From the NCBI RefSeq assembly GCF_013328815.1, contig NZ_JABUHN010000005.1:1-64000 (forward strand): a stretch of DNA of 64,000 nucleotides, given 5' to 3'. The position numbers and the translations under genes are program-made. Positions 1-64,000 of the stretch are shown piece after piece. The notes beneath the pieces are model-generated. The model ran no database searches. It saw only the letters and a program-made list of their open reading frames with translations, and was not told where the DNA came from. This stretch comes from Tabrizicola fusiformis. Lineage in GTDB: Bacteria > Pseudomonadota > Alphaproteobacteria > Rhodobacterales > Rhodobacteraceae. The stretch's first letter is position 1, and each line of letters starts with the position of its first letter.

Positions 1-297
1 CAGTGCTTCGGCCGACAGACCGAGTGGGGCCGGTTCGGCCGCGCGGGGGGCGGGCTCGGGGGCGGGGCGGGGGGCTGGTTCGGGCCGCACCGCCGCGGCG
101 GGTGCCGCTACCGGCGCTTCGGCCTCTTCGCCATGGGTCGCGCCATCGCCCGCCCGGTTCGACAGGCCCAGACGGTGGACCTTGCCGATCACCGCATTGC
201 GCGTGACGCCGCCCAGCTCCTTGGCGATCTGGCTGGCGGACTGGCCTTCGGCCCACATGCGCTTGAGGGTCTCGACGCGCTCGTCGGTCCAGGACAT
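1..297 (-). CDS. gcrA: GcrA cell cycle regulator, C-terminus beyond window edge
   Basis: This is the N-terminal 99 residues of a leftward gene that continues past base 1. The first 46 residues are typical of GcrA: MSWTDERVETLKRMW at the start, then a helix-turn-helix with GVTRNAVIGKVHRLGLSNR. The rest of the visible part is an Ala/Pro/Glu-rich linker. GcrA is the alphaproteobacterial sigma70-interacting cell-cycle activator that works at promoters methylated by CcrM. The ATG at 297 starts the conserved N-terminus exactly. Upstream, 298-499 is a gene-free spacer shared with the divergent small gene. The identification of the N-terminal domain is firm; the C-terminal domain cannot be seen. Confidence 0.93.
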   Translation of the reverse strand, partial: MSWTDERVETLKRMWAEGQSASQIAKELGGVTRNAVIGKVHRLGLSNRAGDGATHGEEAEAPVAAPAAAVRPEPAPRPAPEPAPRAAEPAPLGLSAEAL

Positions 298-499
298 GAC
301 ATACTCCGGGGTTCGGGACTGGCCCGTTGGGTGGGGCCCATTCTAATGGGGACAGCACCGGATACAAGGCAAAGCACCGGGAATCAAGCGGGGCGGGGGC
401 AAGGGCTGTGGATCGGGAGCCTTTCAGGGGGCTTGTCAGGGGCCTTGCTCTGGCGCAGGAACGGCAGACAGGCGCCAATCGGGGGCCGGGAGAGATGCC

Positions 500-811
500 A
501 TGCATGATTATCGCGCCCAGCGGGCCGACACGTTCGAGACCTTCCGCCAGGTCGGCAAGGGCGTCAAACTGCCCGCCACCGCTGTCGTGGTCTTCATCTT
601 CGTTGCCGAAGAGGTCGATACCAAATGGGCCGCCGTGGAAAAGGCGCTGCGGGCTAAAGGCTTCAAGACCCGCAATGACGGCACCGTTCTTGAGGCGCGG
701 GTCGGGCCCATCGCCATCGAGCCGGAGGCGATCTGGTATTGGGAAGAACGCGCCACGCGCGAGGTGCTGCCCTTTGATTTCTACCCCGATGGCTGGGAAC
801 TGGACGACTGA
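500..811 (+). CDS. RraB-like small protein
   Basis: A 103-residue soluble protein without signal peptide or membrane segment. Its centre (VEKALRAKGFKTRNDGTVLEA, residues about 49-69) and its acidic character resemble the ferredoxin-like fold of RraB (ribonuclease E inhibitor B / DUF695-type proteins), in which an 'L...GF' helix is followed by a beta hairpin. The C-terminus is acidic and aromatic (FYPDGWELDD). A GGGAG-like ribosome site lies upstream (about 487-492) of the ATG. It stands alone, divergent from gcrA. RraB assignment is by pattern only; the function (modulating RNase E) is inference and a generic conserved hypothetical is the alternative. Confidence 0.6.
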   Translation: MHDYRAQRADTFETFRQVGKGVKLPATAVVVFIFVAEEVDTKWAAVEKALRAKGFKTRNDGTVLEARVGPIAIEPEAIWYWEERATREVLPFDFYPDGWELDD

Positions 812-901
812 CGGCAAGTAAATTGCGCCGCCCTTTCTTGCGAAACGGCGGCATATCTTTTTCTCGCCTCTGGCCTGCGGCCAACCGGCTCGGGTGAAGG
901 G

Positions 902-983
902 CCTCCGGCGGGAGTACTTGGCAAGGTGCAAACCGTTCTCTGCCCTCGATGATTTGCACCTTTTGAAATACTCCCGCCGGAGG
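902..983. repeat. 82-bp inverted-repeat element, family B, copy 1
   Basis: The element begins with CCTCCGGCGGGAGTA and ends with the inverted partner TACTCCCGCCGGAGG. A second, inner inverted pair (AAGGTGCAAA / TTTGCACCTT) sits inside it. It can fold into one long imperfect hairpin. A second copy of exactly the same length lies at 23845-23926. It sits in the gene-free interval between the RraB-like gene and ldtR, where two transcripts converge, so it may act as a bidirectional terminator. No coding content is seen here. Confidence 0.85.
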
Positions 984-1009
984 CAGCTACACCGGACCGG
1001 AGCGGGCGG

Positions 1010-3173
<2,164 letters not shown>

Positions 3174-3185
3174 AGCGGAGAACCG

Positions 3186-3554
3186 ATGGCCGACCGTATC
3201 ACGGCAAATCTGCCCAGCCGGGATTTCGCTGCAACCGAGGCATTCTATCACCGCCTTGGATTTCGCACTGATTTTCGTGATGACGGATGGATGATCCTGC
3301 GACGCGGCGCGCTGGAGCTGGAGTTTTTCCCGCATCCCGGGGTGGACAAGTGGTCAAGCTGGTTCTCGGCCTGCATCCGTGTGGATGAGGTCGAGGCGCT
3401 TCTCGCCGAATGGCAGCAGGTCGGGTTGAGCGATGATCGCACCGCCATTCCGCGGCTGACGGGTATCTTCAAGTTGCAGGGCGCGCCGCGCATGTTCGCG
3501 CTGGTGGATGAGGACGGCTCGCTCTTGCGGGTGCTGGACAACAAGGACAGCTAA
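3186..3554 (+). CDS. VOC family protein (bleomycin-resistance/glyoxalase fold)
   Basis: A 122-residue protein with the start of a vicinal-oxygen-chelate half barrel (ITANLPSRDFAATEAFYHRLGF) and an end strand (MFALVDEDGSLLRVLDN). The middle segment FFPHPGVDKWSSWFSACIRVDEVEAL is typical of small VOC proteins annotated as bleomycin resistance proteins, which bind rather than modify the drug. Most homologues of this kind have no proven substrate. It starts 12 bases after aatA and ends one base before the next gene, so the three probably form an operon. Family sure, role open. Confidence 0.82.
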   Translation: MADRITANLPSRDFAATEAFYHRLGFRTDFRDDGWMILRRGALELEFFPHPGVDKWSSWFSACIRVDEVEALLAEWQQVGLSDDRTAIPRLTGIFKLQGAPRMFALVDEDGSLLRVLDNKDS

Positions 3555-3555
3555 G

Positions 3556-3981
3556 ATGGCGGGCGACCTTCCCGAGTTCTATTTCCGTATCCGTGAAAAT
3601 GGCGCCGTCGTGTTTCGCGTCGATACCGAGAACCGCCAGCGCCGGATCGAGCTGGACGAAATTGCCACGGTCAATGTCAAGAATGGCAATGTGAAGCCGC
3701 ATGGCGACCGCAAGCTGACACCCGACGAAATGGCGGTGATTCAGGATTGGATCGTGGCGCGGCAGGCCCTCTTGGCCGAGCGGGACGTGGACGACATCCT
3801 GCGCGCGGTCGATCATCTGAACCTGACGACGCAATGGGTGCAGGCGCGGGCGACCGAGGATCAGCTTGAGGCGGTGACGGATGTGCTGCTGTTGGCGATG
3901 CATGATCTGCGCACGGTTCTGGTGCGTAAGAAGGCTGACCGGCTGATGCGGGCCGAGGGCGGCAAGGACGCTGCGGAATAA
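3556..3981 (+). CDS. Conserved hypothetical protein, soluble, 141 aa
   Basis: I do not recognise a characterised family. The N-terminal third (FYFRIRENGAVVFRVDTENRQ) reads as a beta-rich segment, and the rest is helical with many charged residues (LLAERDVDDILRAVDHLN, DVLLLAMHDLRTVLVRKKADRL). There is no signal peptide, membrane segment or cysteine pair. It follows the VOC gene by a single base after the stop codon (stop 3552-3554, ATG 3556), so it is probably translated from the same message as aatA and the VOC gene. Start at 3556 is favoured over an upstream in-frame GTG that would overlap the VOC gene. Confidence 0.8.
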   Translation: MAGDLPEFYFRIRENGAVVFRVDTENRQRRIELDEIATVNVKNGNVKPHGDRKLTPDEMAVIQDWIVARQALLAERDVDDILRAVDHLNLTTQWVQARATEDQLEAVTDVLLLAMHDLRTVLVRKKADRLMRAEGGKDAAE

Positions 3982-4001
3982 TCTGCCACGCCAAAGGTTT
4001 G

Positions 4002-4024
4002 CCCCGCAGGTGGGGCCTGCGGGG
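4002..4024. terminator. Hairpin between convergent operons
   Basis: A 9-bp stem, CCCCGCAGG / CCTGCGGGG, with a 5-base loop lies 20 bases after the stop of the preceding rightward gene. There is no clear T-run, so it is a weak terminator candidate. The remaining gene-free sequence to 4116 shows nothing else recognisable. Confidence 0.45.
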
Positions 4025-4116
4025 CTGGGGTGGGGTGGGTCGTGTTGCAAGCAGCGTCCCATCCGGCAGAGCCACCGGACAAGCCAAGGTCTAGGACGAT
4101 TCTCGTTAAGGACAGG

Positions 4117-4551
4117 TTAAAGCCAGCCCGGCTCTTGCGGGCTTTCCAGTGCCCGGCGCAGCACGCGGTCCACGTCACGGCTCATCGGCAGGGCACCCGA
4201 CAGCACCAGTGACACCGGAATCCATGCGGCATGGGTGGCATCGTCTGCGGCCTGCGGGGCGCCACCGCGATAGCGGCACAGGACGGCCACCAGAAAGAAA
4301 TGATGCTCCAGCCGCCCGTCGGCATCCCGCAGGATGATGTCGAGGTTCGCCAGATATTCCAGCGGATCGGCACGGACCGAGGTTTCCTCGGCCAGTTCTC
4401 GCGCGGCGGCGGCCAGCGCGGTCTCGCCCGCCTCGACATGGCCGCCCGGATAGCCCCAGAGCCCGGCATCTGGCGGATTTCGGCGGCGCACCAGCAACAC
4501 CTGATCGCCGTGCAGAACCACGGCCAGAACCGCCAGCGCCGGGCGGCTCAC
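4117..4551 (-). CDS. Nudix hydrolase
   Basis: A 144-residue protein with a Nudix box in which glycine, the helix glutamates and the REL..EE core are present: [22 protein letters not shown] (about residues 36-57). Nudix enzymes hydrolyse nucleoside diphosphates linked to another moiety (X). It starts with GTG at 4551, and that GTG overlaps the TGA of apt by three bases in a GTGA arrangement, so its translation is probably coupled to apt. The neighbourhood (apt, mtnP) suggests a housecleaning or nucleotide salvage role, but the substrate cannot be read from the sequence. Confidence 0.88.
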
Positions 4552-5081
4552 AGCCCGTCAAAGGCACAGAGGGCGTGAACCTCCATGCCCATCGCCTCAA
4601 GCCGCTTGCGCCCGCCCAGATCGGGCAGATCGACGACAAAGGCGCAACCTGCCACTTTGGCCCCCAGCCGCTCGATCAGCTTGATGCCCGCCTCGGCGGT
4701 GCCGCCGGTGGCCAGCAGGTCATCGACCAGCAGCACGGTTTCACCCGGCTGCATCGCGTCTTCATGCACCTCGACCACCGCTTCGCCATATTCCAGCGTA
4801 TAGGCTTGGGAAATCGTCTGACCCGGCAGCTTGCCCTTCTTGCGGATCGGCACGAAGCCGGTGGAGAGCTGATGTGCCACGGCCCCGCCCAGGATGAAAC
4901 CCCGCGCCTCAAGCCCCACCACCTTGTCGATCCGCACCCCGACATAGGGCGCCAGAAGCTGATCGACACACATCCGAAACCCGCGCGGATCGGCGAACAG
5001 CGTGGTCACATCGCGGAACAGAATCCCCTCATGCGGGAAATCGACGATGGTGCGGATATAGTCGCGGACGGATTTCTTCAT
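4548..5081 (-). CDS. apt: Adenine phosphoribosyltransferase
   Basis: A 177-residue enzyme that converts adenine and PRPP to AMP. The N-terminus [18 protein letters not shown] is the adenine-specificity region of Apt, and the PRPP-binding loop is [17 protein letters not shown] (about residues 120-136). The ATG at 5081 has a strong AGGAGAG-type ribosome site; a longer in-frame extension upstream has no homology and overlaps mtnP. It lies 10 bases after mtnP. Together they form an MTA salvage pair: MtnP releases adenine from methylthioadenosine and Apt recovers it. Confidence 0.96.
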
Positions 5082-5091
5082 CGGTCTCTCC

Positions 5092-5961
5092 TCAGTCCAG
5101 AACCCGGCCCGCGATGACCCGCAGGGCGGCCAGCATTTCGGGGTCACGCTTGTCGGGGGCGGTCATCACGGCATGGTCCAAGGCGCGGTCGCAGCCATGC
5201 GGGCAGGGCGTGCGGTCGCCGCCCAGCCGGACGGGCAGACCCTTGACCAATGTGCGGGCATGGGCGGCATTGGCGGCCAACGTGGCGATCACCTGCGCCA
5301 CATCCACCGCGCCGTGGTCGGGGTGCCAGCAGTCGTAATCGGTGACCATGGCGACGGAGGCATAGCAAAGCTCCGCTTCGCGGGCGAGCTTCGCTTCGGG
5401 CATCCCGGTCATGCCGATGACATCGGCGCCCCAAGAGCGGTAAAGGCGGCTTTCGGCGAGGGTCGAGAATTGCGGCCCCTCCATCGCCAGATAGACCGCA
5501 CCCTCATGCACCGTCACGCCTGCGGCCCGCGCCGCCTCGGCCGCCGCTGCGCCAAGGCGCGGGCAGGTCGGATGCGCCACGCTGACATGCGCCACGCAGC
5601 CCGGCCCGAAGAAGCTTTTCTCGCGCGCAAAGGTGCGGTCGATGAACTGATCCACAATCACGAAATCACCCGGCGCATAATCGGCGCGCAGGCTGCCCAC
5701 CGCCGACACCGCCACCAGATCGGTGCAGCCCAGCGATTTCAGCGCCGCGATATTGGCCCGGTAGGGCACCGAAGAGGGGCTGTGGACATGCCCCCGCCCG
5801 TGGCGCGGCAGGAAGGCCATCGGCACGCCGCCCAAGCGGCCCACCAGCACCTCGTCCGAGGGCCTGCCCCAGGGCGTTTTCACCTTGACCCAGGAGGCAC
5901 CTTCCAGCCCGTCGATCTGATAGACCCCCGAACCGCCGATAACGCCGATCATGGTCTGCAT
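5092..5961 (-). CDS. mtnP: S-methyl-5'-thioadenosine phosphorylase
   Basis: A 289-residue PNP/MTAP-family phosphorylase that splits methylthioadenosine into adenine and methylthioribose-1-phosphate. Seen are [15 protein letters not shown] at the N-terminus, FLPRHGRGH (phosphate site region), [22 protein letters not shown], and [25 protein letters not shown], a hallmark of MTA phosphorylases. Start at 5961 (MQTM...) has GGAG upstream; the internal ATG at 5952 is an alternative. First gene of the mtnP-apt-Nudix operon. The 6004-6133 sequence upstream is gene-free and presumably holds the promoter. Confidence 0.94.
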
Positions 5962-6133
5962 GGGTCTCGCTCCGGGCTGTTGCCGGCGCATCCTACGCAG
6001 CACCAGCGGCGGGGCAAGGGGTTACGGCGCCTTGATCTTGTCCGCCGAATGGTTGCCCGATCGGTGGGCTGTGTCTTTCGGGCGGGGCGCAATTTCCAGA
6101 CCGTCGGGCAATGACCGGAAGGATGGCACCGGG

Positions 6134-6160
6134 AGGATGGGCAGATTGCCCATCCTACGG
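6134..6160 (-). repeat. Palindromic repeat family A, copy 1
   Basis: A near-perfect palindrome around ATGGGCA..TGCCCAT flanked by GTAG on one side, read on the minus strand. Four related copies lie at 13989, 40245, 42412 and 53013. Here the TAG at the repeat edge provides the stop codon of the flavin reductase gene, so the element abuts and slightly overlaps the coding sequence. Confidence 0.88.
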
Positions 6161-6727
6161 GCGCTTCAGTGTGATCAGGTCGCGCACCGCCACATAGTCG
6201 CGGTAGCCAAGGCGGCCCATCGGGTGAAAGCGGCTGACGTCGAAGCGGCCAGCCACAAGGCAGTCGTCGCGCAGGTGGATGCCCACCACCTCGCCCAGAA
6301 CCAGCGTGTTGTTGTCGCCCTTCAGCCGGCTGTGCGACAGGACGCGGCACTCCAGCGTGGCCGGGGCACCCGCGACCCGGGGGCAGGGGATGGTCGTGCA
6401 TTCGGCCTTTGCCACGCCGCAGGCGGCAAATTCATCCACCCCGCGGGCAAAGCCGGCCGAGGTTGCATTCATTGCCGCCAGCGCCGCCTCTTCCACGATG
6501 TTCACCGCGAAAACCCCGCTTTCCAGCGCATTGGTCACGCTGTCGCTGGGGTCGCCCGAGAAGATCACCTGCGGCGGATCATAGGCCACCAGGTTGAAGA
6601 AGGAGTAGGGCGCCAGATTGTCGCCCATGCCCGCCCGTGTCGAAATCCAGGCGATTGGGCGCGGTGCCACCACGGCGCTGATGGGGTTGTGCGGCAGGCC
6701 GTGGCCGTCTTCGGGGCGGTAGAACAT
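6155..6727 (-). CDS. Flavin reductase family protein (FMN-binding split barrel)
   Basis: A 190-residue protein of the flavin-reductase-like/DIM6-NTAB group. Typical features are NPISAVVAPRPIAWISTR near the N-terminus, then NLAPYSFFNLVAYDPPQVIFS, SVTNALESGVFAVNIV and a C-terminal FHPMGRLGYRDYVAV. Members bind FMN and often transfer hydride from NAD(P)H to flavin for a partner monooxygenase. The ATG at 6727 is preceded by a good GGGAGAA site; the upstream in-frame GTG actually overlaps that site and is rejected. No partner oxygenase lies next door. The stop codon lies inside a family A repeat. Confidence 0.87.
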   Translation of the reverse strand: MFYRPEDGHGLPHNPISAVVAPRPIAWISTRAGMGDNLAPYSFFNLVAYDPPQVIFSGDPSDSVTNALESGVFAVNIVEEAALAAMNATSAGFARGVDEFAACGVAKAECTTIPCPRVAGAPATLECRVLSHSRLKGDNNTLVLGEVVGIHLRDDCLVAGRFDVSRFHPMGRLGYRDYVAVRDLITLKRP

Positions 6728-6821
6728 CGGCGCTTCTCCCACCGGGACGTTCGGGCATTTGATCCTGAGGTATCCGCATGTTACCCGCGTTGCCAGATGA
6801 TTCTGCCAGGGGGCGGCGCCG

Positions 6822-7319
6822 GTGTATCAGCTTGAGGAAGAGGTCGAGGCGGACTGGTGGGAGGTGGAGGCGCTTTATGACCTCTGCTTCGCGCCGGGCC
6901 GAACCGCTTTGTCCAGCTACCGCCTGCGCGACGGCGTGCCGACGGTTGCGGCGCTCTGCCTGACGCTGCGCGATGATGAGGGCATCATGGCCGCCGCAAT
7001 CCGCTATTGGCCGGTCGAGGTGGGCGGGCAGGATGTGCTTCTGCTCGGTCCCGTGGCCGTTCACCCCACCCGGCAGGGCGAGGGGCTGGGCGGGCTTTTG
7101 ATCAACGAAAGTCTGGGCGAGGCGCGGCGGCTGGGGTGGGAGCGGGTGATGCTGGTGGGCGATGCCCCGTATTACCGCCGCTTTGGCTTTGAAAAGCTGG
7201 AGGGCGTCGAAATGCCGCCGCCCACCAATCCCGACCGGGTGCTGGGGCTGGAGTTGAAAAAGGGCGCATGGGCCGGCGTGCGGGGTCGGGTGACCAAGGC
7301 GGCGGGGGCCACCGTCTGA
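6822..7319 (+). CDS. GNAT family N-acetyltransferase (YhbS-like)
   Basis: A 165-residue acetyltransferase. The acetyl-CoA binding signature is LLGPVAVHPTRQGEGLGGLLINESL (motif A, about residues 75-99), followed by ARRLGWERVMLVGDAPYYRRFGFEK, which matches YhbS-type proteins (COG3153). It uses a GTG start at 6822; an in-frame upstream ATG is not seen with a better site. It stands between the leftward flavin reductase and ecsC with a 57-base gap to the latter. Substrate unknown. Confidence 0.87.
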   Translation: MYQLEEEVEADWWEVEALYDLCFAPGRTALSSYRLRDGVPTVAALCLTLRDDEGIMAAAIRYWPVEVGGQDVLLLGPVAVHPTRQGEGLGGLLINESLGEARRLGWERVMLVGDAPYYRRFGFEKLEGVEMPPPTNPDRVLGLELKKGAWAGVRGRVTKAAGATV

Positions 7320-7376
7320 TCTCGATTCCAGTGGCAGAGACTTGCGCAGTGCCCGGCAAGGGGCCACATTCGCGGG

Positions 7377-8129
7377 ATGAACCAGACCCTGCCCGCGCTG
7401 CCCGCGCCCGACCTTGACCGCGAGATCGACGAGCTGGCCCGTGCGCTGCGCCGGGCCAATGGGCCGCTGATGTCGGTGGTCAACCGGCTGGGCGGCGGGA
7501 TTGAGGCACAGATGGCCCATCTGCCACCCCGGCTGCGCAGCGAGGTCGAGCGGGTGACGGCAGCGGCACTGGGCGCGGCGCTGGGGCTTGGCGGTGCGGT
7601 GCCCGCCGTGGGCCGGCGTGGCACGCTGGCGGCAGCAATCCTGTCGGGGGCGGCGGGGGGTGCCGGCGGGCTTGCCACCTCGATCGCGGAACTGCCGGTC
7701 ACGGTGACGGTGATCCTCAAGGCGATCCGCGACGAGGCCGAAGCGGCGGGCTTTGATCCGGCGGAGCCTTCGGTGCGGGCGGCCTGTCTGATGGTCTTTT
7801 CGGCGGGTTCGCCGCTCTCGGGCGATGACGGGGTGAACACCAGCTTTCTGTCGGCCCGCCTGACCCTGACCGGCCCGGCCCTGCAAAAGCTGATTGCCAC
7901 GGTGGCGCCGAAACTGGCGGTGGCGCTGGGCCAGAAACTGGCGGCGCAGGCGGTGCCGGTGCTGGGGGCGATCAGTGGCGCCGGGCTGAATGCGGCCTAT
8001 CTGAGCTATTACCGCGAGGTTGCCCGTATCCGCTTTGCCCTGATGCGGCTGGCGGTGCAGCACGGCGCCGAAGCGGTGACGCAGCGCTTTGCCGTCGCCA
8101 GTGAGGCACCCCGCCTGCGCAAGGCGTAA
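7377..8129 (+). CDS. EcsC family protein
   Basis: A 250-residue protein with the Gly/Ala-rich hydrophobic central region (about residues 60-110: AALGAALGLGG, ILSGAAGGAGGLATSIAELPVTVTVI) and the C-terminal AVPVLGAISGAGLNAAYLSYY typical of the EcsC family. EcsC is encoded with ABC transporter genes in Bacillus but its biochemical role is not settled. No transporter is adjacent here. Followed by two perfect palindromes and then a convergent gene, so it is probably transcribed alone or with the GNAT gene. Confidence 0.85.
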   Translation: MNQTLPALPAPDLDREIDELARALRRANGPLMSVVNRLGGGIEAQMAHLPPRLRSEVERVTAAALGAALGLGGAVPAVGRRGTLAAAILSGAAGGAGGLATSIAELPVTVTVILKAIRDEAEAAGFDPAEPSVRAACLMVFSAGSPLSGDDGVNTSFLSARLTLTGPALQKLIATVAPKLAVALGQKLAAQAVPVLGAISGAGLNAAYLSYYREVARIRFALMRLAVQHGAEAVTQRFAVASEAPRLRKA

Positions 8130-8130
8130 C

Positions 8131-8174
8131 CAAATTCCTTGCAAGGAATTTGCAAATCTTTTGCAAAAGATTTG
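8131..8174. repeat. Two adjacent perfect 22-bp palindromes (family D, array 1)
   Basis: Bases 8131-8152 (CAAATTCCTT/GCAAGGAATTTG) and 8153-8174 (CAAATCTTTT/GCAAAAGATTTG) are each perfect 22-bp palindromes placed back to back with no spacer. The same architecture recurs at 15634-15677. They fill the gap between two convergent genes, ecsC and yciB, which fits a bidirectional terminator, but the doubling is unusual. Confidence 0.9.
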
Positions 8175-8188
8175 GGCCTGCGGCGGCG

Positions 8189-8797
8189 TCAGTTGCCGGT
8201 CTTTGGCGGCTCGTTGCCGTAGCGTTCGAAAAGCTTGCCCTGCGTCATGAAGAAGGCAAACAGCGCGGCCGTCAGGCCGAAGGTCTTGAAATTCACCCAA
8301 GCCTCGGTGGACATCAGGCGCCAGACCGCCTCATTCGCCACGGCCAGCGCAAAGAAGAAGGCCGTCAGGCGACGGGTCAGGATCATCCAGCCTTCGGGCT
8401 GCATCGGCAGCGCCTCGTCCATCACCAGCCGCAGATAGCTTTGACCGCGCAACAGGCCGAAGCCCAGAACGCCGCCGAAGGCCAGATACAAGAGCGTCGG
8501 CTTCATCTTGATAAAACGTTCGTCATTGAGCCAGACCGAAAGCCCGCCCATCACCACCACCAGAACCAGCGTCATCATCTGCATCCGCGAGAGCTTGCCC
8601 GTCAGCGCCCAGAGCAGGGCCGAGGTGGCGATGATCAGCAGCACGAAGGCGGCGGTGGTGACGATGAAGCCGGAATATTCCGCGCCGCCCAAGGTGAAGG
8701 TCCGGTCCTTGAGCCGCCCGAACATGACGAAGAACAGCACCACCGGCCCGAGTTCGAGAGCCAGTTTCAGGATCGGGTTGATCTTCTTTTCGGCCAT
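8189..8797 (-). CDS. yciB: Inner membrane-spanning protein YciB / septation protein A
   Basis: A 202-residue integral membrane protein. The N-terminus KKINPILKLALELGPVVLFFVMFGRL is characteristic of the YciB/IspZ family, and about five hydrophobic segments follow (GFIVTTAAFVLLIIATSALLWA, MMTLVLVVVMGGLSVWL and others). YciB is linked to cell envelope maintenance and septation. ATG at 8797 is chosen because of the GGGGGAG site upstream and conserved N-terminus; an in-frame extension further upstream is not conserved. Downstream of ftsY in the same direction with a 168-base spacer. Confidence 0.93.
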   Translation of the reverse strand: MAEKKINPILKLALELGPVVLFFVMFGRLKDRTFTLGGAEYSGFIVTTAAFVLLIIATSALLWALTGKLSRMQMMTLVLVVVMGGLSVWLNDERFIKMKPTLLYLAFGGVLGFGLLRGQSYLRLVMDEALPMQPEGWMILTRRLTAFFFALAVANEAVWRLMSTEAWVNFKTFGLTAALFAFFMTQGKLFERYGNEPPKTGN

Positions 8798-8912
8798 AAG
8801 CTGCGCTCCCCCGGGGTTCGCCCCGTTCTGGCGCGGAACGGCAGGGCGATCAAGGCGGCAAATCGCATGCGCGGGGATGTCATCAGGGATGTGATCGACC
8901 CGCCTGTGGCCG

Positions 8913-8963
8913 CCCCCGGGGCCTTGCCCCGGACCCCAGGATATTTGTGCCAAGATGAAAGGG
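8913..8963 (+). repeat. GC-rich intergenic element, family C, copy 1
   Basis: A stretch with GCCCCGGACCCCAGGATATTT followed by GCCAAGATGAAAG. The same motif pair appears reversed at 31114 and 38184 and in shortened form at 35746. It lies just beyond the stop codon of ftsY. Elements of this look are frequent between genes in Rhodobacterales as I remember them; their function is not established. Confidence 0.75.
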
Positions 8964-8965
8964 TG

Positions 8966-9973
8966 TCAGTCTTCGAGGCCGACGAGGGCGCGGGCGAAAT
9001 CCTCGGGGTCGAAGGGAGCGAGGTCGTCGATCTGTTCGCCAAGGCCGATGGCATGGATCGGCAGGCCGAAGCGGTCGGCCAGGCTGACCAGAACGCCGCC
9101 CTTGGCGGTGCCGTCGAGTTTGGTCATCACCAGGCCCGAGACATCGGCGATCTTGCGGAAAATCTCGACCTGAAGCACGGCGTTCTGGCCGGTGGTGGCA
9201 TCCAGCACCAGAAGGGTGTTGTGCGGCGCGGTCGGGTCTTTCTTGCGGATGACGCGGATGATCTTGGCCAGTTCCTCCATGAGGTCGGCGCGGTTCTGCA
9301 ACCGGCCTGCGGTGTCGATCATCAGAAGATCGGCGCCGGTTTCCTGCGCGCGGGTCAGCGCGTCGAAGGCGAGGCTGGCCGGGTCGCTGCCTTCGGGGGC
9401 GGTCAGCACGGGCACGCCGGCGCGGGTGCCCCAGATCTGCAACTGTTCGACGGCGGCGGCGCGGAAGGTGTCGCCGGCGGCGATCACCACCGATTTTCCG
9501 GCCGCCTTGAACTGCGAGGCCAGCTTGCCGATCGTCGTGGTCTTGCCCGAGCCGTTGACGCCGACCACCAGCACCACCTGCGGTTTTTGCGTGTAGAGCG
9601 GCAGCGGGCGGGCCACGGGTTCCATGATGCGGCGGACCTCATCGGCGAGGGCGCGGCGCAGCTCGGGGGTGGAGATGCGTTTGCCGAACCGGCCTTCGGC
9701 GATATTGGCGGTGACGCGGGCCGCGGTATCGACGCCCATATCAGCGGCGATCAGCACCTCTTCGAGGCTTTCGAGCATCGCGTCATCCAGCACCCGGCGC
9801 GGCTCGTCCCCCTGTCCGAAGAGGCGGCCGATAAGGCCCGGCTTCGCTTCGGGTGCCGGGGCTTCGGCTGTGCTGGCCGCGGGCTCCGTTTCGCTGACCA
9901 GCGCATCCAGCCCCTCGCCGATCTTGTCGGAGGAGCGGAACATGCGGTCTTTGAGCTTCTTGAAGAAGGACAT
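8966..9973 (-). CDS. ftsY: Signal recognition particle receptor FtsY
   Basis: A 335-residue SRP GTPase that receives ribosome-SRP complexes at the inner membrane. The N-terminal 55 residues are a short acidic/Ala-rich A domain beginning MSFFKKLKDRMFRSSDKIGEG. The NG domain holds the P-loop GVNGSGKTTT (138-147), the insertion-box DTFRAAAVEQL, DTAGRLQNRADLMEEL and TKLDGTAKGG. The ATG at 9973 gives the typical amphipathic start; an upstream in-frame codon adds nothing conserved. The A domain is short compared with E. coli, as usual in alphaproteobacteria. Confidence 0.97.
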   Translation of the reverse strand: MSFFKKLKDRMFRSSDKIGEGLDALVSETEPAASTAEAPAPEAKPGLIGRLFGQGDEPRRVLDDAMLESLEEVLIAADMGVDTAARVTANIAEGRFGKRISTPELRRALADEVRRIMEPVARPLPLYTQKPQVVLVVGVNGSGKTTTIGKLASQFKAAGKSVVIAAGDTFRAAAVEQLQIWGTRAGVPVLTAPEGSDPASLAFDALTRAQETGADLLMIDTAGRLQNRADLMEELAKIIRVIRKKDPTAPHNTLLVLDATTGQNAVLQVEIFRKIADVSGLVMTKLDGTAKGGVLVSLADRFGLPIHAIGLGEQIDDLAPFDPEDFARALVGLED

Positions 9974-10033
9974 GGGCGGGCCTTTGGCTGCGGTCCCTTT
10001 CACCTAGTCAATAACGTCTGCCTTGGGAAGGGT

Positions 10034-10708
10034 TCAGCCCTTGGGGAAATCCCAGTAAAGCACTGCCCCGATCAGGATGAGGCTTTGGCCCAGCCAATAG
10101 CTTGGCCAGATGGCTAGGCTGAGGGCGCGCTGGCGCATCGGGGCGGTCACCACAAAGAGGCGCAGGGCAAGGAGCGTGTCTGACAAGAGGAAGAGCGCGG
10201 CGCCAAGCCCGAGGATGGTGTCGCCGCCATTCGCGGGCAAGAGGATGACGGTCATCGCCATCGCCCCGATGCCCAGCCCATAGCCCCGCACAGGCCAGCG
10301 CAGCGCGCCGGTGCGCGGGGCCAGCCAGAATTCGGTCGAGATCAGCAGCAGGGCGAGGAGCGCCAGCGCGGCGATCTGCCCCGGCCCGAAAGCCGGGCCG
10401 CCAAGCTCTGCCCCGCGCTGCCAGAAGGCCAGCGCATAGGCCAGATGCCCACCCGCAAAGGCGCCCATTCCGGCGAGAAAGGCGGTTTTCCCCGGGCGTG
10501 ACAGCGCGAAATCGCCAAGCGCGCCAAGGGCAAGGCCCAGCGTGATCAGCCCCGGCGCCCCTGTGGCCAATCCATAAGCCGCGAGCGCCGCCGTAGCGGC
10601 GGTCTTGACGGATGAGCCGGTCCAGCTTTGCTGCCCTTCCGGGCGGGTGGCAAAGGCGTATTGGTAGGCCGTGGCGGCAAGGGTGGCGAGGGTCAGAAGC
10701 GCTGTCAT
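10034..10708 (-). CDS. YhhN family (lysoplasmalogenase-like) membrane protein
   Basis: A 224-residue protein with about seven to eight membrane segments and the family motifs SSVKTAATAALAAYGL, LGLALGALGDFALSR (GD pair) and FLLSDTLLALRLF, with a C-terminal SYWLGQSLILIG. YhhN homologues include lysoplasmalogenase (TMEM86B), which hydrolyses the vinyl-ether bond of lysoplasmalogens; for most bacterial members the activity is untested. Start at 10708 (MTALLTLATLAAT) is chosen as the beginning of the first membrane helix. Ends 60 bases from ftsY in the same direction and is divergent from the AlkB-like gene, with a 49-base gap. Confidence 0.85.
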   Translation of the reverse strand: MTALLTLATLAATAYQYAFATRPEGQQSWTGSSVKTAATAALAAYGLATGAPGLITLGLALGALGDFALSRPGKTAFLAGMGAFAGGHLAYALAFWQRGAELGGPAFGPGQIAALALLALLLISTEFWLAPRTGALRWPVRGYGLGIGAMAMTVILLPANGGDTILGLGAALFLLSDTLLALRLFVVTAPMRQRALSLAIWPSYWLGQSLILIGAVLYWDFPKG

Positions 10709-10757
10709 GGTCCATCCGGGGGCTGTTCGGCGCAGCCTCACATGCTAGGTTTTCGCC

Positions 10758-11804
10758 ATGCAAGACCTGACCCGACGTCCGCTTCCGCTGTTCCTGTTCG
10801 CTCTGGCTTCGGCCTGTCCGTTGCTGCTTTTCGCTTTGGGCCTTTGGCAGGGTGGCGGTTGGGCAGCGGCGGGGTTGCTTTACATGACGGTGCTGGCATT
10901 GGCGCTGGACCAGATCAGGGGCCTCTTCATGGGGGACGCGCCCGAAGGGGCGGAGTTTCCCGGGGCGGATTCCTTGCTGATCGGGCTGGCGGTTGGCCAT
11001 CTCGTGGCGCTGCCCGCCGCAGTCTGGGGCGTGGCCGGGGCGAGCGGGTTGGGGCCGTGGCAGCGGCTGGCACTGTTTGTCGGGGCAGGACTGTGGTTCG
11101 GGCAGGTGTCGAACCCGATGGCGCATGAGCTGATCCACCGGGGCAGTCGCGGGCTTTATGGGCTGGGGGTGGCGGTTTACGGCAGCCTCCTCTTCGGCCA
11201 TCACGCCAGCGCCCACCGGCTGGTGCATCACCGCCATGCGGCCAGTGCCGAAGACCCCAATTCGGCCCGGGCGGGCGAAGGGTTTTATCGCTTTTTCCTG
11301 CGGGCATGGGCGGGCAGCTTCCGGCAGGGGCTGCGGGCCGAACGGGAATTGACCGCCCGGGCGCCGGGGCGGCTGAACCCCTATGCGGTCTATCTGGGGC
11401 TGGCGGGGCTGGCGCTGGCGCTGGGCTGGGGGTTGGCCGGGGCGGCGGGGGGGCTGGTCTGGGCCGGGCTGGCGTTGCACGCGCAGGTGCAGTTGATGCT
11501 GTCGGATTATGTGCAGCATTACGGGCTGACGCGGGCGCTGCGCCCCGATGGGCGGCTTGAGCCGGTGGCGGCGCGCCATAGCTGGAACGCGCCGTTCTGG
11601 TTTTCCTCGGCGCTGATGCTGAATGCGCCGCGCCATTCCGACCATCACGCGCATCCGGCACGGCCCTATCCGGCGCTGCGGATGCCCGGCGCGGAAGAGG
11701 CGCCGATGCTGCCGTGGCCGCTGCCCATGGCCTGCACCATTGCGCTGTTCCCGCCGCTTTGGCGACGGTGGATCGTGCCGCATCTGGCCCGGTGGAGGGG
11801 ATGA
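10758..11804 (+). CDS. Alkane 1-monooxygenase-like membrane diiron protein (AlkB/fatty acid desaturase superfamily)
   Basis: A 348-residue integral membrane protein with the histidine clusters of the superfamily: HELIHR (123-128), HRLVHHRH (153-160) and, near residue 290, APRHSDHHAHP. A YVQHYGL element resembles the NYxEHYG motif of AlkB proper. These residues hold a diiron centre that hydroxylates alkyl chains with O2 and electrons from rubredoxin or ferredoxin. No rubredoxin gene is nearby. The next gene starts one base after its stop. Alkane hydroxylase or a related lipid hydroxylase are both possible; its neighbour across the short divergent gap is a YhhN lipid-related protein. Confidence 0.85.
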   Translation: MQDLTRRPLPLFLFALASACPLLLFALGLWQGGGWAAAGLLYMTVLALALDQIRGLFMGDAPEGAEFPGADSLLIGLAVGHLVALPAAVWGVAGASGLGPWQRLALFVGAGLWFGQVSNPMAHELIHRGSRGLYGLGVAVYGSLLFGHHASAHRLVHHRHAASAEDPNSARAGEGFYRFFLRAWAGSFRQGLRAERELTARAPGRLNPYAVYLGLAGLALALGWGLAGAAGGLVWAGLALHAQVQLMLSDYVQHYGLTRALRPDGRLEPVAARHSWNAPFWFSSALMLNAPRHSDHHAHPARPYPALRMPGAEEAPMLPWPLPMACTIALFPPLWRRWIVPHLARWRG

Positions 11805-11805
11805 A

Positions 11806-12198
11806 ATGAAGACGATGCTGGCGCTGATCCTGCTGACCGCGCCCGCTTGGGCCGAAACGCCCATGACCGCGGCCGAGTTCGAGGCGCGGGTGGTGGGCCG
11901 CACCATGACCTATGCCGACAGCGGGAAGGTTTGGGGGCGTGAGCAATATCTGGCCGGGCGCCGCGTGATCTGGGCCTTTGAAGGCCAAGAGTGCAAGCAC
12001 GGTTACTGGTGGGAGGAGACAGGCGGTGCGATCTGCTTTGCCTATGACGATGGTGGCGCGCCGGATTGCTGGCTGCTTTACGACCGGGGGGACAGCATCG
12101 CGGCACAGGCGCTGGACGACCCGGATGGCACGCCGCTTTCGGTGGTCGAGGAAAGCGCCGAGCCGTTGATTTGTCCCGGCCCGCAGGTGGGTGTCTGA
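11806..12198 (+). CDS. Small secreted hypothetical protein
   Basis: A 130-residue protein with an N-terminal signal peptide (MKTMLALILLTAPAWA, cleavage likely after the AWA at residue 16). The mature part has three cysteines (GQECKHGYWW, AICFAYDD, DCWLLY) and one near the end, which could form disulfides in the periplasm. I recognise no family with certainty; small periplasmic proteins of this kind are common next to other genes in Rhodobacterales. The ATG lies one base after the stop of the AlkB-like gene, so cotranslation is likely. Confidence 0.8.
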   Translation: MKTMLALILLTAPAWAETPMTAAEFEARVVGRTMTYADSGKVWGREQYLAGRRVIWAFEGQECKHGYWWEETGGAICFAYDDGGAPDCWLLYDRGDSIAAQALDDPDGTPLSVVEESAEPLICPGPQVGV

Positions 12199-12312
12199 GG
12201 TTTTCCGACGTTCCGGCCGAATGCCCGAAATCAGGGGTTCACATGAAGCCGAACCTTTTGCGCGGTCTGTGCAGCAAAGCTGCCACAGCCGCGCGGGACA
12301 TTCCTTGTCCTT

Positions 12313-13869
12313 TCAGAACAGGCTGCCCTGTTGTGGCGGTTCCCCCGGCTTGCCCTTGCGTGCGGGCTTGCCGCCGGTGGTCAGGCGGCCATCGGCGAAT
12401 TCGATCTCCAGCACGGCGGCCTTTTCCGCCGCCGCCCGGCCCGTCACCACATGGCCGTCGCCGCGCACGATGGCAAAGCCGCGCCGCAGGGTTTCGGCGT
12501 GGCCCAGCGTCTGGCGCGTGCGGTCCAGCGCCTCAAGCCGCCGGGCCAGATCGGCCAGCCGTGTGGGCGGGGCCGCCTGCAGCCGTGCGTCAAGCGTGGC
12601 AAGCCGCGTCGCGCCCTCGGCCCCTTTGCGCGCCGCTTCGGTGATCAGCCGGTGCAGCGCCGGGGCCAGCCGGGCGGCCAGCGCCGCAGCCCGGTCGGCG
12701 GCCCGCTCGGCCCGGCGGGCCAGCGCCGCCTCAAGCCGCCCGGACAGGGCCTGCCCCTGATCACGCCGCCAGGCGATCAGCGCCCGTAGCACCTCGGGCC
12801 GAAGCCGGGCCGCGCGTTCGAACCCGGCGCGTTTGCGGGCCGTCGCCATCCCCAGCGCGCCGGCCAGACGGCCCGACCACAGGTCCAGCCGCTGCGCCGC
12901 GCTGCCGGTCAGCGTCTCGGGCCGGGGCAGGGCGCGGCCAAGGTCGCGCAGCCGCTGGTCGCGGCGCTGCAATCCGGTGGTCAGCCCGCGCAAGAGCCGC
13001 GCCGAGAGGCTTTCCAGCGTGGCCAGCAATTCCAGCCGCACCGGCACGGCAAGCTCTGCCGCCGCGGTGGGGGTGGGCGCGCGCAGGTCGGCGGCATGGT
13101 CGATCAGAGTTGTGTCCGTCTCATGCCCCACGGCGGAAATCAGCGGAATGCGGCTGGCCGCCGCCGCCCGCACCACGATTTCCTCGTTGAAGCCCCAGAG
13201 GTCTTCCAGACTGCCGCCGCCCCGCGCCACAATCAGCACATCGGGCCGCGGGATCGGCCCGCCGGGGGCAATCGCGTTGAACCCCCGGATCGCGGCGGCC
13301 ACTTCGGCGGCACAATTCTGCCCCTGCACGGCGACGGGCCAGATCAGCACATGGCGCGGAAAACGGTCGCGCAGCCGGTGCAGGATATCGCGGATCACCG
13401 CGCCCGAGGGCGAGGTGACGACGCCGATCACCTGCGGCAGATAGGGGATGGGCTTCTTGCGGGCGGGGTCGAACAGACCCTCGGCCTGCAGGGCCGCCCG
13501 CCGCTTTTCCAGCATCGCCATCAACGCGCCCGCCCCGGCGGGGGCCACATCCTCGACGATCAACTGGTATTTCGACTGCCCGGGGAAGGTGGTCATGCGG
13601 CCGGTGGCGATGACCTCCATCCCCTCTTCCGGGCGGACCTGCATCTTGGCGACCTGCCCCTTCCACGAAATGGCGGCAATGACTGCGCGGTCGTCCTTGA
13701 GGTCAAAGTAAAGATGCCCCGAGGCCGGGCGGCTGACACGCCCCACCTCGCCCCGCACACGGACAAGGCCGAACTCCCCCTCGATCACCCGCTTCACCGC
13801 GCCGGAAAGTTCCGAGACGGTGTATTCAGGCTGATTGCCGGGGGCGGGGGTGTCTTCGAACATGTCCAT
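12313..13869 (-). CDS. xseA: Exodeoxyribonuclease VII large subunit
   Basis: A 518-residue subunit of the single-strand DNA exonuclease ExoVII. The N-terminal OB-fold (EYTVSELSGAVKRVIEGEFGLVRVRGEVG, SGHLYFDLKDD) is followed by the catalytic domain with VIGVVTSPSGAVIRDILHRL, VARGGGSLEDLWGFNEE and SAVGHETDTTLIDHAADLRAPTPTAAAEL, then a long Arg/Ala-rich coiled-coil region (about residues 260-460). The small subunit gene xseB is not in the window. Start may be 13869 or, two codons later, 13863; neither has a strong ribosome site. Confidence 0.95.
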   Translation of the reverse strand: MDMFEDTPAPGNQPEYTVSELSGAVKRVIEGEFGLVRVRGEVGRVSRPASGHLYFDLKDDRAVIAAISWKGQVAKMQVRPEEGMEVIATGRMTTFPGQSKYQLIVEDVAPAGAGALMAMLEKRRAALQAEGLFDPARKKPIPYLPQVIGVVTSPSGAVIRDILHRLRDRFPRHVLIWPVAVQGQNCAAEVAAAIRGFNAIAPGGPIPRPDVLIVARGGGSLEDLWGFNEEIVVRAAAASRIPLISAVGHETDTTLIDHAADLRAPTPTAAAELAVPVRLELLATLESLSARLLRGLTTGLQRRDQRLRDLGRALPRPETLTGSAAQRLDLWSGRLAGALGMATARKRAGFERAARLRPEVLRALIAWRRDQGQALSGRLEAALARRAERAADRAAALAARLAPALHRLITEAARKGAEGATRLATLDARLQAAPPTRLADLARRLEALDRTRQTLGHAETLRRGFAIVRGDGHVVTGRAAAEKAAVLEIEFADGRLTTGGKPARKGKPGEPPQQGSLF

Positions 13870-13908
13870 GGCGGCAGGATAGGCGGGCGCCGCGGCAAGG
13901 GGAAGGCG

Positions 13909-13974
13909 CGGCGTTTTCCAAAACGCCGCTTCGGACCCTTCAAAGGGTCCGGCCCGATTTCTTCGAAGAAATCG
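13909..13974. repeat. Three adjacent palindromes (family D, array 3)
   Basis: Three stems follow one another: 13909-13928 (CGGCGTTTT/AAAACGCCG), 13932-13951 (CGGACCCTT/AAGGGTCCG) and the perfect 20-bp palindrome 13955-13974 (CGATTTCTTC/GAAGAAATCG). The last shares the TTTCTTCGAAGAAA core with 15634-15655. A family A repeat follows after 15 bases. The interval separates the divergent xseA and excalibur genes, so a pure terminator role is less obvious here. Confidence 0.85.
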
Positions 13975-13988
13975 GCTGCGGGGTTCGG

Positions 13989-14014
13989 GGGATGGGCAAT
14001 ATTGCCCATCCTAC
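13989..14014 (-). repeat. Palindromic repeat family A, copy 2
   Basis: Contains the perfect palindrome ATGGGCAATATTGCCCAT followed by CCTACGG, in the minus orientation. It directly follows the family D array and lies about 50 bases before the excalibur protein gene. Confidence 0.88.
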
Positions 14015-14060
14015 GGGGCGAATCGTGTTAACCTTTCGTTAACACTTTTTGGAAATCGCC

Positions 14061-14297
14061 ATGCGCCCGTTTCCCGCCCTTGCCCTTGCAGCGCTTTTTT
14101 GCGGCACTGCGGCTGTGGCGCAGGACTGCGATCCGAATTATGAAGGCGCCTGCGTGCCGGTGGCGTCCGATGTCGATTGCGCGCATGGCAATGGCAACGG
14201 CCCGGCCTATGTGCAGGGGCCGGTCTATATCGTGGGCGAAGACATCTATGAGCTGGACCGCGACGGCGATGGCGTGGCCTGCGAGAAGAAGAAGTAG
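14061..14297 (+). CDS. Small secreted excalibur-domain protein
   Basis: A 78-residue protein with a signal peptide (about residues 1-21, ending ALFCGTAAVAQ). The mature part has DCDPNYEGACVP and ends in LDRDGDGVACEKKK, the DxDxDGxxCE pattern of excalibur calcium-binding domains, with four cysteines that can pair. Such modules are extracytoplasmic and often found in cell-surface or nuclease-like proteins. The ATG at 14061 follows a TTGGAAATCGCC ribosome site. Rightward, 72 bases before purD. Confidence 0.85.
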   Translation: MRPFPALALAALFCGTAAVAQDCDPNYEGACVPVASDVDCAHGNGNGPAYVQGPVYIVGEDIYELDRDGDGVACEKKK

Positions 14298-14369
14298 CTG
14301 CCAAGCCGCTTGCACGAGACCTTGGCCGGACCTATGAGGCCCGCAGGCAAGGGCCAAGCGGGGGCATCC

Positions 14370-15632
14370 ATGAACATCCTCATTCTGGGCGGCGGCGGGC
14401 GGGAACATGCGCTGGCCTGGGCGGTCAAGCAGAACCCGAAATGCGACCGGCTGATCGTGGCGCCGGGCAATGCCGGGATCGCGGCGCTGGCGGAATGCGC
14501 CGATCTGGACATTCTGGACGGTGCCGCGGTGGTGAGCTTCTGCGAAGAGAACGCGGTTGATTTCGTGATCGTCGGCCCCGAGGCGCCCCTGGCCGCCGGT
14601 GTGGCCGATGCCACCCGGGCTGCCGGGCTCTTGACCTTTGGGCCGGGTGCGGCGGCGGCGCGGCTTGAAGCATCGAAAGCCTTTACCAAGGAAATCTGCG
14701 ATGCCTGCGGCGCGCCGACCGCCGGCTACGCCCGCTTTACCGATGCCGCCGCCGCCCGCGCCTATGTGCAGGCGCAGGGTGCCCCTCTTGTCATCAAGGC
14801 CGACGGGCTGGCGGCGGGCAAGGGCGTGATCATGGGCATGACCGAGGCGGAGGCGCTGGCGGGCATCGACGAGATCTTTGGCGGCGCCTTTGGGGCGGCG
14901 GGTGCCGAAGTGGTGATCGAAGAGTTCATGGCGGGCGAAGAGGCGAGCTTCTTTGTCCTTTGCGACGGGGTGAATGCCCTGCCGATCGGCACGGCGCAGG
15001 ATCACAAGCGGGTGGGCGACGGCGATACCGGCCCCAACACCGGCGGCATGGGCGCCTATTCCCCGGCGCCGGTGCTGACCGAAGCGATCCAGCAACAGGC
15101 GATGGAGGAGATAGTGCTGCCGACCATCGCCGAAATGGCGCGGCGCGGCACGCCCTATCAGGGGGTTCTCTATGCCGGGCTGATGATCGAGAACGGCCGG
15201 GCCCGGCTGGTGGAATACAATTGCCGCTTTGGCGACCCGGAAACGCAGGTGCTGATGCTGCGGCTGGGGGCGCAGGCGCTGGACCTGCTTTTGGCCTGCG
15301 CCGAGGGGCGGCTGGACCGCGCCCGGGTGAACTGGGCCGAGGATCATGCCCTGACGGTGGTGATGGCGGCCAAGGGCTATCCCGGGGCCTATCAGAAAGG
15401 CACGGTCATCCACGGGCTGGGCCGTCTGCCCGAAGACAGCCGCCACATGTGCTTTCACGCCGGGACGGCCGGCAAGGACGGGCAGATCGTGGCGAATGGC
15501 GGGCGGGTGCTGAACATCACCGCGCGGGGCGATACGCTGGCCGATGCCCGCAACCGCGCCTATGCGATGATCGACCATCTGCACTGGCCCGAAGGCTTCT
15601 GCCGCTCGGACATCGGCTGGCGCGCGCTCTGA
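14370..15632 (+). CDS. purD: Phosphoribosylamine--glycine ligase (GAR synthetase)
   Basis: A 420-residue ATP-grasp enzyme for the second step of purine synthesis. The N-terminus MNILILGGGGREHALAWAV is diagnostic, followed by IVGPEAPLAAGVAD, the ATP-binding PLVIKADGLAAGKGVI segment, QDHKRVGDGDTGPNTGGMGAYSP and EYNCRFGDPETQ with the metal ligands. Length is normal. Start at 14370 is fixed by homology. It is followed by two perfect palindromes (15634-15677) and then lysC. Confidence 0.97.
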   Translation: MNILILGGGGREHALAWAVKQNPKCDRLIVAPGNAGIAALAECADLDILDGAAVVSFCEENAVDFVIVGPEAPLAAGVADATRAAGLLTFGPGAAAARLEASKAFTKEICDACGAPTAGYARFTDAAAARAYVQAQGAPLVIKADGLAAGKGVIMGMTEAEALAGIDEIFGGAFGAAGAEVVIEEFMAGEEASFFVLCDGVNALPIGTAQDHKRVGDGDTGPNTGGMGAYSPAPVLTEAIQQQAMEEIVLPTIAEMARRGTPYQGVLYAGLMIENGRARLVEYNCRFGDPETQVLMLRLGAQALDLLLACAEGRLDRARVNWAEDHALTVVMAAKGYPGAYQKGTVIHGLGRLPEDSRHMCFHAGTAGKDGQIVANGGRVLNITARGDTLADARNRAYAMIDHLHWPEGFCRSDIGWRAL

Positions 15633-15633
15633 C

Positions 15634-15677
15634 CAAATTTCTTCGAAGAAATTTGCAAAATCCTTCGAAGGATTTTG
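15634..15677. repeat. Two adjacent perfect 22-bp palindromes (family D, array 2)
   Basis: 15634-15655 (CAAATTTCTTC/GAAGAAATTTG) and 15656-15677 (CAAAATCCTTC/GAAGGATTTTG) are perfect 22-bp palindromes with no spacer, beginning 1-2 bases after the purD stop codon. Layout and length equal array 1 at 8131-8174 although the arms differ, so the geometry is conserved rather than the exact sequence. Probable terminator of purD. Confidence 0.9.
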
Positions 15678-15765
15678 GCACCCTGCGCGACCGGATCGCC
15701 TCTTGCACGCGCGGGGGTTGCCGCATAAAGAGGCGCCGGTTTTCGAGGCATCCGGGGGATGATCC

Positions 15766-17022
15766 ATGCCGGTTCTGGTGATGAAATTCGGCGGCACTTC
15801 GGTCGCCGACCTTGCGCGGATCGAGAATGCCGCGAAAAAGGTGCAGGCCGAGGTTGAGCGCGGCTATGACGTGATCGTCATTGTCAGTGCGATGTCGGGC
15901 AAGACCAACGAACTCGTCGGTTGGGTCGAAGGCACTTCCAAGCTTTACGATGCCCGCGAATATGACGCCGTGGTCGCTTCGGGTGAGAATGTCACCGCCG
16001 GTCTGATGGCGCTGCGGTTGCAGGAAATGGGCGTGCCCGCGCGGTCCTGGCAGGGCTGGCAGGTGCCGATCAACACCACCTCGGCCCATGGTTCGGCCCG
16101 CTTCGTGTCGATCCCGCGCGAGAATATCGACGCGAAATTCGCCGAAGGCTTCAAGGTTGCGGTCGTGGCGGGCTTTCAGGGTGTCAGCGCCGAAGGCCGC
16201 ATCACCACATTGGGCCGCGGCGGGTCGGACACCACCGCCGTTGCCTTCGCCGCCGCCTTTGCTGCCGAACGCTGTGACATCTATACCGATGTGGACGGCA
16301 TCTATACCACCGACCCGCGCATCTGCGGCAAGGCGCGCAAGCTGGAAAAGATCGCCTTTGAAGAGATGCTGGAACTGGCCTCTCTGGGCGCGAAAGTGCT
16401 GCAAACCCGCTCGGTCGAGCTTGCCATGCGCTACAAGGTGCGGCTGCGGGTGCTGTCCTCGTTCGAGGATACCGATGAAACTTCTGGGACTCTGGTCTGC
16501 GACGAGGATGAAATCATGGAATCGAAAGTTGTTTCCGGCGTCGCCCATTCGCGCGACGAGGCCAAGATGACGCTGGTCAAGGTCGAGGACCGCCCCGGCA
16601 TTGCCGGCGCGATCTTTGGCCCCTTGGCCGAGGCCGGGGTGAATGTGGATATGATCGTCCAGAACATCTCGGAGCTGGACGAGCCGGGCGACAAGCGCGC
16701 CTTTACCGACATGACCTTTTCCTGCCCGACCAATCAGGTTGCGCGCGCCCAGAAGGCCATCGAAGAGGCGCAGGCGGCGGGCAAGTTCACCTACAAGGAA
16801 CTGGTGGTCGATACCGATGTGGCCAAGGTTTCGGTCGTGGGCATCGGGATGCGCAGCCATGCGGGTGTTGCCGCCAAGATGTTCAATGCGCTGGCCGCCG
16901 AGAACGTCAACATCAAGGTGATCGCCACGTCCGAGATCAAGATTTCGGTGCTGATCGACCGCAAGTATATGGAACTGGCGGTGCAGGCGCTGCACGACGT
17001 CTTCGCGCTGGACAAGGTATAA
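15766..17022 (+). CDS. lysC: Aspartate kinase
   Basis: A 418-residue enzyme that phosphorylates aspartate, the entry to lysine, threonine, methionine and diaminopimelate synthesis. Visible are VMKFGGTSVADL at the N-terminus, SAMSGKTNELVGW, TTLGRGGSDTTAVA and YTDVDGIYTTDPR in the kinase domain, and two C-terminal ACT domains (about residues 265-340 and 345-415; KVEDRPGIAGAIFGPLAEAGVNVDMIVQN) for lysine/threonine feedback. Monofunctional. An extensive 16-bp-stem hairpin follows as terminator. Confidence 0.97.
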   Translation: MPVLVMKFGGTSVADLARIENAAKKVQAEVERGYDVIVIVSAMSGKTNELVGWVEGTSKLYDAREYDAVVASGENVTAGLMALRLQEMGVPARSWQGWQVPINTTSAHGSARFVSIPRENIDAKFAEGFKVAVVAGFQGVSAEGRITTLGRGGSDTTAVAFAAAFAAERCDIYTDVDGIYTTDPRICGKARKLEKIAFEEMLELASLGAKVLQTRSVELAMRYKVRLRVLSSFEDTDETSGTLVCDEDEIMESKVVSGVAHSRDEAKMTLVKVEDRPGIAGAIFGPLAEAGVNVDMIVQNISELDEPGDKRAFTDMTFSCPTNQVARAQKAIEEAQAAGKFTYKELVVDTDVAKVSVVGIGMRSHAGVAAKMFNALAAENVNIKVIATSEIKISVLIDRKYMELAVQALHDVFALDKV

Positions 17023-17058
17023 GCCGGGCGCGGCTTTTCCGCGCATCACCGGGCGAAA

Positions 17059-17094
17059 GCGGGGCGCCGCCAGACAAGTCTGGCGGCGCCCCGC
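17059..17094 (+). terminator. Strong hairpin after lysC
   Basis: A perfect 16-bp stem (GCGGGGCGCCGCCAGA pairing with its complement at 17079-17094) closes a CAAG loop. It starts 36 bases after the lysC stop and is followed by CTTTAC rather than a full T-run. It ends upstream of the ptsP promoter region. Confidence 0.7.
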
Positions 17095-17171
17095 CTTTAC
17101 AGGAGATTTCCCCTCCCCATGGCGCCCCTTCCCGCCTATAGAGGGGGAAAGCGATTGATGGACGATATCCG

Positions 17172-19412
17172 ATGCCCGAACGCAGCGAAGGCGACAGCCG
17201 CAAGCTCTTGCGCCGTTTGCGCGACGTGCTGGCAACGCCCGCCAAGGGGCAGGTCCGGCTGGACCGCATCACCCATCTGATTGCGGATTCGATGCGGACC
17301 GAGGTTTGCTCGATCTACCTTTTCCGCGATGCCGAAACGCTGGAGCTTTGCGCCACCGAGGGGTTGAAGAAGGCCGCCGTCCACAAGACCCGGATGAAGC
17401 TGGGCGAGGGCCTGGTGGGCCGTGTCGCCAAGGCCGGCCTGCCGGTGAACACCGCTGATGCGCCATCGGAAAAGGGTTTTCGCTATATGCCGGAAACCGG
17501 GGAAGAGCTGTATTCCAGCTTCCTTGGCGTGCCGATTCAGCGGGTGGGCGAAAAGCTGGGCGTGCTGGTGGTGCAGTCCAAATCCGCCCGCCGCTATTCC
17601 GAGGATGAAATCGAGGCGCTGGACGTCGTGGCCATGGTGCTGGCCGAGATGACCGAGCTGGGCGCCTTTGGCGGCGACGGTCTGGGGGCCTTGCACAAGC
17701 AGCCGGTGCTGTTTCGCGGCACCACCGGGCAGGAGGGCGCGGCCGAGGGCCGGGTCTGGCTGCACGAGCCGCGGGTGGTGGTCACCAATCCTGTCGCCGA
17801 CGATCCGCTGACCGAGATCGACCGCATCCGCGCGGCAGTGGGGGTGCTGCGGGTTTCGGTCGATGACCTGCTGGAGGCCGAAAGCCTCGACAAGGACCAG
17901 AAGGCGGTGCTTGAAGCCTATCGGATGTTCGCCCATTCGCGCGGCTGGCTGCGCCGGATGGAAGAGGATATCCAGCGCGGCCTTTCTGCCGAAGCGGCGG
18001 TGGAGAAAGAACAATCCGCCGCCCGCAACCGGCTGGAACAGGTGCCCGACGCCTATCTGCGCGACCGGCTACATGATCTGGACGACCTGTCGAACCGGCT
18101 GCTGCGCATCCTGACCGGGCAGGGCAAGGATACCGGCGCCACGATGCCGGAAAATCCGGTGCTGGTGGCGCGCAACATCGGCCCGGCGGAACTGCTGGAC
18201 TATGGCCGCAAGCTGAAAGGCGTGGTGCTGGAAGAGGGGTCGGTGGGCAGCCATGCCGCCATCGTCGCCCGGGCGCTGGCCATTCCATTGGTGATCCATG
18301 CCGAACGCATCACGACCGAGGCGCTGAACGGCGATGCCATTCTGGTGGACGGCGATCAGGGCGTGGTGCATCTGCGTCCCGAGGAAACCGTCGCCCGCAG
18401 CTTCCGCGACAAGATTGCCATGCAGGCGGCGGCGCAGACCCGCTATGCCAGTCTGCGCGACCTGCCCGCCACCACCCGCGACGGGGTGACGGTGGCCCTG
18501 CACATGAATGCCGGTCTGATGGCCGATCTGCCCTCGCTTGTCGGCTCGGGGGCCGAGGGGGTGGGGCTTTTCCGCACCGAACTGCAATTCCTGATCCGCA
18601 ACCAGATGCCCCGGCGGGATGAGCTGGCGCAGCTTTATTCCCGGGTGATGGATGCCGCGCAGGGCCGCCCCGTGGCCTTTCGCACGCTGGATATCGGGTC
18701 GGACAAGGTGCTGCCCTATATGAAGCCGCAGGACGAGCCGAACCCTGCGATGGGCTGGCGGGCGATCCGGGTGGGGCTGGACAAGCCGGGCGTGCTGCGG
18801 ATGCAGTTGCAGGCGCTGATCCGCGCGGCCAAAGGGCGGCCGCTGACGGTGATGTTCCCTTTCATCACCGAATTCAGCGAATTTATCGAGGCCCGCAGCG
18901 CCACCTTGCGCGAATTGCACCGCGAAAAGTCGCTGGGCCATGCGGTGCCGGAGCGGCTGGAGATCGGCGCCATGCTGGAAACGCCCAGTCTGGCCTATGC
19001 GCCGCAGGCGTTTTTCGACATGACCGATTTCATCTCGATCGGCGGCAATGATCTCAAACAGTTCTTCTTCGCCGCCGATCGTGAGAATGAGCGGGTGCGC
19101 AAGCGCTATGACACGCTGAACCTGTCGTTCCTGTCTTTCCTTGAGCAGATCGTCAGCCGCTGCGCCGCAAGCAACACCCGCCTGTCCTTCTGCGGCGAGG
19201 ATGCGGGCCGCCCGGTTGAGGCGCTGGCCTTTGCCGCGATGGGTCTGCGGGTGTTGTCGATGCGGCCCGCCTCGATCGGGCCGGTCAAGGCGCTGTTGCG
19301 CCGGGTCGATCTGGGGCAGGCGCGTGCGGTGATCGAAGAGGCACGGGCGGCAGGCGACAGTTCGGTGCGGGCGCGGCTGATGGAATGGCTGGCGGCGCAA
19401 CCCGCCAGTTGA
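17172..19412 (+). CDS. ptsP: Phosphoenolpyruvate--protein phosphotransferase PtsP (enzyme I-Ntr)
   Basis: A 746-residue protein that starts the nitrogen-related phosphotransfer chain (PtsP to NPr to EIIA-Ntr). An N-terminal GAF domain (about 20-165, MRTEVCSIYLFRD, GEGLVGRVAKAGLPVNTADA) is the nitrogen-sensing part that binds glutamine/2-oxoglutarate in family members. The enzyme I part has the phospho-histidine H361 in GSVGSHAAIVARAL, the PEP-binding EGVGLFRTELQFL, and the C-terminal GGNDLKQFFFAADREN and CGEDAGRP. Start at 17172 follows a weak ribosome site. It ends head to head with the next, convergent gene with no spacer. Confidence 0.95.
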   Translation: MPERSEGDSRKLLRRLRDVLATPAKGQVRLDRITHLIADSMRTEVCSIYLFRDAETLELCATEGLKKAAVHKTRMKLGEGLVGRVAKAGLPVNTADAPSEKGFRYMPETGEELYSSFLGVPIQRVGEKLGVLVVQSKSARRYSEDEIEALDVVAMVLAEMTELGAFGGDGLGALHKQPVLFRGTTGQEGAAEGRVWLHEPRVVVTNPVADDPLTEIDRIRAAVGVLRVSVDDLLEAESLDKDQKAVLEAYRMFAHSRGWLRRMEEDIQRGLSAEAAVEKEQSAARNRLEQVPDAYLRDRLHDLDDLSNRLLRILTGQGKDTGATMPENPVLVARNIGPAELLDYGRKLKGVVLEEGSVGSHAAIVARALAIPLVIHAERITTEALNGDAILVDGDQGVVHLRPEETVARSFRDKIAMQAAAQTRYASLRDLPATTRDGVTVALHMNAGLMADLPSLVGSGAEGVGLFRTELQFLIRNQMPRRDELAQLYSRVMDAAQGRPVAFRTLDIGSDKVLPYMKPQDEPNPAMGWRAIRVGLDKPGVLRMQLQALIRAAKGRPLTVMFPFITEFSEFIEARSATLRELHREKSLGHAVPERLEIGAMLETPSLAYAPQAFFDMTDFISIGGNDLKQFFFAADRENERVRKRYDTLNLSFLSFLEQIVSRCAASNTRLSFCGEDAGRPVEALAFAAMGLRVLSMRPASIGPVKALLRRVDLGQARAVIEEARAAGDSSVRARLMEWLAAQPAS

Positions 19413-20117
19413 TCATTTCAGCGCCTTGACCACCGCCGCCACATCGACATTGACCGTGGCGCTCCAGTTCACCGTTCCGCCCGGGGCCTGCACGCTGACA
19501 TCGCCGGTCACCGCCGGATGGCCAAGTGGGGCCTTCAGCCCGGCGCCGTTGTCCAGCACCCGGAAACTCCAGCCCGGCAGCAGGGGCAGGGGAATGTCCT
19601 TGCCCTTGATGGCGTCAAAGGCCAGCAGGCGGGTCGGCCGGTTGGCCAGAACCGGCGTGATCACCCCGGCGGCAAAAAGCGTGCCGACCGAGATCATGGT
19701 GACCTTCTCGGGCATCGGGGCGCCCTTCCACTCGGCTTTCAGCCGGTTCAGGTCGCGCATCAGCGCCTCTTGCGCGCGCTGGGCCAGATTCTGGATCGCA
19801 GGCACCTTGTAGAGGGCTTCCGCCACCTCTTTCATCTCGCCCGGGCGGGCCACGGCAGGACCGGCGCCGGGGGTGACAAGCGGCGCTGCGGGCGGTGGCG
19901 CGGGAAGGGCAAAGGGCCCGGGCTGCGGCGGGGCCATCAGCAGCGACTGAAAGAAATCCATCGACAGTTCCCAGCGCGGATTCATCAGCCGGTCCAGCCA
20001 GTCACGTGCGGCGATCCGGGCCTGAATCTCGGCGATGGTGGCGGCGACCTGCGGGTCGAGCGTGAGCTTGCTGTCCAGAAGATGGATATGTTTAGGCTGA
20101 TAGCCGAATTCGGGCAT
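19413..20117 (-). CDS. Hypothetical protein, Pro/Ala linker, unknown family
   Basis: A 234-residue protein I do not recognise. The first 60 residues contain hydrophobic and aromatic segments (LDSKLTLDPQVAATIAEIQARIAARDWLDRLMNPRWELSMDFF region), then comes a Pro/Ala-rich linker (about 64-90). A helical block with charged residues (EMKEVAEALYKVPAIQNLAQRAQEALMRDL) is followed by a C-terminal half that looks beta-rich (LLPGWSFRVLDNGAGLKAPLGHP, DVSVQAPGGTVNWSATVNV). No signal peptide or lipobox. It is convergent with ptsP, ending at the very next base, and shares a leftward direction with the hydrolase gene 83 bases upstream. Function unknown. Confidence 0.72.
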   Translation of the reverse strand: MPEFGYQPKHIHLLDSKLTLDPQVAATIAEIQARIAARDWLDRLMNPRWELSMDFFQSLLMAPPQPGPFALPAPPPAAPLVTPGAGPAVARPGEMKEVAEALYKVPAIQNLAQRAQEALMRDLNRLKAEWKGAPMPEKVTMISVGTLFAAGVITPVLANRPTRLLAFDAIKGKDIPLPLLPGWSFRVLDNGAGLKAPLGHPAVTGDVSVQAPGGTVNWSATVNVDVAAVVKALK

Positions 20118-20200
20118 GACAAAGCCTTGATGAATGCAGGGTTCAATGCCGCCAGCATAGCACGGCTGCCGCCTTTGGCGGATGATTCCCTGCGGGCGCC

Positions 20201-21103
20201 TCAGGCCGGGGGGAAAGGTGCCGCCAACCGGGGCGCCACCAGCAGCGACCAGCGCCGCGCGGGCCGGTGGCGGGGCAGGGTGGCGGCAGGCAGGCTGCCG
20301 TCAATCAGCGCGCGGTAGAGCGCGAAAAGCCCGGGCCGCAGATAGGGCGACCAATGCGAGATGCGCCCGGGCGGTGCGGGCAAGGGGTAGCCCAGCCGCG
20401 CCAGCCCGGCCCGGCCCGCCGCATGGTCGATCCACAGGTCGCGCCAGTTTTCGGGCGCCCGCACACCCAGACCCTGCCCGATCGAGGTGCGACAGCCGGC
20501 ATGGATCAGCCATTCATAAAGGGCGTCGAACAGGTCGTTTTCCCGGGTGCTGACGTTGACCACCTGCGCCGCGCGGCCTGCCGGGCTGTCCAATGCGGCG
20601 CGGGCCGTGCTGCGCGCCTCGGCCCCGGCCAACAGGATCAGCCGCCGCAGATCACCGGCCGCCGCCCGTGGCAGCGCCGCCAGCGCCACCCGCGCACCCA
20701 GCGAATGGCCCACCACATCCAGCCGCCGCCGCGGGTCGATCCGGCGCACCAGCGCCGCCAGTTCCGCCAGCGCCGCCCCGGCACCAAGGGCGCGGCCATG
20801 CGCCTGCCAGAGGGTGCCGCGCGCGTTCCAGCCCAGGCCGATCGCCAGCCCCCGCACCCCGTCCAGCGCCAGATGGCGCGGCCAGCTTATGGCCTTGCCG
20901 TCCCGCAGATCGGGGTCGAGCGACAGGATATGGCTGTGCGGGCACACCCCCGGCAGACCCGGGGCAAAGCTGAAGCCATGCACCAGCGCCACCACCGGCG
21001 CCCCCTGCGGCAAGGCGGCCAATGCGCGGCTCAGGGCGGCGGCATCAATCGTCAGGCCCTTGGGGCCAAGGTCGGCGCGGATCGGGGGCAGGGCTTGGGG
21101 CAT
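20201..21103 (-). CDS. Alpha/beta hydrolase
   Basis: A 300-residue protein with an alpha/beta hydrolase fold: VVALVHGFSFAPG (HG oxyanion region, about 37-49) and the nucleophile elbow VVGHSLGARVAL (GHSLG, about residue 150). The Asp and His of the triad probably lie in the NLFDALYEWL and ISHWSPYL regions, but I cannot assign them with certainty. Possible esterase or lipase; no signal peptide, so cytoplasmic. Start at 21103 (MPQAL) is a choice; further upstream in-frame sequence exists but runs toward the riboswitch. Divergent from metZ. Confidence 0.78.
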   Translation of the reverse strand: MPQALPPIRADLGPKGLTIDAAALSRALAALPQGAPVVALVHGFSFAPGLPGVCPHSHILSLDPDLRDGKAISWPRHLALDGVRGLAIGLGWNARGTLWQAHGRALGAGAALAELAALVRRIDPRRRLDVVGHSLGARVALAALPRAAAGDLRRLILLAGAEARSTARAALDSPAGRAAQVVNVSTRENDLFDALYEWLIHAGCRTSIGQGLGVRAPENWRDLWIDHAAGRAGLARLGYPLPAPPGRISHWSPYLRPGLFALYRALIDGSLPAATLPRHRPARRWSLLVAPRLAAPFPPA

Positions 21104-21250
21104 GGCGCTTGGGTCCGGGGCTGCACCTGTGATGCCCTGATGCTGCAACAGCCCGGTGAAGCGCGCGTTACGCCTGCGTGACGGTCCCGCGATAGGCGCC
21201 CCGCCTTTGCCCGGTTGACCTTTCGTCTTGGCGGGCGTATGCCGCCCCTT

Positions 21251-21308
21251 GTGGCGCTTTGTAACCGGATTGCGGGCCACGTTAAACAAACCGCTAAAAG
21301 GTTCCGGG
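21251..21308 (+). ncRNA. SAM-II riboswitch upstream of metZ
   Basis: The sequence matches the SAM-II (metA motif) core: P1 arms GTGG (21251-21254) and CCAC (21277-21280), a CTTTG and ACCGG loop segment, and the invariant 3' stretch TTAAACAA followed by GCTAAAA and GGTT. The loop AACC (21263-21266) can pair with GGTT (21300-21303) to make the pseudoknot that closes on S-adenosylmethionine. SAM-II aptamers control methionine biosynthesis in alphaproteobacteria, and metZ lies 62 bases downstream. Recognition is by the conserved string and gene context. Confidence 0.88.
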
Positions 21309-21318
21309 CTCTCGCAGC

Positions 21319-21349
21319 GCCCCGGACCCTTGGGTATCCGGGGCTTTTT
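21319..21349 (+). terminator. Intrinsic terminator in the metZ leader
   Basis: An 8-bp perfect stem GCCCCGGA (21319-21326) / TCCGGGGC (21337-21344) followed by TTTTT (21345-21349). It lies directly after the SAM-II aptamer and ends 21 bases before the metZ start codon. Since the aptamer tail GGTTCCGG (21300-21307) could pair with part of the left arm (CCGGACC), a terminator/antiterminator switch controlled by SAM is likely. The alternative pairing is inference. Confidence 0.8.
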
Positions 21350-21370
21350 CATGGCCGGGAGCCAAAGACG

Positions 21371-22552
21371 ATGACCAAGGACTGGAAGACCCGCACCACG
21401 CTGGTTCACGAAGGCACCCGGCGCAGCCAGTATGGCGAGATGGCCGAGGCGATCTTCCTGACGCAGGGCTTTGCCTATCCCGATGCCGAAGCGGCCGAGG
21501 CGCGCTTCATCAAGGCGGGCGAGGATGAGTTCATCTATGCCCGTTACGGCAACCCCACCACCCGCATGTTCGAAGAGCGGATTGCCGCGCTGGAAGGCAC
21601 CGAAGATGCCTTTGCCACCGCCAGCGGCATGGCGGCAGTGAACGGCGCGCTGGTGTCGATGCTGCGGGCGGGCGACCATGTGGTGTCGTCGCGGGCGCTG
21701 TTCGGTTCCTGCCTCTATATTCTGGAAGAGGTGCTGACGCGCTATGGCGTGAAGGTGACCTTCGTCGATGGCGCCGATCTGGCGCAATGGCGCGCGGCGG
21801 TCACGCCCGGCACCAAGGCGGTGTTCTTCGAATCGATGTCGAACCCGACGCTGGAACTGGTGGATATCCGGGCGGTGTCCGAGATTGCCCATGCCGTGGG
21901 CGCGCTGGTGGTGGTGGACAATGTGTTCGCCACGCCGATCTTTTCGCGCGCCGTGGAACAGGGCGCCGATGTGGTGGTCTATTCCACGACCAAACATGTC
22001 GATGGTCAGGGCCGCGCCCTTGGCGGGGTGATCTGCGGCACCAAGGATTTCATCCGCAAGGTGGCCGAACCCTATCTGAAACACACCGGCGCCGCGATGA
22101 GCCCGTTCACCGCATGGATCATGCTGAACGGTCTGGCCACGCTGGACCTGCGCTGCCGCGCCATGGCCGACAGCGCGGCCCGAATCGCCACGGCTCTGGA
22201 AGGGCACCCGAAGGTGACGAAGGTGATCTATCCGGCACTGGCCAGCCATCCGCAGCACGCGCTGGCGATGGAACAGATGGGGTCGGGCGGAACGCTGGTG
22301 ACCTTCGAGGTGGCGGGCGGCAAAGAGGCGGCCTTCCGCTTTGTCAACGCGCTGCGGATCGCGCTGATCTCGAACAACCTCGGCGATGCCAAGACCATCG
22401 CCACCCATCCGGCGACCACCACCCACCAACGCCTGCCGCAGGAACAAAAGGATGCACTGGGCATCACCCCCGGGCTGATCCGCTTCTCGGTCGGGCTTGA
22501 GGATGCGGGCGACCTGATTGCCGATCTGATGCAGGCGCTGGACGCCGCCTGA
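21371..22552 (+). CDS. metZ: O-succinylhomoserine sulfhydrylase
   Basis: A 393-residue PLP enzyme of the Cys/Met metabolism family. Conserved are YARYGNPTTRMFEERIAALEG (57-77), ATASGMAAVNGALV and the PLP lysine K208 in VVVYSTTKHVDGQG. MetZ makes homocysteine directly from O-succinylhomoserine and sulfide. The context (SAM-II riboswitch) supports a methionine role over the related cystathionine gamma-synthase. Start ATG at 21371 has a GGGAG site. After the stop, 22559-22588 holds a GC-rich hairpin without a T-run. Confidence 0.94.
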   Translation: MTKDWKTRTTLVHEGTRRSQYGEMAEAIFLTQGFAYPDAEAAEARFIKAGEDEFIYARYGNPTTRMFEERIAALEGTEDAFATASGMAAVNGALVSMLRAGDHVVSSRALFGSCLYILEEVLTRYGVKVTFVDGADLAQWRAAVTPGTKAVFFESMSNPTLELVDIRAVSEIAHAVGALVVVDNVFATPIFSRAVEQGADVVVYSTTKHVDGQGRALGGVICGTKDFIRKVAEPYLKHTGAAMSPFTAWIMLNGLATLDLRCRAMADSAARIATALEGHPKVTKVIYPALASHPQHALAMEQMGSGGTLVTFEVAGGKEAAFRFVNALRIALISNNLGDAKTIATHPATTTHQRLPQEQKDALGITPGLIRFSVGLEDAGDLIADLMQALDAA

Positions 22553-22558
22553 TCCGAT

Positions 22559-22588
22559 GCAGGGGGCGCCCGCGCGGCGGCCCCCTGC
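22559..22588 (+). terminator. Hairpin after metZ
   Basis: GCAGGGGGC and GCCCCCTGC form a 9-bp stem around a 12-base loop just after the metZ stop. No run of T follows, so confidence is limited. Beyond it, to 22726, lies a gene-free leader of folE2 in which I find no recognisable Zur or other operator. Confidence 0.5.
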
Positions 22589-22726
22589 ACGCCGGTTCCG
22601 GCGCGATCCGGCGGAAAAACCTGATCCGATGTCGCCTTTCTGACGTAACCCTTCGGCAAGGCTTGGGTATGATGGTGCAATCGCCTATATTGGCGGTCTT
22701 GCGCCTTGCCATCGGGGAGCGACGCC

Positions 22727-23815
22727 ATGAACATTCATATGCAGGACAGCGATCTGCGGCCCGGCCGTGCCGAGGCAGAGGCGGCACTTGCCACGCTGCG
22801 GCTTTGGGCCGCCCGCGCCAGCGAGGCCGAAATCGTGGCACTTGATCCGCAGGCGGGGGCGCTGGTGGGGCAGGGCTATCCCGTCCTGTCGCGCGACTAT
22901 CCGCAGGATTTCCGCGCCGATGCCGCCTACAAGGACAGCCTGCCCGATCTGCAAAATGGTCCCTCCAGCCTGATCGTGGGCGAAAAGGCGGTGATCCAGC
23001 ATGTCGGCATCTCGAACTTCCGGCTGCCGATCCACTACCGCACCCGCGACAACGGCCCGCTGACGCTGGAAACCTCGGTCACAGGCACGGTCAGCCTCGA
23101 GGCGGAAAAGAAGGGCATCAACATGAGCCGCATCATGCGGTCCTTCTATGCCCATGCCGAACGCGATTTCAGCTTTCAGGTGATCGAACACGCGCTGGAC
23201 GATTACAAGCGCGATCTGGGCAGCTTTGACGCCCGGATCCAGATGCGGTTTTCCTTCCCGGTCAAGGTCGGCTCGCTGCGCTCTGGCCTGTCGGGCTGGC
23301 AGTATTACGACATCGCGCTGGAGCTGGTCGATCAGGCCGGGGTGCGCAAGCGGCTGATGCATCTGGATTTCGTCTATTCCAGCACCTGCCCCTGCTCGCT
23401 GGAACTCAGCGAACATGCCCGCATGACGCGCGGCCAACTGGCCACGCCGCATTCGCAACGCTCGGTCGCGCGCATCTCGGTCGAGGCGAAGGGCGACAAA
23501 TGCCTGTGGTTCGAGGATCTGATCGAACTGGCCCGCGCCGCCGTGCCCACGGAAACGCAGGTCATGGTCAAGCGCGAGGATGAACAGGCGTTTGCCGAGC
23601 TGAACGCCGCCAACCCGATCTTTGTCGAGGATGCCGCCCGCAGCTTCTGTGAGGTGCTGCTTGCCGATGCCCGGGTCGGCGATTTCCGCATCGTCGCCAG
23701 CCATCAGGAAAGCCTGCACAGCCATGACGCGGTTTCGGTGCTGACCGAAGGCCCCACCTTTGCCGCCGAAAGTCTGGACCCGCGGCTATTCGCCAGCCTC
23801 TATCACGTCGGCTGA
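22727..23815 (+). CDS. folE2: GTP cyclohydrolase FolE2 (type IB)
   Basis: A 362-residue enzyme that makes dihydroneopterin triphosphate from GTP, the first step of folate synthesis. The COG1469 hallmarks are present: GPSSLIVGEKAVIQHVGISNFRLP, KGINMSRIMRSFYAHA, SFPVKVGSLRSGLSGWQYY and the catalytic-site segment SSTCPCSLELSEHARM with LATPHSQRSVARI. FolE2 works with Mn or Fe instead of zinc and replaces FolE under zinc limitation in several bacteria. Start at 22727 follows GGGGAGCGACGCC. It supplies the pathway continued by folB and folP at 34.8-36.8 kb. Confidence 0.94.
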   Translation: MNIHMQDSDLRPGRAEAEAALATLRLWAARASEAEIVALDPQAGALVGQGYPVLSRDYPQDFRADAAYKDSLPDLQNGPSSLIVGEKAVIQHVGISNFRLPIHYRTRDNGPLTLETSVTGTVSLEAEKKGINMSRIMRSFYAHAERDFSFQVIEHALDDYKRDLGSFDARIQMRFSFPVKVGSLRSGLSGWQYYDIALELVDQAGVRKRLMHLDFVYSSTCPCSLELSEHARMTRGQLATPHSQRSVARISVEAKGDKCLWFEDLIELARAAVPTETQVMVKREDEQAFAELNAANPIFVEDAARSFCEVLLADARVGDFRIVASHQESLHSHDAVSVLTEGPTFAAESLDPRLFASLYHVG

Positions 23816-23844
23816 TCCCCGGCCCAACTTCCCTCGGGCCTTCG

Positions 23845-23926
23845 CCTCCGGCGGGAGTATTTGAAGAAGTGCAAGCCTAGGTGCGGCGCCTGGCATTTGC
23901 ACCTTTCGAAATACTCCCGCCGGAGG
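23845..23926. repeat. 82-bp inverted-repeat element, family B, copy 2
   Basis: Same outer arms as 902-983 (CCTCCGGCGGGAGTA and its complement) and the same total length of 82 bases. The inner part keeps GTGCAA and TTTGCACCTT but the loop differs. Copy 2 sits between two rightward genes, folE2 and trkH, 30 bases after the folE2 stop. The remaining sequence to 24004 is non-coding. Confidence 0.87.
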
Positions 23927-24004
23927 CCCCGACCTGCCACGGGCGTTCCCGCTGACGTCTGCGCAGTTTGACGCCGCCGCAGCAAACCCCTATCCCTTGG
24001 CGGC

Positions 24005-25453
24005 ATGATCGACCTCAGGCCAATCGTCTATGTCGTCGGGCGCGTGCTGATCGTGCTGGCGATCCTCATGCTGGCTCCGGCCATCGTCGATTGGCGGGCG
24101 GGGCTTGAGAATGCGCGCGATTTCGTCGAGGCGGCGATCATCACCGCGTCGGTTGGCCTGCTCTTGTCGCTGGCGACGGCCAATGCGCTGGGCGGGGCGC
24201 TGAATGCGCGGCAGGCCTATCTGATGACCGTGGCGATCTGGGGCATCCTGCCGCTGTTCGGCGGTCTGCCCCTGATGCTGGGCGCGCCGCATCTGACCTT
24301 TGCGCAGGCGTATTTCGAGGCGGCTTCGGGCCTGACTACCACCGGCGCCACGGTGATTGTCGGGCTGGACGGATTGCCGCCGGGGATGAACCTGTGGCGG
24401 GGCATGCTGAACAGCTTCGGCGGGCTGGGCATCGCCTTTGTCGCCATGATCTTCCTGCCCGTCATGCGGGTGGGCGGGATGCAGTATTTCCGCACCGAGG
24501 GATTTGACACCTTCGGCAAGGCGCTGCCACGCGCCACCGATATCGCGCGGCAACTGGTGATCGTCTATTTCGGGCTGACGGTGATCTGCGGGCTGGTCTA
24601 TCGCGCTTTGGGCATGGAGGCGCTGGATGCCGTGGTCTGCGCCATGGCGACCATCGCCACCGGAGGGTTCGCGCCGATGGACGCCTCGTTCGGCAAATAT
24701 CCGGGCGCAATGGAATATGCCGGGGCGCTGTTCATGATTCTGGGCAGCCTGCCCTATATCCGCTTCGTGCAACTGATCAACGGCCAGTCCCGCCCGCTCT
24801 GGCAGGATGCACAGGCACGGGCCTATCTGCGCTGGATCGCCTGTGCCGTCGGTTCGGTCACCCTCTGGCGGGTGGCGGTTTCGGATCAGGGGCTGGAAAG
24901 CGCGTTCCGCGAGGCGTTGTTCAATCTGGTCTCGATCCAGTCTTCGACCGGCTTCTTCTCGGGCAGCTTCTCGACATGGGGTGGCTTTGCGCTGGTCGTG
25001 GCGCTGGTGATCGGGGTGATCGGCGGCTGCTCTGGCTCAAGTGCCGCGGGGCTGGGCGTGTTCCGGGCGCAGATCGCGGCGGCGGCGCTGATGGCCCAGA
25101 TCCGCCAGATCGCCAGCCCCAGCCGGGTGGTCACCGTGAAATACGATGGCCGGATCGTGGAAGAGGACGTGATCAGCGGGCTGATCCTGTTCATCACCGG
25201 CTATGTCTTTCTGATGGGGGTGATGACGGTGGCGATGACGCTGGTCGGGGTTGATCCCATGTCAGCCTTCTGGTCGGTCTGGATGGGGATTGGCAATATC
25301 GGCTATGGCTTTGGCCCGCTGGTGGCGCGGACTGGCACCTTTGTCGATTTTCCGCTGGCGGGAATATGGATTCTGTCGGCAGCAATGCTGTTGGGCCGGC
25401 TGGGTTTGCTGGCCTTTCTGGTGCTGCTTCTGCCGCGGTTCTGGCGCGACTGA
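24005..25453 (+). CDS. trkH: TrkH family potassium uptake protein
   Basis: A 482-residue membrane protein with the four pore-loop repeats of the TrkH/KtrB superfamily: EAASGLTTTGATVIVGLDGLP (about 103-123), ATIATGGFAPMDASF (about 216-230), SIQSSTGFFSGSFSTWGG and the last GIGNIGYGFGPLV. The IGGCSGSSAAGLGVFRAQI segment is the conserved region linked to regulatory partner contact. It imports K+ with a TrkA NAD-binding subunit encoded elsewhere. Start at 24005 (MIDLRPIVYVVGR) opens the first membrane helix. Confidence 0.94.
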   Translation: MIDLRPIVYVVGRVLIVLAILMLAPAIVDWRAGLENARDFVEAAIITASVGLLLSLATANALGGALNARQAYLMTVAIWGILPLFGGLPLMLGAPHLTFAQAYFEAASGLTTTGATVIVGLDGLPPGMNLWRGMLNSFGGLGIAFVAMIFLPVMRVGGMQYFRTEGFDTFGKALPRATDIARQLVIVYFGLTVICGLVYRALGMEALDAVVCAMATIATGGFAPMDASFGKYPGAMEYAGALFMILGSLPYIRFVQLINGQSRPLWQDAQARAYLRWIACAVGSVTLWRVAVSDQGLESAFREALFNLVSIQSSTGFFSGSFSTWGGFALVVALVIGVIGGCSGSSAAGLGVFRAQIAAAALMAQIRQIASPSRVVTVKYDGRIVEEDVISGLILFITGYVFLMGVMTVAMTLVGVDPMSAFWSVWMGIGNIGYGFGPLVARTGTFVDFPLAGIWILSAAMLLGRLGLLAFLVLLLPRFWRD

Positions 25454-25492
25454 GGGCTTTGGGTGGGGGGCGCTGCCCCCCCACAGGGTGCC

Positions 25493-27229
25493 TTACTCCC
25501 AGCAGGAGACGAGAACCGTCATGCCCAGCCCGGCGGCATTCAGGGCATCGGGGCTGGCGGGGGCGGCGCCCGTCGCCGTGGCGGGGGCGATCCCGGCCCC
25601 GGTCAGCAGTGTGCTGATGCTTGCCGCCGTGGCGATGAAGCTGACCCCGGCGGGAAGCACCTTGCCCGCCGGTCCGCCTGCGGGCAGCAGCATTCCCACC
25701 ACCGCGCCCGTCGGGTCCAGCACCGGGCCACCGGCGTCGCCCGCCAGAACCGGCGCCGAAATCCGCGCGATGCCGGGTTCGCCTGCCAGACCCTGCGCCT
25801 CTTCAAAGACGCCAAAGGTCAGCACCGGCGCGGGCAGCTTGTCTTCATAGCTGTAGCCGGCCACCGCCATTTCGGTTCCCGGGCGCGGCGTTGCCGCCGC
25901 AAAGCCCGCGACGGCGCGCGGCGCCAGCGGCGCCTTGGGCACGAGGACTGCCAGACCGCTGGCCGCATCGACCAGCTTCACCTCGGCGTCGGTGTCATGG
26001 TCCAGCGTCACGCGCCCGCATTGCGCCACGGCCTCGGCGGTGGTCAGCACCGCCCCCGCGCCATCGACATAAAAGCCCGAGCGCGACAGCAGCGGGCGGC
26101 GCACGTCAAGACCCGCCAGCATTCCGGCCCGCGCGGCATCCTCCATCGGCACCAGCCCGGGGTCGAGCGCCTTGCCCCCGACCATGCGGAAACTGGATTT
26201 CAGCACCGGCAGGATGCGGCCCATCCGTTCGGCATCGGCGGGCTTCCAGACCACCAGATAACCCTTCACCATGCCGTCGCGCGTTTCGGCATGGGCATAG
26301 CTTTCCACGCTGTCCGATTGTGCGGAGATGTCGAAGCTGTCGTCGGTGCGGCCCCGCTCCCCGGTCGCCGGAACCACTTCCAGCGTTTGCAGGATGTCAT
26401 AGAGGCCGTGCAGCGCCTCGGTTCCGCCGGGTTCGGAAATCAGCATGATTTGCAGGCCCGATCCGTCCTTTTCCACAAAGCGCACGAAAGGCGGTTCATA
26501 GCCCTGAAAGGCCACCAGCGAGAGCGGCAGGGTAATCTCGATCCCGGCCTCGGCCTCGGTCACCGACTGAAAGCCGAATTCGGCCTGATCGGCCTGATGG
26601 TTCGCGGTCAGGGTGGCGCGCTGCATCGCGGTCAGGATGCCCGTCGGCTCATAGCCATTGGCCTCTTGCCAGGCGGCCATCGAGGCGCGGGTGCCCTTGC
26701 CGAAGGCACCGTCCAGCGCGCCCTGGTAAAAGCCATACCAGCCAAGCGCCGCTTGCAGGGCCATCCGTTCTTCGGGCAAGAGAAGCGCTTCCGAGGCGCG
26801 GGCCTCGGCCGGGGTTTCATCGGCGACGACGACCGGCTCCGGTTCCGGTTCGGCCACAGGTTCGGCGGTTGCTTCGGCGGGGGCTTCGACTGCCGGGGCG
26901 GCCGCGCCCGTGGGCCAGACCTGCGCCCCGAACGCGCTGCCATCGACGACATAGCTGTCGCCGGGGATCAGGTTCTCGCGCCGCAGTTCGGCCAGCTTGC
27001 CCGCCGCCTCTGCCGGCTCATATGGCCCCAGCACAATGGCGTGCCAGCCGGTTCCGGTGCGATAGGCCGTCACATCGGCAAAGACGGCGGCATAGGCTTC
27101 GGCCCGTTCGACGGTATCGGTGACCGAGGGATGCGCCTCGACCTGAATCCAGGCGCGGTCCTGTGCCGAAGCCGCCGCGGCAAAACCAAGGGCGGCCAAC
27201 AGCGCCACCACCAAACCCCAAACTCTCAT
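25493..27229 (-). CDS. Secreted SPOR/peptidoglycan-binding protein with degenerate trypsin-like domain
   Basis: A 578-residue protein with signal peptide (1-22, ASAQ cleavage), a SPOR-like segment (about 25-95: [30 protein letters not shown]), a Pro/Glu/Ala linker (105-148), a peptidoglycan-binding-1 fold (about 155-205: [28 protein letters not shown]), an unclassified middle (215-355) and a C-terminal trypsin/HtrA-like domain (375-545). All three catalytic positions seem lost: E399 in VLTTAEAV where His is expected, G425 in ASGLAVL for Asp, and A499 in [10 protein letters not shown] for Ser. It is therefore probably a pseudoprotease bound to the cell wall. Divergent from glyQ. Confidence 0.85.
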
Positions 27230-27335
27230 TCCGTCCCAACCCTATCGTTTCGGACCACCGGCCCGCCAAAATTCCGCCGAGCCTAGCATGGCAGCCATCG
27301 GATGCACGCGCTTTCGCGCAAGGCCCAACCGCGCA

Positions 27336-27364
27336 TTGACCCTTCACCGCCTCTTGCCTATGGA
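27336..27364 (+). promoter_or_regulatory. Candidate sigma70 promoter of glyQ
   Basis: TTGACC (27336-27341) and TATGGA (27359-27364) are separated by 17 bases and lie about 25 bases before the glyQ start codon. The -35 match is good and the -10 is moderate. Prediction by eye only. Confidence 0.45.
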
Positions 27365-27389
27365 GGGGCAGCATTTCAAGAGGCAGCCC

Positions 27390-28316
27390 ATGGCCGAAAT
27401 CCGCAAAGCGCCCCGTTCCTTTCAGGAAATCATCCTGCGGCTTCAGAATTACTGGGGCGCACAGGGCTGCGCCGTCCTGCAACCCTATGATATGGAAGTG
27501 GGCGCGGGCACCTTTCACCCGGCCACGACCCTGCGTTCGTTGGGCACCAAGCCTTGGGCCGCGGCCTATGTGCAGCCCTCGCGCCGCCCGACCGATGGCC
27601 GCTATGGCGAGAACCCGAACCGCCTGCAGCACTATTATCAATATCAGGTGATCATCAAACCCTCGCCCCCGAACCTGCAGGAGCTTTACCTCGGGTCGCT
27701 GGCGGAAATCGGGCTGGACCCGAACCTGCACGACATCCGCTTTGTCGAGGATGACTGGGAAAGCCCGACGCTGGGCGCCTGGGGTCTGGGCTGGGAAATC
27801 TGGTGCGACGGGATGGAAGTCTCGCAGTTCACCTATTTCCAGCAGGTCGGCGGCCATGATTGCCGCCCCGTCTCGGGCGAGCTGACCTATGGGCTGGAAC
27901 GGCTGGCGATGTATGTCCTTGGCGTCGATCACGTCATGGACATGCCGTTCAACGATCCGCAATCGCCCATTCCGCTGACCTATGGCGACATCTTCCGCCA
28001 GACCGAAGAGGAATACAGCCGCCACAACTTCGACGGCGCCACCACCGAGATGCTGTTCCAGCATTTCAAGGATGCCGAGGCGGAATGCGAACGCCTTCTG
28101 GCGTTCGAGCCGCAAGACCCCAAATCCGGCAAGCGCATCATCATGGCGCATCCGGCCTATGACCAGACGATCAAGGCCAGCCATCTCTTCAACCTTCTGG
28201 ACGCGCGCGGGGTGATTTCGGTCACCGAACGCCAAGCCTATATCGGCCGCGTCCGGGCGCTCGCCAAGAAATGCGCCGACGCCTTCCGGCTGACCGAAGC
28301 CGGGGCGGACGCATGA
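27390..28316 (+). CDS. glyQ: Glycine--tRNA ligase alpha subunit
   Basis: A 308-residue catalytic subunit of the bacterial alpha2beta2 glycyl-tRNA synthetase. Its sequence is strongly typical: [25 protein letters not shown] near the N-terminus, [43 protein letters not shown] and [13 protein letters not shown]. Start ATG at 27390 is fixed by homology. It overlaps the next gene by ATGA, and glyS follows, giving a three-gene operon. Confidence 0.97.
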
Positions 28317-28789
28317 CGGCGGGCAAACTGCTTGCGGGGGGGATTGTCGTGATTGCGCTGGTGGCCGGGATCGCCATGTATTGGTTGCAGGAATATGCCT
28401 ATTACACCGAGGCGGCCTTTCGCCCCGGTGCCGAAATCCTGCTGACCCCGATCGAGGGCGGCACGCCCGAACCCATTCTGGCCGAAGCGGTTCAGGGCAT
28501 TGATGCCACCTCTTCCCCCCTGCGGTTCCGCGCCTGTTTCCACACACCGATGACCCAAGGCATGTTGACCGAAACCTATGTCGCCTACCCCAAGCCCGAG
28601 CCGCTGAACGCCCCCTCGTGGTTCGGCTGCTTCGATGCCGCCGCCATCGGCACCGCATTGGAAAAGGGCGAGGCGCTGGCCTTCCTGTCGCAATCCGCCA
28701 TCGCCCCCAAGGTGGACCGCGTTGTCGCCGTCTTCCCCGATGGCCGGGCCTATGCCTGGCACCAACTTTCCCCCGACGCCGAAGAGTGA
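28313..28789 (+). CDS. DUF6446-type membrane-anchored protein between glyQ and glyS
   Basis: A 158-residue protein with one N-terminal membrane segment ([20 protein letters not shown], residues 6-25) and a periplasmic-looking remainder with two cysteines ([16 protein letters not shown]). I recall that rhodobacterial genomes keep a protein of this type (annotated DUF6446) inserted in the glyQ-glyS operon; its role is unknown. The start ATG overlaps the glyQ TGA (ATGA) and glyS starts 4 bases after its stop, so all three are likely cotranslated. Confidence 0.82.
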
Positions 28790-28793
28790 GCCC

Positions 28794-31112
28794 ATGCCCG
28801 ACCTTCTGATCGAACTCTTCTCGGAAGAAATCCCCGCCCGGATGCAGGCCCGCGCCCGCGACGACCTGCGCAGCATGGTCACCAACGGCCTTGTCGAGGC
28901 CGGGCTGACCTATGCCTCTGCCGGGGCCTTCTCGACCCCCCGCCGCCTGACCCTGACCATCGACGGGCTGACCGCCGAAAGCCGCCCGGTGCGTGAAGAG
29001 CGCAAAGGCCCCTCCGCCTCTGCCCCGCCCGCCGCCATCGAAGGCTTCCTGCGGTCCACCGGCCTGACGCTGGACCAGTTGGAACGCCGTGCCGACAAGA
29101 AGGGCGAAACCCTTTACGCCGTCATCGAAAAGCCCGGCCGCGCCGCCCCCGCGATCATCGCCGAAGTGCTTGAGGCGACCATCCGCAATTTCCCCTGGCC
29201 CAAGGCGATGCGCTGGGGCGCGGGCAACCTGCGCTGGGTGCGCCCCCTGCATTCCATCCTCTGCCTGCTGTCCGACGAATCCGGCGCCCATGTCGTGCCG
29301 CTGACCGTCGATGGCATCACGGCAGGCAACACCACCGAAGGCCACCGCTTCCTTGGTCAGGGCCGCTTCGCCGTGCATTCCTTCGACGACTACGCGGTGA
29401 AACTGAAACGCGCCCATGTCGTGCTGGACAGCGCCGAGCGCGAGGCCGCGATCTGGCAGGGCGCCCAGAACCTAGCCTTCGCGGCGGGGCTTGAAGTGGT
29501 TGAGGATAAGGGCCTTCTGGCCGAGGTCGCGGGCCTTGTCGAATGGCCGGTGCCGCTGATGGGCCGTATCGGTGATGCCTTCCTGCACCTGCCGCCCGAG
29601 GTTCTGCAAACCTCGATGAAGGAACACCAGAAGTTCTTCTCGGTGAAGAACCCGCGCAGTGGCCGGATCGAGGGTTTCATTACCGTCGCCAATACCGAAA
29701 CCGCCGACCATGGCGCGACCATCCTGAAGGGCAACCAGAAGGTGCTGTCGGCCCGCCTGTCGGACGCCAAATTCTTCTGGGAGAATGACCTGCGCGTCGC
29801 CAAAGCGGGCATGGGCGAATGGCTGGACGGTCTGAAAGCCGTCACCTTCCACAACAAACTGGGGTCTCAGGCCGACCGGATTGCGCGGATTGCCGCGCTG
29901 GCCAAAGAAATCGCCCCGCTGGTCGGCGCCGATGCCGACCTCTCTGAACAGGCCGCCCGGCTGGCCAAGGCCGACCTCCGCTCCGCCATGGTCGGCGAAT
30001 TCCCCGAACTGCAGGGCCTGATGGGCATGTATTACGCCCGCGAAGCCGGCCTGCCCGAAGCGGTGGCCCTCGCCGCCCGCGACCACTATTCCCCCCTCGG
30101 CCCCTCGGATGCCGTGCCGACCGAGCCGGTCTCCGTCGCCGTGGCACTGGCCGACAAGATCGACACCCTGACCGGCTTCTGGGCGATTGACGAGAAGCCC
30201 ACAGGCTCGAAAGACCCGTTTGCGCTGCGGAGAGCGGCGCTGGGGGTGATCCGGCTGGTGCTGGGGAATGGGGTGCGGGTTTCGCTTTCAAGCGTGCTTC
30301 AACGCGCTGCGGCTGTAGTCTGGTATGCGCCGATGCTTGCCAATGATGTTTATATTTTACCGACAGGGTATTCGGCTGAAGTTAAAAATTGGCAAGGCGT
30401 GTGTCATGTTCATCCGGCAGGCGACGAGCCCCCTCAGTATAACGTCAGTCTGGAAGAGTTCCTTTCTGCATTACAAAATGCTCGCGTTACTGACGCAGCC
30501 GAAGTGTGGTTCGACGATCTCGAAGCAGATCCGCAACTGGGGGACGAGCGACTGATTAATGGGGATCATCGCCTTGGTCGGTTAACCTCCGACCTCCTCT
30601 CCTTCTTCCACGACCGCCTCAAAGTCTTCCTGAAAGACCAAGGAATCCGCCACGACGTCATCGACGCTTGCCTGGCCATGCCCGGCAATGACGACCTGAC
30701 TCTCCTCGTTAAACGTGCCGGGGCGCTGGCGGCTTTCCTGAAAACCGAAGACGGCCCCAACCTCTTGCAGGGTTTCAAGCGCGCCAACACGATCCTCACT
30801 CAGGCCGAGGCCAAGGATGGCGTCGAATATTCCTTTGGCGCCGATCCCAAATTCGCCGAGACCGACGAAGAACGCGCCCTCTTCACCGCCCTCGACACCG
30901 CCGAGGCGCAGATCACCCCGGCCATGAAGGCCGAGGATTTCGCCGCCGCCATGGCCGCGATGGCCAGCCTGCGCGCGCCGATCGACGCCTTCTTTACCGC
31001 CGTGCAGGTCAACTCCGAAAACCCGATCACCCGCCGCAACCGGCTGAACCTGCTCCACCGCATCCGTGCCATCTGCTCGGGCGTGGCCGACCTGACGAAG
31101 ATCGAAGGCTAA
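28794..31112 (+). CDS. glyS: Glycine--tRNA ligase beta subunit with in-frame insertion
   Basis: A 772-residue beta subunit; family members are usually near 690-700. The N-terminus MPDLLIELFSEEIPARMQ, the VSLEST-like HQKFFSVKNPRSGRIEGF segment, the HD-like MYYAREAG and the C-terminal FFTAVQVNSENPITRRNRLNLL are normal. Between LVLGNGVRVSL and DLLSFFHDRLKVFL an extra block of roughly 95 residues (about 497-598) is inserted with no frame break. The DNA there (30301-30600) has 157 G+C in 300 bases, about 52%, against about 67% in neighbouring lines. Catalytic roles of GlyQ and tRNA contacts by GlyS should not be affected if the block forms a surface loop. Confidence 0.94.
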   Translation: MPDLLIELFSEEIPARMQARARDDLRSMVTNGLVEAGLTYASAGAFSTPRRLTLTIDGLTAESRPVREERKGPSASAPPAAIEGFLRSTGLTLDQLERRADKKGETLYAVIEKPGRAAPAIIAEVLEATIRNFPWPKAMRWGAGNLRWVRPLHSILCLLSDESGAHVVPLTVDGITAGNTTEGHRFLGQGRFAVHSFDDYAVKLKRAHVVLDSAEREAAIWQGAQNLAFAAGLEVVEDKGLLAEVAGLVEWPVPLMGRIGDAFLHLPPEVLQTSMKEHQKFFSVKNPRSGRIEGFITVANTETADHGATILKGNQKVLSARLSDAKFFWENDLRVAKAGMGEWLDGLKAVTFHNKLGSQADRIARIAALAKEIAPLVGADADLSEQAARLAKADLRSAMVGEFPELQGLMGMYYAREAGLPEAVALAARDHYSPLGPSDAVPTEPVSVAVALADKIDTLTGFWAIDEKPTGSKDPFALRRAALGVIRLVLGNGVRVSLSSVLQRAAAVVWYAPMLANDVYILPTGYSAEVKNWQGVCHVHPAGDEPPQYNVSLEEFLSALQNARVTDAAEVWFDDLEADPQLGDERLINGDHRLGRLTSDLLSFFHDRLKVFLKDQGIRHDVIDACLAMPGNDDLTLLVKRAGALAAFLKTEDGPNLLQGFKRANTILTQAEAKDGVEYSFGADPKFAETDEERALFTALDTAEAQITPAMKAEDFAAAMAAMASLRAPIDAFFTAVQVNSENPITRRNRLNLLHRIRAICSGVADLTKIEG
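30285..30595 (+). other. Low-GC in-frame insertion inside glyS
   Basis: The stretch is visibly AT-rich (GTTTATATTTTACC, GTTAAAAATTGG) while both flanks are typical high-GC coding DNA. It stays open in the glyS frame and encodes a block with tyrosine, histidine and acidic residues (GVCHVHPAGDEPPQYNVSLE). No inverted terminal repeats or target duplication are evident. Edges are estimated to within about 20 bases. Confidence 0.7.
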
Positions 31113-31113
31113 C

Positions 31114-31161
31114 CTTTCATCTTGGCCCAAATATCCCGGGGGTCCGGGGGCTGGCCCCCGG
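31114..31161 (-). repeat. GC-rich intergenic element, family C, copy 2
   Basis: Begins CTTTCATCTTGGCCCAAATA two bases after the glyS stop codon and continues into CCGGGGGTCCGGGGGC. This is the reverse of copy 1 at 8913. It separates glyS from the PPDK-like gene; a GGGGG..CCCCC hairpin (31151-31161) may give termination. Confidence 0.75.
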
Positions 31162-31228
31162 TTCCACCGCAAGTCTTGCGCCCCGGCCCGGGGGGTGTAT
31201 CCTCGCATCTGCAAACAAAGGTGCCGCG

Positions 31229-33778
31229 GTGCAGAAAACGCCCCTGATCCCCGATTATACCGCGGTCTCGCCCACCGCCGAGATTCGCACGCAGGCCCAT
31301 GGCTGGCGGGCGAAATGCCTGCAGCGGCTGACGCGGCTTGATCTGCCGGTGCCGCCCACAGTGGCGCTGCCGGCGCAGACCGTGCGGGCCATCGCGGCGG
31401 GCCATCCGGTGGATACAAGGGCGATCCTTGCCCATTTCGGCCCGGCGCCGCTGATCTCCGTCCGCCCCAGCCCCGAAAATCCTGATTGGGGCGGGCCGGG
31501 CACCGTGCTGAACGTGGGCATGAATGCCGCCCGCCATGCCGCCCTTGTCCGGACCCATGGGCAAGAGGCGGCGGATGCCCTCTATGTCCGCTTCCTGCAA
31601 TCCTATGCCACACACGTCGCCCGGCTTGACCCCGATCTGTTCGAAATCGGCAAACCGTCGGCCGAGGCGCTGAAAGAGGCGCTGCGCCAGTATGAGCGGG
31701 AGATGGACGAACCCTTCCCCGAAGACCCGGCGAAACAGCTTGCCGAAGTGCTGCGCTCGATGGCCCGCGCATGGGAGGGCACTTCGGCCCGCCTCTTGCG
31801 GCAGGCCAAGGGCGCCCCTGCCGAGGCGGCGCTGGGGCTGGTGGTGCAGGCCATGGCGCAGGGCATCGGACAGGGGATTTCCGGCTCGGGCGTGGTGCAG
31901 TTCGTCGATCCGGTCACCGGGCTGGCGCAGGTCACCGGGCGTTACCTTGGCCAAAGTCAGGGCCGCGATGCGCTGAAGAAGACCGAAGCCATCTACCTGA
32001 CCCGCGACAAGCGCGGCCCCTCGCTGGAAGACCTCGCGCCCGAGATCTTTGCCGAACTGATCCGCCACGGTGCTGCCTGCCGCAAGCGGCTGCGCGAGGA
32101 AATGCAGATCGAATTCACCATCGAGGATGGCAAGCTTTCGGTCATCGACGCAGTGAAGGTGCAGCGGTCCGCCCGCGCCGGCCTGCGCATTGCCGTGGCC
32201 TTGGCCGAAGACGGGGTGATCCTGCCGGAAGAGGCGGTGCTGCGGGTGGAACCCCGGGCGCTGTCGGAACTGCTGCATCCGCAGGTCGATCCGCGCGGGC
32301 CGCGCGACGTGTTCGCCCGTGGCATTGCCGCCAGCCCCGGCGCTGCCGTGGGGCGGATCGTCTTCACCTCGGATGCGGCGCAGGCCAGCGCCTCGCGCGG
32401 GGAGCCTTGCGTGCTGGTCCGGCGGGAAACGGCGCCCGAGGATATCCGTGGCATGCATTCCGCCGCCGCCGTCCTGACCGAACGGGGCGGGGTGACCAGC
32501 CATGCCGCGGTGATCGCGCGCGGGCTGGGCGTGCCTTGCGTGGTGGGGGCCTCCGGCCTGCGGCTGGACCTGAAAGAGCGGCGGCTGACGGCGGGCGACG
32601 GCAGGGTCTTTGCCGAGGGCGATCTGATCACGCTGGACGGCACCACGGGCGAGGTTCTGGTGGGCGCCGCCGAAATGCTCGCCCCCGCGCTGGACGACAG
32701 TTTCCGCAAGCTGCTGGGCTGGGCCGATGAGGTGCGCGACATCGGCATCCGCGCCAATGCCGACACCCCTTCGGATGCCGCCACCGCCCGCCAGTTTCTG
32801 GCCGAGGGCATCGGGCTGTGCCGGACGGAGCATATGTTCTTTGACGAAGACCGGCTTGTGGTCATGCGCGAGATGATCTTTGCCGATACCTCCAAGGACC
32901 GTGCCGCTGCCCTTGTGCGGCTGTTGCCGATGCAGCGCGCCGATTTCGTGCAATTGTTCGAGATCATGGCGGGGCTGCCGGTCTGCATCCGCCTGTTCGA
33001 TCCGCCGCTGCATGAATTCCTGCCGCATGACCGCGAGGGTATGCGCGAGCTCGCCGAGGCGCTGGACAAGCCCTTGTCCGAAGTCACCCGCCGCGCCGAG
33101 GCTCTGGCCGAGTTCAACCCGATGCTGGGAATGCGCGGGGTGCGGCTGGGCGTGGTCCTGCCGGAAATCTATGCCATGCAGGCGCAGGCGATCTTTGAGG
33201 CGACGGTGGAGGTCGCCCGCAAGGGCGCCCCGGTGGTGCCCGAAATCATGATCCCGCTGGTGTCGGCGCGGCGCGAGGTGGAGCTGGTCAAGACCCATAT
33301 CGACGCCGTGGCGGCGGCGGTGCGGGTCAAGACCGGGGTGAATTTCGACTACAAGCTGGGGGTCATGGTGGAAACGCCGCGCGCCGCGCTGCGGGCCGGC
33401 GAGATTGCACAGCACGCGGCCTTTCTGTCTTTCGGCACCAATGACCTGACGCAGATGACCTATGGCCTGTCGCGCGACGATGCCGGGCGGTTCATGAATA
33501 CCTATGTCCAGCAGGGGGTCTTCCCCGAAGATCCGTTCCATATTCTGGACGTGGACGGCGTGGGAGAGTTGCTTCAGATCGGTTCGGAACGCGGTCGCCA
33601 GACCCGGCCCGACCTGACCCTGAGCGTCTGCGGCGAGCATGGCGGCAATCCCGAATCAATCGCCTTTTGCCGCAAGCTGGGCCTGAATTATGTGTCCTGC
33701 AGCCCCTATCGGGTGCCCTTGGCGCGGCTTGCAGCGGCTCATCTGGCCCTTGCCGATCATGTGGATAATCCGAATTAA
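31229..33778 (+). CDS. PPDK-like PEP-utilising protein with degenerate ATP-grasp domain
   Basis: An 849-residue protein related to pyruvate, phosphate dikinase. The swivelling domain is intact (LTERGGVTSHAAVIARGLG, phospho-His H425) and so is the PEP/pyruvate domain (GIGLCRTEHMFF, FLSFGTNDLTQMTYGLSRDD, VCGEHGGNPESIAF). The N-terminal ATP domain is shortened and altered: the GGKGANL-type start is AHGWRAKCL, the MDIEFT of PPDK reads MQIEFT, and the QTR motif after it reads DAV. It may therefore not use ATP/phosphate like PPDK. GTG start at 31229 after AAAGGTG. Annotation as a 'putative PEP-binding protein' is safer than ppdK. Confidence 0.82.
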   Translation: MQKTPLIPDYTAVSPTAEIRTQAHGWRAKCLQRLTRLDLPVPPTVALPAQTVRAIAAGHPVDTRAILAHFGPAPLISVRPSPENPDWGGPGTVLNVGMNAARHAALVRTHGQEAADALYVRFLQSYATHVARLDPDLFEIGKPSAEALKEALRQYEREMDEPFPEDPAKQLAEVLRSMARAWEGTSARLLRQAKGAPAEAALGLVVQAMAQGIGQGISGSGVVQFVDPVTGLAQVTGRYLGQSQGRDALKKTEAIYLTRDKRGPSLEDLAPEIFAELIRHGAACRKRLREEMQIEFTIEDGKLSVIDAVKVQRSARAGLRIAVALAEDGVILPEEAVLRVEPRALSELLHPQVDPRGPRDVFARGIAASPGAAVGRIVFTSDAAQASASRGEPCVLVRRETAPEDIRGMHSAAAVLTERGGVTSHAAVIARGLGVPCVVGASGLRLDLKERRLTAGDGRVFAEGDLITLDGTTGEVLVGAAEMLAPALDDSFRKLLGWADEVRDIGIRANADTPSDAATARQFLAEGIGLCRTEHMFFDEDRLVVMREMIFADTSKDRAAALVRLLPMQRADFVQLFEIMAGLPVCIRLFDPPLHEFLPHDREGMRELAEALDKPLSEVTRRAEALAEFNPMLGMRGVRLGVVLPEIYAMQAQAIFEATVEVARKGAPVVPEIMIPLVSARREVELVKTHIDAVAAAVRVKTGVNFDYKLGVMVETPRAALRAGEIAQHAAFLSFGTNDLTQMTYGLSRDDAGRFMNTYVQQGVFPEDPFHILDVDGVGELLQIGSERGRQTRPDLTLSVCGEHGGNPESIAFCRKLGLNYVSCSPYRVPLARLAAAHLALADHVDNPN

Positions 33779-33827
33779 GACACAATATCATGATCTTCTG
33801 ACTGTTTCCTAATGTGAAACATTAAAA

Positions 33828-33851
33828 GTTTCGGCAAGATTCCGCCGAAAC
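33828..33851. terminator. Hairpin after the PPDK-like gene
   Basis: GTTTCGGC and GCCGAAAC flank a short loop 50 bases downstream of the stop codon. The T-run is poor. The rest of the 33779-33987 interval shows no gene or known RNA. Confidence 0.4.
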
Positions 33852-33987
33852 GGGTCCAGAATCTGTAGCAATTCTGCAACATTGGTTTACAGGCCCCGGA
33901 CCTCTCCGTTAGGCCCGGCCCTTGTCGCGCAGAAATCCGAGGTTTCGGGCCTGCCGGCAGGCGAAACAACCGGGACCACGACAGACA

Positions 33988-34662
33988 ATGCGCTTGCACC
34001 AAATCGGAACCTCCGCGCTTCTCGCGCTGGGTGTTCTAAGTGGAGCGGCCTTCGCCGAAGTGACGGTGAGCCAGTCCAACGACCCGACCGCTCTGATCGG
34101 TCAACAATTCGCCTCTCTGATGGGGGCCGAACACTCCGCCGTCGAGGCGCTGCCCGCTGCCAAGCTGAATGCGCTGGCGACCGGACCCAAGATCACGCCC
34201 AAGAAGGTGAAGCCGGGCCAGCCGGTGCTGATCGAATACAGCGCGGAATGGCTGATGAGCCTGCCCGCCCCAACGGGCGACGCGCAATGGGAATGCCTGC
34301 GCAAGGCCCTTTATTTTGAGGCGCGCGGCGAAAGCATTGCCGGGCAGTTCGCCGTGGCCGAGGTTATCCTGAACCGGGTGGACAGCCCGGCCTATCCCAA
34401 ATCGGTCTGCGCCGTGGTGGGGCAAGGCGGCGGCGGAAGCTGCCAGTTCTCTTATGTCTGCGACGGTGCCAGCGACGTGATGCGCGAAGCCTATCCGGCC
34501 GAGATCGCCAGCCGCATTGCCCGCGTCATGCTGGACGGCGCGCCGCGCACGCTGACATTTGGCGCCACGCATTTCCACACCCGGGCCGTGCGCCCGGGCT
34601 GGGCCGGGCGCTTTCCGCGCACCGCCGCCATCGGGGCGCATCTCTTCTATCGGCAGCCCTGA
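33988..34662 (+). CDS. Cell wall hydrolase, SleB family
   Basis: A 224-residue secreted protein: signal peptide 1-23 (ALGVLSGAAFA) followed by a linker, then the SleB/hydrolase-2 domain with CLRKALYFEARGES (catalytic Glu) and VAEVILNRVDSPAYPKSVCAVVGQG, SCQFSYVCDG and GATHFHT. SleB-type enzymes are lytic transglycosylases acting on peptidoglycan; in alphaproteobacteria they are vegetative rather than spore proteins. The 209-base spacer upstream (33779-33987) is AT-richer and holds a short hairpin AGTTTCGGC..GCCGAAAC at about 33828-33850, which could end the previous transcript. Confidence 0.88.
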   Translation: MRLHQIGTSALLALGVLSGAAFAEVTVSQSNDPTALIGQQFASLMGAEHSAVEALPAAKLNALATGPKITPKKVKPGQPVLIEYSAEWLMSLPAPTGDAQWECLRKALYFEARGESIAGQFAVAEVILNRVDSPAYPKSVCAVVGQGGGGSCQFSYVCDGASDVMREAYPAEIASRIARVMLDGAPRTLTFGATHFHTRAVRPGWAGRFPRTAAIGAHLFYRQP

Positions 34663-34762
34663 GGGCGTCGCCGGGGTTGGACATTCTGCCGCCTTCGCGC
34701 TAGGCGGAACACGGGGCAGGCAGTAGCCTGCCCCTGTTTCTTACCCGCCCCCGGAGGGCGCC

Positions 34763-35671
34763 ATGACCAGCGACATCCGCCTTGCCTTCGCCCATCCCGA
34801 AGAGCGCAGCCTTGCCTCTGCCGGGGCTGCGCCGCGCGACCGTATCAGCCTGCGCGACCATCTGGTCGAAGTCGAGATCGGCGCCTTCCAGAAAGAGCGC
34901 GGCCACACCCAGCGCGTGCTGTTCAATGTGGTGGTCGAGGTGCGCCCGGCCCCGGCGCCGCTGGATGATGACGTGGACAAGATCCTGTCCTATGACCGCA
35001 TCACCGAGGCGATTGCCGACGAACTCGCGGCCGAGCGGCTAAACCTCTTGGAAACCCTGGCCGAGCGGGTGGCCGAGCGTATTCTGGCCGAACCGCAGGC
35101 GATGCGGGTCTTCGTGCGGATCGAAAAGCTGGATGTCGGCCCTTACAAGCTGGGCGTTGAAATCGTCCGTTCGCGCGCCGAAACCGCGTTGCAGGTGGTG
35201 GGGCAGGATGGCGCCGAGGCGGCGCTGCATCCGCTGGTGGTTTTCCTCGACAATGCCGCCATCGCGGCGCCCGATCTGGCAGAACGGCTGGATGCGTTGC
35301 AGGCGCGCGGGCTGCCGGTGATCCTGACCGTGGGCCTGCCTGATATGGACCGGCCCCAGACCGGCCACCGGCCAACCCAGCGCCGGGTGGACATGCTGGC
35401 GATCGAGCAGAACGCCTGGGTTCTGGCGGCGCGCGATCCGCGCTGCGTGGTGGTGGCGACCCGGACCGAGATCGACTGGAACGTCAAGCGGGGCCAGATG
35501 ATCGTCTGGGCGCCGTCGAAACTGGTGCTGGACGCGGTGGACGGCCCGCATTCGCGCGAGCCGGTGGCGCTGGCGCTGTGGCTGGCCGAGGTGATGGCGG
35601 CCGAACGGCTGATCGTTCACGGCAATGTAACGCTTCCGGCGGGAAGCCGCGTGGCAGTGGAACGCGCCTGA
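34763..35671 (+). CDS. folB: Dihydroneopterin aldolase with C-terminal extension
   Basis: A 302-residue protein whose first part (about 25-137) is a FolB domain: RISLRDHLVEVEIGAFQKERGHTQRV, then LSYDRITEAIADELAAERLNLLETLAERVAERI and VRIEKLDVGPYKLGVEI. FolB turns 7,8-dihydroneopterin into 6-hydroxymethyl-dihydropterin. The second half (141-302) is not part of the normal 120-residue enzyme; it contains VILTVGLPDM and VVVATRTEIDWNVKRGQMIVWAP and I cannot name it. Start ATG at 34763 follows GGAGGGCGCC. Heads folB-folP-glmM, which places folate synthesis beside cell-wall precursor synthesis. Confidence 0.9.
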   Translation: MTSDIRLAFAHPEERSLASAGAAPRDRISLRDHLVEVEIGAFQKERGHTQRVLFNVVVEVRPAPAPLDDDVDKILSYDRITEAIADELAAERLNLLETLAERVAERILAEPQAMRVFVRIEKLDVGPYKLGVEIVRSRAETALQVVGQDGAEAALHPLVVFLDNAAIAAPDLAERLDALQARGLPVILTVGLPDMDRPQTGHRPTQRRVDMLAIEQNAWVLAARDPRCVVVATRTEIDWNVKRGQMIVWAPSKLVLDAVDGPHSREPVALALWLAEVMAAERLIVHGNVTLPAGSRVAVERA

Positions 35672-35745
35672 TCCAGCCCCTTGCGAGGCGGCTTGGCGGG
35701 GCCTAATCGGTTCGGGGGCGCCTGTGCCCGGCCCCGGTGGACTTT

Positions 35746-35787
35746 GGTCCCCCGGACCCCCTGCAGGATATTTGAAGAGAGGATGAA
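35746..35787 (+). repeat. GC-rich intergenic element, family C, copy 4 (divergent)
   Basis: GGTCCCCCGGACCCCCTGCA is followed by GGATATTTGAAGAGAGGATGAAG, the copy 1 arrangement with altered interior. The element ends four bases before the TTG start of folP and therefore may contain part of its ribosome-binding region. Confidence 0.65.
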
Positions 35788-35790
35788 GGC

Positions 35791-36804
35791 TTGGGCCTCT
35801 ATCTGCGACCGATTGCGACGACCGATGCCGCGCGCCCTGCGGCGGCACTGACGCTGGCCGGCGGCTGGTGCTGGTTCGACCGGGTCGAGGTGCTGGAGCG
35901 CGGGCGCCCGGCGCGGCTTGTTCCGGTGGGGGAGCTTTCGGCAGAGGCGCTGGCGCCGCTGGTGGCCCCGCGCCCGGCCTTTGGCGGGCTGGCAATGGCG
36001 CAGCCGCGTGTCATGGGCATCCTGAATGTGACGCCCGACAGCTTTTCCGACGGCGGGTTGTTCCTGCGGCCCGAGGCGGCGGTGATGCAGGCGCGCAGGA
36101 TGGCGGCGGGGGCCGATATCATCGACATCGGCGGCGAAAGCACCCGCCCCGGCGCGGCGGAAGTGGCCGAAGCCGATGAGATTGCCCGCACCGCCCCGGT
36201 GATTGCGGCGCTGCGGGCGGGGGGGCTTGACCTGCCCATTTCAATCGACACCCGCAAGGCGGCGGTGGCGCGGGCCGCTTTTGCCGCCGGGGCGAGCATC
36301 CTGAACGATGTGACGGCGCTGCAATTCGATCCGACGATGGCCGGGACGGCGGCGGCTCTGTCGGCGCCGGTGATCTTGATGCATTCCATCGCCACGCCCG
36401 AGACGATGCAGGACGACCCGCGCTATGACGATGTGCTGCTGGATGTCTATGACGCGCTGGCGGCAAGGCTGGACGAGGCGCAGGCGGCGGGCATCCCCCG
36501 CGACCGGCTGGCGGTGGACCCGGGCATCGGCTTTGGCAAGACGTTGGAGCATAACCTTGCGCTCTTGAACCGGCTGTCGCTGTTCCACGGGCTGGGCGTG
36601 CCGGTGCTGCTGGGCGCCAGCCGCAAGCGGTTCATCGGCACCATTAGTGCCGAGGCCGAGGCGGCGCGGCGGATGCCGGGCAGTCTTGCGGTGGCGCTGG
36701 CCGGGGTGGCGCAGGGGGTGCAGATGATCCGGGTGCATGATGTGGCCGAGACGCGGCAGGCGCTGTCGCTCTGGCAGGCGGTAACGAATGGGGTGGCGGG
36801 ATGA
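35791..36804 (+). CDS. folP: Dihydropteroate synthase
   Basis: A 337-residue enzyme that joins hydroxymethyl-dihydropterin pyrophosphate to p-aminobenzoate. The TIM barrel shows [16 protein letters not shown] (74-89), [34 protein letters not shown] and [13 protein letters not shown]. The N-terminal 70 residues ([30 protein letters not shown]) form the extension typical of rhodobacterial FolP. The start is TTG at 35791; the nearby ATG at 35783 is out of frame. Its stop overlaps the glmM start by ATGA. Confidence 0.93.
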
Positions 36805-38144
36805 GCCGGAAGCTTTTTGGAACCGACGGCGTGCGCGGGCGGGCCAACACCTATCCGATGACCGCCGAAATGGCCTTGAAGCTGGGGGCGGCGGCGGGCC
36901 GATTTTTCCGGCGGGCGGGCGGCGTGGGCAACCGTGTGGTGATCGGCAAGGACACCCGGCTGTCGGGCTATATGCTGGAAAACGCGCTGACGGCGGGGCT
37001 GACCTCGACGGGGATGAACGTGCTGCTTCTGGGTCCGTGCCCGACGCCGGCGGTGGGGTTCCTGACCCGCTCGATGCGGGCCGATCTGGGGGTGATGATT
37101 TCGGCCAGCCACAATCCGCACCATGACAACGGGATCAAGTTCTTTGGCCCCGATGGCTTCAAGCTCTCGGACGAAGCCGAGGCCGAGATCGAGGCCATGC
37201 TGGAAGGCGAGATTGCCCCGGCCCCGGCCGAAGCCATCGGTCGCGCGCGCCGCATCGACGATGCCCTTGGCCGCTATGAGGAATATGCCAAGACCACCTT
37301 TCCGGCGGGTCTGCGCCTTGACGGGCTGAAGGTGGTGATCGACTGTGCCAATGGCGCCGCCTACAAGGCCGCGCCCGGGGTGCTTTGGGAACTCGGCGCC
37401 GAGGTGATCCCGGTCGGGGTTGCCCCGAACGGCACCAATATCAACGACCGCTGCGGCTCGACCTATCCGCAGACCGCGGCCGAGGCGGTGGTGGCCCATG
37501 GCGCCCATGTCGGCATCAGTCTGGACGGCGACGCCGACCGGGTGATGATCCTCGACGAGGCGGGCCGCGTGGCCGACGGTGATCAGATCATGGCGCTGCT
37601 GGCGGGCCGCTGGGCCGACGAGGGGCGGCTGCAGGGCGGCACTCTGGTGGCCACGGTGATGTCCAATCTGGGGCTTGAGCGGCATCTCGAACGCCGCGGC
37701 CTGCATCTTGAGCGCACCGCCGTCGGTGACCGCTATGTGGTCGAGGCGATGCGCCGCGGCGGCTGGAACCTTGGCGGCGAACAATCGGGCCATATCGTGA
37801 TGACCGATTATGCCACCACCGGCGACGGGCTGATCGCGGGCCTGCAGTTCCTTGCCGAAATGGCCCGCTCTGGCCGGCCCGCCAGCACGCTGGTCCGCCA
37901 GTTCGAAACCGTGCCGCAGATGCTGAAGAATGTCCGCTTCACCGCAGGCGCCCGGCCGCTGGAGGCGCCCGCGGTGCAGGCCGCCATTGCCGCGAACGAG
38001 GCGCGCATTCAGGGCAAGGGCCGGATTCTGATCCGCAAATCCGGCACCGAGCCGCTGATCCGCGTCATGGCCGAATGCGAAGACCCCGCCCTTCTGGCCG
38101 AGGTGGTGGGCGAGATCGTGCAGGCCGTCGAGGCCGCCGTCTGA
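36801..38144 (+). CDS. glmM: Phosphoglucosamine mutase
   Basis: A 447-residue enzyme that converts glucosamine-6-phosphate to glucosamine-1-phosphate for UDP-GlcNAc. It starts [19 protein letters not shown], has the phosphoserine loop [16 protein letters not shown], the metal loop [11 protein letters not shown], the substrate loop GGEQSGHIV and the phosphate-binding [14 protein letters not shown]. Length is normal. Its start overlaps the folP stop (ATGA), indicating translational coupling of the three-gene operon. Confidence 0.97.
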
Positions 38145-38183
38145 CCCAGCGTCAGGCTTGAAGCCCGGCCCGGCCTGCGGCAG

Positions 38184-38237
38184 CTTTCATCTTGGCTCAA
38201 ATATCCCACGGGGGTCCGGGGGTGTGAAACCCCCGGT
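38184..38237 (-). repeat. GC-rich intergenic element, family C, copy 3
   Basis: CTTTCATCTTGGCTCAAATA is followed by GGGGGTCCGGGGG and CCCCCGG, close to copy 2 at 31114. It lies between glmM and the aldehyde dehydrogenase gene and can form a GGGGG..CCCCC hairpin. Confidence 0.75.
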
Positions 38238-38266
38238 CCCGCCGCCGGGCCGGAAAGCAGGTGCCG

Positions 38267-39661
38267 ATGTCTGATCCCGAGGCCCTTTTTGCCGTACAGC
38301 GCCGGCTTGCCCCGGCAAGGCGCAGCGGGTTTGACCGGGTGGCGCGGTTGGCCGCGCTCGACCGGCTGCGCGCGGCGGTCTTGGCGCATCGTGCAGATAT
38401 CGAGGCCGCGTTGCAGGCCGATTTCAGCAAACATCCGACCGAGACGCTGCTGACCGAGATTATCCCGGTCTTGCAGGAAATCTCCCATGCCCGCAGGCAC
38501 TTGCGGGGGTGGATGCGGGTGCGGCGGGTCTGGCCCTCGCTGACCATGCTGGGCGCTTCGGGCCGGATCGTGCCGCAGCCCAAGGGCGTGGCCCTGATCA
38601 TCGCGCCTTGGAACTTTCCGCTCAACCTCGCGCTTGGTCCCCTGGTCTCGGCGCTGGCGGCGGGCTGTTCGGTGGTGCTGAAACCTTCGGAGATGACGCC
38701 TGCCACGTCGGCCCTGCTGGCCCGGATGCTGGCGGAAACCTTTCCGCCCGATCTGGTCGCGGTGGTCGAGGGCGGGCCAGAGGTGGCGACGCGGCTGCTG
38801 GCGCTGCCTTTCGACCATATCTTCTTTACCGGCAGCCCGGCGGTGGGGCGGATTGTCATGGCCGCGGCGGCCAAGACGCTGGCATCGGTGACGCTGGAAC
38901 TGGGCGGCAAATCGCCGGTGATCGTCGGGCCAGAGGCGAATATTGCCAAGGCGGCCAAATGGTTGGCCTGGGGCAAGTTCTTCAACGCCGGGCAGACCTG
39001 CATCGCGCCGGATCATGTGTTCGTCCACGCCTCGGTCGCGGCGGCGCTGGAAGAGGCGTTGCGGGCCGAGATCTTGCGGATGTATGGCGGCAATCCGGCC
39101 AGCTCGCCCGCTTTGGCGAAGCTGGTCAGCACCCGGCACTGGCAGCGGCTGCGCGGGTTGATCGACGGGGCGCTGGCAGGCGGGGCGCGGCTGGCTGAGG
39201 GCGGCGGCGGGGATGAGGCTGCGCGCAGCATGGCGCCGGTGATCCTGACCGGCACGACGGATAACATGCAGATTTCAAAAGAGGAAATCTTTGGCCCGGT
39301 GCTGCCCCTGATCCCCTATGACGCGCTGGAGCCGGTGCTGGAGCGGATCAATGGCGGCGACAAGCCGCTGGCGCTTTATGTCTTTGGAAACAAGGCACTG
39401 GCCGACAGGGTGACGGCGCAGACCGCCTCCGGCTCGGTCGGGGTGAACCTGACGGTGATGCCCTTCATCCACCCGAATCTGCCCTTCGGCGGCATCGGAA
39501 GTTCCGGGCTTGGCGCCGCGCATGGGTATGAGGGTTTCCGCGCCTTCAGCCATGAAAAGCCGGTGCTGGTGAACCGCTCTCTGGCGATGCCGCTGCTGTT
39601 TCCGCCCTATGGGCTGCGGGTGCGGCGGCTGGCAGAGGTTTTGCTGCGGCTGGTGCGATAA
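38267..39661 (+). CDS. Aldehyde dehydrogenase family protein (class 3-like)
   Basis: A 464-residue NAD(P)-dependent aldehyde dehydrogenase. Seen are IIAPWNFPLNLALGPLVSALAAGCSVVLKPSE (cofactor region), FFTGSPAVGRIVM, VTLELGGKSPVIVG with the general-base Glu, and GKFFNAGQTCIAPDH with the catalytic Cys. The size, the VKGSPAxGRxVM-type motif and a hydrophobic C-terminus (LLFPPYGLRVRRLAEVLLRLV) place it near class 3 fatty/coniferyl aldehyde dehydrogenases, which can be membrane-attached. Start at 38267 (MSDPEA) is preferred over the in-frame GTG two codons earlier. No cotranscribed partner. Confidence 0.9.
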   Translation: MSDPEALFAVQRRLAPARRSGFDRVARLAALDRLRAAVLAHRADIEAALQADFSKHPTETLLTEIIPVLQEISHARRHLRGWMRVRRVWPSLTMLGASGRIVPQPKGVALIIAPWNFPLNLALGPLVSALAAGCSVVLKPSEMTPATSALLARMLAETFPPDLVAVVEGGPEVATRLLALPFDHIFFTGSPAVGRIVMAAAAKTLASVTLELGGKSPVIVGPEANIAKAAKWLAWGKFFNAGQTCIAPDHVFVHASVAAALEEALRAEILRMYGGNPASSPALAKLVSTRHWQRLRGLIDGALAGGARLAEGGGGDEAARSMAPVILTGTTDNMQISKEEIFGPVLPLIPYDALEPVLERINGGDKPLALYVFGNKALADRVTAQTASGSVGVNLTVMPFIHPNLPFGGIGSSGLGAAHGYEGFRAFSHEKPVLVNRSLAMPLLFPPYGLRVRRLAEVLLRLVR

Positions 39662-39798
39662 GGGGCTGGGAACGCTGGATTAATCCGGCGAAATTGGCCG
39701 AAGGGCCTGTCGGGTTTGCGTAATTTATGCGTCGTTTATCTGTAGTTTTTGCGTATATACAGCCGGAGAGGCGGCGGCCGTTAACCCTGTGCCGCGAC

Positions 39799-40200
39799 TC
39801 ACTCCGGCGGCGGGACGTGGCGGCCCGGATATGTGCGGTTCTGCGGGAAGGGCCGCAGATGCGGGAAGGGCGGCAGCCAGCCTTCGCGGCGGATGGTCCA
39901 AAGCTCATAGGTCGGCCGGAAGGCGTCGGGTGTGTCGAAGGCGCCGAGGTTCACCCCGATCTCATCGCCGAAAACCGCATAGACCGGCGAGCCGCAGCGC
40001 GGGCAGAAATAGCGGCCTTCATAGCTTTGCGGCGTGCCGCTGACCGTCACCGCCGCAACCGGGAAAATCGCCGAGCCGTGGAAGAGGGCGCCATGGTTCT
40101 TGCGGCAGTCAAGGCAATGGCAAAGCCCGACGCGATAGGGTTCGCCGCTGGTGACAAGACGGATGTCGCCGCACAGGCAGCCGGCGGTGTGGGTGGTCAT
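39799..40200 (-). CDS. GFA family protein (CENP-V/GFA zinc fold), copy 1
   Basis: A 133-residue protein with zinc cysteine pairs CLCGDIRL, CHCLDCRKNHGA and FCPRCGSPVYAV. The family is named after glutathione-dependent formaldehyde-activating enzyme but most members have unknown activity. The ATG at 40200 follows GGAGGCCCGCC. A family A repeat lies 45 bases upstream, and the reading frame stays open through it, so a caller could wrongly extend the start. A paralogue is at 52613-52993. Downstream, 39662-39798 is gene-free with nothing recognised. Confidence 0.88.
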   Translation of the reverse strand: MTTHTAGCLCGDIRLVTSGEPYRVGLCHCLDCRKNHGALFHGSAIFPVAAVTVSGTPQSYEGRYFCPRCGSPVYAVFGDEIGVNLGAFDTPDAFRPTYELWTIRREGWLPPFPHLRPFPQNRTYPGRHVPPPE

Positions 40201-40244
40201 GGCGGGCCTCCATCGCAAATCCGGGCGCAAATCCGGGCGGACCC

Positions 40245-40268
40245 GTAGGATGGGCAATCTGCCCATCC
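40245..40268 (+). repeat. Palindromic repeat family A, copy 3
   Basis: GTAGGATGGGCAATCTGCCC then ATCC; one base off the perfect palindrome of copies 4 and 5. It lies between the starts of GFA copy 1 and the terminator of ilvC. Confidence 0.88.
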
Positions 40269-40277
40269 CCCGCAACG

Positions 40278-40306
40278 AAAAAGGGCCGGAGGTTTCCCTC
40301 CGGCCC
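40278..40306 (-). terminator. Intrinsic terminator of ilvC
   Basis: On the minus strand GGGCCGGAGG, a GAAA loop and CCTCCGGCCC form a 10-bp stem followed by TTTTT. It begins 30 bases after the ilvC stop codon. Classic form, high confidence. Confidence 0.92.
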
Positions 40307-40336
40307 TGGTAGGTCGGGGTTAACCCCGACCCACGA

Positions 40337-41941
<1,605 letters not shown>

Positions 41942-41945
<4 letters not shown>

Positions 41946-42400
41946 TTGATCTGGACGATACCGACCGCGCGCTGCTGCGGGCGCTGGCGCTGGACGGCAC
42001 CCTGTCGGCGGGGGAGTTGGGCCGGCGCTTTGGCCTGTCGCAGCCGGCGGCCTGGCGGCGGGTGCGGCGGCTGGAGGAGGCGGGGGTCTTTGCCGGGCGC
42101 CGGCCCGATGTGGACCGTGCGGCCTTGGGCTTTGGCGTGACGGTGTTTCTGGGGGTGAAGCTGGCCACCAAGGGGCGGGTTTCGCTGGAGGATTTCGAGC
42201 GGGCGGTGCAGGCCATTCCCGAAGTGCAGGTGGTGCAGCATGTGCTGGGGCTGTTCGACTATCGCCTGCGGGTGGTCGCCCGCGACATTGCCGATTTCGA
42301 GCGGGTCTTGCGGCGGCGGATCATGACGCTGCCTGGGGTGGGGAACCTTGAGGCCAATGTGCTGCTGACGGAAGAGCGGCGGCCGGGGCCGTTGGGGTGA
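41942..42400 (+). CDS. Lrp/AsnC family transcriptional regulator, second of a pair
   Basis: Also 152 residues, with a GTG start at 41942 overlapping the upstream stop (GTGA). The helix-turn-helix reads DTDRALLRALALDGTLSAGELGRRFGLSQPAAWRRVRRL, and the RAM domain VQVVQHVLGLFDYRLRVVARDIADFERVL. It is homologous to the gene before it but clearly diverged, and equal in length. A heteromer of the two is possible. A family A repeat follows 12 bases after the stop. Confidence 0.88.
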
Positions 42401-42411
42401 CAACCGCAAGC

Positions 42412-42436
42412 GTAGGATGGGCAATATTGCCCATCC
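42412..42436 (+). repeat. Palindromic repeat family A, copy 4
   Basis: GTAGGATGGGCAATATTGCC then CATCC; the central ATGGGCAATATTGCCCAT is a perfect palindrome. It lies between the lrp pair and the class V aminotransferase, whose reading frame is open through it. Confidence 0.9.
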
Positions 42437-42479
42437 CGTCGTTTCGCGTCAGGGTGGGGCCAAGCAAGGGAGGCCCGCC

Positions 42480-43604
42480 ATGAAACTGCCGCATGATCAC
42501 ATTGACCCCGAGGGTCTGGAAGAATTCTCGGTGGTGTTCACCGACCGCAGCCTGAACCATATGTCCGCACGGTTTCAGGGGGTTATGCGCGATGTCTCGG
42601 GTCTCTTGAAAGAGGTTTACCACGGAACCGCCGTGGCGCTGGTGCCGGGGGGCGGCACCTATGCGATGGAGGCGGTCGCGCGGCAGTTCGGGCAGGGGCG
42701 GGTGCTGATCGTGCGCAACGGCTGGTTCAGCTATCGCTGGACGCAGATTTTCGATGCCTCGGGCGTGGCGGCGGAAACGACGGTGGTGATGGCGCGCACG
42801 GCGGGGAATGCGGCGCGGGCGCCCTTCGCGCCGCCGCCGATCGAAGAGGTCAGCGCCAAGATCCGCGAGGTGAAGCCCGAGGCGGTCTTTGCGCCGCATG
42901 TCGAAACCTCATCCGGCATCATCCTGCCGGATGACTATATCGCGCAGATGGCCGCCGCCGCGCATGAGGTGGGGGCGGTGATGGTGCTGGACTGCATCGC
43001 CTCGGGCTGCATCTGGGTGGATATGGCGGCTACGGGCGTGGATGTGCTGATCTCGGCGCCGCAAAAGGGCTGGTCGGCTTCGCCCGCCGCCGGGATCGTC
43101 GTGCTGGGGCCGCGCGGGGAAGAGCGGCTGGCGGCGACGAAATCGTCAAGCTTCGCGCTGGATCTGGCGAAGTGGCGGGCGATCATGGCGGCCTATGAGG
43201 GCGGCGGCCATGCCTATCATGCCACCATGCCGACCGATGCGATTGTCGGCCTGCGCGATGCGATGGCCGAAACCAAGGCCATGGGGTTTGAGGCGGCCAA
43301 GGCAGCGCAATGGGCGCTGGGCCGGGCGGTGCGGGCGCTGCTGGAAGGGCGGGGCGTGCCTTCGGTTGCGGCACCTGGCTTTCAGGCGCCGGGGGTCGTG
43401 GTCAGCTATACCGACGACCCGGATGTGCAGAACGGCAGCAAGTTCAAGGCATTGGGGATGCAGATTGCCGCCGGTGTTCCGCTGCAGGTGGGCGAGGGCG
43501 AGGGGTTCCGCACCTTCCGGCTTGGCCTTTTCGGGCTGGACAAGCTGGCCGATGTCGAGGCCACCGTGGCACGGTTGCGGCGTGGGGTTGAGGCGGTTCT
43601 GTAA
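42480..43604 (+). CDS. Aminotransferase class V-fold PLP-dependent enzyme
   Basis: A 374-residue enzyme with the alanine--glyoxylate/serine--pyruvate aminotransferase layout: LVPGGGTYAMEAVARQF (phosphate-binding region, 54-70), a PHVETSSGII segment, LDCIASGCIWVDM and the PLP lysine K196 in SAPQKGWSASPAAG. Start ATG at 42480 follows AAGGGAGGCCCGCC. The frame upstream is open through the family A repeat, so the start could be misplaced by software. It ends two bases from the convergent Hint gene. Substrate not readable. Confidence 0.9.
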   Translation: MKLPHDHIDPEGLEEFSVVFTDRSLNHMSARFQGVMRDVSGLLKEVYHGTAVALVPGGGTYAMEAVARQFGQGRVLIVRNGWFSYRWTQIFDASGVAAETTVVMARTAGNAARAPFAPPPIEEVSAKIREVKPEAVFAPHVETSSGIILPDDYIAQMAAAAHEVGAVMVLDCIASGCIWVDMAATGVDVLISAPQKGWSASPAAGIVVLGPRGEERLAATKSSSFALDLAKWRAIMAAYEGGGHAYHATMPTDAIVGLRDAMAETKAMGFEAAKAAQWALGRAVRALLEGRGVPSVAAPGFQAPGVVVSYTDDPDVQNGSKFKALGMQIAAGVPLQVGEGEGFRTFRLGLFGLDKLADVEATVARLRRGVEAVL

Positions 43605-43606
43605 CC

Positions 43607-44713
43607 TCAGGCCGCGAGCAGCACCCGCGCCTCGGGCCGGGTGAGGCTGCGGCGCGACAGGCGGGCGCGGGTCCAGGGGGCGGTGGGGAAGATCGCCGCA
43701 ATCTCGGCCCGTGCCTCGGGGCTGAGGGCGCGCAGGCTTTGCTGGCCCAGATGCAGGCTTTCGGCGGGGGCGCCTTCGGCCAGAAGGATCTCGTGCCGGT
43801 CCAGCAGCAGGTGGAAATACTCGACCTCTTCTTGCGGCTGGCGGGTGACGCGGGCATCGTCCAACAGGAATTTGGCGGGAACCAGCACCTCCGCCTCGCC
43901 AAACAGCACCTCGGCCTGCAAGCCGCGCAGGAGCAGCCGGTGATTGGGCGAAACCCAGAGCGGGCGCAGATTGCCCAGATGCCCCGCCGCGATGCGGATG
44001 GGGGCCAGCGCGCCTTGGGCGGCCACCCGTGAAGAGCCGATCCAGCGGATCGGCTGCGGCCCATGGTCCAGCGTGGTGACCAGATCGCCTTCGGCCAGAT
44101 CCTCGATGGCGCGCGGGCCGTCAGGGGTGGTGATCCGCGTGCCGCGCAGAAAGCAGATGGCGGTGCCCGGGGTGGTGGTCAGATCGGGGATCGGTGCCGA
44201 CTGGCCGTTGCCGGTATAGCTGGACTGGCCTTGCAGATAGTAAAGCGGCGTGCCTTCGGGCGGGGCCTGACCCAGGAATGTCACGCCGACGACAGTGGTG
44301 GTATAGCCCACGGTGATCGAAACGCCGACCATGGTATAGGCGGTTCCGGCGGCATCGAACAGGATGACATGGTATTCATCCTCGACCGTGACCGGCGGCG
44401 GATATTGCCAGCGGATCGTGCTGGAGGAGGGGGAATAGGTCTGGCCGTTGATGGTGACGGGCGCTGTCAGCCGCTGATCCACCACATTGGCATTGTTATA
44501 GGGATCGTCGGTCAGCACGCCGTTGGCATCGTCGAAATTCAACGTGACCACATTCGACGGCGACCCGAAGGTCAGCACAAGATTGTTCGGCACTTCCCAA
44601 CTGAAGGCATCGCCCCAGAGGGCATTGGTCAGCGGATTGCCGTTGCGGACGGCGGTGCCATCGGTGTGCAAGACCGAGACGCCCGCGATCGCATGGACCG
44701 TGAGAGATGTCAT
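43607..44713 (-). CDS. Hint-domain protein (Hedgehog/intein-type)
   Basis: A 368-residue protein. The N-terminal half (1-180) is Asn/Thr/Ser-rich and beta-like (WEVPNNLVLTFGSPSNVVTLNFDDANG), lacking a signal peptide. A Hint_2 domain follows at about 185-330: AICFLRGTRITTPDG with C187 as the likely nucleophile, IEDLAEGDLVTTLDHGPQPIRWIG, and SPNHRLLL with H258. Hint domains self-cleave after the Cys-initiated shift. This type is widespread in Rhodobacterales with unknown purpose; there is no C-extein-like partner after residue 345, so splicing is unlikely. Confidence 0.85.
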   Translation of the reverse strand: MTSLTVHAIAGVSVLHTDGTAVRNGNPLTNALWGDAFSWEVPNNLVLTFGSPSNVVTLNFDDANGVLTDDPYNNANVVDQRLTAPVTINGQTYSPSSSTIRWQYPPPVTVEDEYHVILFDAAGTAYTMVGVSITVGYTTTVVGVTFLGQAPPEGTPLYYLQGQSSYTGNGQSAPIPDLTTTPGTAICFLRGTRITTPDGPRAIEDLAEGDLVTTLDHGPQPIRWIGSSRVAAQGALAPIRIAAGHLGNLRPLWVSPNHRLLLRGLQAEVLFGEAEVLVPAKFLLDDARVTRQPQEEVEYFHLLLDRHEILLAEGAPAESLHLGQQSLRALSPEARAEIAAIFPTAPWTRARLSRRSLTRPEARVLLAA

Positions 44714-44821
44714 TCCGATGTGCCTGCTCGTCTTTTCTTTTCGGGCAGACTAGCGGGTTTTCCTGCGGATTCATAGCCTTCTGGCTATTTTGGTCCGGTT
44801 GGACCGCCCTGGTGCCGCTTT

Positions 44822-46021
44822 TTAGCGCAGGCCAAGCCCCGCCTTCATTAGCGTCTTGCGCACCGGGGCCAGCGAATAAAGCGCGTTCAGCGTCGCTGCC
44901 CGCAGGTCGCGCAGCGCCGGGTCGCCCAGCATCGAGGCACGGTTCAGGGCGTCAATTCCGGTGACGCGGGCCTGCACCTCAAAGTGGCGCTTGCGGTGAT
45001 AGGCGTCGAGCATGGCGCGGCTGCCCAGATCGGCGGGATTGGCTGTGGCAAGGTCCAAGAGCGCGGCAAGATCGGCCAGCGACATGTTCAGCCCCTGCGC
45101 GCCGATGGGCGGCACCACATGCGCCGCCTCGGCGATCAGGGCGACACGCTCGGCCGACATGCGGGCGGCGATCTGGCTGATGATCGGCCAGACCCCGCGC
45201 GGCGAGACCAGCGTCAGCGGGCCAAGGATGCCGCAAGAGCGGGCGTTGATCTCGGCCTCGAACTCCGGCACCGGCAGGGCGGCAAGGCGCTGCACCTCGG
45301 GGCCGGTTTCCATCCAGACCACGGCGGAAGAGGGGCGCCCGTCGCGGTCGGGCAGCGGAACAAGGGTGAAGGGGCCGCCGGAGCGGTGAATCTCGGTCGA
45401 GACATTCTGGTGCGGGATCGGATGGGTGGTGGCAAAGGCCAGCGCCTTTTGCCCGTAGCGGATGGTTTTTACGGCAATGCCCGCCGCCTCGCGCACAACA
45501 GAGGCGCGGCCATCGGCGGCCACCACCAGCCGCGCAGCCACGGTGGTGCCATCCGAGAGGGTGGCCAGCGCCTGCGCCTCGCGCGTCATCAGGCGGGCGG
45601 TAGCAAGCCCCGGCAGGAAAGTGACGCCGGGCAGTTCGGCGAGCCGCGCCACCATCTCGCGCCGCAAAAGCCAGTTGGGCAGGTTCCAGCCAAAGGGTTG
45701 GTCCGAGATTTCGGCGGCGTCGAAATCCTTGGTGATGCGGGGTTCGGCGGTGGGGCCGCCCGCGTCGATGATCCGCATGATTTGCAGCGGGGCGGCGTGC
45801 GGTTCAAGCCGCTGCCAGAGGCCCGCAGCCTGCAGAACCGGAATCGAGGGGTGCAGGAAGGCGGTGGTGCGCTGATCGGCGCCGGCGGCGTCGCGTTCGG
45901 TCACCGGGGGGGTGGGGTCGGTGCAGATCACCCGGAACCCGGCAGAGGCAAAGGCGGCGGCCGCTGTCAGCCCCGCAACGCCGCCGCCGGAAACCAGAAT
46001 ATCGGTGTCGATACGCGCCAT
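44822..46021 (-). CDS. UbiH/UbiF/COQ6-type FAD-dependent hydroxylase
   Basis: A 399-residue flavoprotein monooxygenase. An N-terminal Rossmann motif DILVSGGGVAGLTAAAAFASAG, the DQRTTAFLHPSIPVLQAAGLW segment and the conserved second FAD motif VALIAEAAHVVPPIGAQGLNMSLADLAAL are present. The usual GDAAH reads AEAAH here. The family hydroxylates the ubiquinone ring; which carbon is not readable. Start ATG at 46021. Upstream, 46022-46104 is gene-free. Confidence 0.88.
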   Translation of the reverse strand: MARIDTDILVSGGGVAGLTAAAAFASAGFRVICTDPTPPVTERDAAGADQRTTAFLHPSIPVLQAAGLWQRLEPHAAPLQIMRIIDAGGPTAEPRITKDFDAAEISDQPFGWNLPNWLLRREMVARLAELPGVTFLPGLATARLMTREAQALATLSDGTTVAARLVVAADGRASVVREAAGIAVKTIRYGQKALAFATTHPIPHQNVSTEIHRSGGPFTLVPLPDRDGRPSSAVVWMETGPEVQRLAALPVPEFEAEINARSCGILGPLTLVSPRGVWPIISQIAARMSAERVALIAEAAHVVPPIGAQGLNMSLADLAALLDLATANPADLGSRAMLDAYHRKRHFEVQARVTGIDALNRASMLGDPALRDLRAATLNALYSLAPVRKTLMKAGLGLR

Positions 46022-46104
46022 GATCCGCCTCCGTTTGCCGCCGATTTTAGGCCGGGGCGGGGGGAAAGCGAAGGGACAAAGCAGCGCAGCCCGTCACGCC
46101 GCCA

Positions 46105-46338
46105 TCAGGGGATGGTGACCCAGATCAGCATGACGAACATCACCGGCACGAAAGCCACCGCCGCCAGCGTCAGCGCGGCAAGGCCGATGGCCTTGACCGC
46201 CAGCACCAGCACGGTGAGGAGGATCACCAGCAGATAGAAGATCAGGTTGATGTCCTGCGACACGGCGCGCGCCAGCGGGCCATAGACGGGAATGCGGTCG
46301 GCAAAGCCGGAACGGGGGAGAGATTCGGAAAGCGACAT
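46105..46338 (-). CDS. Small membrane protein, unknown function
   Basis: A 77-residue protein with two hydrophobic segments (about 30-50, LIFYLLVILLTVLVLAVKAIG, and 52-75, AALTLAAVAFVPVMFVMLIW). The N-terminal part (MSLSESLPRSGFADRIPVYGPLARAVSQDI) is polar. I know no function; it looks like a conserved hypothetical. It lies between ubiH-like and HAD genes in the same direction with gaps of 83 and 81 bases. Confidence 0.7.
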   Translation of the reverse strand: MSLSESLPRSGFADRIPVYGPLARAVSQDINLIFYLLVILLTVLVLAVKAIGLAALTLAAVAFVPVMFVMLIWVTIP

Positions 46339-46419
46339 CTGGGACTCCGTATTTTCCCAAGAGATGGCGCTTGTGCTGCGTTGCGGCGAGGTGGCAGGTT
46401 GCCGCAGTCAGCCCAGAGG

Positions 46420-47064
46420 TCAGCCCAACCCGGCCAGAAATCCGGCCAGATCGTCGGTATGGTGGTGGATATGGGCGGCGGGGGCCGCTTCGGGCGCGAC
46501 ATGCACGGTGCGCATTCCCATGGCATGGGGGGCGGCAAGGTTGCGGGTGTCATCCTCGAACATCGCGGCGCGGGTCGGGTCCAGCCGGTCGGCGGCAAAG
46601 ATCGCCTCAAACGCCCGCCGCTCGGGCTTGGGGTGGAAACCGGCGTGTTCCACGCCATAGACGGCATCGAACAGGCCCGAGAGACCCCGCGCCTCAAGCA
46701 CGCGGCGGGCATAGGGTTCGCAGGCATTGGTATAGACGATGCGGCGCCCCGGCAGGTCGGCGATGCGGGCCGCAAGCTCGGGGTCGGCGGGCAGGACGGT
46801 GAAGTCGATGTCATGCACATCGGTCAGATAGGGGCCGGGGTCGATGCCGTGTTCGCGCATCAGCCCGGCAAGCGTGGTGCCGTAATGGTCCCAGTAATGC
46901 TGCCGCAGGCGGTTCGCTTCGTCCTGCGAGACGTTGAGGGCCTGCATCACCCAGGCGGTCATCCGCACCTCGATCTGGTCGAAGAGGCGATAGCGCGGCG
47001 GATAAAGCGTGTTGTCCAGGTCGAAAACCCAGGTGGTGACGTGGCTGAAGTGCTGTTTGACCAT
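46420..47064 (-). CDS. HAD family pyrimidine 5'-nucleotidase-like phosphatase
   Basis: A 214-residue haloacid-dehalogenase-fold protein: motif I VFDLDNTLYPP (nucleophile Asp), motif II in RIVYTNACEPYA, the lysine region GFHPKPERRAFEAI and motif IV MFEDDTRNL. The family (yeast SDT1 / plant-like pyrimidine nucleotidase group) hydrolyses UMP/CMP and related phosphates. ATG at 47064 starts just before motif I. Divergent from the GntR gene with a 105-base spacer. Confidence 0.9.
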   Translation of the reverse strand: MVKQHFSHVTTWVFDLDNTLYPPRYRLFDQIEVRMTAWVMQALNVSQDEANRLRQHYWDHYGTTLAGLMREHGIDPGPYLTDVHDIDFTVLPADPELAARIADLPGRRIVYTNACEPYARRVLEARGLSGLFDAVYGVEHAGFHPKPERRAFEAIFAADRLDPTRAAMFEDDTRNLAAPHAMGMRTVHVAPEAAPAAHIHHHTDDLAGFLAGLG

Positions 47065-47169
47065 GGCCGCAGGATAGGGCATGGCGCGGGGCAGGACAAC
47101 GGGCCGGGTTGCGATGGCCGCGAAAGCGGCTAGTGTCGCGGCAGGGGCGGGATTTCCGGGGGAGATGAC

Positions 47170-47805
47170 GTGCAGAAGGATGCCTACACGCTGATCCTCG
47201 AAGCGATCGAGCGGGGGGATTACAAGCCCGGCGACCGGCTGGTCGAATCGGAACTGGCCGAGCGGCTGGGCGTGTCGCGCACGCCGGTCCGCGAGGCGCT
47301 GCAGCGGCTGGAAACCCAAGGGATGCTGGCGCGCGACGGGCGCAGCCTGATCGTCGCTTCGCTGGACCATAACCAACTGGCCGAGCTTTACACCGTGCGC
47401 ACCGAGCTGGAGGGGCTGGCGGCGCGGCTGGCGGCGCGTCATGCCACCGATGAGGAGGTGCGGGTGCTGCGCGGTATGGTCGAGGATGACCGCAAGCTTC
47501 TGGGCGGCGATCCGCGGGCGCTGAGCCGGGCGAACAAACGGTTCCACCGGCTTATCCATCTGGCCAGCCATAACCGTTTCCTTGTGCAGCAGCTTGATCT
47601 GGTGAACCGCTCGATGGCGCTGATGGCGACGACCTCTTTTGCCGCCGAGGGGCGTGACGAGGTGGCATTGGCCGAACATGACGGCATCGTGCGGGCGATC
47701 GAGGCGAAGGATGCCGAAGGCGCCTGTCAGGCGCTGAAATCGCATATCTCGAAGGCGTTCGAGACGCGGCTGCGGGTGGATGCGGGCGAGTTGAAGACGC
47801 GCTGA
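47170..47805 (+). CDS. GntR family transcriptional regulator (FadR/FCD group)
   Basis: A 211-residue regulator. The winged helix is at about 5-65 (RLVESELAERLGVSRTPVREALQRLETQGML), followed by an all-helical FCD ligand domain with ELYTVRTELEGLAARLAARHA and HDGIVRAIEAKDAEGACQALKSHI (metal-binding histidines). Start is GTG at 47170 after GGGGGAGATGAC; the nearby ATG at 47165 is out of frame. The controlled genes are not obvious; the neighbours are a phosphatase and a glycosyltransferase. Confidence 0.9.
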   Translation: MQKDAYTLILEAIERGDYKPGDRLVESELAERLGVSRTPVREALQRLETQGMLARDGRSLIVASLDHNQLAELYTVRTELEGLAARLAARHATDEEVRVLRGMVEDDRKLLGGDPRALSRANKRFHRLIHLASHNRFLVQQLDLVNRSMALMATTSFAAEGRDEVALAEHDGIVRAIEAKDAEGACQALKSHISKAFETRLRVDAGELKTR

Positions 47806-47817
47806 CCCGCGGGCACG

Positions 47818-49701
47818 TCAGCCGCCGAACTGGCCATGGCTGGTCTTGTCCCACCAGAAGGGTTTCGTCAGCATCTCACGCGCTGCTTTCCAGGCCGAGG
47901 CGGTGGCCATCGGGTGGTAAAGCGACAGGCTGGGCACCCAGAGCGGGTTGAGCCGATGGGCGGTGCGCGCCACCCCGGCGATGCCGAAGGCGATGGTCAG
48001 TCCCTCGGTCGCAAAGAAGGTCAGCCAGAGCAGCCGGAAGAGGTCAGGCCCAAGGATGCCCGCCACCGGATGCGGCACGCCGAAGGGCACCAGCCAGAAG
48101 GTCCAAAGCAGCGGGGCCGTCAGCGCCTGCATGACCGAACCCAGAAGCAGCATCTGAAAGCCGAAGAACCGGCGCGGCCCCAATTCGCGCCAGAGCCGGA
48201 CCGGGTCGCGCATATGGGTCAGCCATGTCATCATGAAGCCCTTGATCCAGCGCGAGCGTTGCTTGACCCAGGCGCGGCCGTGGCAGTTCGCCTCTTCATA
48301 GGTGGTGGTGTCCACCAGTTCGGTGCGATAGCCGTGCCGGGCCAGCCGCATGCCCAGATCGGCGTCTTCGGTGACATTGTGGGCGTCCCAGCGCCCCAGC
48401 CTGTCCAGCGCCGCGCGGCGGAAAAAGAGCGTGGTGCCCCCCAGCGGCACCGCCAGCCCCAGCCGTTCGATCCCCGGCAGGAACAGGCGGAACCAACTGG
48501 CATATTCCACGGTGAAACAGCGGGCGAGCCAGTTCTTGCGCGGGTTGTAAAAGTCGAGCCGGCCCTGAAGGCAGGCGACATCGGGGCCGCGGCGGGCGAA
48601 ATGTTCCACCACCTTGCGGATTTGCGCCGGTTCGGGCGCATCCTCGGCATCATAGACGCCCACGATGGGGCCACGGCAATGGTCGAGCGCAAAGTTCAGC
48701 GCCCGCGGCTTCGTCCGCACCGTGCCGTCGGGCACCGCAACCACCCGCATCCAGGGTGGCAGGGTTTCGCGGGCAAGGGCGGCGCGGGTCATATCATCTT
48801 CCGCTTCGACCACCAGCAGCACGTCGAGCAATTCGCGCGGATAGTCGAGTTCGCCCAGCCGCTCGACAAGGCGGGCGGCGATGTCACTTTCGCGGTAAAG
48901 CGCCACCATGACCGAGACGATGGGCAGATGGGCGATATGGACCGGGCCCGCCTCGGGCCGGGGCGGGCGGGTGGCGGCGATCCAGGCCGCGACCTTGAGC
49001 CCGGTAAAGGACAGCATCGCCAGAACCGAGATCAGCGTCAGCACCAGAAACGTCGCCGCAGGCGCCGCGAGCAGCAGTGCCAGAAGCCCAAGCGCCGCCA
49101 GCGCCACCGGCAGATGCATGGCCTGCGCGCTGTAGCTGCGGCAGCTTTCGCTGTCTGACACGCTGTTTTCCGCCGCGAGTGCGGCGGCATTGCCCCGTGC
49201 CGCCATCAGCGCCCCCTCAATCGCGCGGGCGGAGGCAAGGGCAAGGATCAGCGGACCGAACAGCGTTTCCAGATGCGCGCGATGGCGGTGAAAATCCTCG
49301 GGGTAGGGCGTGAGAATGACCGTGGCCCCGCCGCTGTGGCGCCAGGGCAAAAGCCCCTCGGCCAGACAGGTGGCCAGCCCCAGACGGTCCACCAGACGCG
49401 GATCGGGGGGCAGCGCCATGGGGTCGATCAGGCCAAGGCGCCAATGGGCCGCCTGCGCGTGGTGCAGCGCCGTCTCCGGCAGGAGGCCGCGCGCCAGCAG
49501 CGCATCGGCCAGCCGGGCGCGGCGGCGCGATTGCACGGCCAGAATTCCGATCACCTCTGCGGGCGGGATCAGGCCCTGATGCAAAAGCGCGCGGGCAAAG
49601 TTTTCGGCGGTCGGGTGGTCGGGCTGTCCGGCCGGCAGATCAGGTCCGGTGTCACCACCGGGCAGGACGTGCAGGATCGGGCGCAGTGCTGTGACGGACA
49701 T
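47818..49701 (-). CDS. MshEN-domain membrane glycosyltransferase family 2
   Basis: A 627-residue protein. Residues about 30-170 resemble a GspE N-terminal/MshEN domain (ALLHQGLIPPAEVIGILAVQ, RLADALLARGLLPE), a c-di-GMP binding type in some homologues. Two membrane helices (about 195-240) precede a GT2 catalytic domain: PIVSVMVALYRESDIAARLVERL, VEAEDDMT and VYDAEDAPEPAQI (D residues), LGGTTLFFRRAALDRLGRWDAHNVTEDADLG and QRSRWIKG (acceptor QxxRW). More membrane helices follow. Function is probably synthesis of a polysaccharide. Confidence 0.85.
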   Translation of the reverse strand: MSVTALRPILHVLPGGDTGPDLPAGQPDHPTAENFARALLHQGLIPPAEVIGILAVQSRRRARLADALLARGLLPETALHHAQAAHWRLGLIDPMALPPDPRLVDRLGLATCLAEGLLPWRHSGGATVILTPYPEDFHRHRAHLETLFGPLILALASARAIEGALMAARGNAAALAAENSVSDSESCRSYSAQAMHLPVALAALGLLALLLAAPAATFLVLTLISVLAMLSFTGLKVAAWIAATRPPRPEAGPVHIAHLPIVSVMVALYRESDIAARLVERLGELDYPRELLDVLLVVEAEDDMTRAALARETLPPWMRVVAVPDGTVRTKPRALNFALDHCRGPIVGVYDAEDAPEPAQIRKVVEHFARRGPDVACLQGRLDFYNPRKNWLARCFTVEYASWFRLFLPGIERLGLAVPLGGTTLFFRRAALDRLGRWDAHNVTEDADLGMRLARHGYRTELVDTTTYEEANCHGRAWVKQRSRWIKGFMMTWLTHMRDPVRLWRELGPRRFFGFQMLLLGSVMQALTAPLLWTFWLVPFGVPHPVAGILGPDLFRLLWLTFFATEGLTIAFGIAGVARTAHRLNPLWVPSLSLYHPMATASAWKAAREMLTKPFWWDKTSHGQFGG

Positions 49702-49780
49702 TCTTCCTTCCCGGCCTCTGCCCGCATCATTTGCGGGAAGAGGTTAAGAAGGAATTAACCGTTAAGGTTGTCTTGCCGCC

Positions 49781-50941
49781 TTATGCGGCGCGGCGGGCCT
49801 GCATGGCGGCGGCAAAACGCTCGAACAGATAGAAGCTGTCTTGCGGGCCGGGGCTGGCTTCGGGGTGGTATTGCACCGAAAACACCGGCTTGCCGTCCAG
49901 CGCGATGCCGCAGTTCGAACCGTCGAACAGGCTGACATGGGTTTCGCTGACGCCCTTGGGCAGGGTCTGGCTGTCCACGGTAAAGCCGTGGTTCATCGAG
50001 GTGATTTCCACCTTGCCGGTGGTGATGTCCTTGACCGGATGGTTCGCGCCGTGGTGGCCGTGGTTCATCTTGACCGTGTTCGCCCCCAGCGCCAGCGCCA
50101 GCATCTGATGCCCAAGGCAGATGCCGAAAAGCGGAAGGTCGGCGGCCAGAACGCCCTGAATCATCGGCACGGCATAGGCGCCCGTCGCGGCCGGATCGCC
50201 CGGGCCGTTGGAGAGGAACACGCCTTCGGGGTTCAGCGCCAGCACATCCTCGGCCGTGGCCGAAGCGGGCAGCACCGTCACATCACAGCCGACCGAGGCC
50301 AGGCAGCGCAGGATGTTGCGCTTGGCGCCATAGTCGATCGCCACGACCTTGAGGCCGGGGCCTTCGCGGCGGGCATAGCCCTCGGGCCAGGCCCAGCGTT
50401 TTTCATCCCAGCGGTAGCTTTGCGCGCAAGTGACATCCTTGGCCAGATCAAGCCCGACCAGACCTTTCCAGCCCCGGGCCAGCGCCACCAGCCGTTCGAT
50501 GTCGAACTTGCCTTCGGGATCATGGGCCAGCGCCACATGCGGCGCCCCCTGCTGCCGGATGGCGCGGGTCAGGCGGCGGGTGTCGATGCCGCCGATGCCG
50601 ATGCGGCCGATCTTCACCAGCCAGTCGGTCAGCTCACCGACCGAACGCCAGTTCGACGGATCGGTCGGATCCCATTTCACCACCATGCCGGCAGCGGCGG
50701 GGGTGGCGGTTTCATCATCCTCGGGGGTGACGCCGGTGTTGCCGATGTGGGGGAAGGTGAAGGTCACGACCTGCCCGGCATAGCTGGGGTCGGTCATGAT
50801 CTCTTGATAGCCGGTCATGGCGGTGTTGAAGACAAGCTCGGCCACCGTCTCGCCGCGGGCGCCAAAGCCCTTGCCGTAAAAGATCGTGCCATCGGCCAGC
50901 ACAAGGCAGGCGGTGGGGTGGCTGGCGGTGGCGGTGGGCAT
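49781..50941 (-). CDS. carA: Carbamoyl-phosphate synthase small subunit
   Basis: A 386-residue glutamine amidotransferase subunit that feeds ammonia to CarB for arginine and pyrimidine synthesis. Seen are LVLADGTIFYGKGFGA, FTFPHIGNTGV near the N-terminus, GPGDPAATGAYAVPMIQ, the catalytic GICLGHQ and the C-terminal SVQYHPEASPGPQDS. Start ATG at 50941; further upstream in-frame codons have no homology. Divergent from yqeY across 178 bases. carB is not in the window. Confidence 0.96.
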   Translation of the reverse strand: MPTATASHPTACLVLADGTIFYGKGFGARGETVAELVFNTAMTGYQEIMTDPSYAGQVVTFTFPHIGNTGVTPEDDETATPAAAGMVVKWDPTDPSNWRSVGELTDWLVKIGRIGIGGIDTRRLTRAIRQQGAPHVALAHDPEGKFDIERLVALARGWKGLVGLDLAKDVTCAQSYRWDEKRWAWPEGYARREGPGLKVVAIDYGAKRNILRCLASVGCDVTVLPASATAEDVLALNPEGVFLSNGPGDPAATGAYAVPMIQGVLAADLPLFGICLGHQMLALALGANTVKMNHGHHGANHPVKDITTGKVEITSMNHGFTVDSQTLPKGVSETHVSLFDGSNCGIALDGKPVFSVQYHPEASPGPQDSFYLFERFAAAMQARRAA

Positions 50942-51119
50942 GGCGCGACTCCCGGGCTGTCGGCAAATTGCGCGGAAACTAAGGGTTGGGGCGGGCAGGG
51001 TCAAGGCCAAGCGGGAAAAGGTTTTTCCTTGATAATCAATGCGTTGGTTATTTGGCGTCTGGTTGCCTTGGCGGGGGCTTCACGCTATGGTGGCGCCCGG
51101 ACAAACCATGGGGATACCG

Positions 51120-51581
51120 ATGTCTTTGCGCGAACGCCTGCAGGCCGCCCTGAAAGATGCGATGAAGGCCAAGGCGGCCGACCGTCTTTCGGCGCTGCGC
51201 CTGATCAACGCCGCCATCAAGGACCGCGAGATTGCCAGCCGGGGCGAAGGCAGCGACGGCGGTGTCAGCGACGCCGATCTGCTGGCGGTGCTGGGCAAGA
51301 TGGTCAAGCAGCGTCAGGAATCGGCGCGGATCTATGAAGAGGGCGGGCGGCTGGAACTGGCGGAAAAGGAACTGGCCGAGATCAAGGTGATCGAGGAATT
51401 CCTGCCGCGTCAGTTGTCGGCCGGGGAAGTGGAGGCCGCGATTGCCGCCGCGGTGACCGAAGCCGGGGCCGGCAGCATCCGCGACATGGGCAAGGTCATG
51501 GCGGTGCTGAAGGCAAAATACACCGGCCAGATGGATTTCGGCGCGGTGGGGGCCGCGATCAAGGCACGGCTGGCGGGCTGA
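51120..51581 (+). CDS. GatB/YqeY domain-containing protein
   Basis: A 153-residue helical protein. The YqeY core is MSLRERLQAALKDAMKAKAADRLSALRLINAAIKDREI, then KMVKQRQESARIYEEGGRLELAEKELAEIKVIEEFLPRQL and the C-terminal MGKVMAVLKAKYTGQMDFGAVG. The domain is shared with GatB, the amidotransferase that corrects misacylated tRNA; the stand-alone role is not known. Start at 51120 is fixed by homology. Follows the 178-base spacer from carA. Confidence 0.93.
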   Translation: MSLRERLQAALKDAMKAKAADRLSALRLINAAIKDREIASRGEGSDGGVSDADLLAVLGKMVKQRQESARIYEEGGRLELAEKELAEIKVIEEFLPRQLSAGEVEAAIAAAVTEAGAGSIRDMGKVMAVLKAKYTGQMDFGAVGAAIKARLAG

Positions 51582-51657
51582 TCGCGCTTTGCGGCGGGCG
51601 GATGTTGTGGCAGGATTTGTGGATTGATCTGTCCATTTTTCTGCCAGCGAGTCCGCC

Positions 51658-52125
51658 ATGAAGCTTTTCACCGACCCTGCAATGAAGCATTTCTACTATA
51701 ATCTGTCGTCCGATGTCGGCCCGGGCAAGCCCAACGCCGCCGATGATGTCGAATTCGTGCGGCTGGGCCTGCGCAACATGCGCAGCGCGCTTGAGCGGCG
51801 GGGCCGCTGGAACGATGCCGGGCTGGCCGAGTTTCGCGGCCTGCAAGAAACGCTCTCAACCACCGGCGGCTTTGATGACACGCTCGGGCGGGCGATCCGC
51901 AGCCTGCAAGAGGGCATGGGCGGGCGCGTCGCCGATGGCGTGTGCAGCGCGATGCCGCCGGGTCGGGTGCGGCTGGCGGATGGCAAGTTGATGATGTGCG
52001 CCGGGTTGCAGACCGAGTTGCGCAACTCGAACGCGGCAATCTGGCCGCGGATGGACCGGATCACCGGCTGCGGCCCGGCCCTTGCCGCGACGGTGCGCGA
52101 GATGTTCGGGCTGAACCTGAATTAG
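51658..52125 (+). CDS. Conserved hypothetical protein, 155 aa
   Basis: I do not recognise a family. The sequence is soluble, with basic and acidic residues and a GG-rich centre (LSTTGGFDDTLGRAIRSLQEGMGGR) and a C-terminal MCAGLQTELRNSNAAIW and CGPALAATVREMFGLNLN. No signal peptide is clear. It lies between yqeY and a convergent DUF2244 gene, with which it overlaps by four bases at the stop codons. Coding is supported by codon use and open length only. Confidence 0.65.
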   Translation: MKLFTDPAMKHFYYNLSSDVGPGKPNAADDVEFVRLGLRNMRSALERRGRWNDAGLAEFRGLQETLSTTGGFDDTLGRAIRSLQEGMGGRVADGVCSAMPPGRVRLADGKLMMCAGLQTELRNSNAAIWPRMDRITGCGPALAATVREMFGLNLN

Positions 52126-52613
52126 GGTCTGCGCTGGCGCCGCAGGGCGATTGTCAGCTCGTGGTGCAGGCGCTGGCGTTCGTCCGGGGTCAGGAAGGCG
52201 CCAAGTTCCACCGCGCGCGGGCCGCCCGTCAGGGTGAGGTAGTGCGGCACCGGGCCGCCCATCGGGTGCAGCACCGCTTTCACCCAATGCGGGTTGGCCT
52301 CCCAATCCTGCCGCGCCCCCCGGGGGCCGTGGCGGGTCAGGGTGATGCGGTCGGACGTCAGCGTGAGGTCTTCAAGGATTTCGCCGTCGCGGAAGCTGCG
52401 CTCCAGCGCCCACCAGATGCCCGCGACGGCGGCCAGCAGGAAGGGCAACAGGCCCCACAGCACCGGACTGCCCAGCACCCCCAGCAAGGGCACCGCAATC
52501 AGCCCCGCCGTGCCGCCGATGGCCCAGACCATCCCCCGCCGGGGCAGCGAGCGATAGGGCCAGAGATGCAGGCGCTGCGTGGCGCCATCAGGGGGGAGCC
52601 ATTGGTAAGGCAT
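52122..52613 (-). CDS. DUF2244 domain-containing membrane protein
   Basis: A 163-residue protein with two hydrophobic helices (about 30-65, MVWAIGGTAGLIAVPLLGVLG and LWGLLPFLLAAVAGIWWAL) and a beta-rich C-terminal part (EDLTLTSDRITLTRHGPRG, WVKAVLH, YLTLTGGPRAVELGAFL). This matches DUF2244 proteins, which are common near cytochrome oxidase genes; function unknown. The ATG at 52613 overlaps the stop of GFA copy 2 as TGATG. The upstream TTG is rejected. Confidence 0.85.
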   Translation of the reverse strand: MPYQWLPPDGATQRLHLWPYRSLPRRGMVWAIGGTAGLIAVPLLGVLGSPVLWGLLPFLLAAVAGIWWALERSFRDGEILEDLTLTSDRITLTRHGPRGARQDWEANPHWVKAVLHPMGGPVPHYLTLTGGPRAVELGAFLTPDERQRLHHELTIALRRQRRP

Positions 52614-52993
52614 CAACGCAGGTTCTGTGGCAGGCCGTCAGCGATGTCATAGTAATCGCCCTGTTCGGCGGTAAAGATGTGTTTGGCCAGATGGGTGCCG
52701 CTGGGGCTGTCGAGCGCACCCATGGCCACGGCGATGAAATCGCGCTGCACCGGATCCCAGAACAGGCTGGAGCCGCAGGTGCCGCAGAAGCCACGCCGCA
52801 CCTTTTCGGAGGAGGCGAACCAGCGCAGGGCACCGCTGTCATGGACGGTCAGGGCGGATTTGGCGATATCGGCCGAGGCGAGGTGATGGCCCGACCATTT
52901 GCGGCAGGCGTTGCAATGGCAGGCATCGGGGGCGCCGAGCGGGCCATCAACCGTGAAGCGGACGGCGCCGCAGAGGCAGGAACCTTTGATCAT
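52613..52993 (-). CDS. GFA family protein (CENP-V/GFA zinc fold), copy 2
   Basis: A 126-residue protein with zinc-binding pairs CLCGAVRF, CHCNACRKWSGHH and FCGTCGSSLFWDP. Paralogue of the protein at 39799-40200. The ATG at 52993 is chosen; the open frame runs through a family A repeat (53013-53037), so a longer start would include repeat-encoded residues. It overlaps the DUF2244 start (TGATG), so the two are cotranslated. Confidence 0.88.
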   Translation of the reverse strand: MIKGSCLCGAVRFTVDGPLGAPDACHCNACRKWSGHHLASADIAKSALTVHDSGALRWFASSEKVRRGFCGTCGSSLFWDPVQRDFIAVAMGALDSPSGTHLAKHIFTAEQGDYYDIADGLPQNLR

Positions 52994-53012
52994 TGCGCGC
53001 TCCGGCAGCCAT

Positions 53013-53037
53013 GTAGGATGGGCAATATTGCCCATCC
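53013..53037 (+). repeat. Palindromic repeat family A, copy 5
   Basis: GTAGGATGGGCAATATTGCC then CATCC, identical to copy 4 over all readable positions. It lies 20 bases upstream of the GFA copy 2 start and just before the ctaD terminator. Confidence 0.9.
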
Positions 53038-53042
53038 CAACG

Positions 53043-53072
53043 AAAAGGCCCCGGGTTTCCCCGGGGCCTTTT
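53043..53072. terminator. Bidirectional intrinsic terminator after ctaD
   Basis: AAAAGGCCCCGG (53043-53054) pairs with CCGGGGCCTTTT (53061-53072) around a GTTTCC loop. The leading A run and trailing T run make it usable in both directions. The ctaD stop is 15 bases away. Confidence 0.92.
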
Positions 53073-53086
53073 GTCTGGTTCAGTCC

Positions 53087-54757
53087 TTAGTGCCCGTGGG
53101 CGTGGTCCCAGTCGGACCGCTTGGGCAGCTGCTCGAACGTGTGTTCGGGCGGCGGGCAGGGCAGGGTCCATTCCAGCGTGTCGGCATGTTCGTTCCAGTA
53201 GTTGTTCACCGTGATCTTCTTGCCGAAGAACAGGGTGTAGAACACGATGCCGATGAAGAACACAAAGGACGCGGCCGAGATGAAAGCGCCGATCGACGAC
53301 AGGTGGTTCCAGTAGGCGAAAGCCTCGGGATAGTCGATGTAGCGGCGCGGCATCCCTTGGCGGCCCAGGAAGTGCTGCGGGAAGAAGGTCAGGTTCGAGC
53401 CGATGAACATGGCAAAGAAGTGAACCTTGCCCGCCCATTCCGGGTATTGCCGGCCCGACATCTTGCCGATCCAGAAGTAGATGCCCGCGAAGATGCCGAA
53501 GACGGCGCCCAGGCTCATCACATAGTGGAAGTGCGCCACGACATAATAGGTGTCGTGATAGGCGCGGTCCACGGGGGCCTGGCTCAGGACGATGCCGGTC
53601 ACGCCGCCCACGGTGAAGAGGAACAGGAAGCCGAAGGCCCAGAGCATCGGCGTCTTGAACTCGATCGAGCCGCCCCACATCGTGGCGATCCACGAGAACA
53701 CCTTGATGCCGGTCGGCACCGCGATGACCATGGTGGCCAGCATGAAGTAGCTTTGCTGGGTCAGCGACATGCCGACCGTATACATGTGGTGCGCCCAGAC
53801 GACGAAGCCCAGCACCCCGATGGCGACCATCGCATAGACCATCGGCAGGTAACCGAAGATCGGCTTGCGCGAGAAGGTCGAGATGACCTGGCTGATGATG
53901 CCGAAGGCCGGGATCACGATGATATACACTTCGGGGTGGCCGAAGAACCACAGGATGTGCTGATACAGGATCGGGTCACCGCCGCCCGAGGGCTGGAAGA
54001 AGGTGGTGCCGAAGTTGCGGTCGGTCAGCAGCATGGTGATGGCGCCGGCCAGCACGGGCAGCGACAAGAGGATCAGCCAGGAGGTCACGAAGATCGACCA
54101 GCCGAACAGCGGCACCTTGTGCAGGGTCATGCCGGGGGCACGCATGTTCAGGAAGGTGGTGATCATGTTGATCGCGCCAAGGATCGACGAAGCGCCCGAC
54201 AGGTGAACGGCGAAGATCGCCAGGTCCATCGAATAGCCGGCCTCCGAGGTGGACAGCGGCGGATAGAGAACCCAGCCCACGCCCGACCCCAGTTGGTCAT
54301 TGCCGCCCGGCGACACGACCGACGCCACGGCCAGCGAGGTGCCCGCGACATACATCCAGTAGGAAAGGTTGTTCATGCGCGGGAAAGCCATGTCCGGCGC
54401 CCCGATCTGCAACGGCATGAAATAGTTGCCGAAGCCGCCGAAGAGCGCCGGAATGACCACGAAGAACATCATCAGGATGCCGTGGGCCGTCACCGTCACG
54501 TTCCAGACGTGGCCGTTGGGCGTGCATTCACGGGCCGCATCGGCCACAAGGCGCATCCCCTCGGCACACATGTATTGCACGCCGGGGTTCATCAGCTCCA
54601 GCCGCATGTAGACCGTGAAGATCACCGAGATCAGGCCGACAAGGCCCCCGGTGAACAGATAGAGGATCCCGATATCCTTGTGGTTCGTCGACATGAACCA
54701 GCGGGTGAAGAACCCTTTTTGGTCATGGTCGTGGCCATGGATGGCTGCGTCGGCCAT
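53087..54757 (-). CDS. ctaD: Cytochrome c oxidase subunit I (aa3 type)
   Basis: A 556-residue subunit of the aa3 oxidase: [30 protein letters not shown] at the start, heme-a ligand histidine in the [27 protein letters not shown] region, [18 protein letters not shown] with the cross-linked His-Tyr pair, [10 protein letters not shown] and [12 protein letters not shown]. About 12 membrane segments. It pumps protons with oxygen as acceptor. The cytochrome c gene is 203 bases away in the same direction, similar to the cycA-ctaD neighbourhood in Paracoccus denitrificans. Other subunit genes are absent from this window. Confidence 0.97.
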
Positions 54758-54913
54758 TGGCGTCTCCCGTTACGTTGCATCCCATTGGGCGCGCCGGAAT
54801 CTTTCCCGAGCGCGTCATTGCAGCCAGCTTTAAAGGGCGGGGCAGGGGCAGGCAATCATCTAGTTTGATCTGGATCAACAATTCGTGTCGCAGGGGGCAA
54901 GCGGATGCGCAAC

Positions 54914-54938
54914 GAAAAGGGCGGCCCGAAGGCCGCCC
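54914..54938 (-). terminator. Intrinsic terminator of the cytochrome c gene
   Basis: GGGCGGCC (54919-54926), a CGAA loop and GGCCGCCC (54931-54938), flanked by AAAA on the plus strand, so TTTT on the transcribed minus strand. It begins 21 bases after the stop codon of cycA. The gene-free sequence 54758-54913 holds the ctaD promoter but no motif is assigned. Confidence 0.85.
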
Positions 54939-54959
54939 CCGCTGCGGCATCTCTGCCGG

Positions 54960-55349
54960 TTACTTCTGCGTGGCAAGCCAGGCTGCGATCTCTTCGCCGT
55001 CCTTGGCCAGCTTGAAGGTCATTTTCGACTTGGCCCCTTCGCCGGCGCCATTGGCGGCCAGCCAGGCCGAGGGATCGGCGATATAGGTGACCAGCGATGC
55101 CTCGTCCCAGACTTTGCCCGAAGCGCCGACGGCCTTGATCGAGTCGCCATAGTCATAATCGGCAACCGAGGCCACCGGGCGGCCGATCACGCCGAACAGA
55201 TTCGGGCCGGTCTTGCCGCCCTTGACGACCTCGGTGCCATCTGCGGCGATCACCGAGTGGCACGCCTTGCATTTGTTGAAGACCTTCTCGTCGGCCATGG
55301 CGGGGGCGGCGACGGCGACAAGCAGGGCTGTCAGGGCTAGCTTCTTCAT
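54960..55349 (-). CDS. cycA: Periplasmic cytochrome c (c550/c2 type)
   Basis: A 129-residue class I cytochrome c with a signal peptide (1-19, LALTALLVAVAAPAMA). The heme site is CKACH (in FNKCKACHSV) and the distal methionine is in KSKMTFKLAK near residue 110. The VKGGKTGPNLFGVIGRP loop matches Paracoccus c550 closely. It carries electrons from the bc1 complex to the aa3 oxidase, whose subunit I gene is immediately downstream. ATG at 55349. Confidence 0.93.
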   Translation of the reverse strand: MKKLALTALLVAVAAPAMADEKVFNKCKACHSVIAADGTEVVKGGKTGPNLFGVIGRPVASVADYDYGDSIKAVGASGKVWDEASLVTYIADPSAWLAANGAGEGAKSKMTFKLAKDGEEIAAWLATQK

Positions 55350-55449
55350 ATCTTCCTCGATGATGTGCGACCCGCGAGTCGCGTCCAGCGCGTCTGACTT
55401 GGACAGTGACGGGCCTGATATGCAATATCAAGGCATCTGCGGGGCATGT

Positions 55450-56106
55450 TCAGCCCGGAAAGGCGCGGGAAAAGGTCGCGGCAAGGGCGGCGTCAAGATC
55501 GGCTATCGTGACCGGCAGGCCAAGGTCCACAAGGCTGGTCACCCCATGTTCGCGGATGCCGCAGGGCACGATGCCGCCGAAATGCGTCAGGTCCGGCTCG
55601 ACGTTGATCGAGATGCCGTGGAACGACACCCAGCGGCGCAGCTTCACGCCGATGGCGGCGATCTTGTCTTCGCGCGGGGTGCCGTCGGGGTTGGGCGCCT
55701 TGTCGGGGCGCACCACCCAGACACCGACGCGGCCTGCCCGCCGCTCTCCCTTGACGTTGAATTCCGCCAGCGTCCAGATCACCCAGTTTTCCAGCGCGCA
55801 GACGAACTGGCGCACGTCGCGGCCGCGCTCGTTCAGGTTCAGCATGGTATAGGCGATGCGCTGGCCCGGGCCATGGTAGGTATATTGCCCGCCGCGCCCT
55901 GCCTCGAACACCGGAAAGCGGTCGGGATCGGTCAGGTCTTCGGCCCGCGCGCTGGTGCCGGCGGTGTAAAGCGGCGGATGTTCCAGCAGCCAGACCGCTT
56001 CGGGCGCGGTTCCGGCGGCGATGGCAGCGGCGCGCGCCTCCATCGCGGCAAGGGTTTCGTCATAGGGCCGCAGCCCCGGCAGCACCTGCCATTCCACCTT
56101 GCACAT
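55450..56106 (-). CDS. lipB: Octanoyltransferase (lipoyl synthesis)
   Basis: A 218-residue enzyme that moves octanoyl from acyl carrier protein to lipoyl domains. Conserved are [34 protein letters not shown], the catalytic lysine in [17 protein letters not shown] and the catalytic cysteine in [19 protein letters not shown] at 56106; sequence further upstream in frame has no homology and runs toward the tRNA promoter area. Leftward, 100 bases from cycA. Confidence 0.95.
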
Positions 56107-56253
56107 CGCGCGCCCCTGCCTGTTCGTCACCCCAGAGATGGCGCGGGCGGGGACGGAATGCAACGCCCCTGCGCGGCCCGCAAAAATCCCCCTTTTCTTC
56201 CCGCCGCGCAATCGCTACACAGCCGCCAGTCGGGGCAACCCGGCATCAGATGG

Positions 56254-56340
56254 GCGGATGTGGCGGAATTGGTAGACGCGCAGCGTTGAGGTCGCTGTTC
56301 CTTAACCGGAGTGAAAGTTCGAGTCTTTTCATCCGCACCA
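56254..56340 (+). tRNA. tRNA-Leu (anticodon GAG)
   Basis: An 87-base cloverleaf. The acceptor arm GCGGATG (56254-56260) pairs with CATCCGC (56330-56336), and CCA is encoded (56338-56340). The anticodon arm CAGCG TTGAGGT CGCTG gives anticodon GAG. The long variable arm fits a class II leucine tRNA, and GTTCGAGTC is the T loop. A terminator follows. Confidence 0.96.
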
Positions 56341-56351
56341 CTTTGAAGAAA

Positions 56352-56376
56352 AGCCCCGGTCCTGCCGGGGCTTTTT
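56352..56376 (+). terminator. Terminator after tRNA-Leu
   Basis: AGCCCCGG / CCGGGGCT stem with a TCCTG loop followed by TTTTCTTTT. It begins 12 bases after the tRNA end. Confidence 0.92.
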
Positions 56377-56427
56377 CTTTTCTGCGATTGTCCGGCTCGC
56401 CGCGCGCATGGGCGAATCAGATTGTCC

Positions 56428-57600
56428 TCAGTTCGCCTGCGGCCCGCAGGCCCGGGCAAGGCTGTGCATCAGGCATTGCGTTTGCAGCCGCAAGGCGGGG
56501 TTCAGTGCCATCGGCCAGGTTGAAAGCTTGACGCCGACGAAATCGCGCGCCGGGTCGATGAAGATCATCTGGCCATAGACTCCAAGGGCGAGGGTGACGG
56601 GGCGGGCGGTATCCTCGATCCAGAACTGGTTGCGATAGGCCCCGTTCGGGCGGTCGGCGCGGTAGCGGGCGGGAAAGCGGCTGGCGTCACCCTGCCGGGT
56701 CTGCGCCACCCAGTCCGCCGGAACGATCTGACGGCCATTCGCGGCGCCTTCCTGCGCGAAGATCAGGCCAAAACGGGCCAGATCGGGCAGCGTGGCCGAC
56801 AGCGCGCCATCGGCGATGGTGGCGCCTTCGGGGTCAAGGCCAAAGCTGGCAGGGTGGGCGGCGCCCATCGGTTGCCAGATCAGGTCTGACACCAGTTGCG
56901 GCAGGGGCGCGCTGGCGGCGGCTTCGAGGCAGAAACCCAAGACCTCGGTCTCCATCGAGCGGTATTCGAATTCGGCGCCGTGGGGGCGGGTCTGGTGGCG
57001 CAGGCTGCGGATCAGGGTGCGCAGGCTGCGCGGGGCAGAGGTTCCGGGCGGGGCCGGTTTCCACCCCACGGCAATGTCCATCAAGCCGATGCCCGAGGCG
57101 GGATCAGGCGCATCTTCGGGGAAATCGACACCGCTGGTCATGTCGAGCAACTGGCGGATCGTGACCGCGGCATAGGCGCTGCCGGCGAAATCGGGGACAT
57201 AGGCGGCCACGCTGCGGTTCAGGTCCAGATCCCCCGCGCCATGCAACACGCCGGCCACAGCGCCGACGACCGATTTTGACACCGATTGCGTCAGATGCGG
57301 CGTGTCGGGGCGCAGGCCGTTTTCGTAGTGGCTGCAAACCACCTGTCCGCGATGCAGTGCGATCAGCCCGTCGGTCCATGAACCGGCCAGAAGCCGGGCG
57401 GCGGTGGAATTGCCCGGCAAGGGAAGGTTGACCTGATCAAGCGCGGCTTGCGCGGGCGCCTCGGGCAGCGGCAGCGGCGTGGCGGCGCAGGCGATGGGCG
57501 CCACTGGAACAATCTCGGCCAGATGCTGATAGGACCAGCGGTTGAAGGGCGCGCGATCCCAGTTCGACAGGTCCAGCCCGGCGGGGCGATCAGCTTGCAT
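56428..57600 (-). CDS. Serine hydrolase, beta-lactamase/6-aminohexanoate-dimer-hydrolase type
   Basis: A 390-residue protein with the class C/NylB fold. The SxxK nucleophile motif is SVSK at 106-109, DLDLNRSVAAYVPDFAGSAYAAVTIRQLLDMTSGVDF is typical, and FEYRSMETEVLGFCLE supplies the tyrosine region. The family includes esterases, amidases and 6-aminohexanoate-dimer hydrolases. No signal peptide. The ATG at 57600 overlaps the GMC gene by 11 bases. Last gene of a leftward four-gene operon. Confidence 0.87.
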   Translation of the reverse strand: MQADRPAGLDLSNWDRAPFNRWSYQHLAEIVPVAPIACAATPLPLPEAPAQAALDQVNLPLPGNSTAARLLAGSWTDGLIALHRGQVVCSHYENGLRPDTPHLTQSVSKSVVGAVAGVLHGAGDLDLNRSVAAYVPDFAGSAYAAVTIRQLLDMTSGVDFPEDAPDPASGIGLMDIAVGWKPAPPGTSAPRSLRTLIRSLRHQTRPHGAEFEYRSMETEVLGFCLEAAASAPLPQLVSDLIWQPMGAAHPASFGLDPEGATIADGALSATLPDLARFGLIFAQEGAANGRQIVPADWVAQTRQGDASRFPARYRADRPNGAYRNQFWIEDTARPVTLALGVYGQMIFIDPARDFVGVKLSTWPMALNPALRLQTQCLMHSLARACGPQAN

Positions 57601-59212
57601 CGGCAAGAATCATGTCGGCGGCCTTTTCGGCGATCATCACCACGGCGGCATGGGTGTTGCCGCGCACGACCCGCGGCATGACCGAGGCATCGACCACCCG
57701 CAGCCCGGCCAGCCCGCGCAGCCGCAGCCGCGGGTCAAGCACCGAGGCCGCATCGCCACCCATCCGGCAGGTGCCCACGGCATGGATGTCGGACCCGGCC
57801 TTGTCGCGGATGAATTGCAGGATTTCATCGTCCGAGCGCACATCGGCGCCGGGCTGCAACTCGCTGGCGATATAGGGACGCAGGGCAGGCTGTTCGCAGA
57901 TGCTGCGGATCAGACGGATGCCGAAGGTCATGGCGCGGATGTCATAATCGGTCTGGAAGAAGTTGAAGCGGATCTCGGGTCGGCCATCCGGCGTGGTCAG
58001 CCGCACCGTGCCGCGTGCGTCGGGGTTCACATGTTCGGGGCTGAAGCTGAAGCCCGAAAACGGATGGGCGCGGGCGCCCGATGCCGAACGCTCCGCCACG
58101 CTCCATGCGGCAAGGGCCATCTGGATATCGGGGCGGTCCTGCGTGGCATCGGATCGGGCAAAGCCGCCGACATAGATGCCGGTTTCCGAGAAATATCCCC
58201 GGCGGCCAAAGACATATTGCGCCCCGGCCCAGGCGCCGCGCAGCCAGTTGTTGGCAAGGTCGTTGACCGTAATCGGTCTGGTGCAGCGGAACATCAGTTG
58301 CACGCAGGTATGGTCCTGCAGATTGCGGCCCACCTCGGGCGCGTCCAGCACGGGCGCGATGCCAAGGGTGCGCAACTCTTCCGCCGGACCGATGCCCGAT
58401 TGCAGCAGAAGCTGGGGCGAGGCGATGGCCCCTGCGGCCACAATCACCTCGCCCGCATGGGCAAGATGCGGCTGGCCCGCCCTGTCGAATGCAACGCCGG
58501 TGACGCGGCCTTCGCTGATGATCAGCCTGCGGGCGATGGCCTCGGTCAATATCCGCAGGTTGGGCCGGTTGCGGGCGGGCCAGAGATAGCCGCGCGCAGC
58601 ACTCCAGCGTTGGCCCTTGTGGGTGTTCATCTGGTAATAGCCGAAGCCGTCCTGCGTGGCGCCGTTGAAATCGGGATTGTCGGGCAGCCCGGCCTGACGC
58701 GCGGCGGCGCAGGCGGCCTCGGCCAGTTCGGGCCGGGACTGGTCGGACACTTTCAGCGGTCCGCCGATGCCATGCCATTGGTCGGCGCCGCGGGCCTGAT
58801 CCTCGGCCTTTCGGAAATAGGGCAGCACCTCGTCATAGGACCAGCCGGTGCAACCCTGCGCCGCCCAGTCGTCAAAGTCGAGGGCGTTGCCGCGCACATA
58901 CATCATGCCGTTGATCGAGGAGGAGCCGCCCAGCACCTTGCCGCGCGGCTGATACAGGCTGCGCCCGTTCAGCGCCGGTTCGCGGGCGCTGTCATACATC
59001 CAGTTGTAGCGCGGATTGGCGTAGAGTTTGGCAAAGCCCATCGGCAGGCGGAACCACAGGCTGCTGTCGTCAGGCCCGGCTTCCAGCAGGAGGACGCTGT
59101 GGCGGCCGGATTCACTCAGCCGGGCAGCCAGCACGCTGCCGGCCGAGCCGGAGCCGATGACGATGAAATCATAGCGTCCGGCATCGGTGGGTTCAGGGCG
59201 GGTGTTGGTCAT
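57590..59212 (-). CDS. GMC family oxidoreductase (choline dehydrogenase-like)
   Basis: A 540-residue FAD enzyme. It has YDFIVIGSGSAGSVLAARLSE (FAD site), GKVLGGSSSINGMMYVRG (GMC signature 1), GAIASPQLLLQSGIGP (signature 2) and the C-terminal DIHAVGTCRMGGD and NTHAAVVMIAEKAADMI with the catalytic His and Asn/His pair. Such enzymes oxidise alcohols to aldehydes or ketones. It overlaps the serine hydrolase by 11 bases and lies 22 bases after the RraA-type gene. The alcohol substrate is unknown. Confidence 0.93.
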   Translation of the reverse strand: MTNTRPEPTDAGRYDFIVIGSGSAGSVLAARLSESGRHSVLLLEAGPDDSSLWFRLPMGFAKLYANPRYNWMYDSAREPALNGRSLYQPRGKVLGGSSSINGMMYVRGNALDFDDWAAQGCTGWSYDEVLPYFRKAEDQARGADQWHGIGGPLKVSDQSRPELAEAACAAARQAGLPDNPDFNGATQDGFGYYQMNTHKGQRWSAARGYLWPARNRPNLRILTEAIARRLIISEGRVTGVAFDRAGQPHLAHAGEVIVAAGAIASPQLLLQSGIGPAEELRTLGIAPVLDAPEVGRNLQDHTCVQLMFRCTRPITVNDLANNWLRGAWAGAQYVFGRRGYFSETGIYVGGFARSDATQDRPDIQMALAAWSVAERSASGARAHPFSGFSFSPEHVNPDARGTVRLTTPDGRPEIRFNFFQTDYDIRAMTFGIRLIRSICEQPALRPYIASELQPGADVRSDDEILQFIRDKAGSDIHAVGTCRMGGDAASVLDPRLRLRGLAGLRVVDASVMPRVVRGNTHAAVVMIAEKAADMILADAS

Positions 59213-59234
59213 GATGGTTCCTTGGCCGCAGAGG

Positions 59235-59855
59235 TCAGAGATACTTGCGCAGGTCGAGCAGGTCGAGCGTCAAGGCCCCCGCCGCCAGATCGCGGCGCAG
59301 CGCCTGTTCCTGCGCCAGTCTTGCCCGGGTTCCGGCCAGCACGCTGTCGATTTCGGCGCGGGGCACGATGCAGATGCCGTCATCATCGGCCACCACCAGA
59401 TCGCCCGGGCTGACCGGGCAGCCGCCGAATTGCACGGTCTGGCCCAGCGTGCCCGGGGCGGTCTTGGTGGCGCCGCGGATCGCCAATCCGCGCGACCAGA
59501 CGGGAAAGCCCATGCGGCGCAACTCGGCGGCATCGCGGCAGAACCCGTCAATCACCACCCCGGCCAGCCCGCGTTGCAGCGCGGCCTCGGCCAGAATGTC
59601 GCCCAGATAGCCGCAAGCCTCGCCATGGCCGATGGCGACCAGAACCTGCCCGCCGCCCGGCTCGGCCTCGGCAATCGCGCGGTGGATGGCCAGATTGTCG
59701 CCCCGGGCGCAGATCGCGGTGAGGGCGGGGCCCGCCACGGCAAGGCCGGGGCAGATGGCGCGGATGGCGGGGGAGACATCGCCCTTGCGGCCATAGGCTT
59801 CGTGCACGGTGGCGCTTCCGGCGCGGCGGAAGGTTTCAAAGGCGGTCTCAGTCAT
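59235..59855 (-). CDS. RraA family protein (aldolase/decarboxylase type)
   Basis: A 206-residue protein of the RraA/HMG-CHA aldolase superfamily. Typical parts are GSATVHEAYGRKG (10-20s), PGLAVAGPALTAICARGDNLAIHRAI, GEACGYLGDILAEAALQRGLAGVVIDGFCRD (metal and substrate site, R and D) and GFPVWSRGLA. In catabolic loci this family often acts as 4-hydroxy-4-methyl-2-oxoglutarate aldolase or oxaloacetate decarboxylase rather than as RNase E inhibitor. Start overlaps the VOC stop by 8 bases. Confidence 0.86.
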   Translation of the reverse strand: MTETAFETFRRAGSATVHEAYGRKGDVSPAIRAICPGLAVAGPALTAICARGDNLAIHRAIAEAEPGGGQVLVAIGHGEACGYLGDILAEAALQRGLAGVVIDGFCRDAAELRRMGFPVWSRGLAIRGATKTAPGTLGQTVQFGGCPVSPGDLVVADDDGICIVPRAEIDSVLAGTRARLAQEQALRRDLAAGALTLDLLDLRKYL

Positions 59856-60228
59856 CCTGTTGCTCCATCAACTCGATCCGGCAGCCGGGAAGGGGTTCGA
59901 AAAAGGCGATATCGCGGGTGCCGAAGCCGCCGCTGATGCGCTGGGGCGGGTGTATCAGCGCCCCGGCCCAGGCCGGGTTGGCCAGCATCGCGGCCAGATC
60001 GGGGACGCCATAGCTGGCATGAAGAAAGCCGGGCGCGGGGGGGCTGCCGGGCCGGTCATAAAGGGCCACCTCAAAGAAGTTGACCTTCACGCCGCCGAAT
60101 TCGGCTTCGAGAAAGCGGTCTTCGCCAATCTGGTGCATCGCCCGCCAGCGCCAGCCGGGGGTGTTGGCCACCATCGCTTCGGCCTCGGCAATGCGGGCCA
60201 CCCGGAAGGCAAGGTTTACAAGTTTCAT
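59848..60228 (-). CDS. VOC family protein, first gene of the right-end leftward operon
   Basis: A 126-residue protein. The N-terminal strand MKLVNLAFRVARIAEAEAMVANTPGW, VKVNFFEVALYDRPG and the C-terminal DIAFFEPLPGCRIELMEQ follow the VOC half-barrel. It may be a lyase or dioxygenase-like enzyme, or a binding protein. ATG at 60228. It overlaps the RraA-type gene. Transcribed away from the ABC importer across a 207-base spacer. Confidence 0.78.
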   Translation of the reverse strand: MKLVNLAFRVARIAEAEAMVANTPGWRWRAMHQIGEDRFLEAEFGGVKVNFFEVALYDRPGSPPAPGFLHASYGVPDLAAMLANPAWAGALIHPPQRISGGFGTRDIAFFEPLPGCRIELMEQQDD

Positions 60229-60289
60229 CGTGCGAGCGTCTCCGCGTTCTGCCTGCAACCGGAGTAACCGTGTGTGGCGGCTGGTTCAA

Positions 60290-60345
60290 GTGATATTGTG
60301 ATATGAGATACAAGTATTGTTCTATGCGATCAAAACCGGTTGACA
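60290..60345. promoter_or_regulatory. Divergent promoter/operator region, right-end operon and ABC importer
   Basis: Within the 207-base spacer, two direct copies of GTGATAT (60290-60296 and 60298-60304) lie in an AT-rich patch. TTGACA at 60340-60345 fits a -35 box for the ABC genes, with a weak -10 about 20 bases on. No regulator gene is adjacent in the window. By-eye prediction. Confidence 0.4.
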
Positions 60346-60435
60346 TCGGCTGGAATCGGTCGCAGTCTCATTGCTGTGTTGCGAACTCAACAATAAACCG
60401 CGCTGAAAACCGGCGCATCGACATGGGAGACAGAG

Positions 60436-61476
60436 ATGAGAACACTGGTTATGGCTGCCGGGCTTGTGGCCGCGGGCGGGGCCGTCTGGGCCGAGGGTGT
60501 GACGCTGACGCTGAATACCCCCGGCGGTGCGGTTCTGGAGGGCGGCAATGCCGTGCTGTGGGGGCCGGCTGCGGCCGAACTGGGCTATGAGGTCAAGATC
60601 GAGACCTCGGACAACTCGCTGGACGCGCTGCGGTTGCAGGTGGGGGCGAATGCGGTGAGCACCGATATCATCGTGATGAGCGGCTATCAGTCGGCCATCG
60701 CGGCGAATGAAGGGATGCTGGCGCCGCTCGACTACAACGTGATCGACGCCAAGGATTTCGTCGAAGGTGCCGCCACCCCCTATTGCATCGGCATCTATGG
60801 TTATGCCGCCGTGATGGCCTGGAACACCAAGACCTATCCCGACAAGGCCCCCGCCAGCTGGGCCGATTTCTGGGATACCGAGGCTTTCCCGGGCCGCCGG
60901 GCGATGCGGGCCGATGCCGAGGCGCAGGTGGAAATGGCGCTGCTGTCGCAGGGCGTGGCCCCGGCGGACCTCTATACCGTGCTGGCCACAGAAGAGGGGA
61001 TGCAGCGCGCGATTGACCGGATTGCCGAGCTGAAGCCGGAAATCGCGGTCTGGTGGAATTCGGGCGCGCAGCATGGCCAGTTGATGCTGGACGGCGAGGT
61101 GGACATGACCACCGGCTGGAACGGGCGGTTCCAGACCGCCAAGGCCAACGGCGGCCCGGTGGAATTCACCTATAATCAGGGCATTCTGGCCTATGACTGC
61201 TTTGCCATTCCGGCGGCCTCGCAGCACAAGGAAGAGGCGATGAAGCTGATCAACCTGATGTCGGCGGCCAAGGCGCAGGCGGCATTGACCGGCTATGTCG
61301 CCTATGGTCCGATGAACAAGGCGGCCTTCGACACCGGACTGATCGCGCCCGAGGTGGCGGCGGTGCTGCCGACCAGCCCGCAAAATTCCGGCTCGATGAT
61401 CGTGCAGGACATCACCTGGTGGGCGGCCAACAATGACCGCATCCAGCAGATGTTCGAAGACATGATGACGCAATAA
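60436..61476 (+). CDS. ABC transporter substrate-binding protein (polyamine/PotD type)
   Basis: A 346-residue periplasmic binding protein. Signal peptide 1-19 (VMAAGLVAAGGAVWA), then SDNSLDALRLQVGANAVSTDIIVMSGYQSAIAANEGML, GIYGYAAVMAWNTKTYP, WDTEAFPGRRAM and NQGILAYDCFAIPAASQHKEEAMKLINLM. These are characteristic of the PotD/spermidine-putrescine-type family, whose members also bind other cations and organic compounds. First gene of a four-gene rightward operon with the ATPase 15 bases later. Confidence 0.92.
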   Translation: MRTLVMAAGLVAAGGAVWAEGVTLTLNTPGGAVLEGGNAVLWGPAAAELGYEVKIETSDNSLDALRLQVGANAVSTDIIVMSGYQSAIAANEGMLAPLDYNVIDAKDFVEGAATPYCIGIYGYAAVMAWNTKTYPDKAPASWADFWDTEAFPGRRAMRADAEAQVEMALLSQGVAPADLYTVLATEEGMQRAIDRIAELKPEIAVWWNSGAQHGQLMLDGEVDMTTGWNGRFQTAKANGGPVEFTYNQGILAYDCFAIPAASQHKEEAMKLINLMSAAKAQAALTGYVAYGPMNKAAFDTGLIAPEVAAVLPTSPQNSGSMIVQDITWWAANNDRIQQMFEDMMTQ

Positions 61477-61491
61477 AGACTGCAGGACCAG

Positions 61492-62583
61492 ATGACGGTA
61501 ATCGCCCTTTCGACCGTAGCCCCGCCAGAGACTGGCGGGGCTAGAACCGCAGCCGTCGAGATCGAGGCGCTGTGCAAATCCTATGGCTCGTTCCGCGCGC
61601 TGGATGCGGTGGACCTGTCGGTGCGCCCCGGCGAGTTCATTGCCATTCTGGGCCCCTCGGGGTCGGGCAAGAGCACGCTTCTGATGGCCGTCGCCGGGTT
61701 CTCGCGGCCCGACAGCGGGCGGATCGTCTTTGGCGGCCGCGATATTGTGCGGGAGCCTGCGGCCAAGCGCGGCTTTGGCGTGGTGTTTCAGAATTACGCC
61801 CTCTTTCCGCATATGACGGTGCTGGAAAATGTCGCCTTCCCCTTGCAGGTGCGCAAACTGCGCCCGGCAGAGGCGCGCGAGCGGGCCGAAGCGGCGCTGC
61901 GCACGGTCAAGCTTGACGGTTTCGGCGGGCGGCAGATCGGTGCCCTGTCGGGCGGGCAGCGGCAGCGCGTGGCGCTGGCCCGTGCCATCGTGTTCGAGCC
62001 GCAGATCCTTTTGATGGATGAGCCGCTTTCGGCGCTGGACAAATCGCTGCGCGAGGAAATGCAGATCGAAATCCGCGAGTTGCATGACAAGCTGCGGATC
62101 ACCACGCTGTATGTGACCCATGACCAGCGCGAGGCGCTGACCATTGCCGACCGGATTGCGGTGATGGATCAGGGGCGGATCGTGCAGATCGACACGCCCG
62201 AGGTGATCTATCGCCGTCCGCAGACCTCTTTCGTCGCCCGCTTCATCGGGGAGGCGGCGATCCTGCCGGTGGGGGCGCTTGCCCCCGCGGCGGTGGTGGG
62301 CGCCTTGGCGGCGGGCAGGCCCCGGGCCGTGATCCGCAGCGAGGATTTCTGCCTGACCCCGCCCGGCGGCGATGCGGCACCTGTGCAAGTCTCCGGCAAG
62401 GTGCAGAATCTGGTGTTTCAGGGCGATAGCTGGCTGATCCGGGTGCGGCTGGCGGATGGCACGGCGATTGACGTGCGCGCCCAGCGGCAGTTCAGCGATC
62501 AGGTGGCACGGCTGGCGCCCGGGGCCGAAATTGCGCTTTGGCTGCCCGCCGACCGGCTGCATTTTCTGGCGGAGGAGGCATGA
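61492..62583 (+). CDS. ABC transporter ATP-binding protein (PotA type)
   Basis: A 363-residue ATPase. Walker A is ILGPSGSGKSTLL, the Q-loop is VVFQNYALFPHMTV, the signature LSGGQRQRVALARAIV and Walker B ILLMDEPLSALD, then TLYVTHDQREALTIAD. A TOBE domain follows (about 265-360). It powers uptake of the substrate captured by the preceding binding protein. The next gene overlaps its stop by ATGA. Confidence 0.96.
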   Translation: MTVIALSTVAPPETGGARTAAVEIEALCKSYGSFRALDAVDLSVRPGEFIAILGPSGSGKSTLLMAVAGFSRPDSGRIVFGGRDIVREPAAKRGFGVVFQNYALFPHMTVLENVAFPLQVRKLRPAEARERAEAALRTVKLDGFGGRQIGALSGGQRQRVALARAIVFEPQILLMDEPLSALDKSLREEMQIEIRELHDKLRITTLYVTHDQREALTIADRIAVMDQGRIVQIDTPEVIYRRPQTSFVARFIGEAAILPVGALAPAAVVGALAAGRPRAVIRSEDFCLTPPGGDAAPVQVSGKVQNLVFQGDSWLIRVRLADGTAIDVRAQRQFSDQVARLAPGAEIALWLPADRLHFLAEEA

Positions 62584-63482
62584 GCGCGGCACTTCCCCTT
62601 GGCGAAAACCAGACCGAACTTGCCCGCGACGCGCGGGTGGAGCGGGCTTTGGCCTTTGCGCTGGCACTGCCCTGCCTGATCGTGGTGGCGCTCTGTGTGC
62701 TGATCCCCTGCGGCTGGCTGTTCTATCTGTCGGCCTTCGGCAATGACGGCAGCCTGAGCTGGGAGAATTACGAACGGGTGTCGTCGGGCGCGAGCTATGG
62801 GCGGATATTTATCACCACGTTTGAAGTCAGCCTGCTGACCGTGCTGGCCTGCGTGGGGATCGGCGTGCCCTTCGCGGCCTTTGTCAACAGCCTGCCGCCG
62901 CGGGTGGCGGGGCTGTTCGTGGCGGCGGTGCTGCTGCCGTTCTGGACCTCGCTTCTGGTACGGGCCTATGCGTGGCTGGTGCTGTTGCAGCGCAACGGGC
63001 TGATCAACACCGCGCTGATCGACATGGGGCTGACCGAGGCGCCGCTGGATCTGGCGTTCAACTGGTTTTCCACTGTGCTGGGCATGACCCATATCATGCT
63101 GCCCATCTTCATCCTGCCGGTGCTGGGCGCGATGCGTAACATTGACCCCGGCATGATACGGGCAGCGGCGAGCATGGGGGCAAGCTGGGGGCTGACGATG
63201 CGGCGGGTTTTCCTGCCGCTCGCGGCGCCGGGGATCATCGCGGGGGCGATCCTCGTCTTTGTGATGAGCCTTGGTTTCTATGTCACCCCGGCCATTCTGG
63301 GCGGCGGCAATGTGCAGGTGATCTCGATGCGGATTGCGCGGAGCCTGTCAAACTTCTCCAACTGGGGCGCGGCGAGTGCGCTGGGCGTGCTGTTGCTGCT
63401 GTTCACCGGAGCCTTGCTGGCGCTGGGGCTGATGGCGCAGCGGCTGATCCTTGGCGCGCGGAAAGGGCAGGACCATGCTTGA
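62580..63482 (+). CDS. ABC transporter permease (PotB type)
   Basis: A 300-residue membrane protein with about six hydrophobic segments, and the EAA-like loop AAASMGASWGLTMRRVFLPLAAPGI (around residue 200) that contacts the ATPase. The start ATG at 62580 overlaps the ATPase stop by ATGA. The N-terminal 25 residues are polar, then ALALPCLIVVALCVLIPCGWLFYL forms the first helix. Overlaps the next gene by eight bases. Confidence 0.94.
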   Translation: MSAALPLGENQTELARDARVERALAFALALPCLIVVALCVLIPCGWLFYLSAFGNDGSLSWENYERVSSGASYGRIFITTFEVSLLTVLACVGIGVPFAAFVNSLPPRVAGLFVAAVLLPFWTSLLVRAYAWLVLLQRNGLINTALIDMGLTEAPLDLAFNWFSTVLGMTHIMLPIFILPVLGAMRNIDPGMIRAAASMGASWGLTMRRVFLPLAAPGIIAGAILVFVMSLGFYVTPAILGGGNVQVISMRIARSLSNFSNWGAASALGVLLLLFTGALLALGLMAQRLILGARKGQDHA

Positions 63483-64000
63483 CGGATTTCAGCACAGCCC
63501 CCTGATGACCGGGCTTAAATGGGGGCTGGCCCTGCTCTTGGTGGCGTTTCTGGCGGCGCCGTCCTTTATCGTGGTGCCAATGTCGTTTTCGGCGGGCGAG
63601 TTCCTGCAATTCCCGCCGCAGGAGTATTCGCTGCGCTGGTATCGCAACTTTGCCGGGTCGATCACCTGGACCAGTGCGGCACGCGCCTCGGCCATTGCGG
63701 CGGTGCTGACGACGCTGATTGCGGTGCCGATCGGGGTGCTGGCTGCCTACGGGGTGATGCAGCTCGGCCGGCGGATGCGGATGCTGGTGGGCGGGCTGAT
63801 CGTGCTGCCGGCGGTGATCCCGGCGATCCTGATTGCGGTCGGCATGTTCTTTGTGTTGGCGCGGGCGGGGATGCTGGGCACCATGGCGGGGCTGGTGCTG
63901 GGCCATGTGGCGCTGGCCATTCCGGTGGTCTTTGTGGTGATGACGGCGGCCTTCAGCCAGTTCGACTTTGCTCAGGAAAAGGCGGCGCGCAGTCTGGGCG
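63475..64000 (+). CDS. ABC transporter permease (PotC type), truncated by window edge
   Basis: The first 175 codons of a second permease. MLDGFQHSPLMTGLKWGLALLLVAFLAAPSFIVVPMSFS forms the first helix, and RMLVGGLIVLPAVIPAILIAVGMFFVLARAG and GLVLGHVALAIPVVFVVMTAAF follow; the EAA loop begins at AQEKAARSLG at the edge. The ATG at 63475 lies within the end of the PotB-type gene. Completes an SBP-ATPase-permease-permease importer. Confidence 0.93.
   Translation, partial: MLDGFQHSPLMTGLKWGLALLLVAFLAAPSFIVVPMSFSAGEFLQFPPQEYSLRWYRNFAGSITWTSAARASAIAAVLTTLIAVPIGVLAAYGVMQLGRRMRMLVGGLIVLPAVIPAILIAVGMFFVLARAGMLGTMAGLVLGHVALAIPVVFVVMTAAFSQFDFAQEKAARSLG

Follow-up and report, generated by a model that had tools for sequence, protein, structure and literature searches.

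Gene content and extent of the locus

Four leftward genes encoding a VOC protein, an RraA-type aldolase, a GMC oxidoreductase and an SxxK hydrolase face the genes of an ABC importer across 207 bases in the window, as we call the whole 64,000-base stretch of DNA that was analysed. Profile matches and coordinates bore out everything that an earlier sequence-only reading had claimed of the gene families, overlaps and spacing. That reading had also proposed a check of the sequence past 64000, where we found genes for RidA, IclR, a second VOC protein (VOC2) and a ThuA-like protein. These extend the unit to about position 66887 of the contig, instead of 64000, and bring it to 12 genes in all:

56428..57606, minus strand: NylB-like SxxK serine hydrolase, 392 aa (PF00144, 117.8 bits)
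57590..59212, minus strand: GMC flavin oxidoreductase of the alcohol-oxidising type, 540 aa (PF00732 and PF05199)
59235..59855, minus strand: RraA-family aldolase/oxo-acid decarboxylase, 206 aa (NF006731)
59848..60228, minus strand: VOC1, small VOC-fold protein, 126 aa (predicted structure)
60310..60320, no strand: palindrome ACAAGTATTGT, an exact ACAA-N3-TTGT within the spacer that separates the divergent operons; a candidate operator for IclR
60436..61476, plus strand: periplasmic solute-binding protein (SBP), opine/GABA subfamily (PF13416)
61492..62583, plus strand: ABC importer ATPase (PF00005 and TOBE_2)
62580..63482, plus strand: ABC importer permease B (PF00528; PotB-like, under the PotB cut-off)
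63475..64269 of the contig (the window stops at 64000), plus strand: ABC importer permease C (PF00528)
64266-64751 of the contig, beyond the window, minus strand: RidA/YjgF (PF14588)
64823-65644 of the contig, beyond the window, plus strand: IclR (PF01614/PF09339)
65648-66157 of the contig, beyond the window, minus strand: VOC2 (PF00903)
66216-66887 of the contig, beyond the window, plus strand: ThuA-like protein (PF06283)

The leftward genes are tightly packed: the hydrolase and GMC genes overlap by up to 17 bases, counted from the TTG start of the hydrolase, those for GMC and RraA are 22 bases apart, and those for RraA and VOC1 overlap by 8 bases. The divergent spacer (60229-60435) has a GC content of 52%, versus 66% for the window, and contains its sole exact ACAA-N3-TTGT sequence. 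This palindrome was defined from the very sequences in which it was then counted, with distant loci as the control: an exact copy lies upstream of the SBP gene at four of seven close loci versus none of 73 distant ones. No version within one mismatch precedes the RidA and IclR genes, or the SBP gene at the loci L112 and L124. The IclR protein may bind this candidate operator. At gathering scores, the spacer contains no known RNA element, and a tRNA was all that was found in the 19 kb searched.

Conservation and genomic setting of the block

Only two further genomes with the cluster were found, both from Mesorhizobium, which belongs to another order. Mesorhizobium sp. 65-26 (L119) has the same 12 genes in identical order, at 58-74% identity, and M. 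qingshengii (L118) has the first nine, the ninth being interrupted by the contig end. That both genomes share the gene order, with proteins 54-74% identical to ours, is more than chance would give. Genes in the relatives were labelled by blastp matches to the proteins of the window and its neighbours; they had been called by a codon-usage script that missed some, as with the SBP genes of L166 and L185 and the hydrolase gene of L079, where a protein match is nevertheless present. An open-access full-text search with chosen terms returned no published name for the gene set.

All three genus-mates examined have the same site without the 12-gene block. The breakpoints relative to them lie near 56342-56381 and 66983-67027; the inserted block has tRNA-Leu(gag) on one side and a resident operon on the other. 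The block was apparently acquired in a single piece, and it behaves as one mobile, apparently transferable unit. We looked for a copy of the tRNA 3′ end that could serve as an attachment site, and its final 12 to 30 bases are not repeated anywhere between 54000 and 91000 of the contig. A second importer and an agmatinase were considered as members of the unit and ruled out: they are resident in all three genus-mates and were not seen in the 10-kb flank of the L119 cluster, and no palindrome within one mismatch lies upstream of them.

The idea that importer and enzymes form one unit was upheld, because they share a conserved order, the palindrome and a single block that is missing from genus-mates. 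Whether the two operons separate in relatives depends on the distance considered. Close orthologues stay together, as the hydrolases above 60% identity (L118 and L119) adjoin the importer, whereas distant homologues do separate: five family members (G004, G024, G031, G128 and G137) encode a hydrolase at 34-43% and an SBP at 46-48% identity on separate contigs. Outside the clusters, no hydrolase above 48% identity was present in the program-drawn samples of 149 family, 398 phylum and 385 class genomes, the latter two searched at strict E-values. Nor did any plasmid encode one among the matches listed (best 30 of 182 records; top 46.8%). Around distant hydrolases, an importer adjoins the gene in 10 of 19 loci, one of which also has an amidase confirmed by Pfam.

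Families and predicted activities of the enzymes

The closest PDB relative of the hydrolase is the 6-aminohexanoate-dimer hydrolase NylB (E 4e-56). Its catalytic residues S108, K111 and Y215, which preserve the Ser-x-x-Lys and Tyr of NylB, are invariant in all 11 aligned sequences; the NylB catalytic motifs are given in PMC12073871. The proposal that the enzyme is of the amide-opening type is therefore supported by its relation to NylB, at the level of sequence. It differs from NylB in being located in an importer island, and in having, by an alignment counted by hand, Ala at the position of Tyr170, where the two orthologues have Met or Val. Tyr170 is important for cleavage of the nylon-dimer amide by NylB. 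Inspection of the hydrolase by eye revealed no signal peptide.

The GMC protein falls below the cut-offs for the choline dehydrogenase BetA (520 versus 732 for TIGR01810, and 597 versus 605 for NF002550) and has a His where choline dehydrogenase 9lq0 has an Asn. Its gene lies near the importer in seven of eight close loci, at 62-74% identity, and in five of the eight, importer and GMC genes occur with no hydrolase, RraA or VOC1 gene nearby. The core step common to these loci therefore seems to be alcohol oxidation, with hydrolysis as an addition, which changes the previous view that hydrolysis comes first. The genes around a Paracoccus relative of GMC pointed to no substrate, and the Novosphingobium record carried no annotation.

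RraA scores 180.8 bits on NF006731, just over the cut-off of 179. It resembles its closest PDB relative, 3noj, a 4-carboxy-4-hydroxy-2-oxoadipate/4-hydroxy-4-methyl-2-oxoglutarate aldolase, in conserving the active-site pair R107 and D108. In contrast, it is far under the cut-off of the LigK/PcmE equivalog TIGR02798 (164.8 versus 304.5), and the 12 genes include no recognised ring-cleavage pathway enzyme.

VOC1 matched no Pfam or NCBIfam family, but its predicted structure (mean pLDDT 82) has the VOC topology. The model matches glyoxalase and methylmalonyl-CoA epimerase chains, with a best Foldseek E of 5.3e-5 and TM-scores to the query of about 0.5-0.65 in the best rows. Orthologues 63% identical to VOC1 are found in the two Mesorhizobium clusters. 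Matches occurred in two of the 149 family genomes and eight of the 385 class genomes, the genome of origin being included in each count and the other matches being weak; there were none in viral contigs or plasmids. No aldehyde dehydrogenase is encoded among the 12 genes. At locus L122, Pfam identified an aldehyde dehydrogenase, and L123 has a putative one, a gene with a similar start.

Importer, candidate substrate and rival readings

By both sequence and fold, the closest solved relatives of the SBP are 4i1d, MotA of Agrobacterium (E 5e-55) and the GABA receptor Atu4243, ahead of PotD and PotF. Its model (pLDDT 92) gives Z-scores of 43.7 to 4i1d, 42.2 to MotA and 39 to Atu4243, within a range of 35-44 for opine/GABA receptors versus 28-29 for PotD/PotF. 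By sequence and model, the SBP is a member of the opine/GABA subfamily, which does not fix its ligand, and the importer resembles opine/GABA importers more than polyamine importers. The MotA importer has the same layout, and its system is served by catabolic enzymes other than those of the island. However, the SBP is only 31-34% identical to MotA and Atu4243.

The block probably serves the import and breakdown of a nitrogen-containing organic acid. We give an even chance to a more specific reading, that the island is an IclR-controlled system for the uptake and catabolism of one small N-substituted, amino-acid-like compound with a carboxylate, a hydroxyl and an amide or similar bond. The substrate class, the order of reactions and the roles of the VOC, RidA and ThuA-like proteins are what we infer. 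The SBP would capture the compound, the ABC importer would bring it in, and the GMC flavoenzyme would oxidise its alcohol group. The NylB-like hydrolase would then cut the amide, or possibly a lactam or ester, to free an amino acid, and the RraA-type enzyme would split or decarboxylate the leftover oxo-acid to yield central metabolites. RidA, together with VOC1 and VOC2, would handle reactive intermediates, and the IclR protein would control the divergent promoters through the ACAA-N3-TTGT site. A variant that we find extremely improbable has pantothenate (vitamin B5) or another N-acyl omega-amino acid as the substrate. The SBP would take up the N-substituted amino acid, the hydrolase would be a pantothenase-type enzyme, GMC would oxidise the pantoate alcohol, and RraA would decarboxylate or split the resulting oxo-acid. 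The likeness cited for this variant is that the leaving group of NylB is an omega-amino acid; according to a 2023 paper (PMC10393543), the protein behind pantothenase activity has yet to be identified.

The importer had been called polyamine-type, which now appears doubtful, and it is quite unlikely that it merely imports spermidine or putrescine while the leftward enzymes do something else. The best NCBIfam names of the SBP, ATPase and permease B are indeed Pot proteins. However, the SBP scores 59.8 bits on the PotD equivalog versus a cut-off of 582, its structural model is nearer to the opine/GABA receptors, and in the close group the importer is accompanied by a GMC enzyme. We aligned the SBP with PotD at 14 positions that we take to form the ligand pocket, their letters being confirmed in E. 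coli PotD. In this alignment of distant proteins, six are the same, in favour of a polyamine (E36, S83, Y85, D168, W229 and D257, with E36 and D168 less certain than D257 and W229), and eight differ, against one (W34, T35, Y37, R170, E171, S211, W255 and Q327). A distant homologue in Ruegeria pomeroyi, SPO_RS21765 of L113, which by position and gene order would be SPOA0381, is labelled spermidine in PMC9038784 and spermidine/putrescine in PMC9870897, but according to PMC10130141 the polyamine importer verified by mutant in that organism is potFGHI. The L113 locus resembles ours in its SBP (47-48% identity) and nearby GMC gene; it differs in that the GMC protein is just 47% identical and that DAO oxidases, an MR/MLE enzyme and MocR replace the hydrolase, RraA, VOC1 and IclR. 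An island for a true opine or Amadori compound, similar to mannopine, is distinctly improbable. MotA is the closest structural match with named ligands (mannopine, mannopinic acid and DFG), and a polyol with an amide would suit GMC and hydrolase, yet the SBP is just about 34% identical to MotA, and Pfam and NCBIfam name no opine-specific catabolic enzyme among the 12 genes.

Two independent modules, importer with GMC and hydrolase with RraA and VOC1, might also simply be neighbours without a common substrate. The close loci that have only the former and the use of other importers by distant hydrolases are consistent with this. We nonetheless regard it as unlikely: GMC is inside the leftward operon among closely packed neighbours, the palindrome lies between both operons, and the exact arrangement exists in three copies (one ended by a contig end) from two orders, here as one block that genus-mates lack. 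Detoxification of an antibiotic or xenobiotic would fit the beta-lactamase fold of the hydrolase and the GMC protein, which matches the chloramphenicol-inactivating oxidoreductase 8b7s nearly as well as it does 9lq0. An MFS protein beside the reduced L121 version of the locus reaches 175 bits against the Cmx/CmrA family, whose cut-off is 400, and L120 has a similar-looking putative MFS gene, but none of the 12 genes is of this kind. The hydrolase scores 22 on the class C beta-lactamase family NF033085, versus a cut-off of 415, and a dedicated importer, an aldolase and RidA would suit catabolism better, making detoxification very unlikely.

The reading that we favour, uptake and catabolism of one N-substituted compound, would make the island a catabolic cartridge, self-contained in that it brings an importer and a regulator along, apparently able to move between genomes, and present in two bacterial orders. 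A single binding result for the SBP could turn all 12 genes into a pathway. The locus also carries a warning that "PotD-like" importers in Alphaproteobacteria should not be read as polyamine importers, since SPOA0381, labelled spermidine in the papers cited above, is of the same broad family.

A twelve-gene block beside tRNA-Leu

Open reading frames and Pfam/NCBIfam scans bore out the gene list of the sequence-only reading. Encoded leftward are a serine hydrolase of the beta-lactamase fold, a GMC oxidoreductase, an RraA-family protein and VOC1, a 126-residue protein that has no family match in these scans and shows a VOC topology in its predicted structure. The rightward genes encode a solute-binding protein (SBP), an ATPase and two permeases. 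The hydrolase and GMC genes overlap by at most 17 bases and those of RraA and VOC1 by 8, and the divergent spacer measures 207 bases (52% GC). The window covers bases 1 to 64000 of the 321703-base contig, and four further genes lie past its end:

Genes past the window end (contig coordinates, strand, product)
64266-64751, -, RidA/YjgF
64823-65644, +, IclR regulator
65648-66157, -, VOC2, a second VOC protein
66216-66887, +, ThuA-like protein

After the ThuA gene come a second importer, PotABCD-like and accompanied by an agmatinase-type ureohydrolase, which passed TIGR01230 (184.6 bits versus a cut-off of 174.3) and missed NF002564 (194.8 versus 302), and then an AEC transporter. In all three other genomes of the genus examined, lipB and tRNA-Leu(gag) are directly followed by this importer, ureohydrolase and AEC transporter. 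DNA similarity breaks just past the tRNA, at about 56342 in two genus-mates and 56381 in the third, and is back at 67027 in two of them and at 66983 in the other. Because similarity breaks and resumes at these points and the tRNA of the genus-mates directly precedes the second importer, the 12 genes at 56428-66887 form a block that is present here and missing there. Insertion is the simplest reading, with loss in the genus-mates as a less simple alternative; no duplicate of the last 12 to 30 bases of the tRNA was found in contig 54000-91000.

The second importer and ureohydrolase (contig 67190-72701), which adjoin tRNA-Leu in 3/3 genus-mates, are resident. The SBP of this importer shares 33% identity with that of the island.

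Recurrence and a candidate operator

Scanning the SBP alignment against an 84,980-species genome collection yielded 246 loci, the best 80 of which were analysed. Mesorhizobium sp. 65-26 (L119) carries all 12 genes with order and orientation kept (58-74% identity), and M. qingshengii (L118) the first nine (54-74%), the ninth, RidA, being truncated by the contig end. With the window, three copies of the large cluster were thus found, and they group together in the tree with support of 1.0. Support is 0.71 for the window with L112 (a plasmid record) and L118-L123, and 0.89 once L124 is included.

The close SBP group comprises eight loci (L112 and L118-L124), seven of which have a GMC gene near the importer (62-74% identity). 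Orthologues of IclR occur in 5/8, of ThuA in 3/8, of VOC2 in 1/8, and of the hydrolase, RraA, VOC1 and RidA in 2/8. The 73 other loci contain a GMC gene in 19 cases (42-48% identity), one IclR match, one ThuA match, and no hydrolase, RraA or VOC1. These gene counts across the close and other loci argue that the importer and the GMC enzyme are the core, to which the hydrolase, RraA, VOC1, RidA and VOC2 were apparently added as a set. As five family members carry distant homologues of both gene sets on different contigs, the hydrolase-importer association of the families as such is not general.

Next to the M. qingshengii copy (L118:1887-5561), one gene resembles 3-(3-hydroxyphenyl)propionate hydroxylase (510.9 bits versus a cut-off of 390) and another is an extradiol-dioxygenase-like VOC gene.

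The palindrome ACAA-N3-TTGT has a single exact occurrence in the 64000-base window, at 60310, inside the divergent spacer. Defined from the same sequences in which it was then counted, with the distant loci as control, it is present in the 330 bases 5′ of the SBP match exactly in 4/7 close loci and with at most one mismatch in 6/7, versus 0/73 and 1/73 distant loci. It is absent upstream in L112, where an IS6 transposase sits. The gap between VOC2 and ThuA holds a longer palindrome, ACAACATATGTTGT, from contig base 66204 on. No match to ACAA-N3-TTGT at up to one mismatch was found in the RidA/IclR gap or before the resident importer. Co-occurrence suggests that the IclR protein may bind ACAA-N3-TTGT.

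Relatives of the importer

The solved proteins closest to the SBP by sequence are 4i1d, MotA (opines), Atu4243 (GABA) and others including an agropinic-acid receptor, with PotD and PotF far lower. The SBP model (pLDDT 92) gave Z scores of 43.7 against 4i1d, 42.2 against MotA with mannopinic acid, 38.9 against Atu4243 and 36.4 against AgtB with agropinic acid, versus 28-29 against PotD and PotF. A GABA-bound SAR11 protein named PotD falls in the upper structural group (Z 36.7). When the SBP was aligned with E. coli PotD at 14 positions of the PotD ligand pocket, eight differed, including W34, E171 and W255, and six were the same (E36, S83, Y85, D168, W229 and D257); taken alone, this alignment would leave room for a polyamine ligand. 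The “polyamine-type importer” of the sequence-only reading is an ABC importer as described, but its polyamine kind is doubtful, since the SBP is nearer to opine and GABA receptors: the importer is of the opine/GABA kind, not demonstrably a polyamine one.

Agrobacterium and Mesorhizobium plasmids (L114, L117) carry importers whose SBP shows 44-47% identity. Adjoining genes are annotated as Asp/Glu racemase, N-carbamoylsarcosine amidohydrolase, leucyl aminopeptidase and methylthioadenosine phosphorylase, which may point to nicotinate degradation. A Ruegeria pomeroyi importer of the same SBP family (L113) is flanked by DAO oxidase, MR/MLE enzyme, MocR and GMC genes. It is probably SPOA0381, labelled spermidine in a passage of PMC9038784, a label that looks doubtful.

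Enzymes of the island

The nearest relative of the hydrolase is NylB; Ser, Lys and Tyr are invariant, and Ala occupies the position aligned to NylB Tyr170. Of 19 loci around hydrolase matches in the family sample, 10 place a more distant hydrolase (37-45%, blastp) beside another Pot-type importer. At one of them (L084), Pfam identifies the next gene as an amidase and a nearby one as an Amidohydro_3 (YtcJ-like) protein. The pairing of a NylB-like hydrolase with another Pot-type importer (L077-L089) looks like a separate locus resembling amide catabolism.

The GMC enzyme has His in place of the Asn of choline dehydrogenase 9lq0 and scores under both choline dehydrogenase cut-offs. The RraA protein narrowly passed the NF006731 cut-off, failed the LigK equivalog and keeps the Arg-Asp pair.

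No paper on this gene combination was found in the open-access full text searched. Judged from its sequence, the 12-gene unit is a genuine catabolic island: its enzymes belong to known families, it is common to two bacterial orders, and a catabolic mechanism is plausible.
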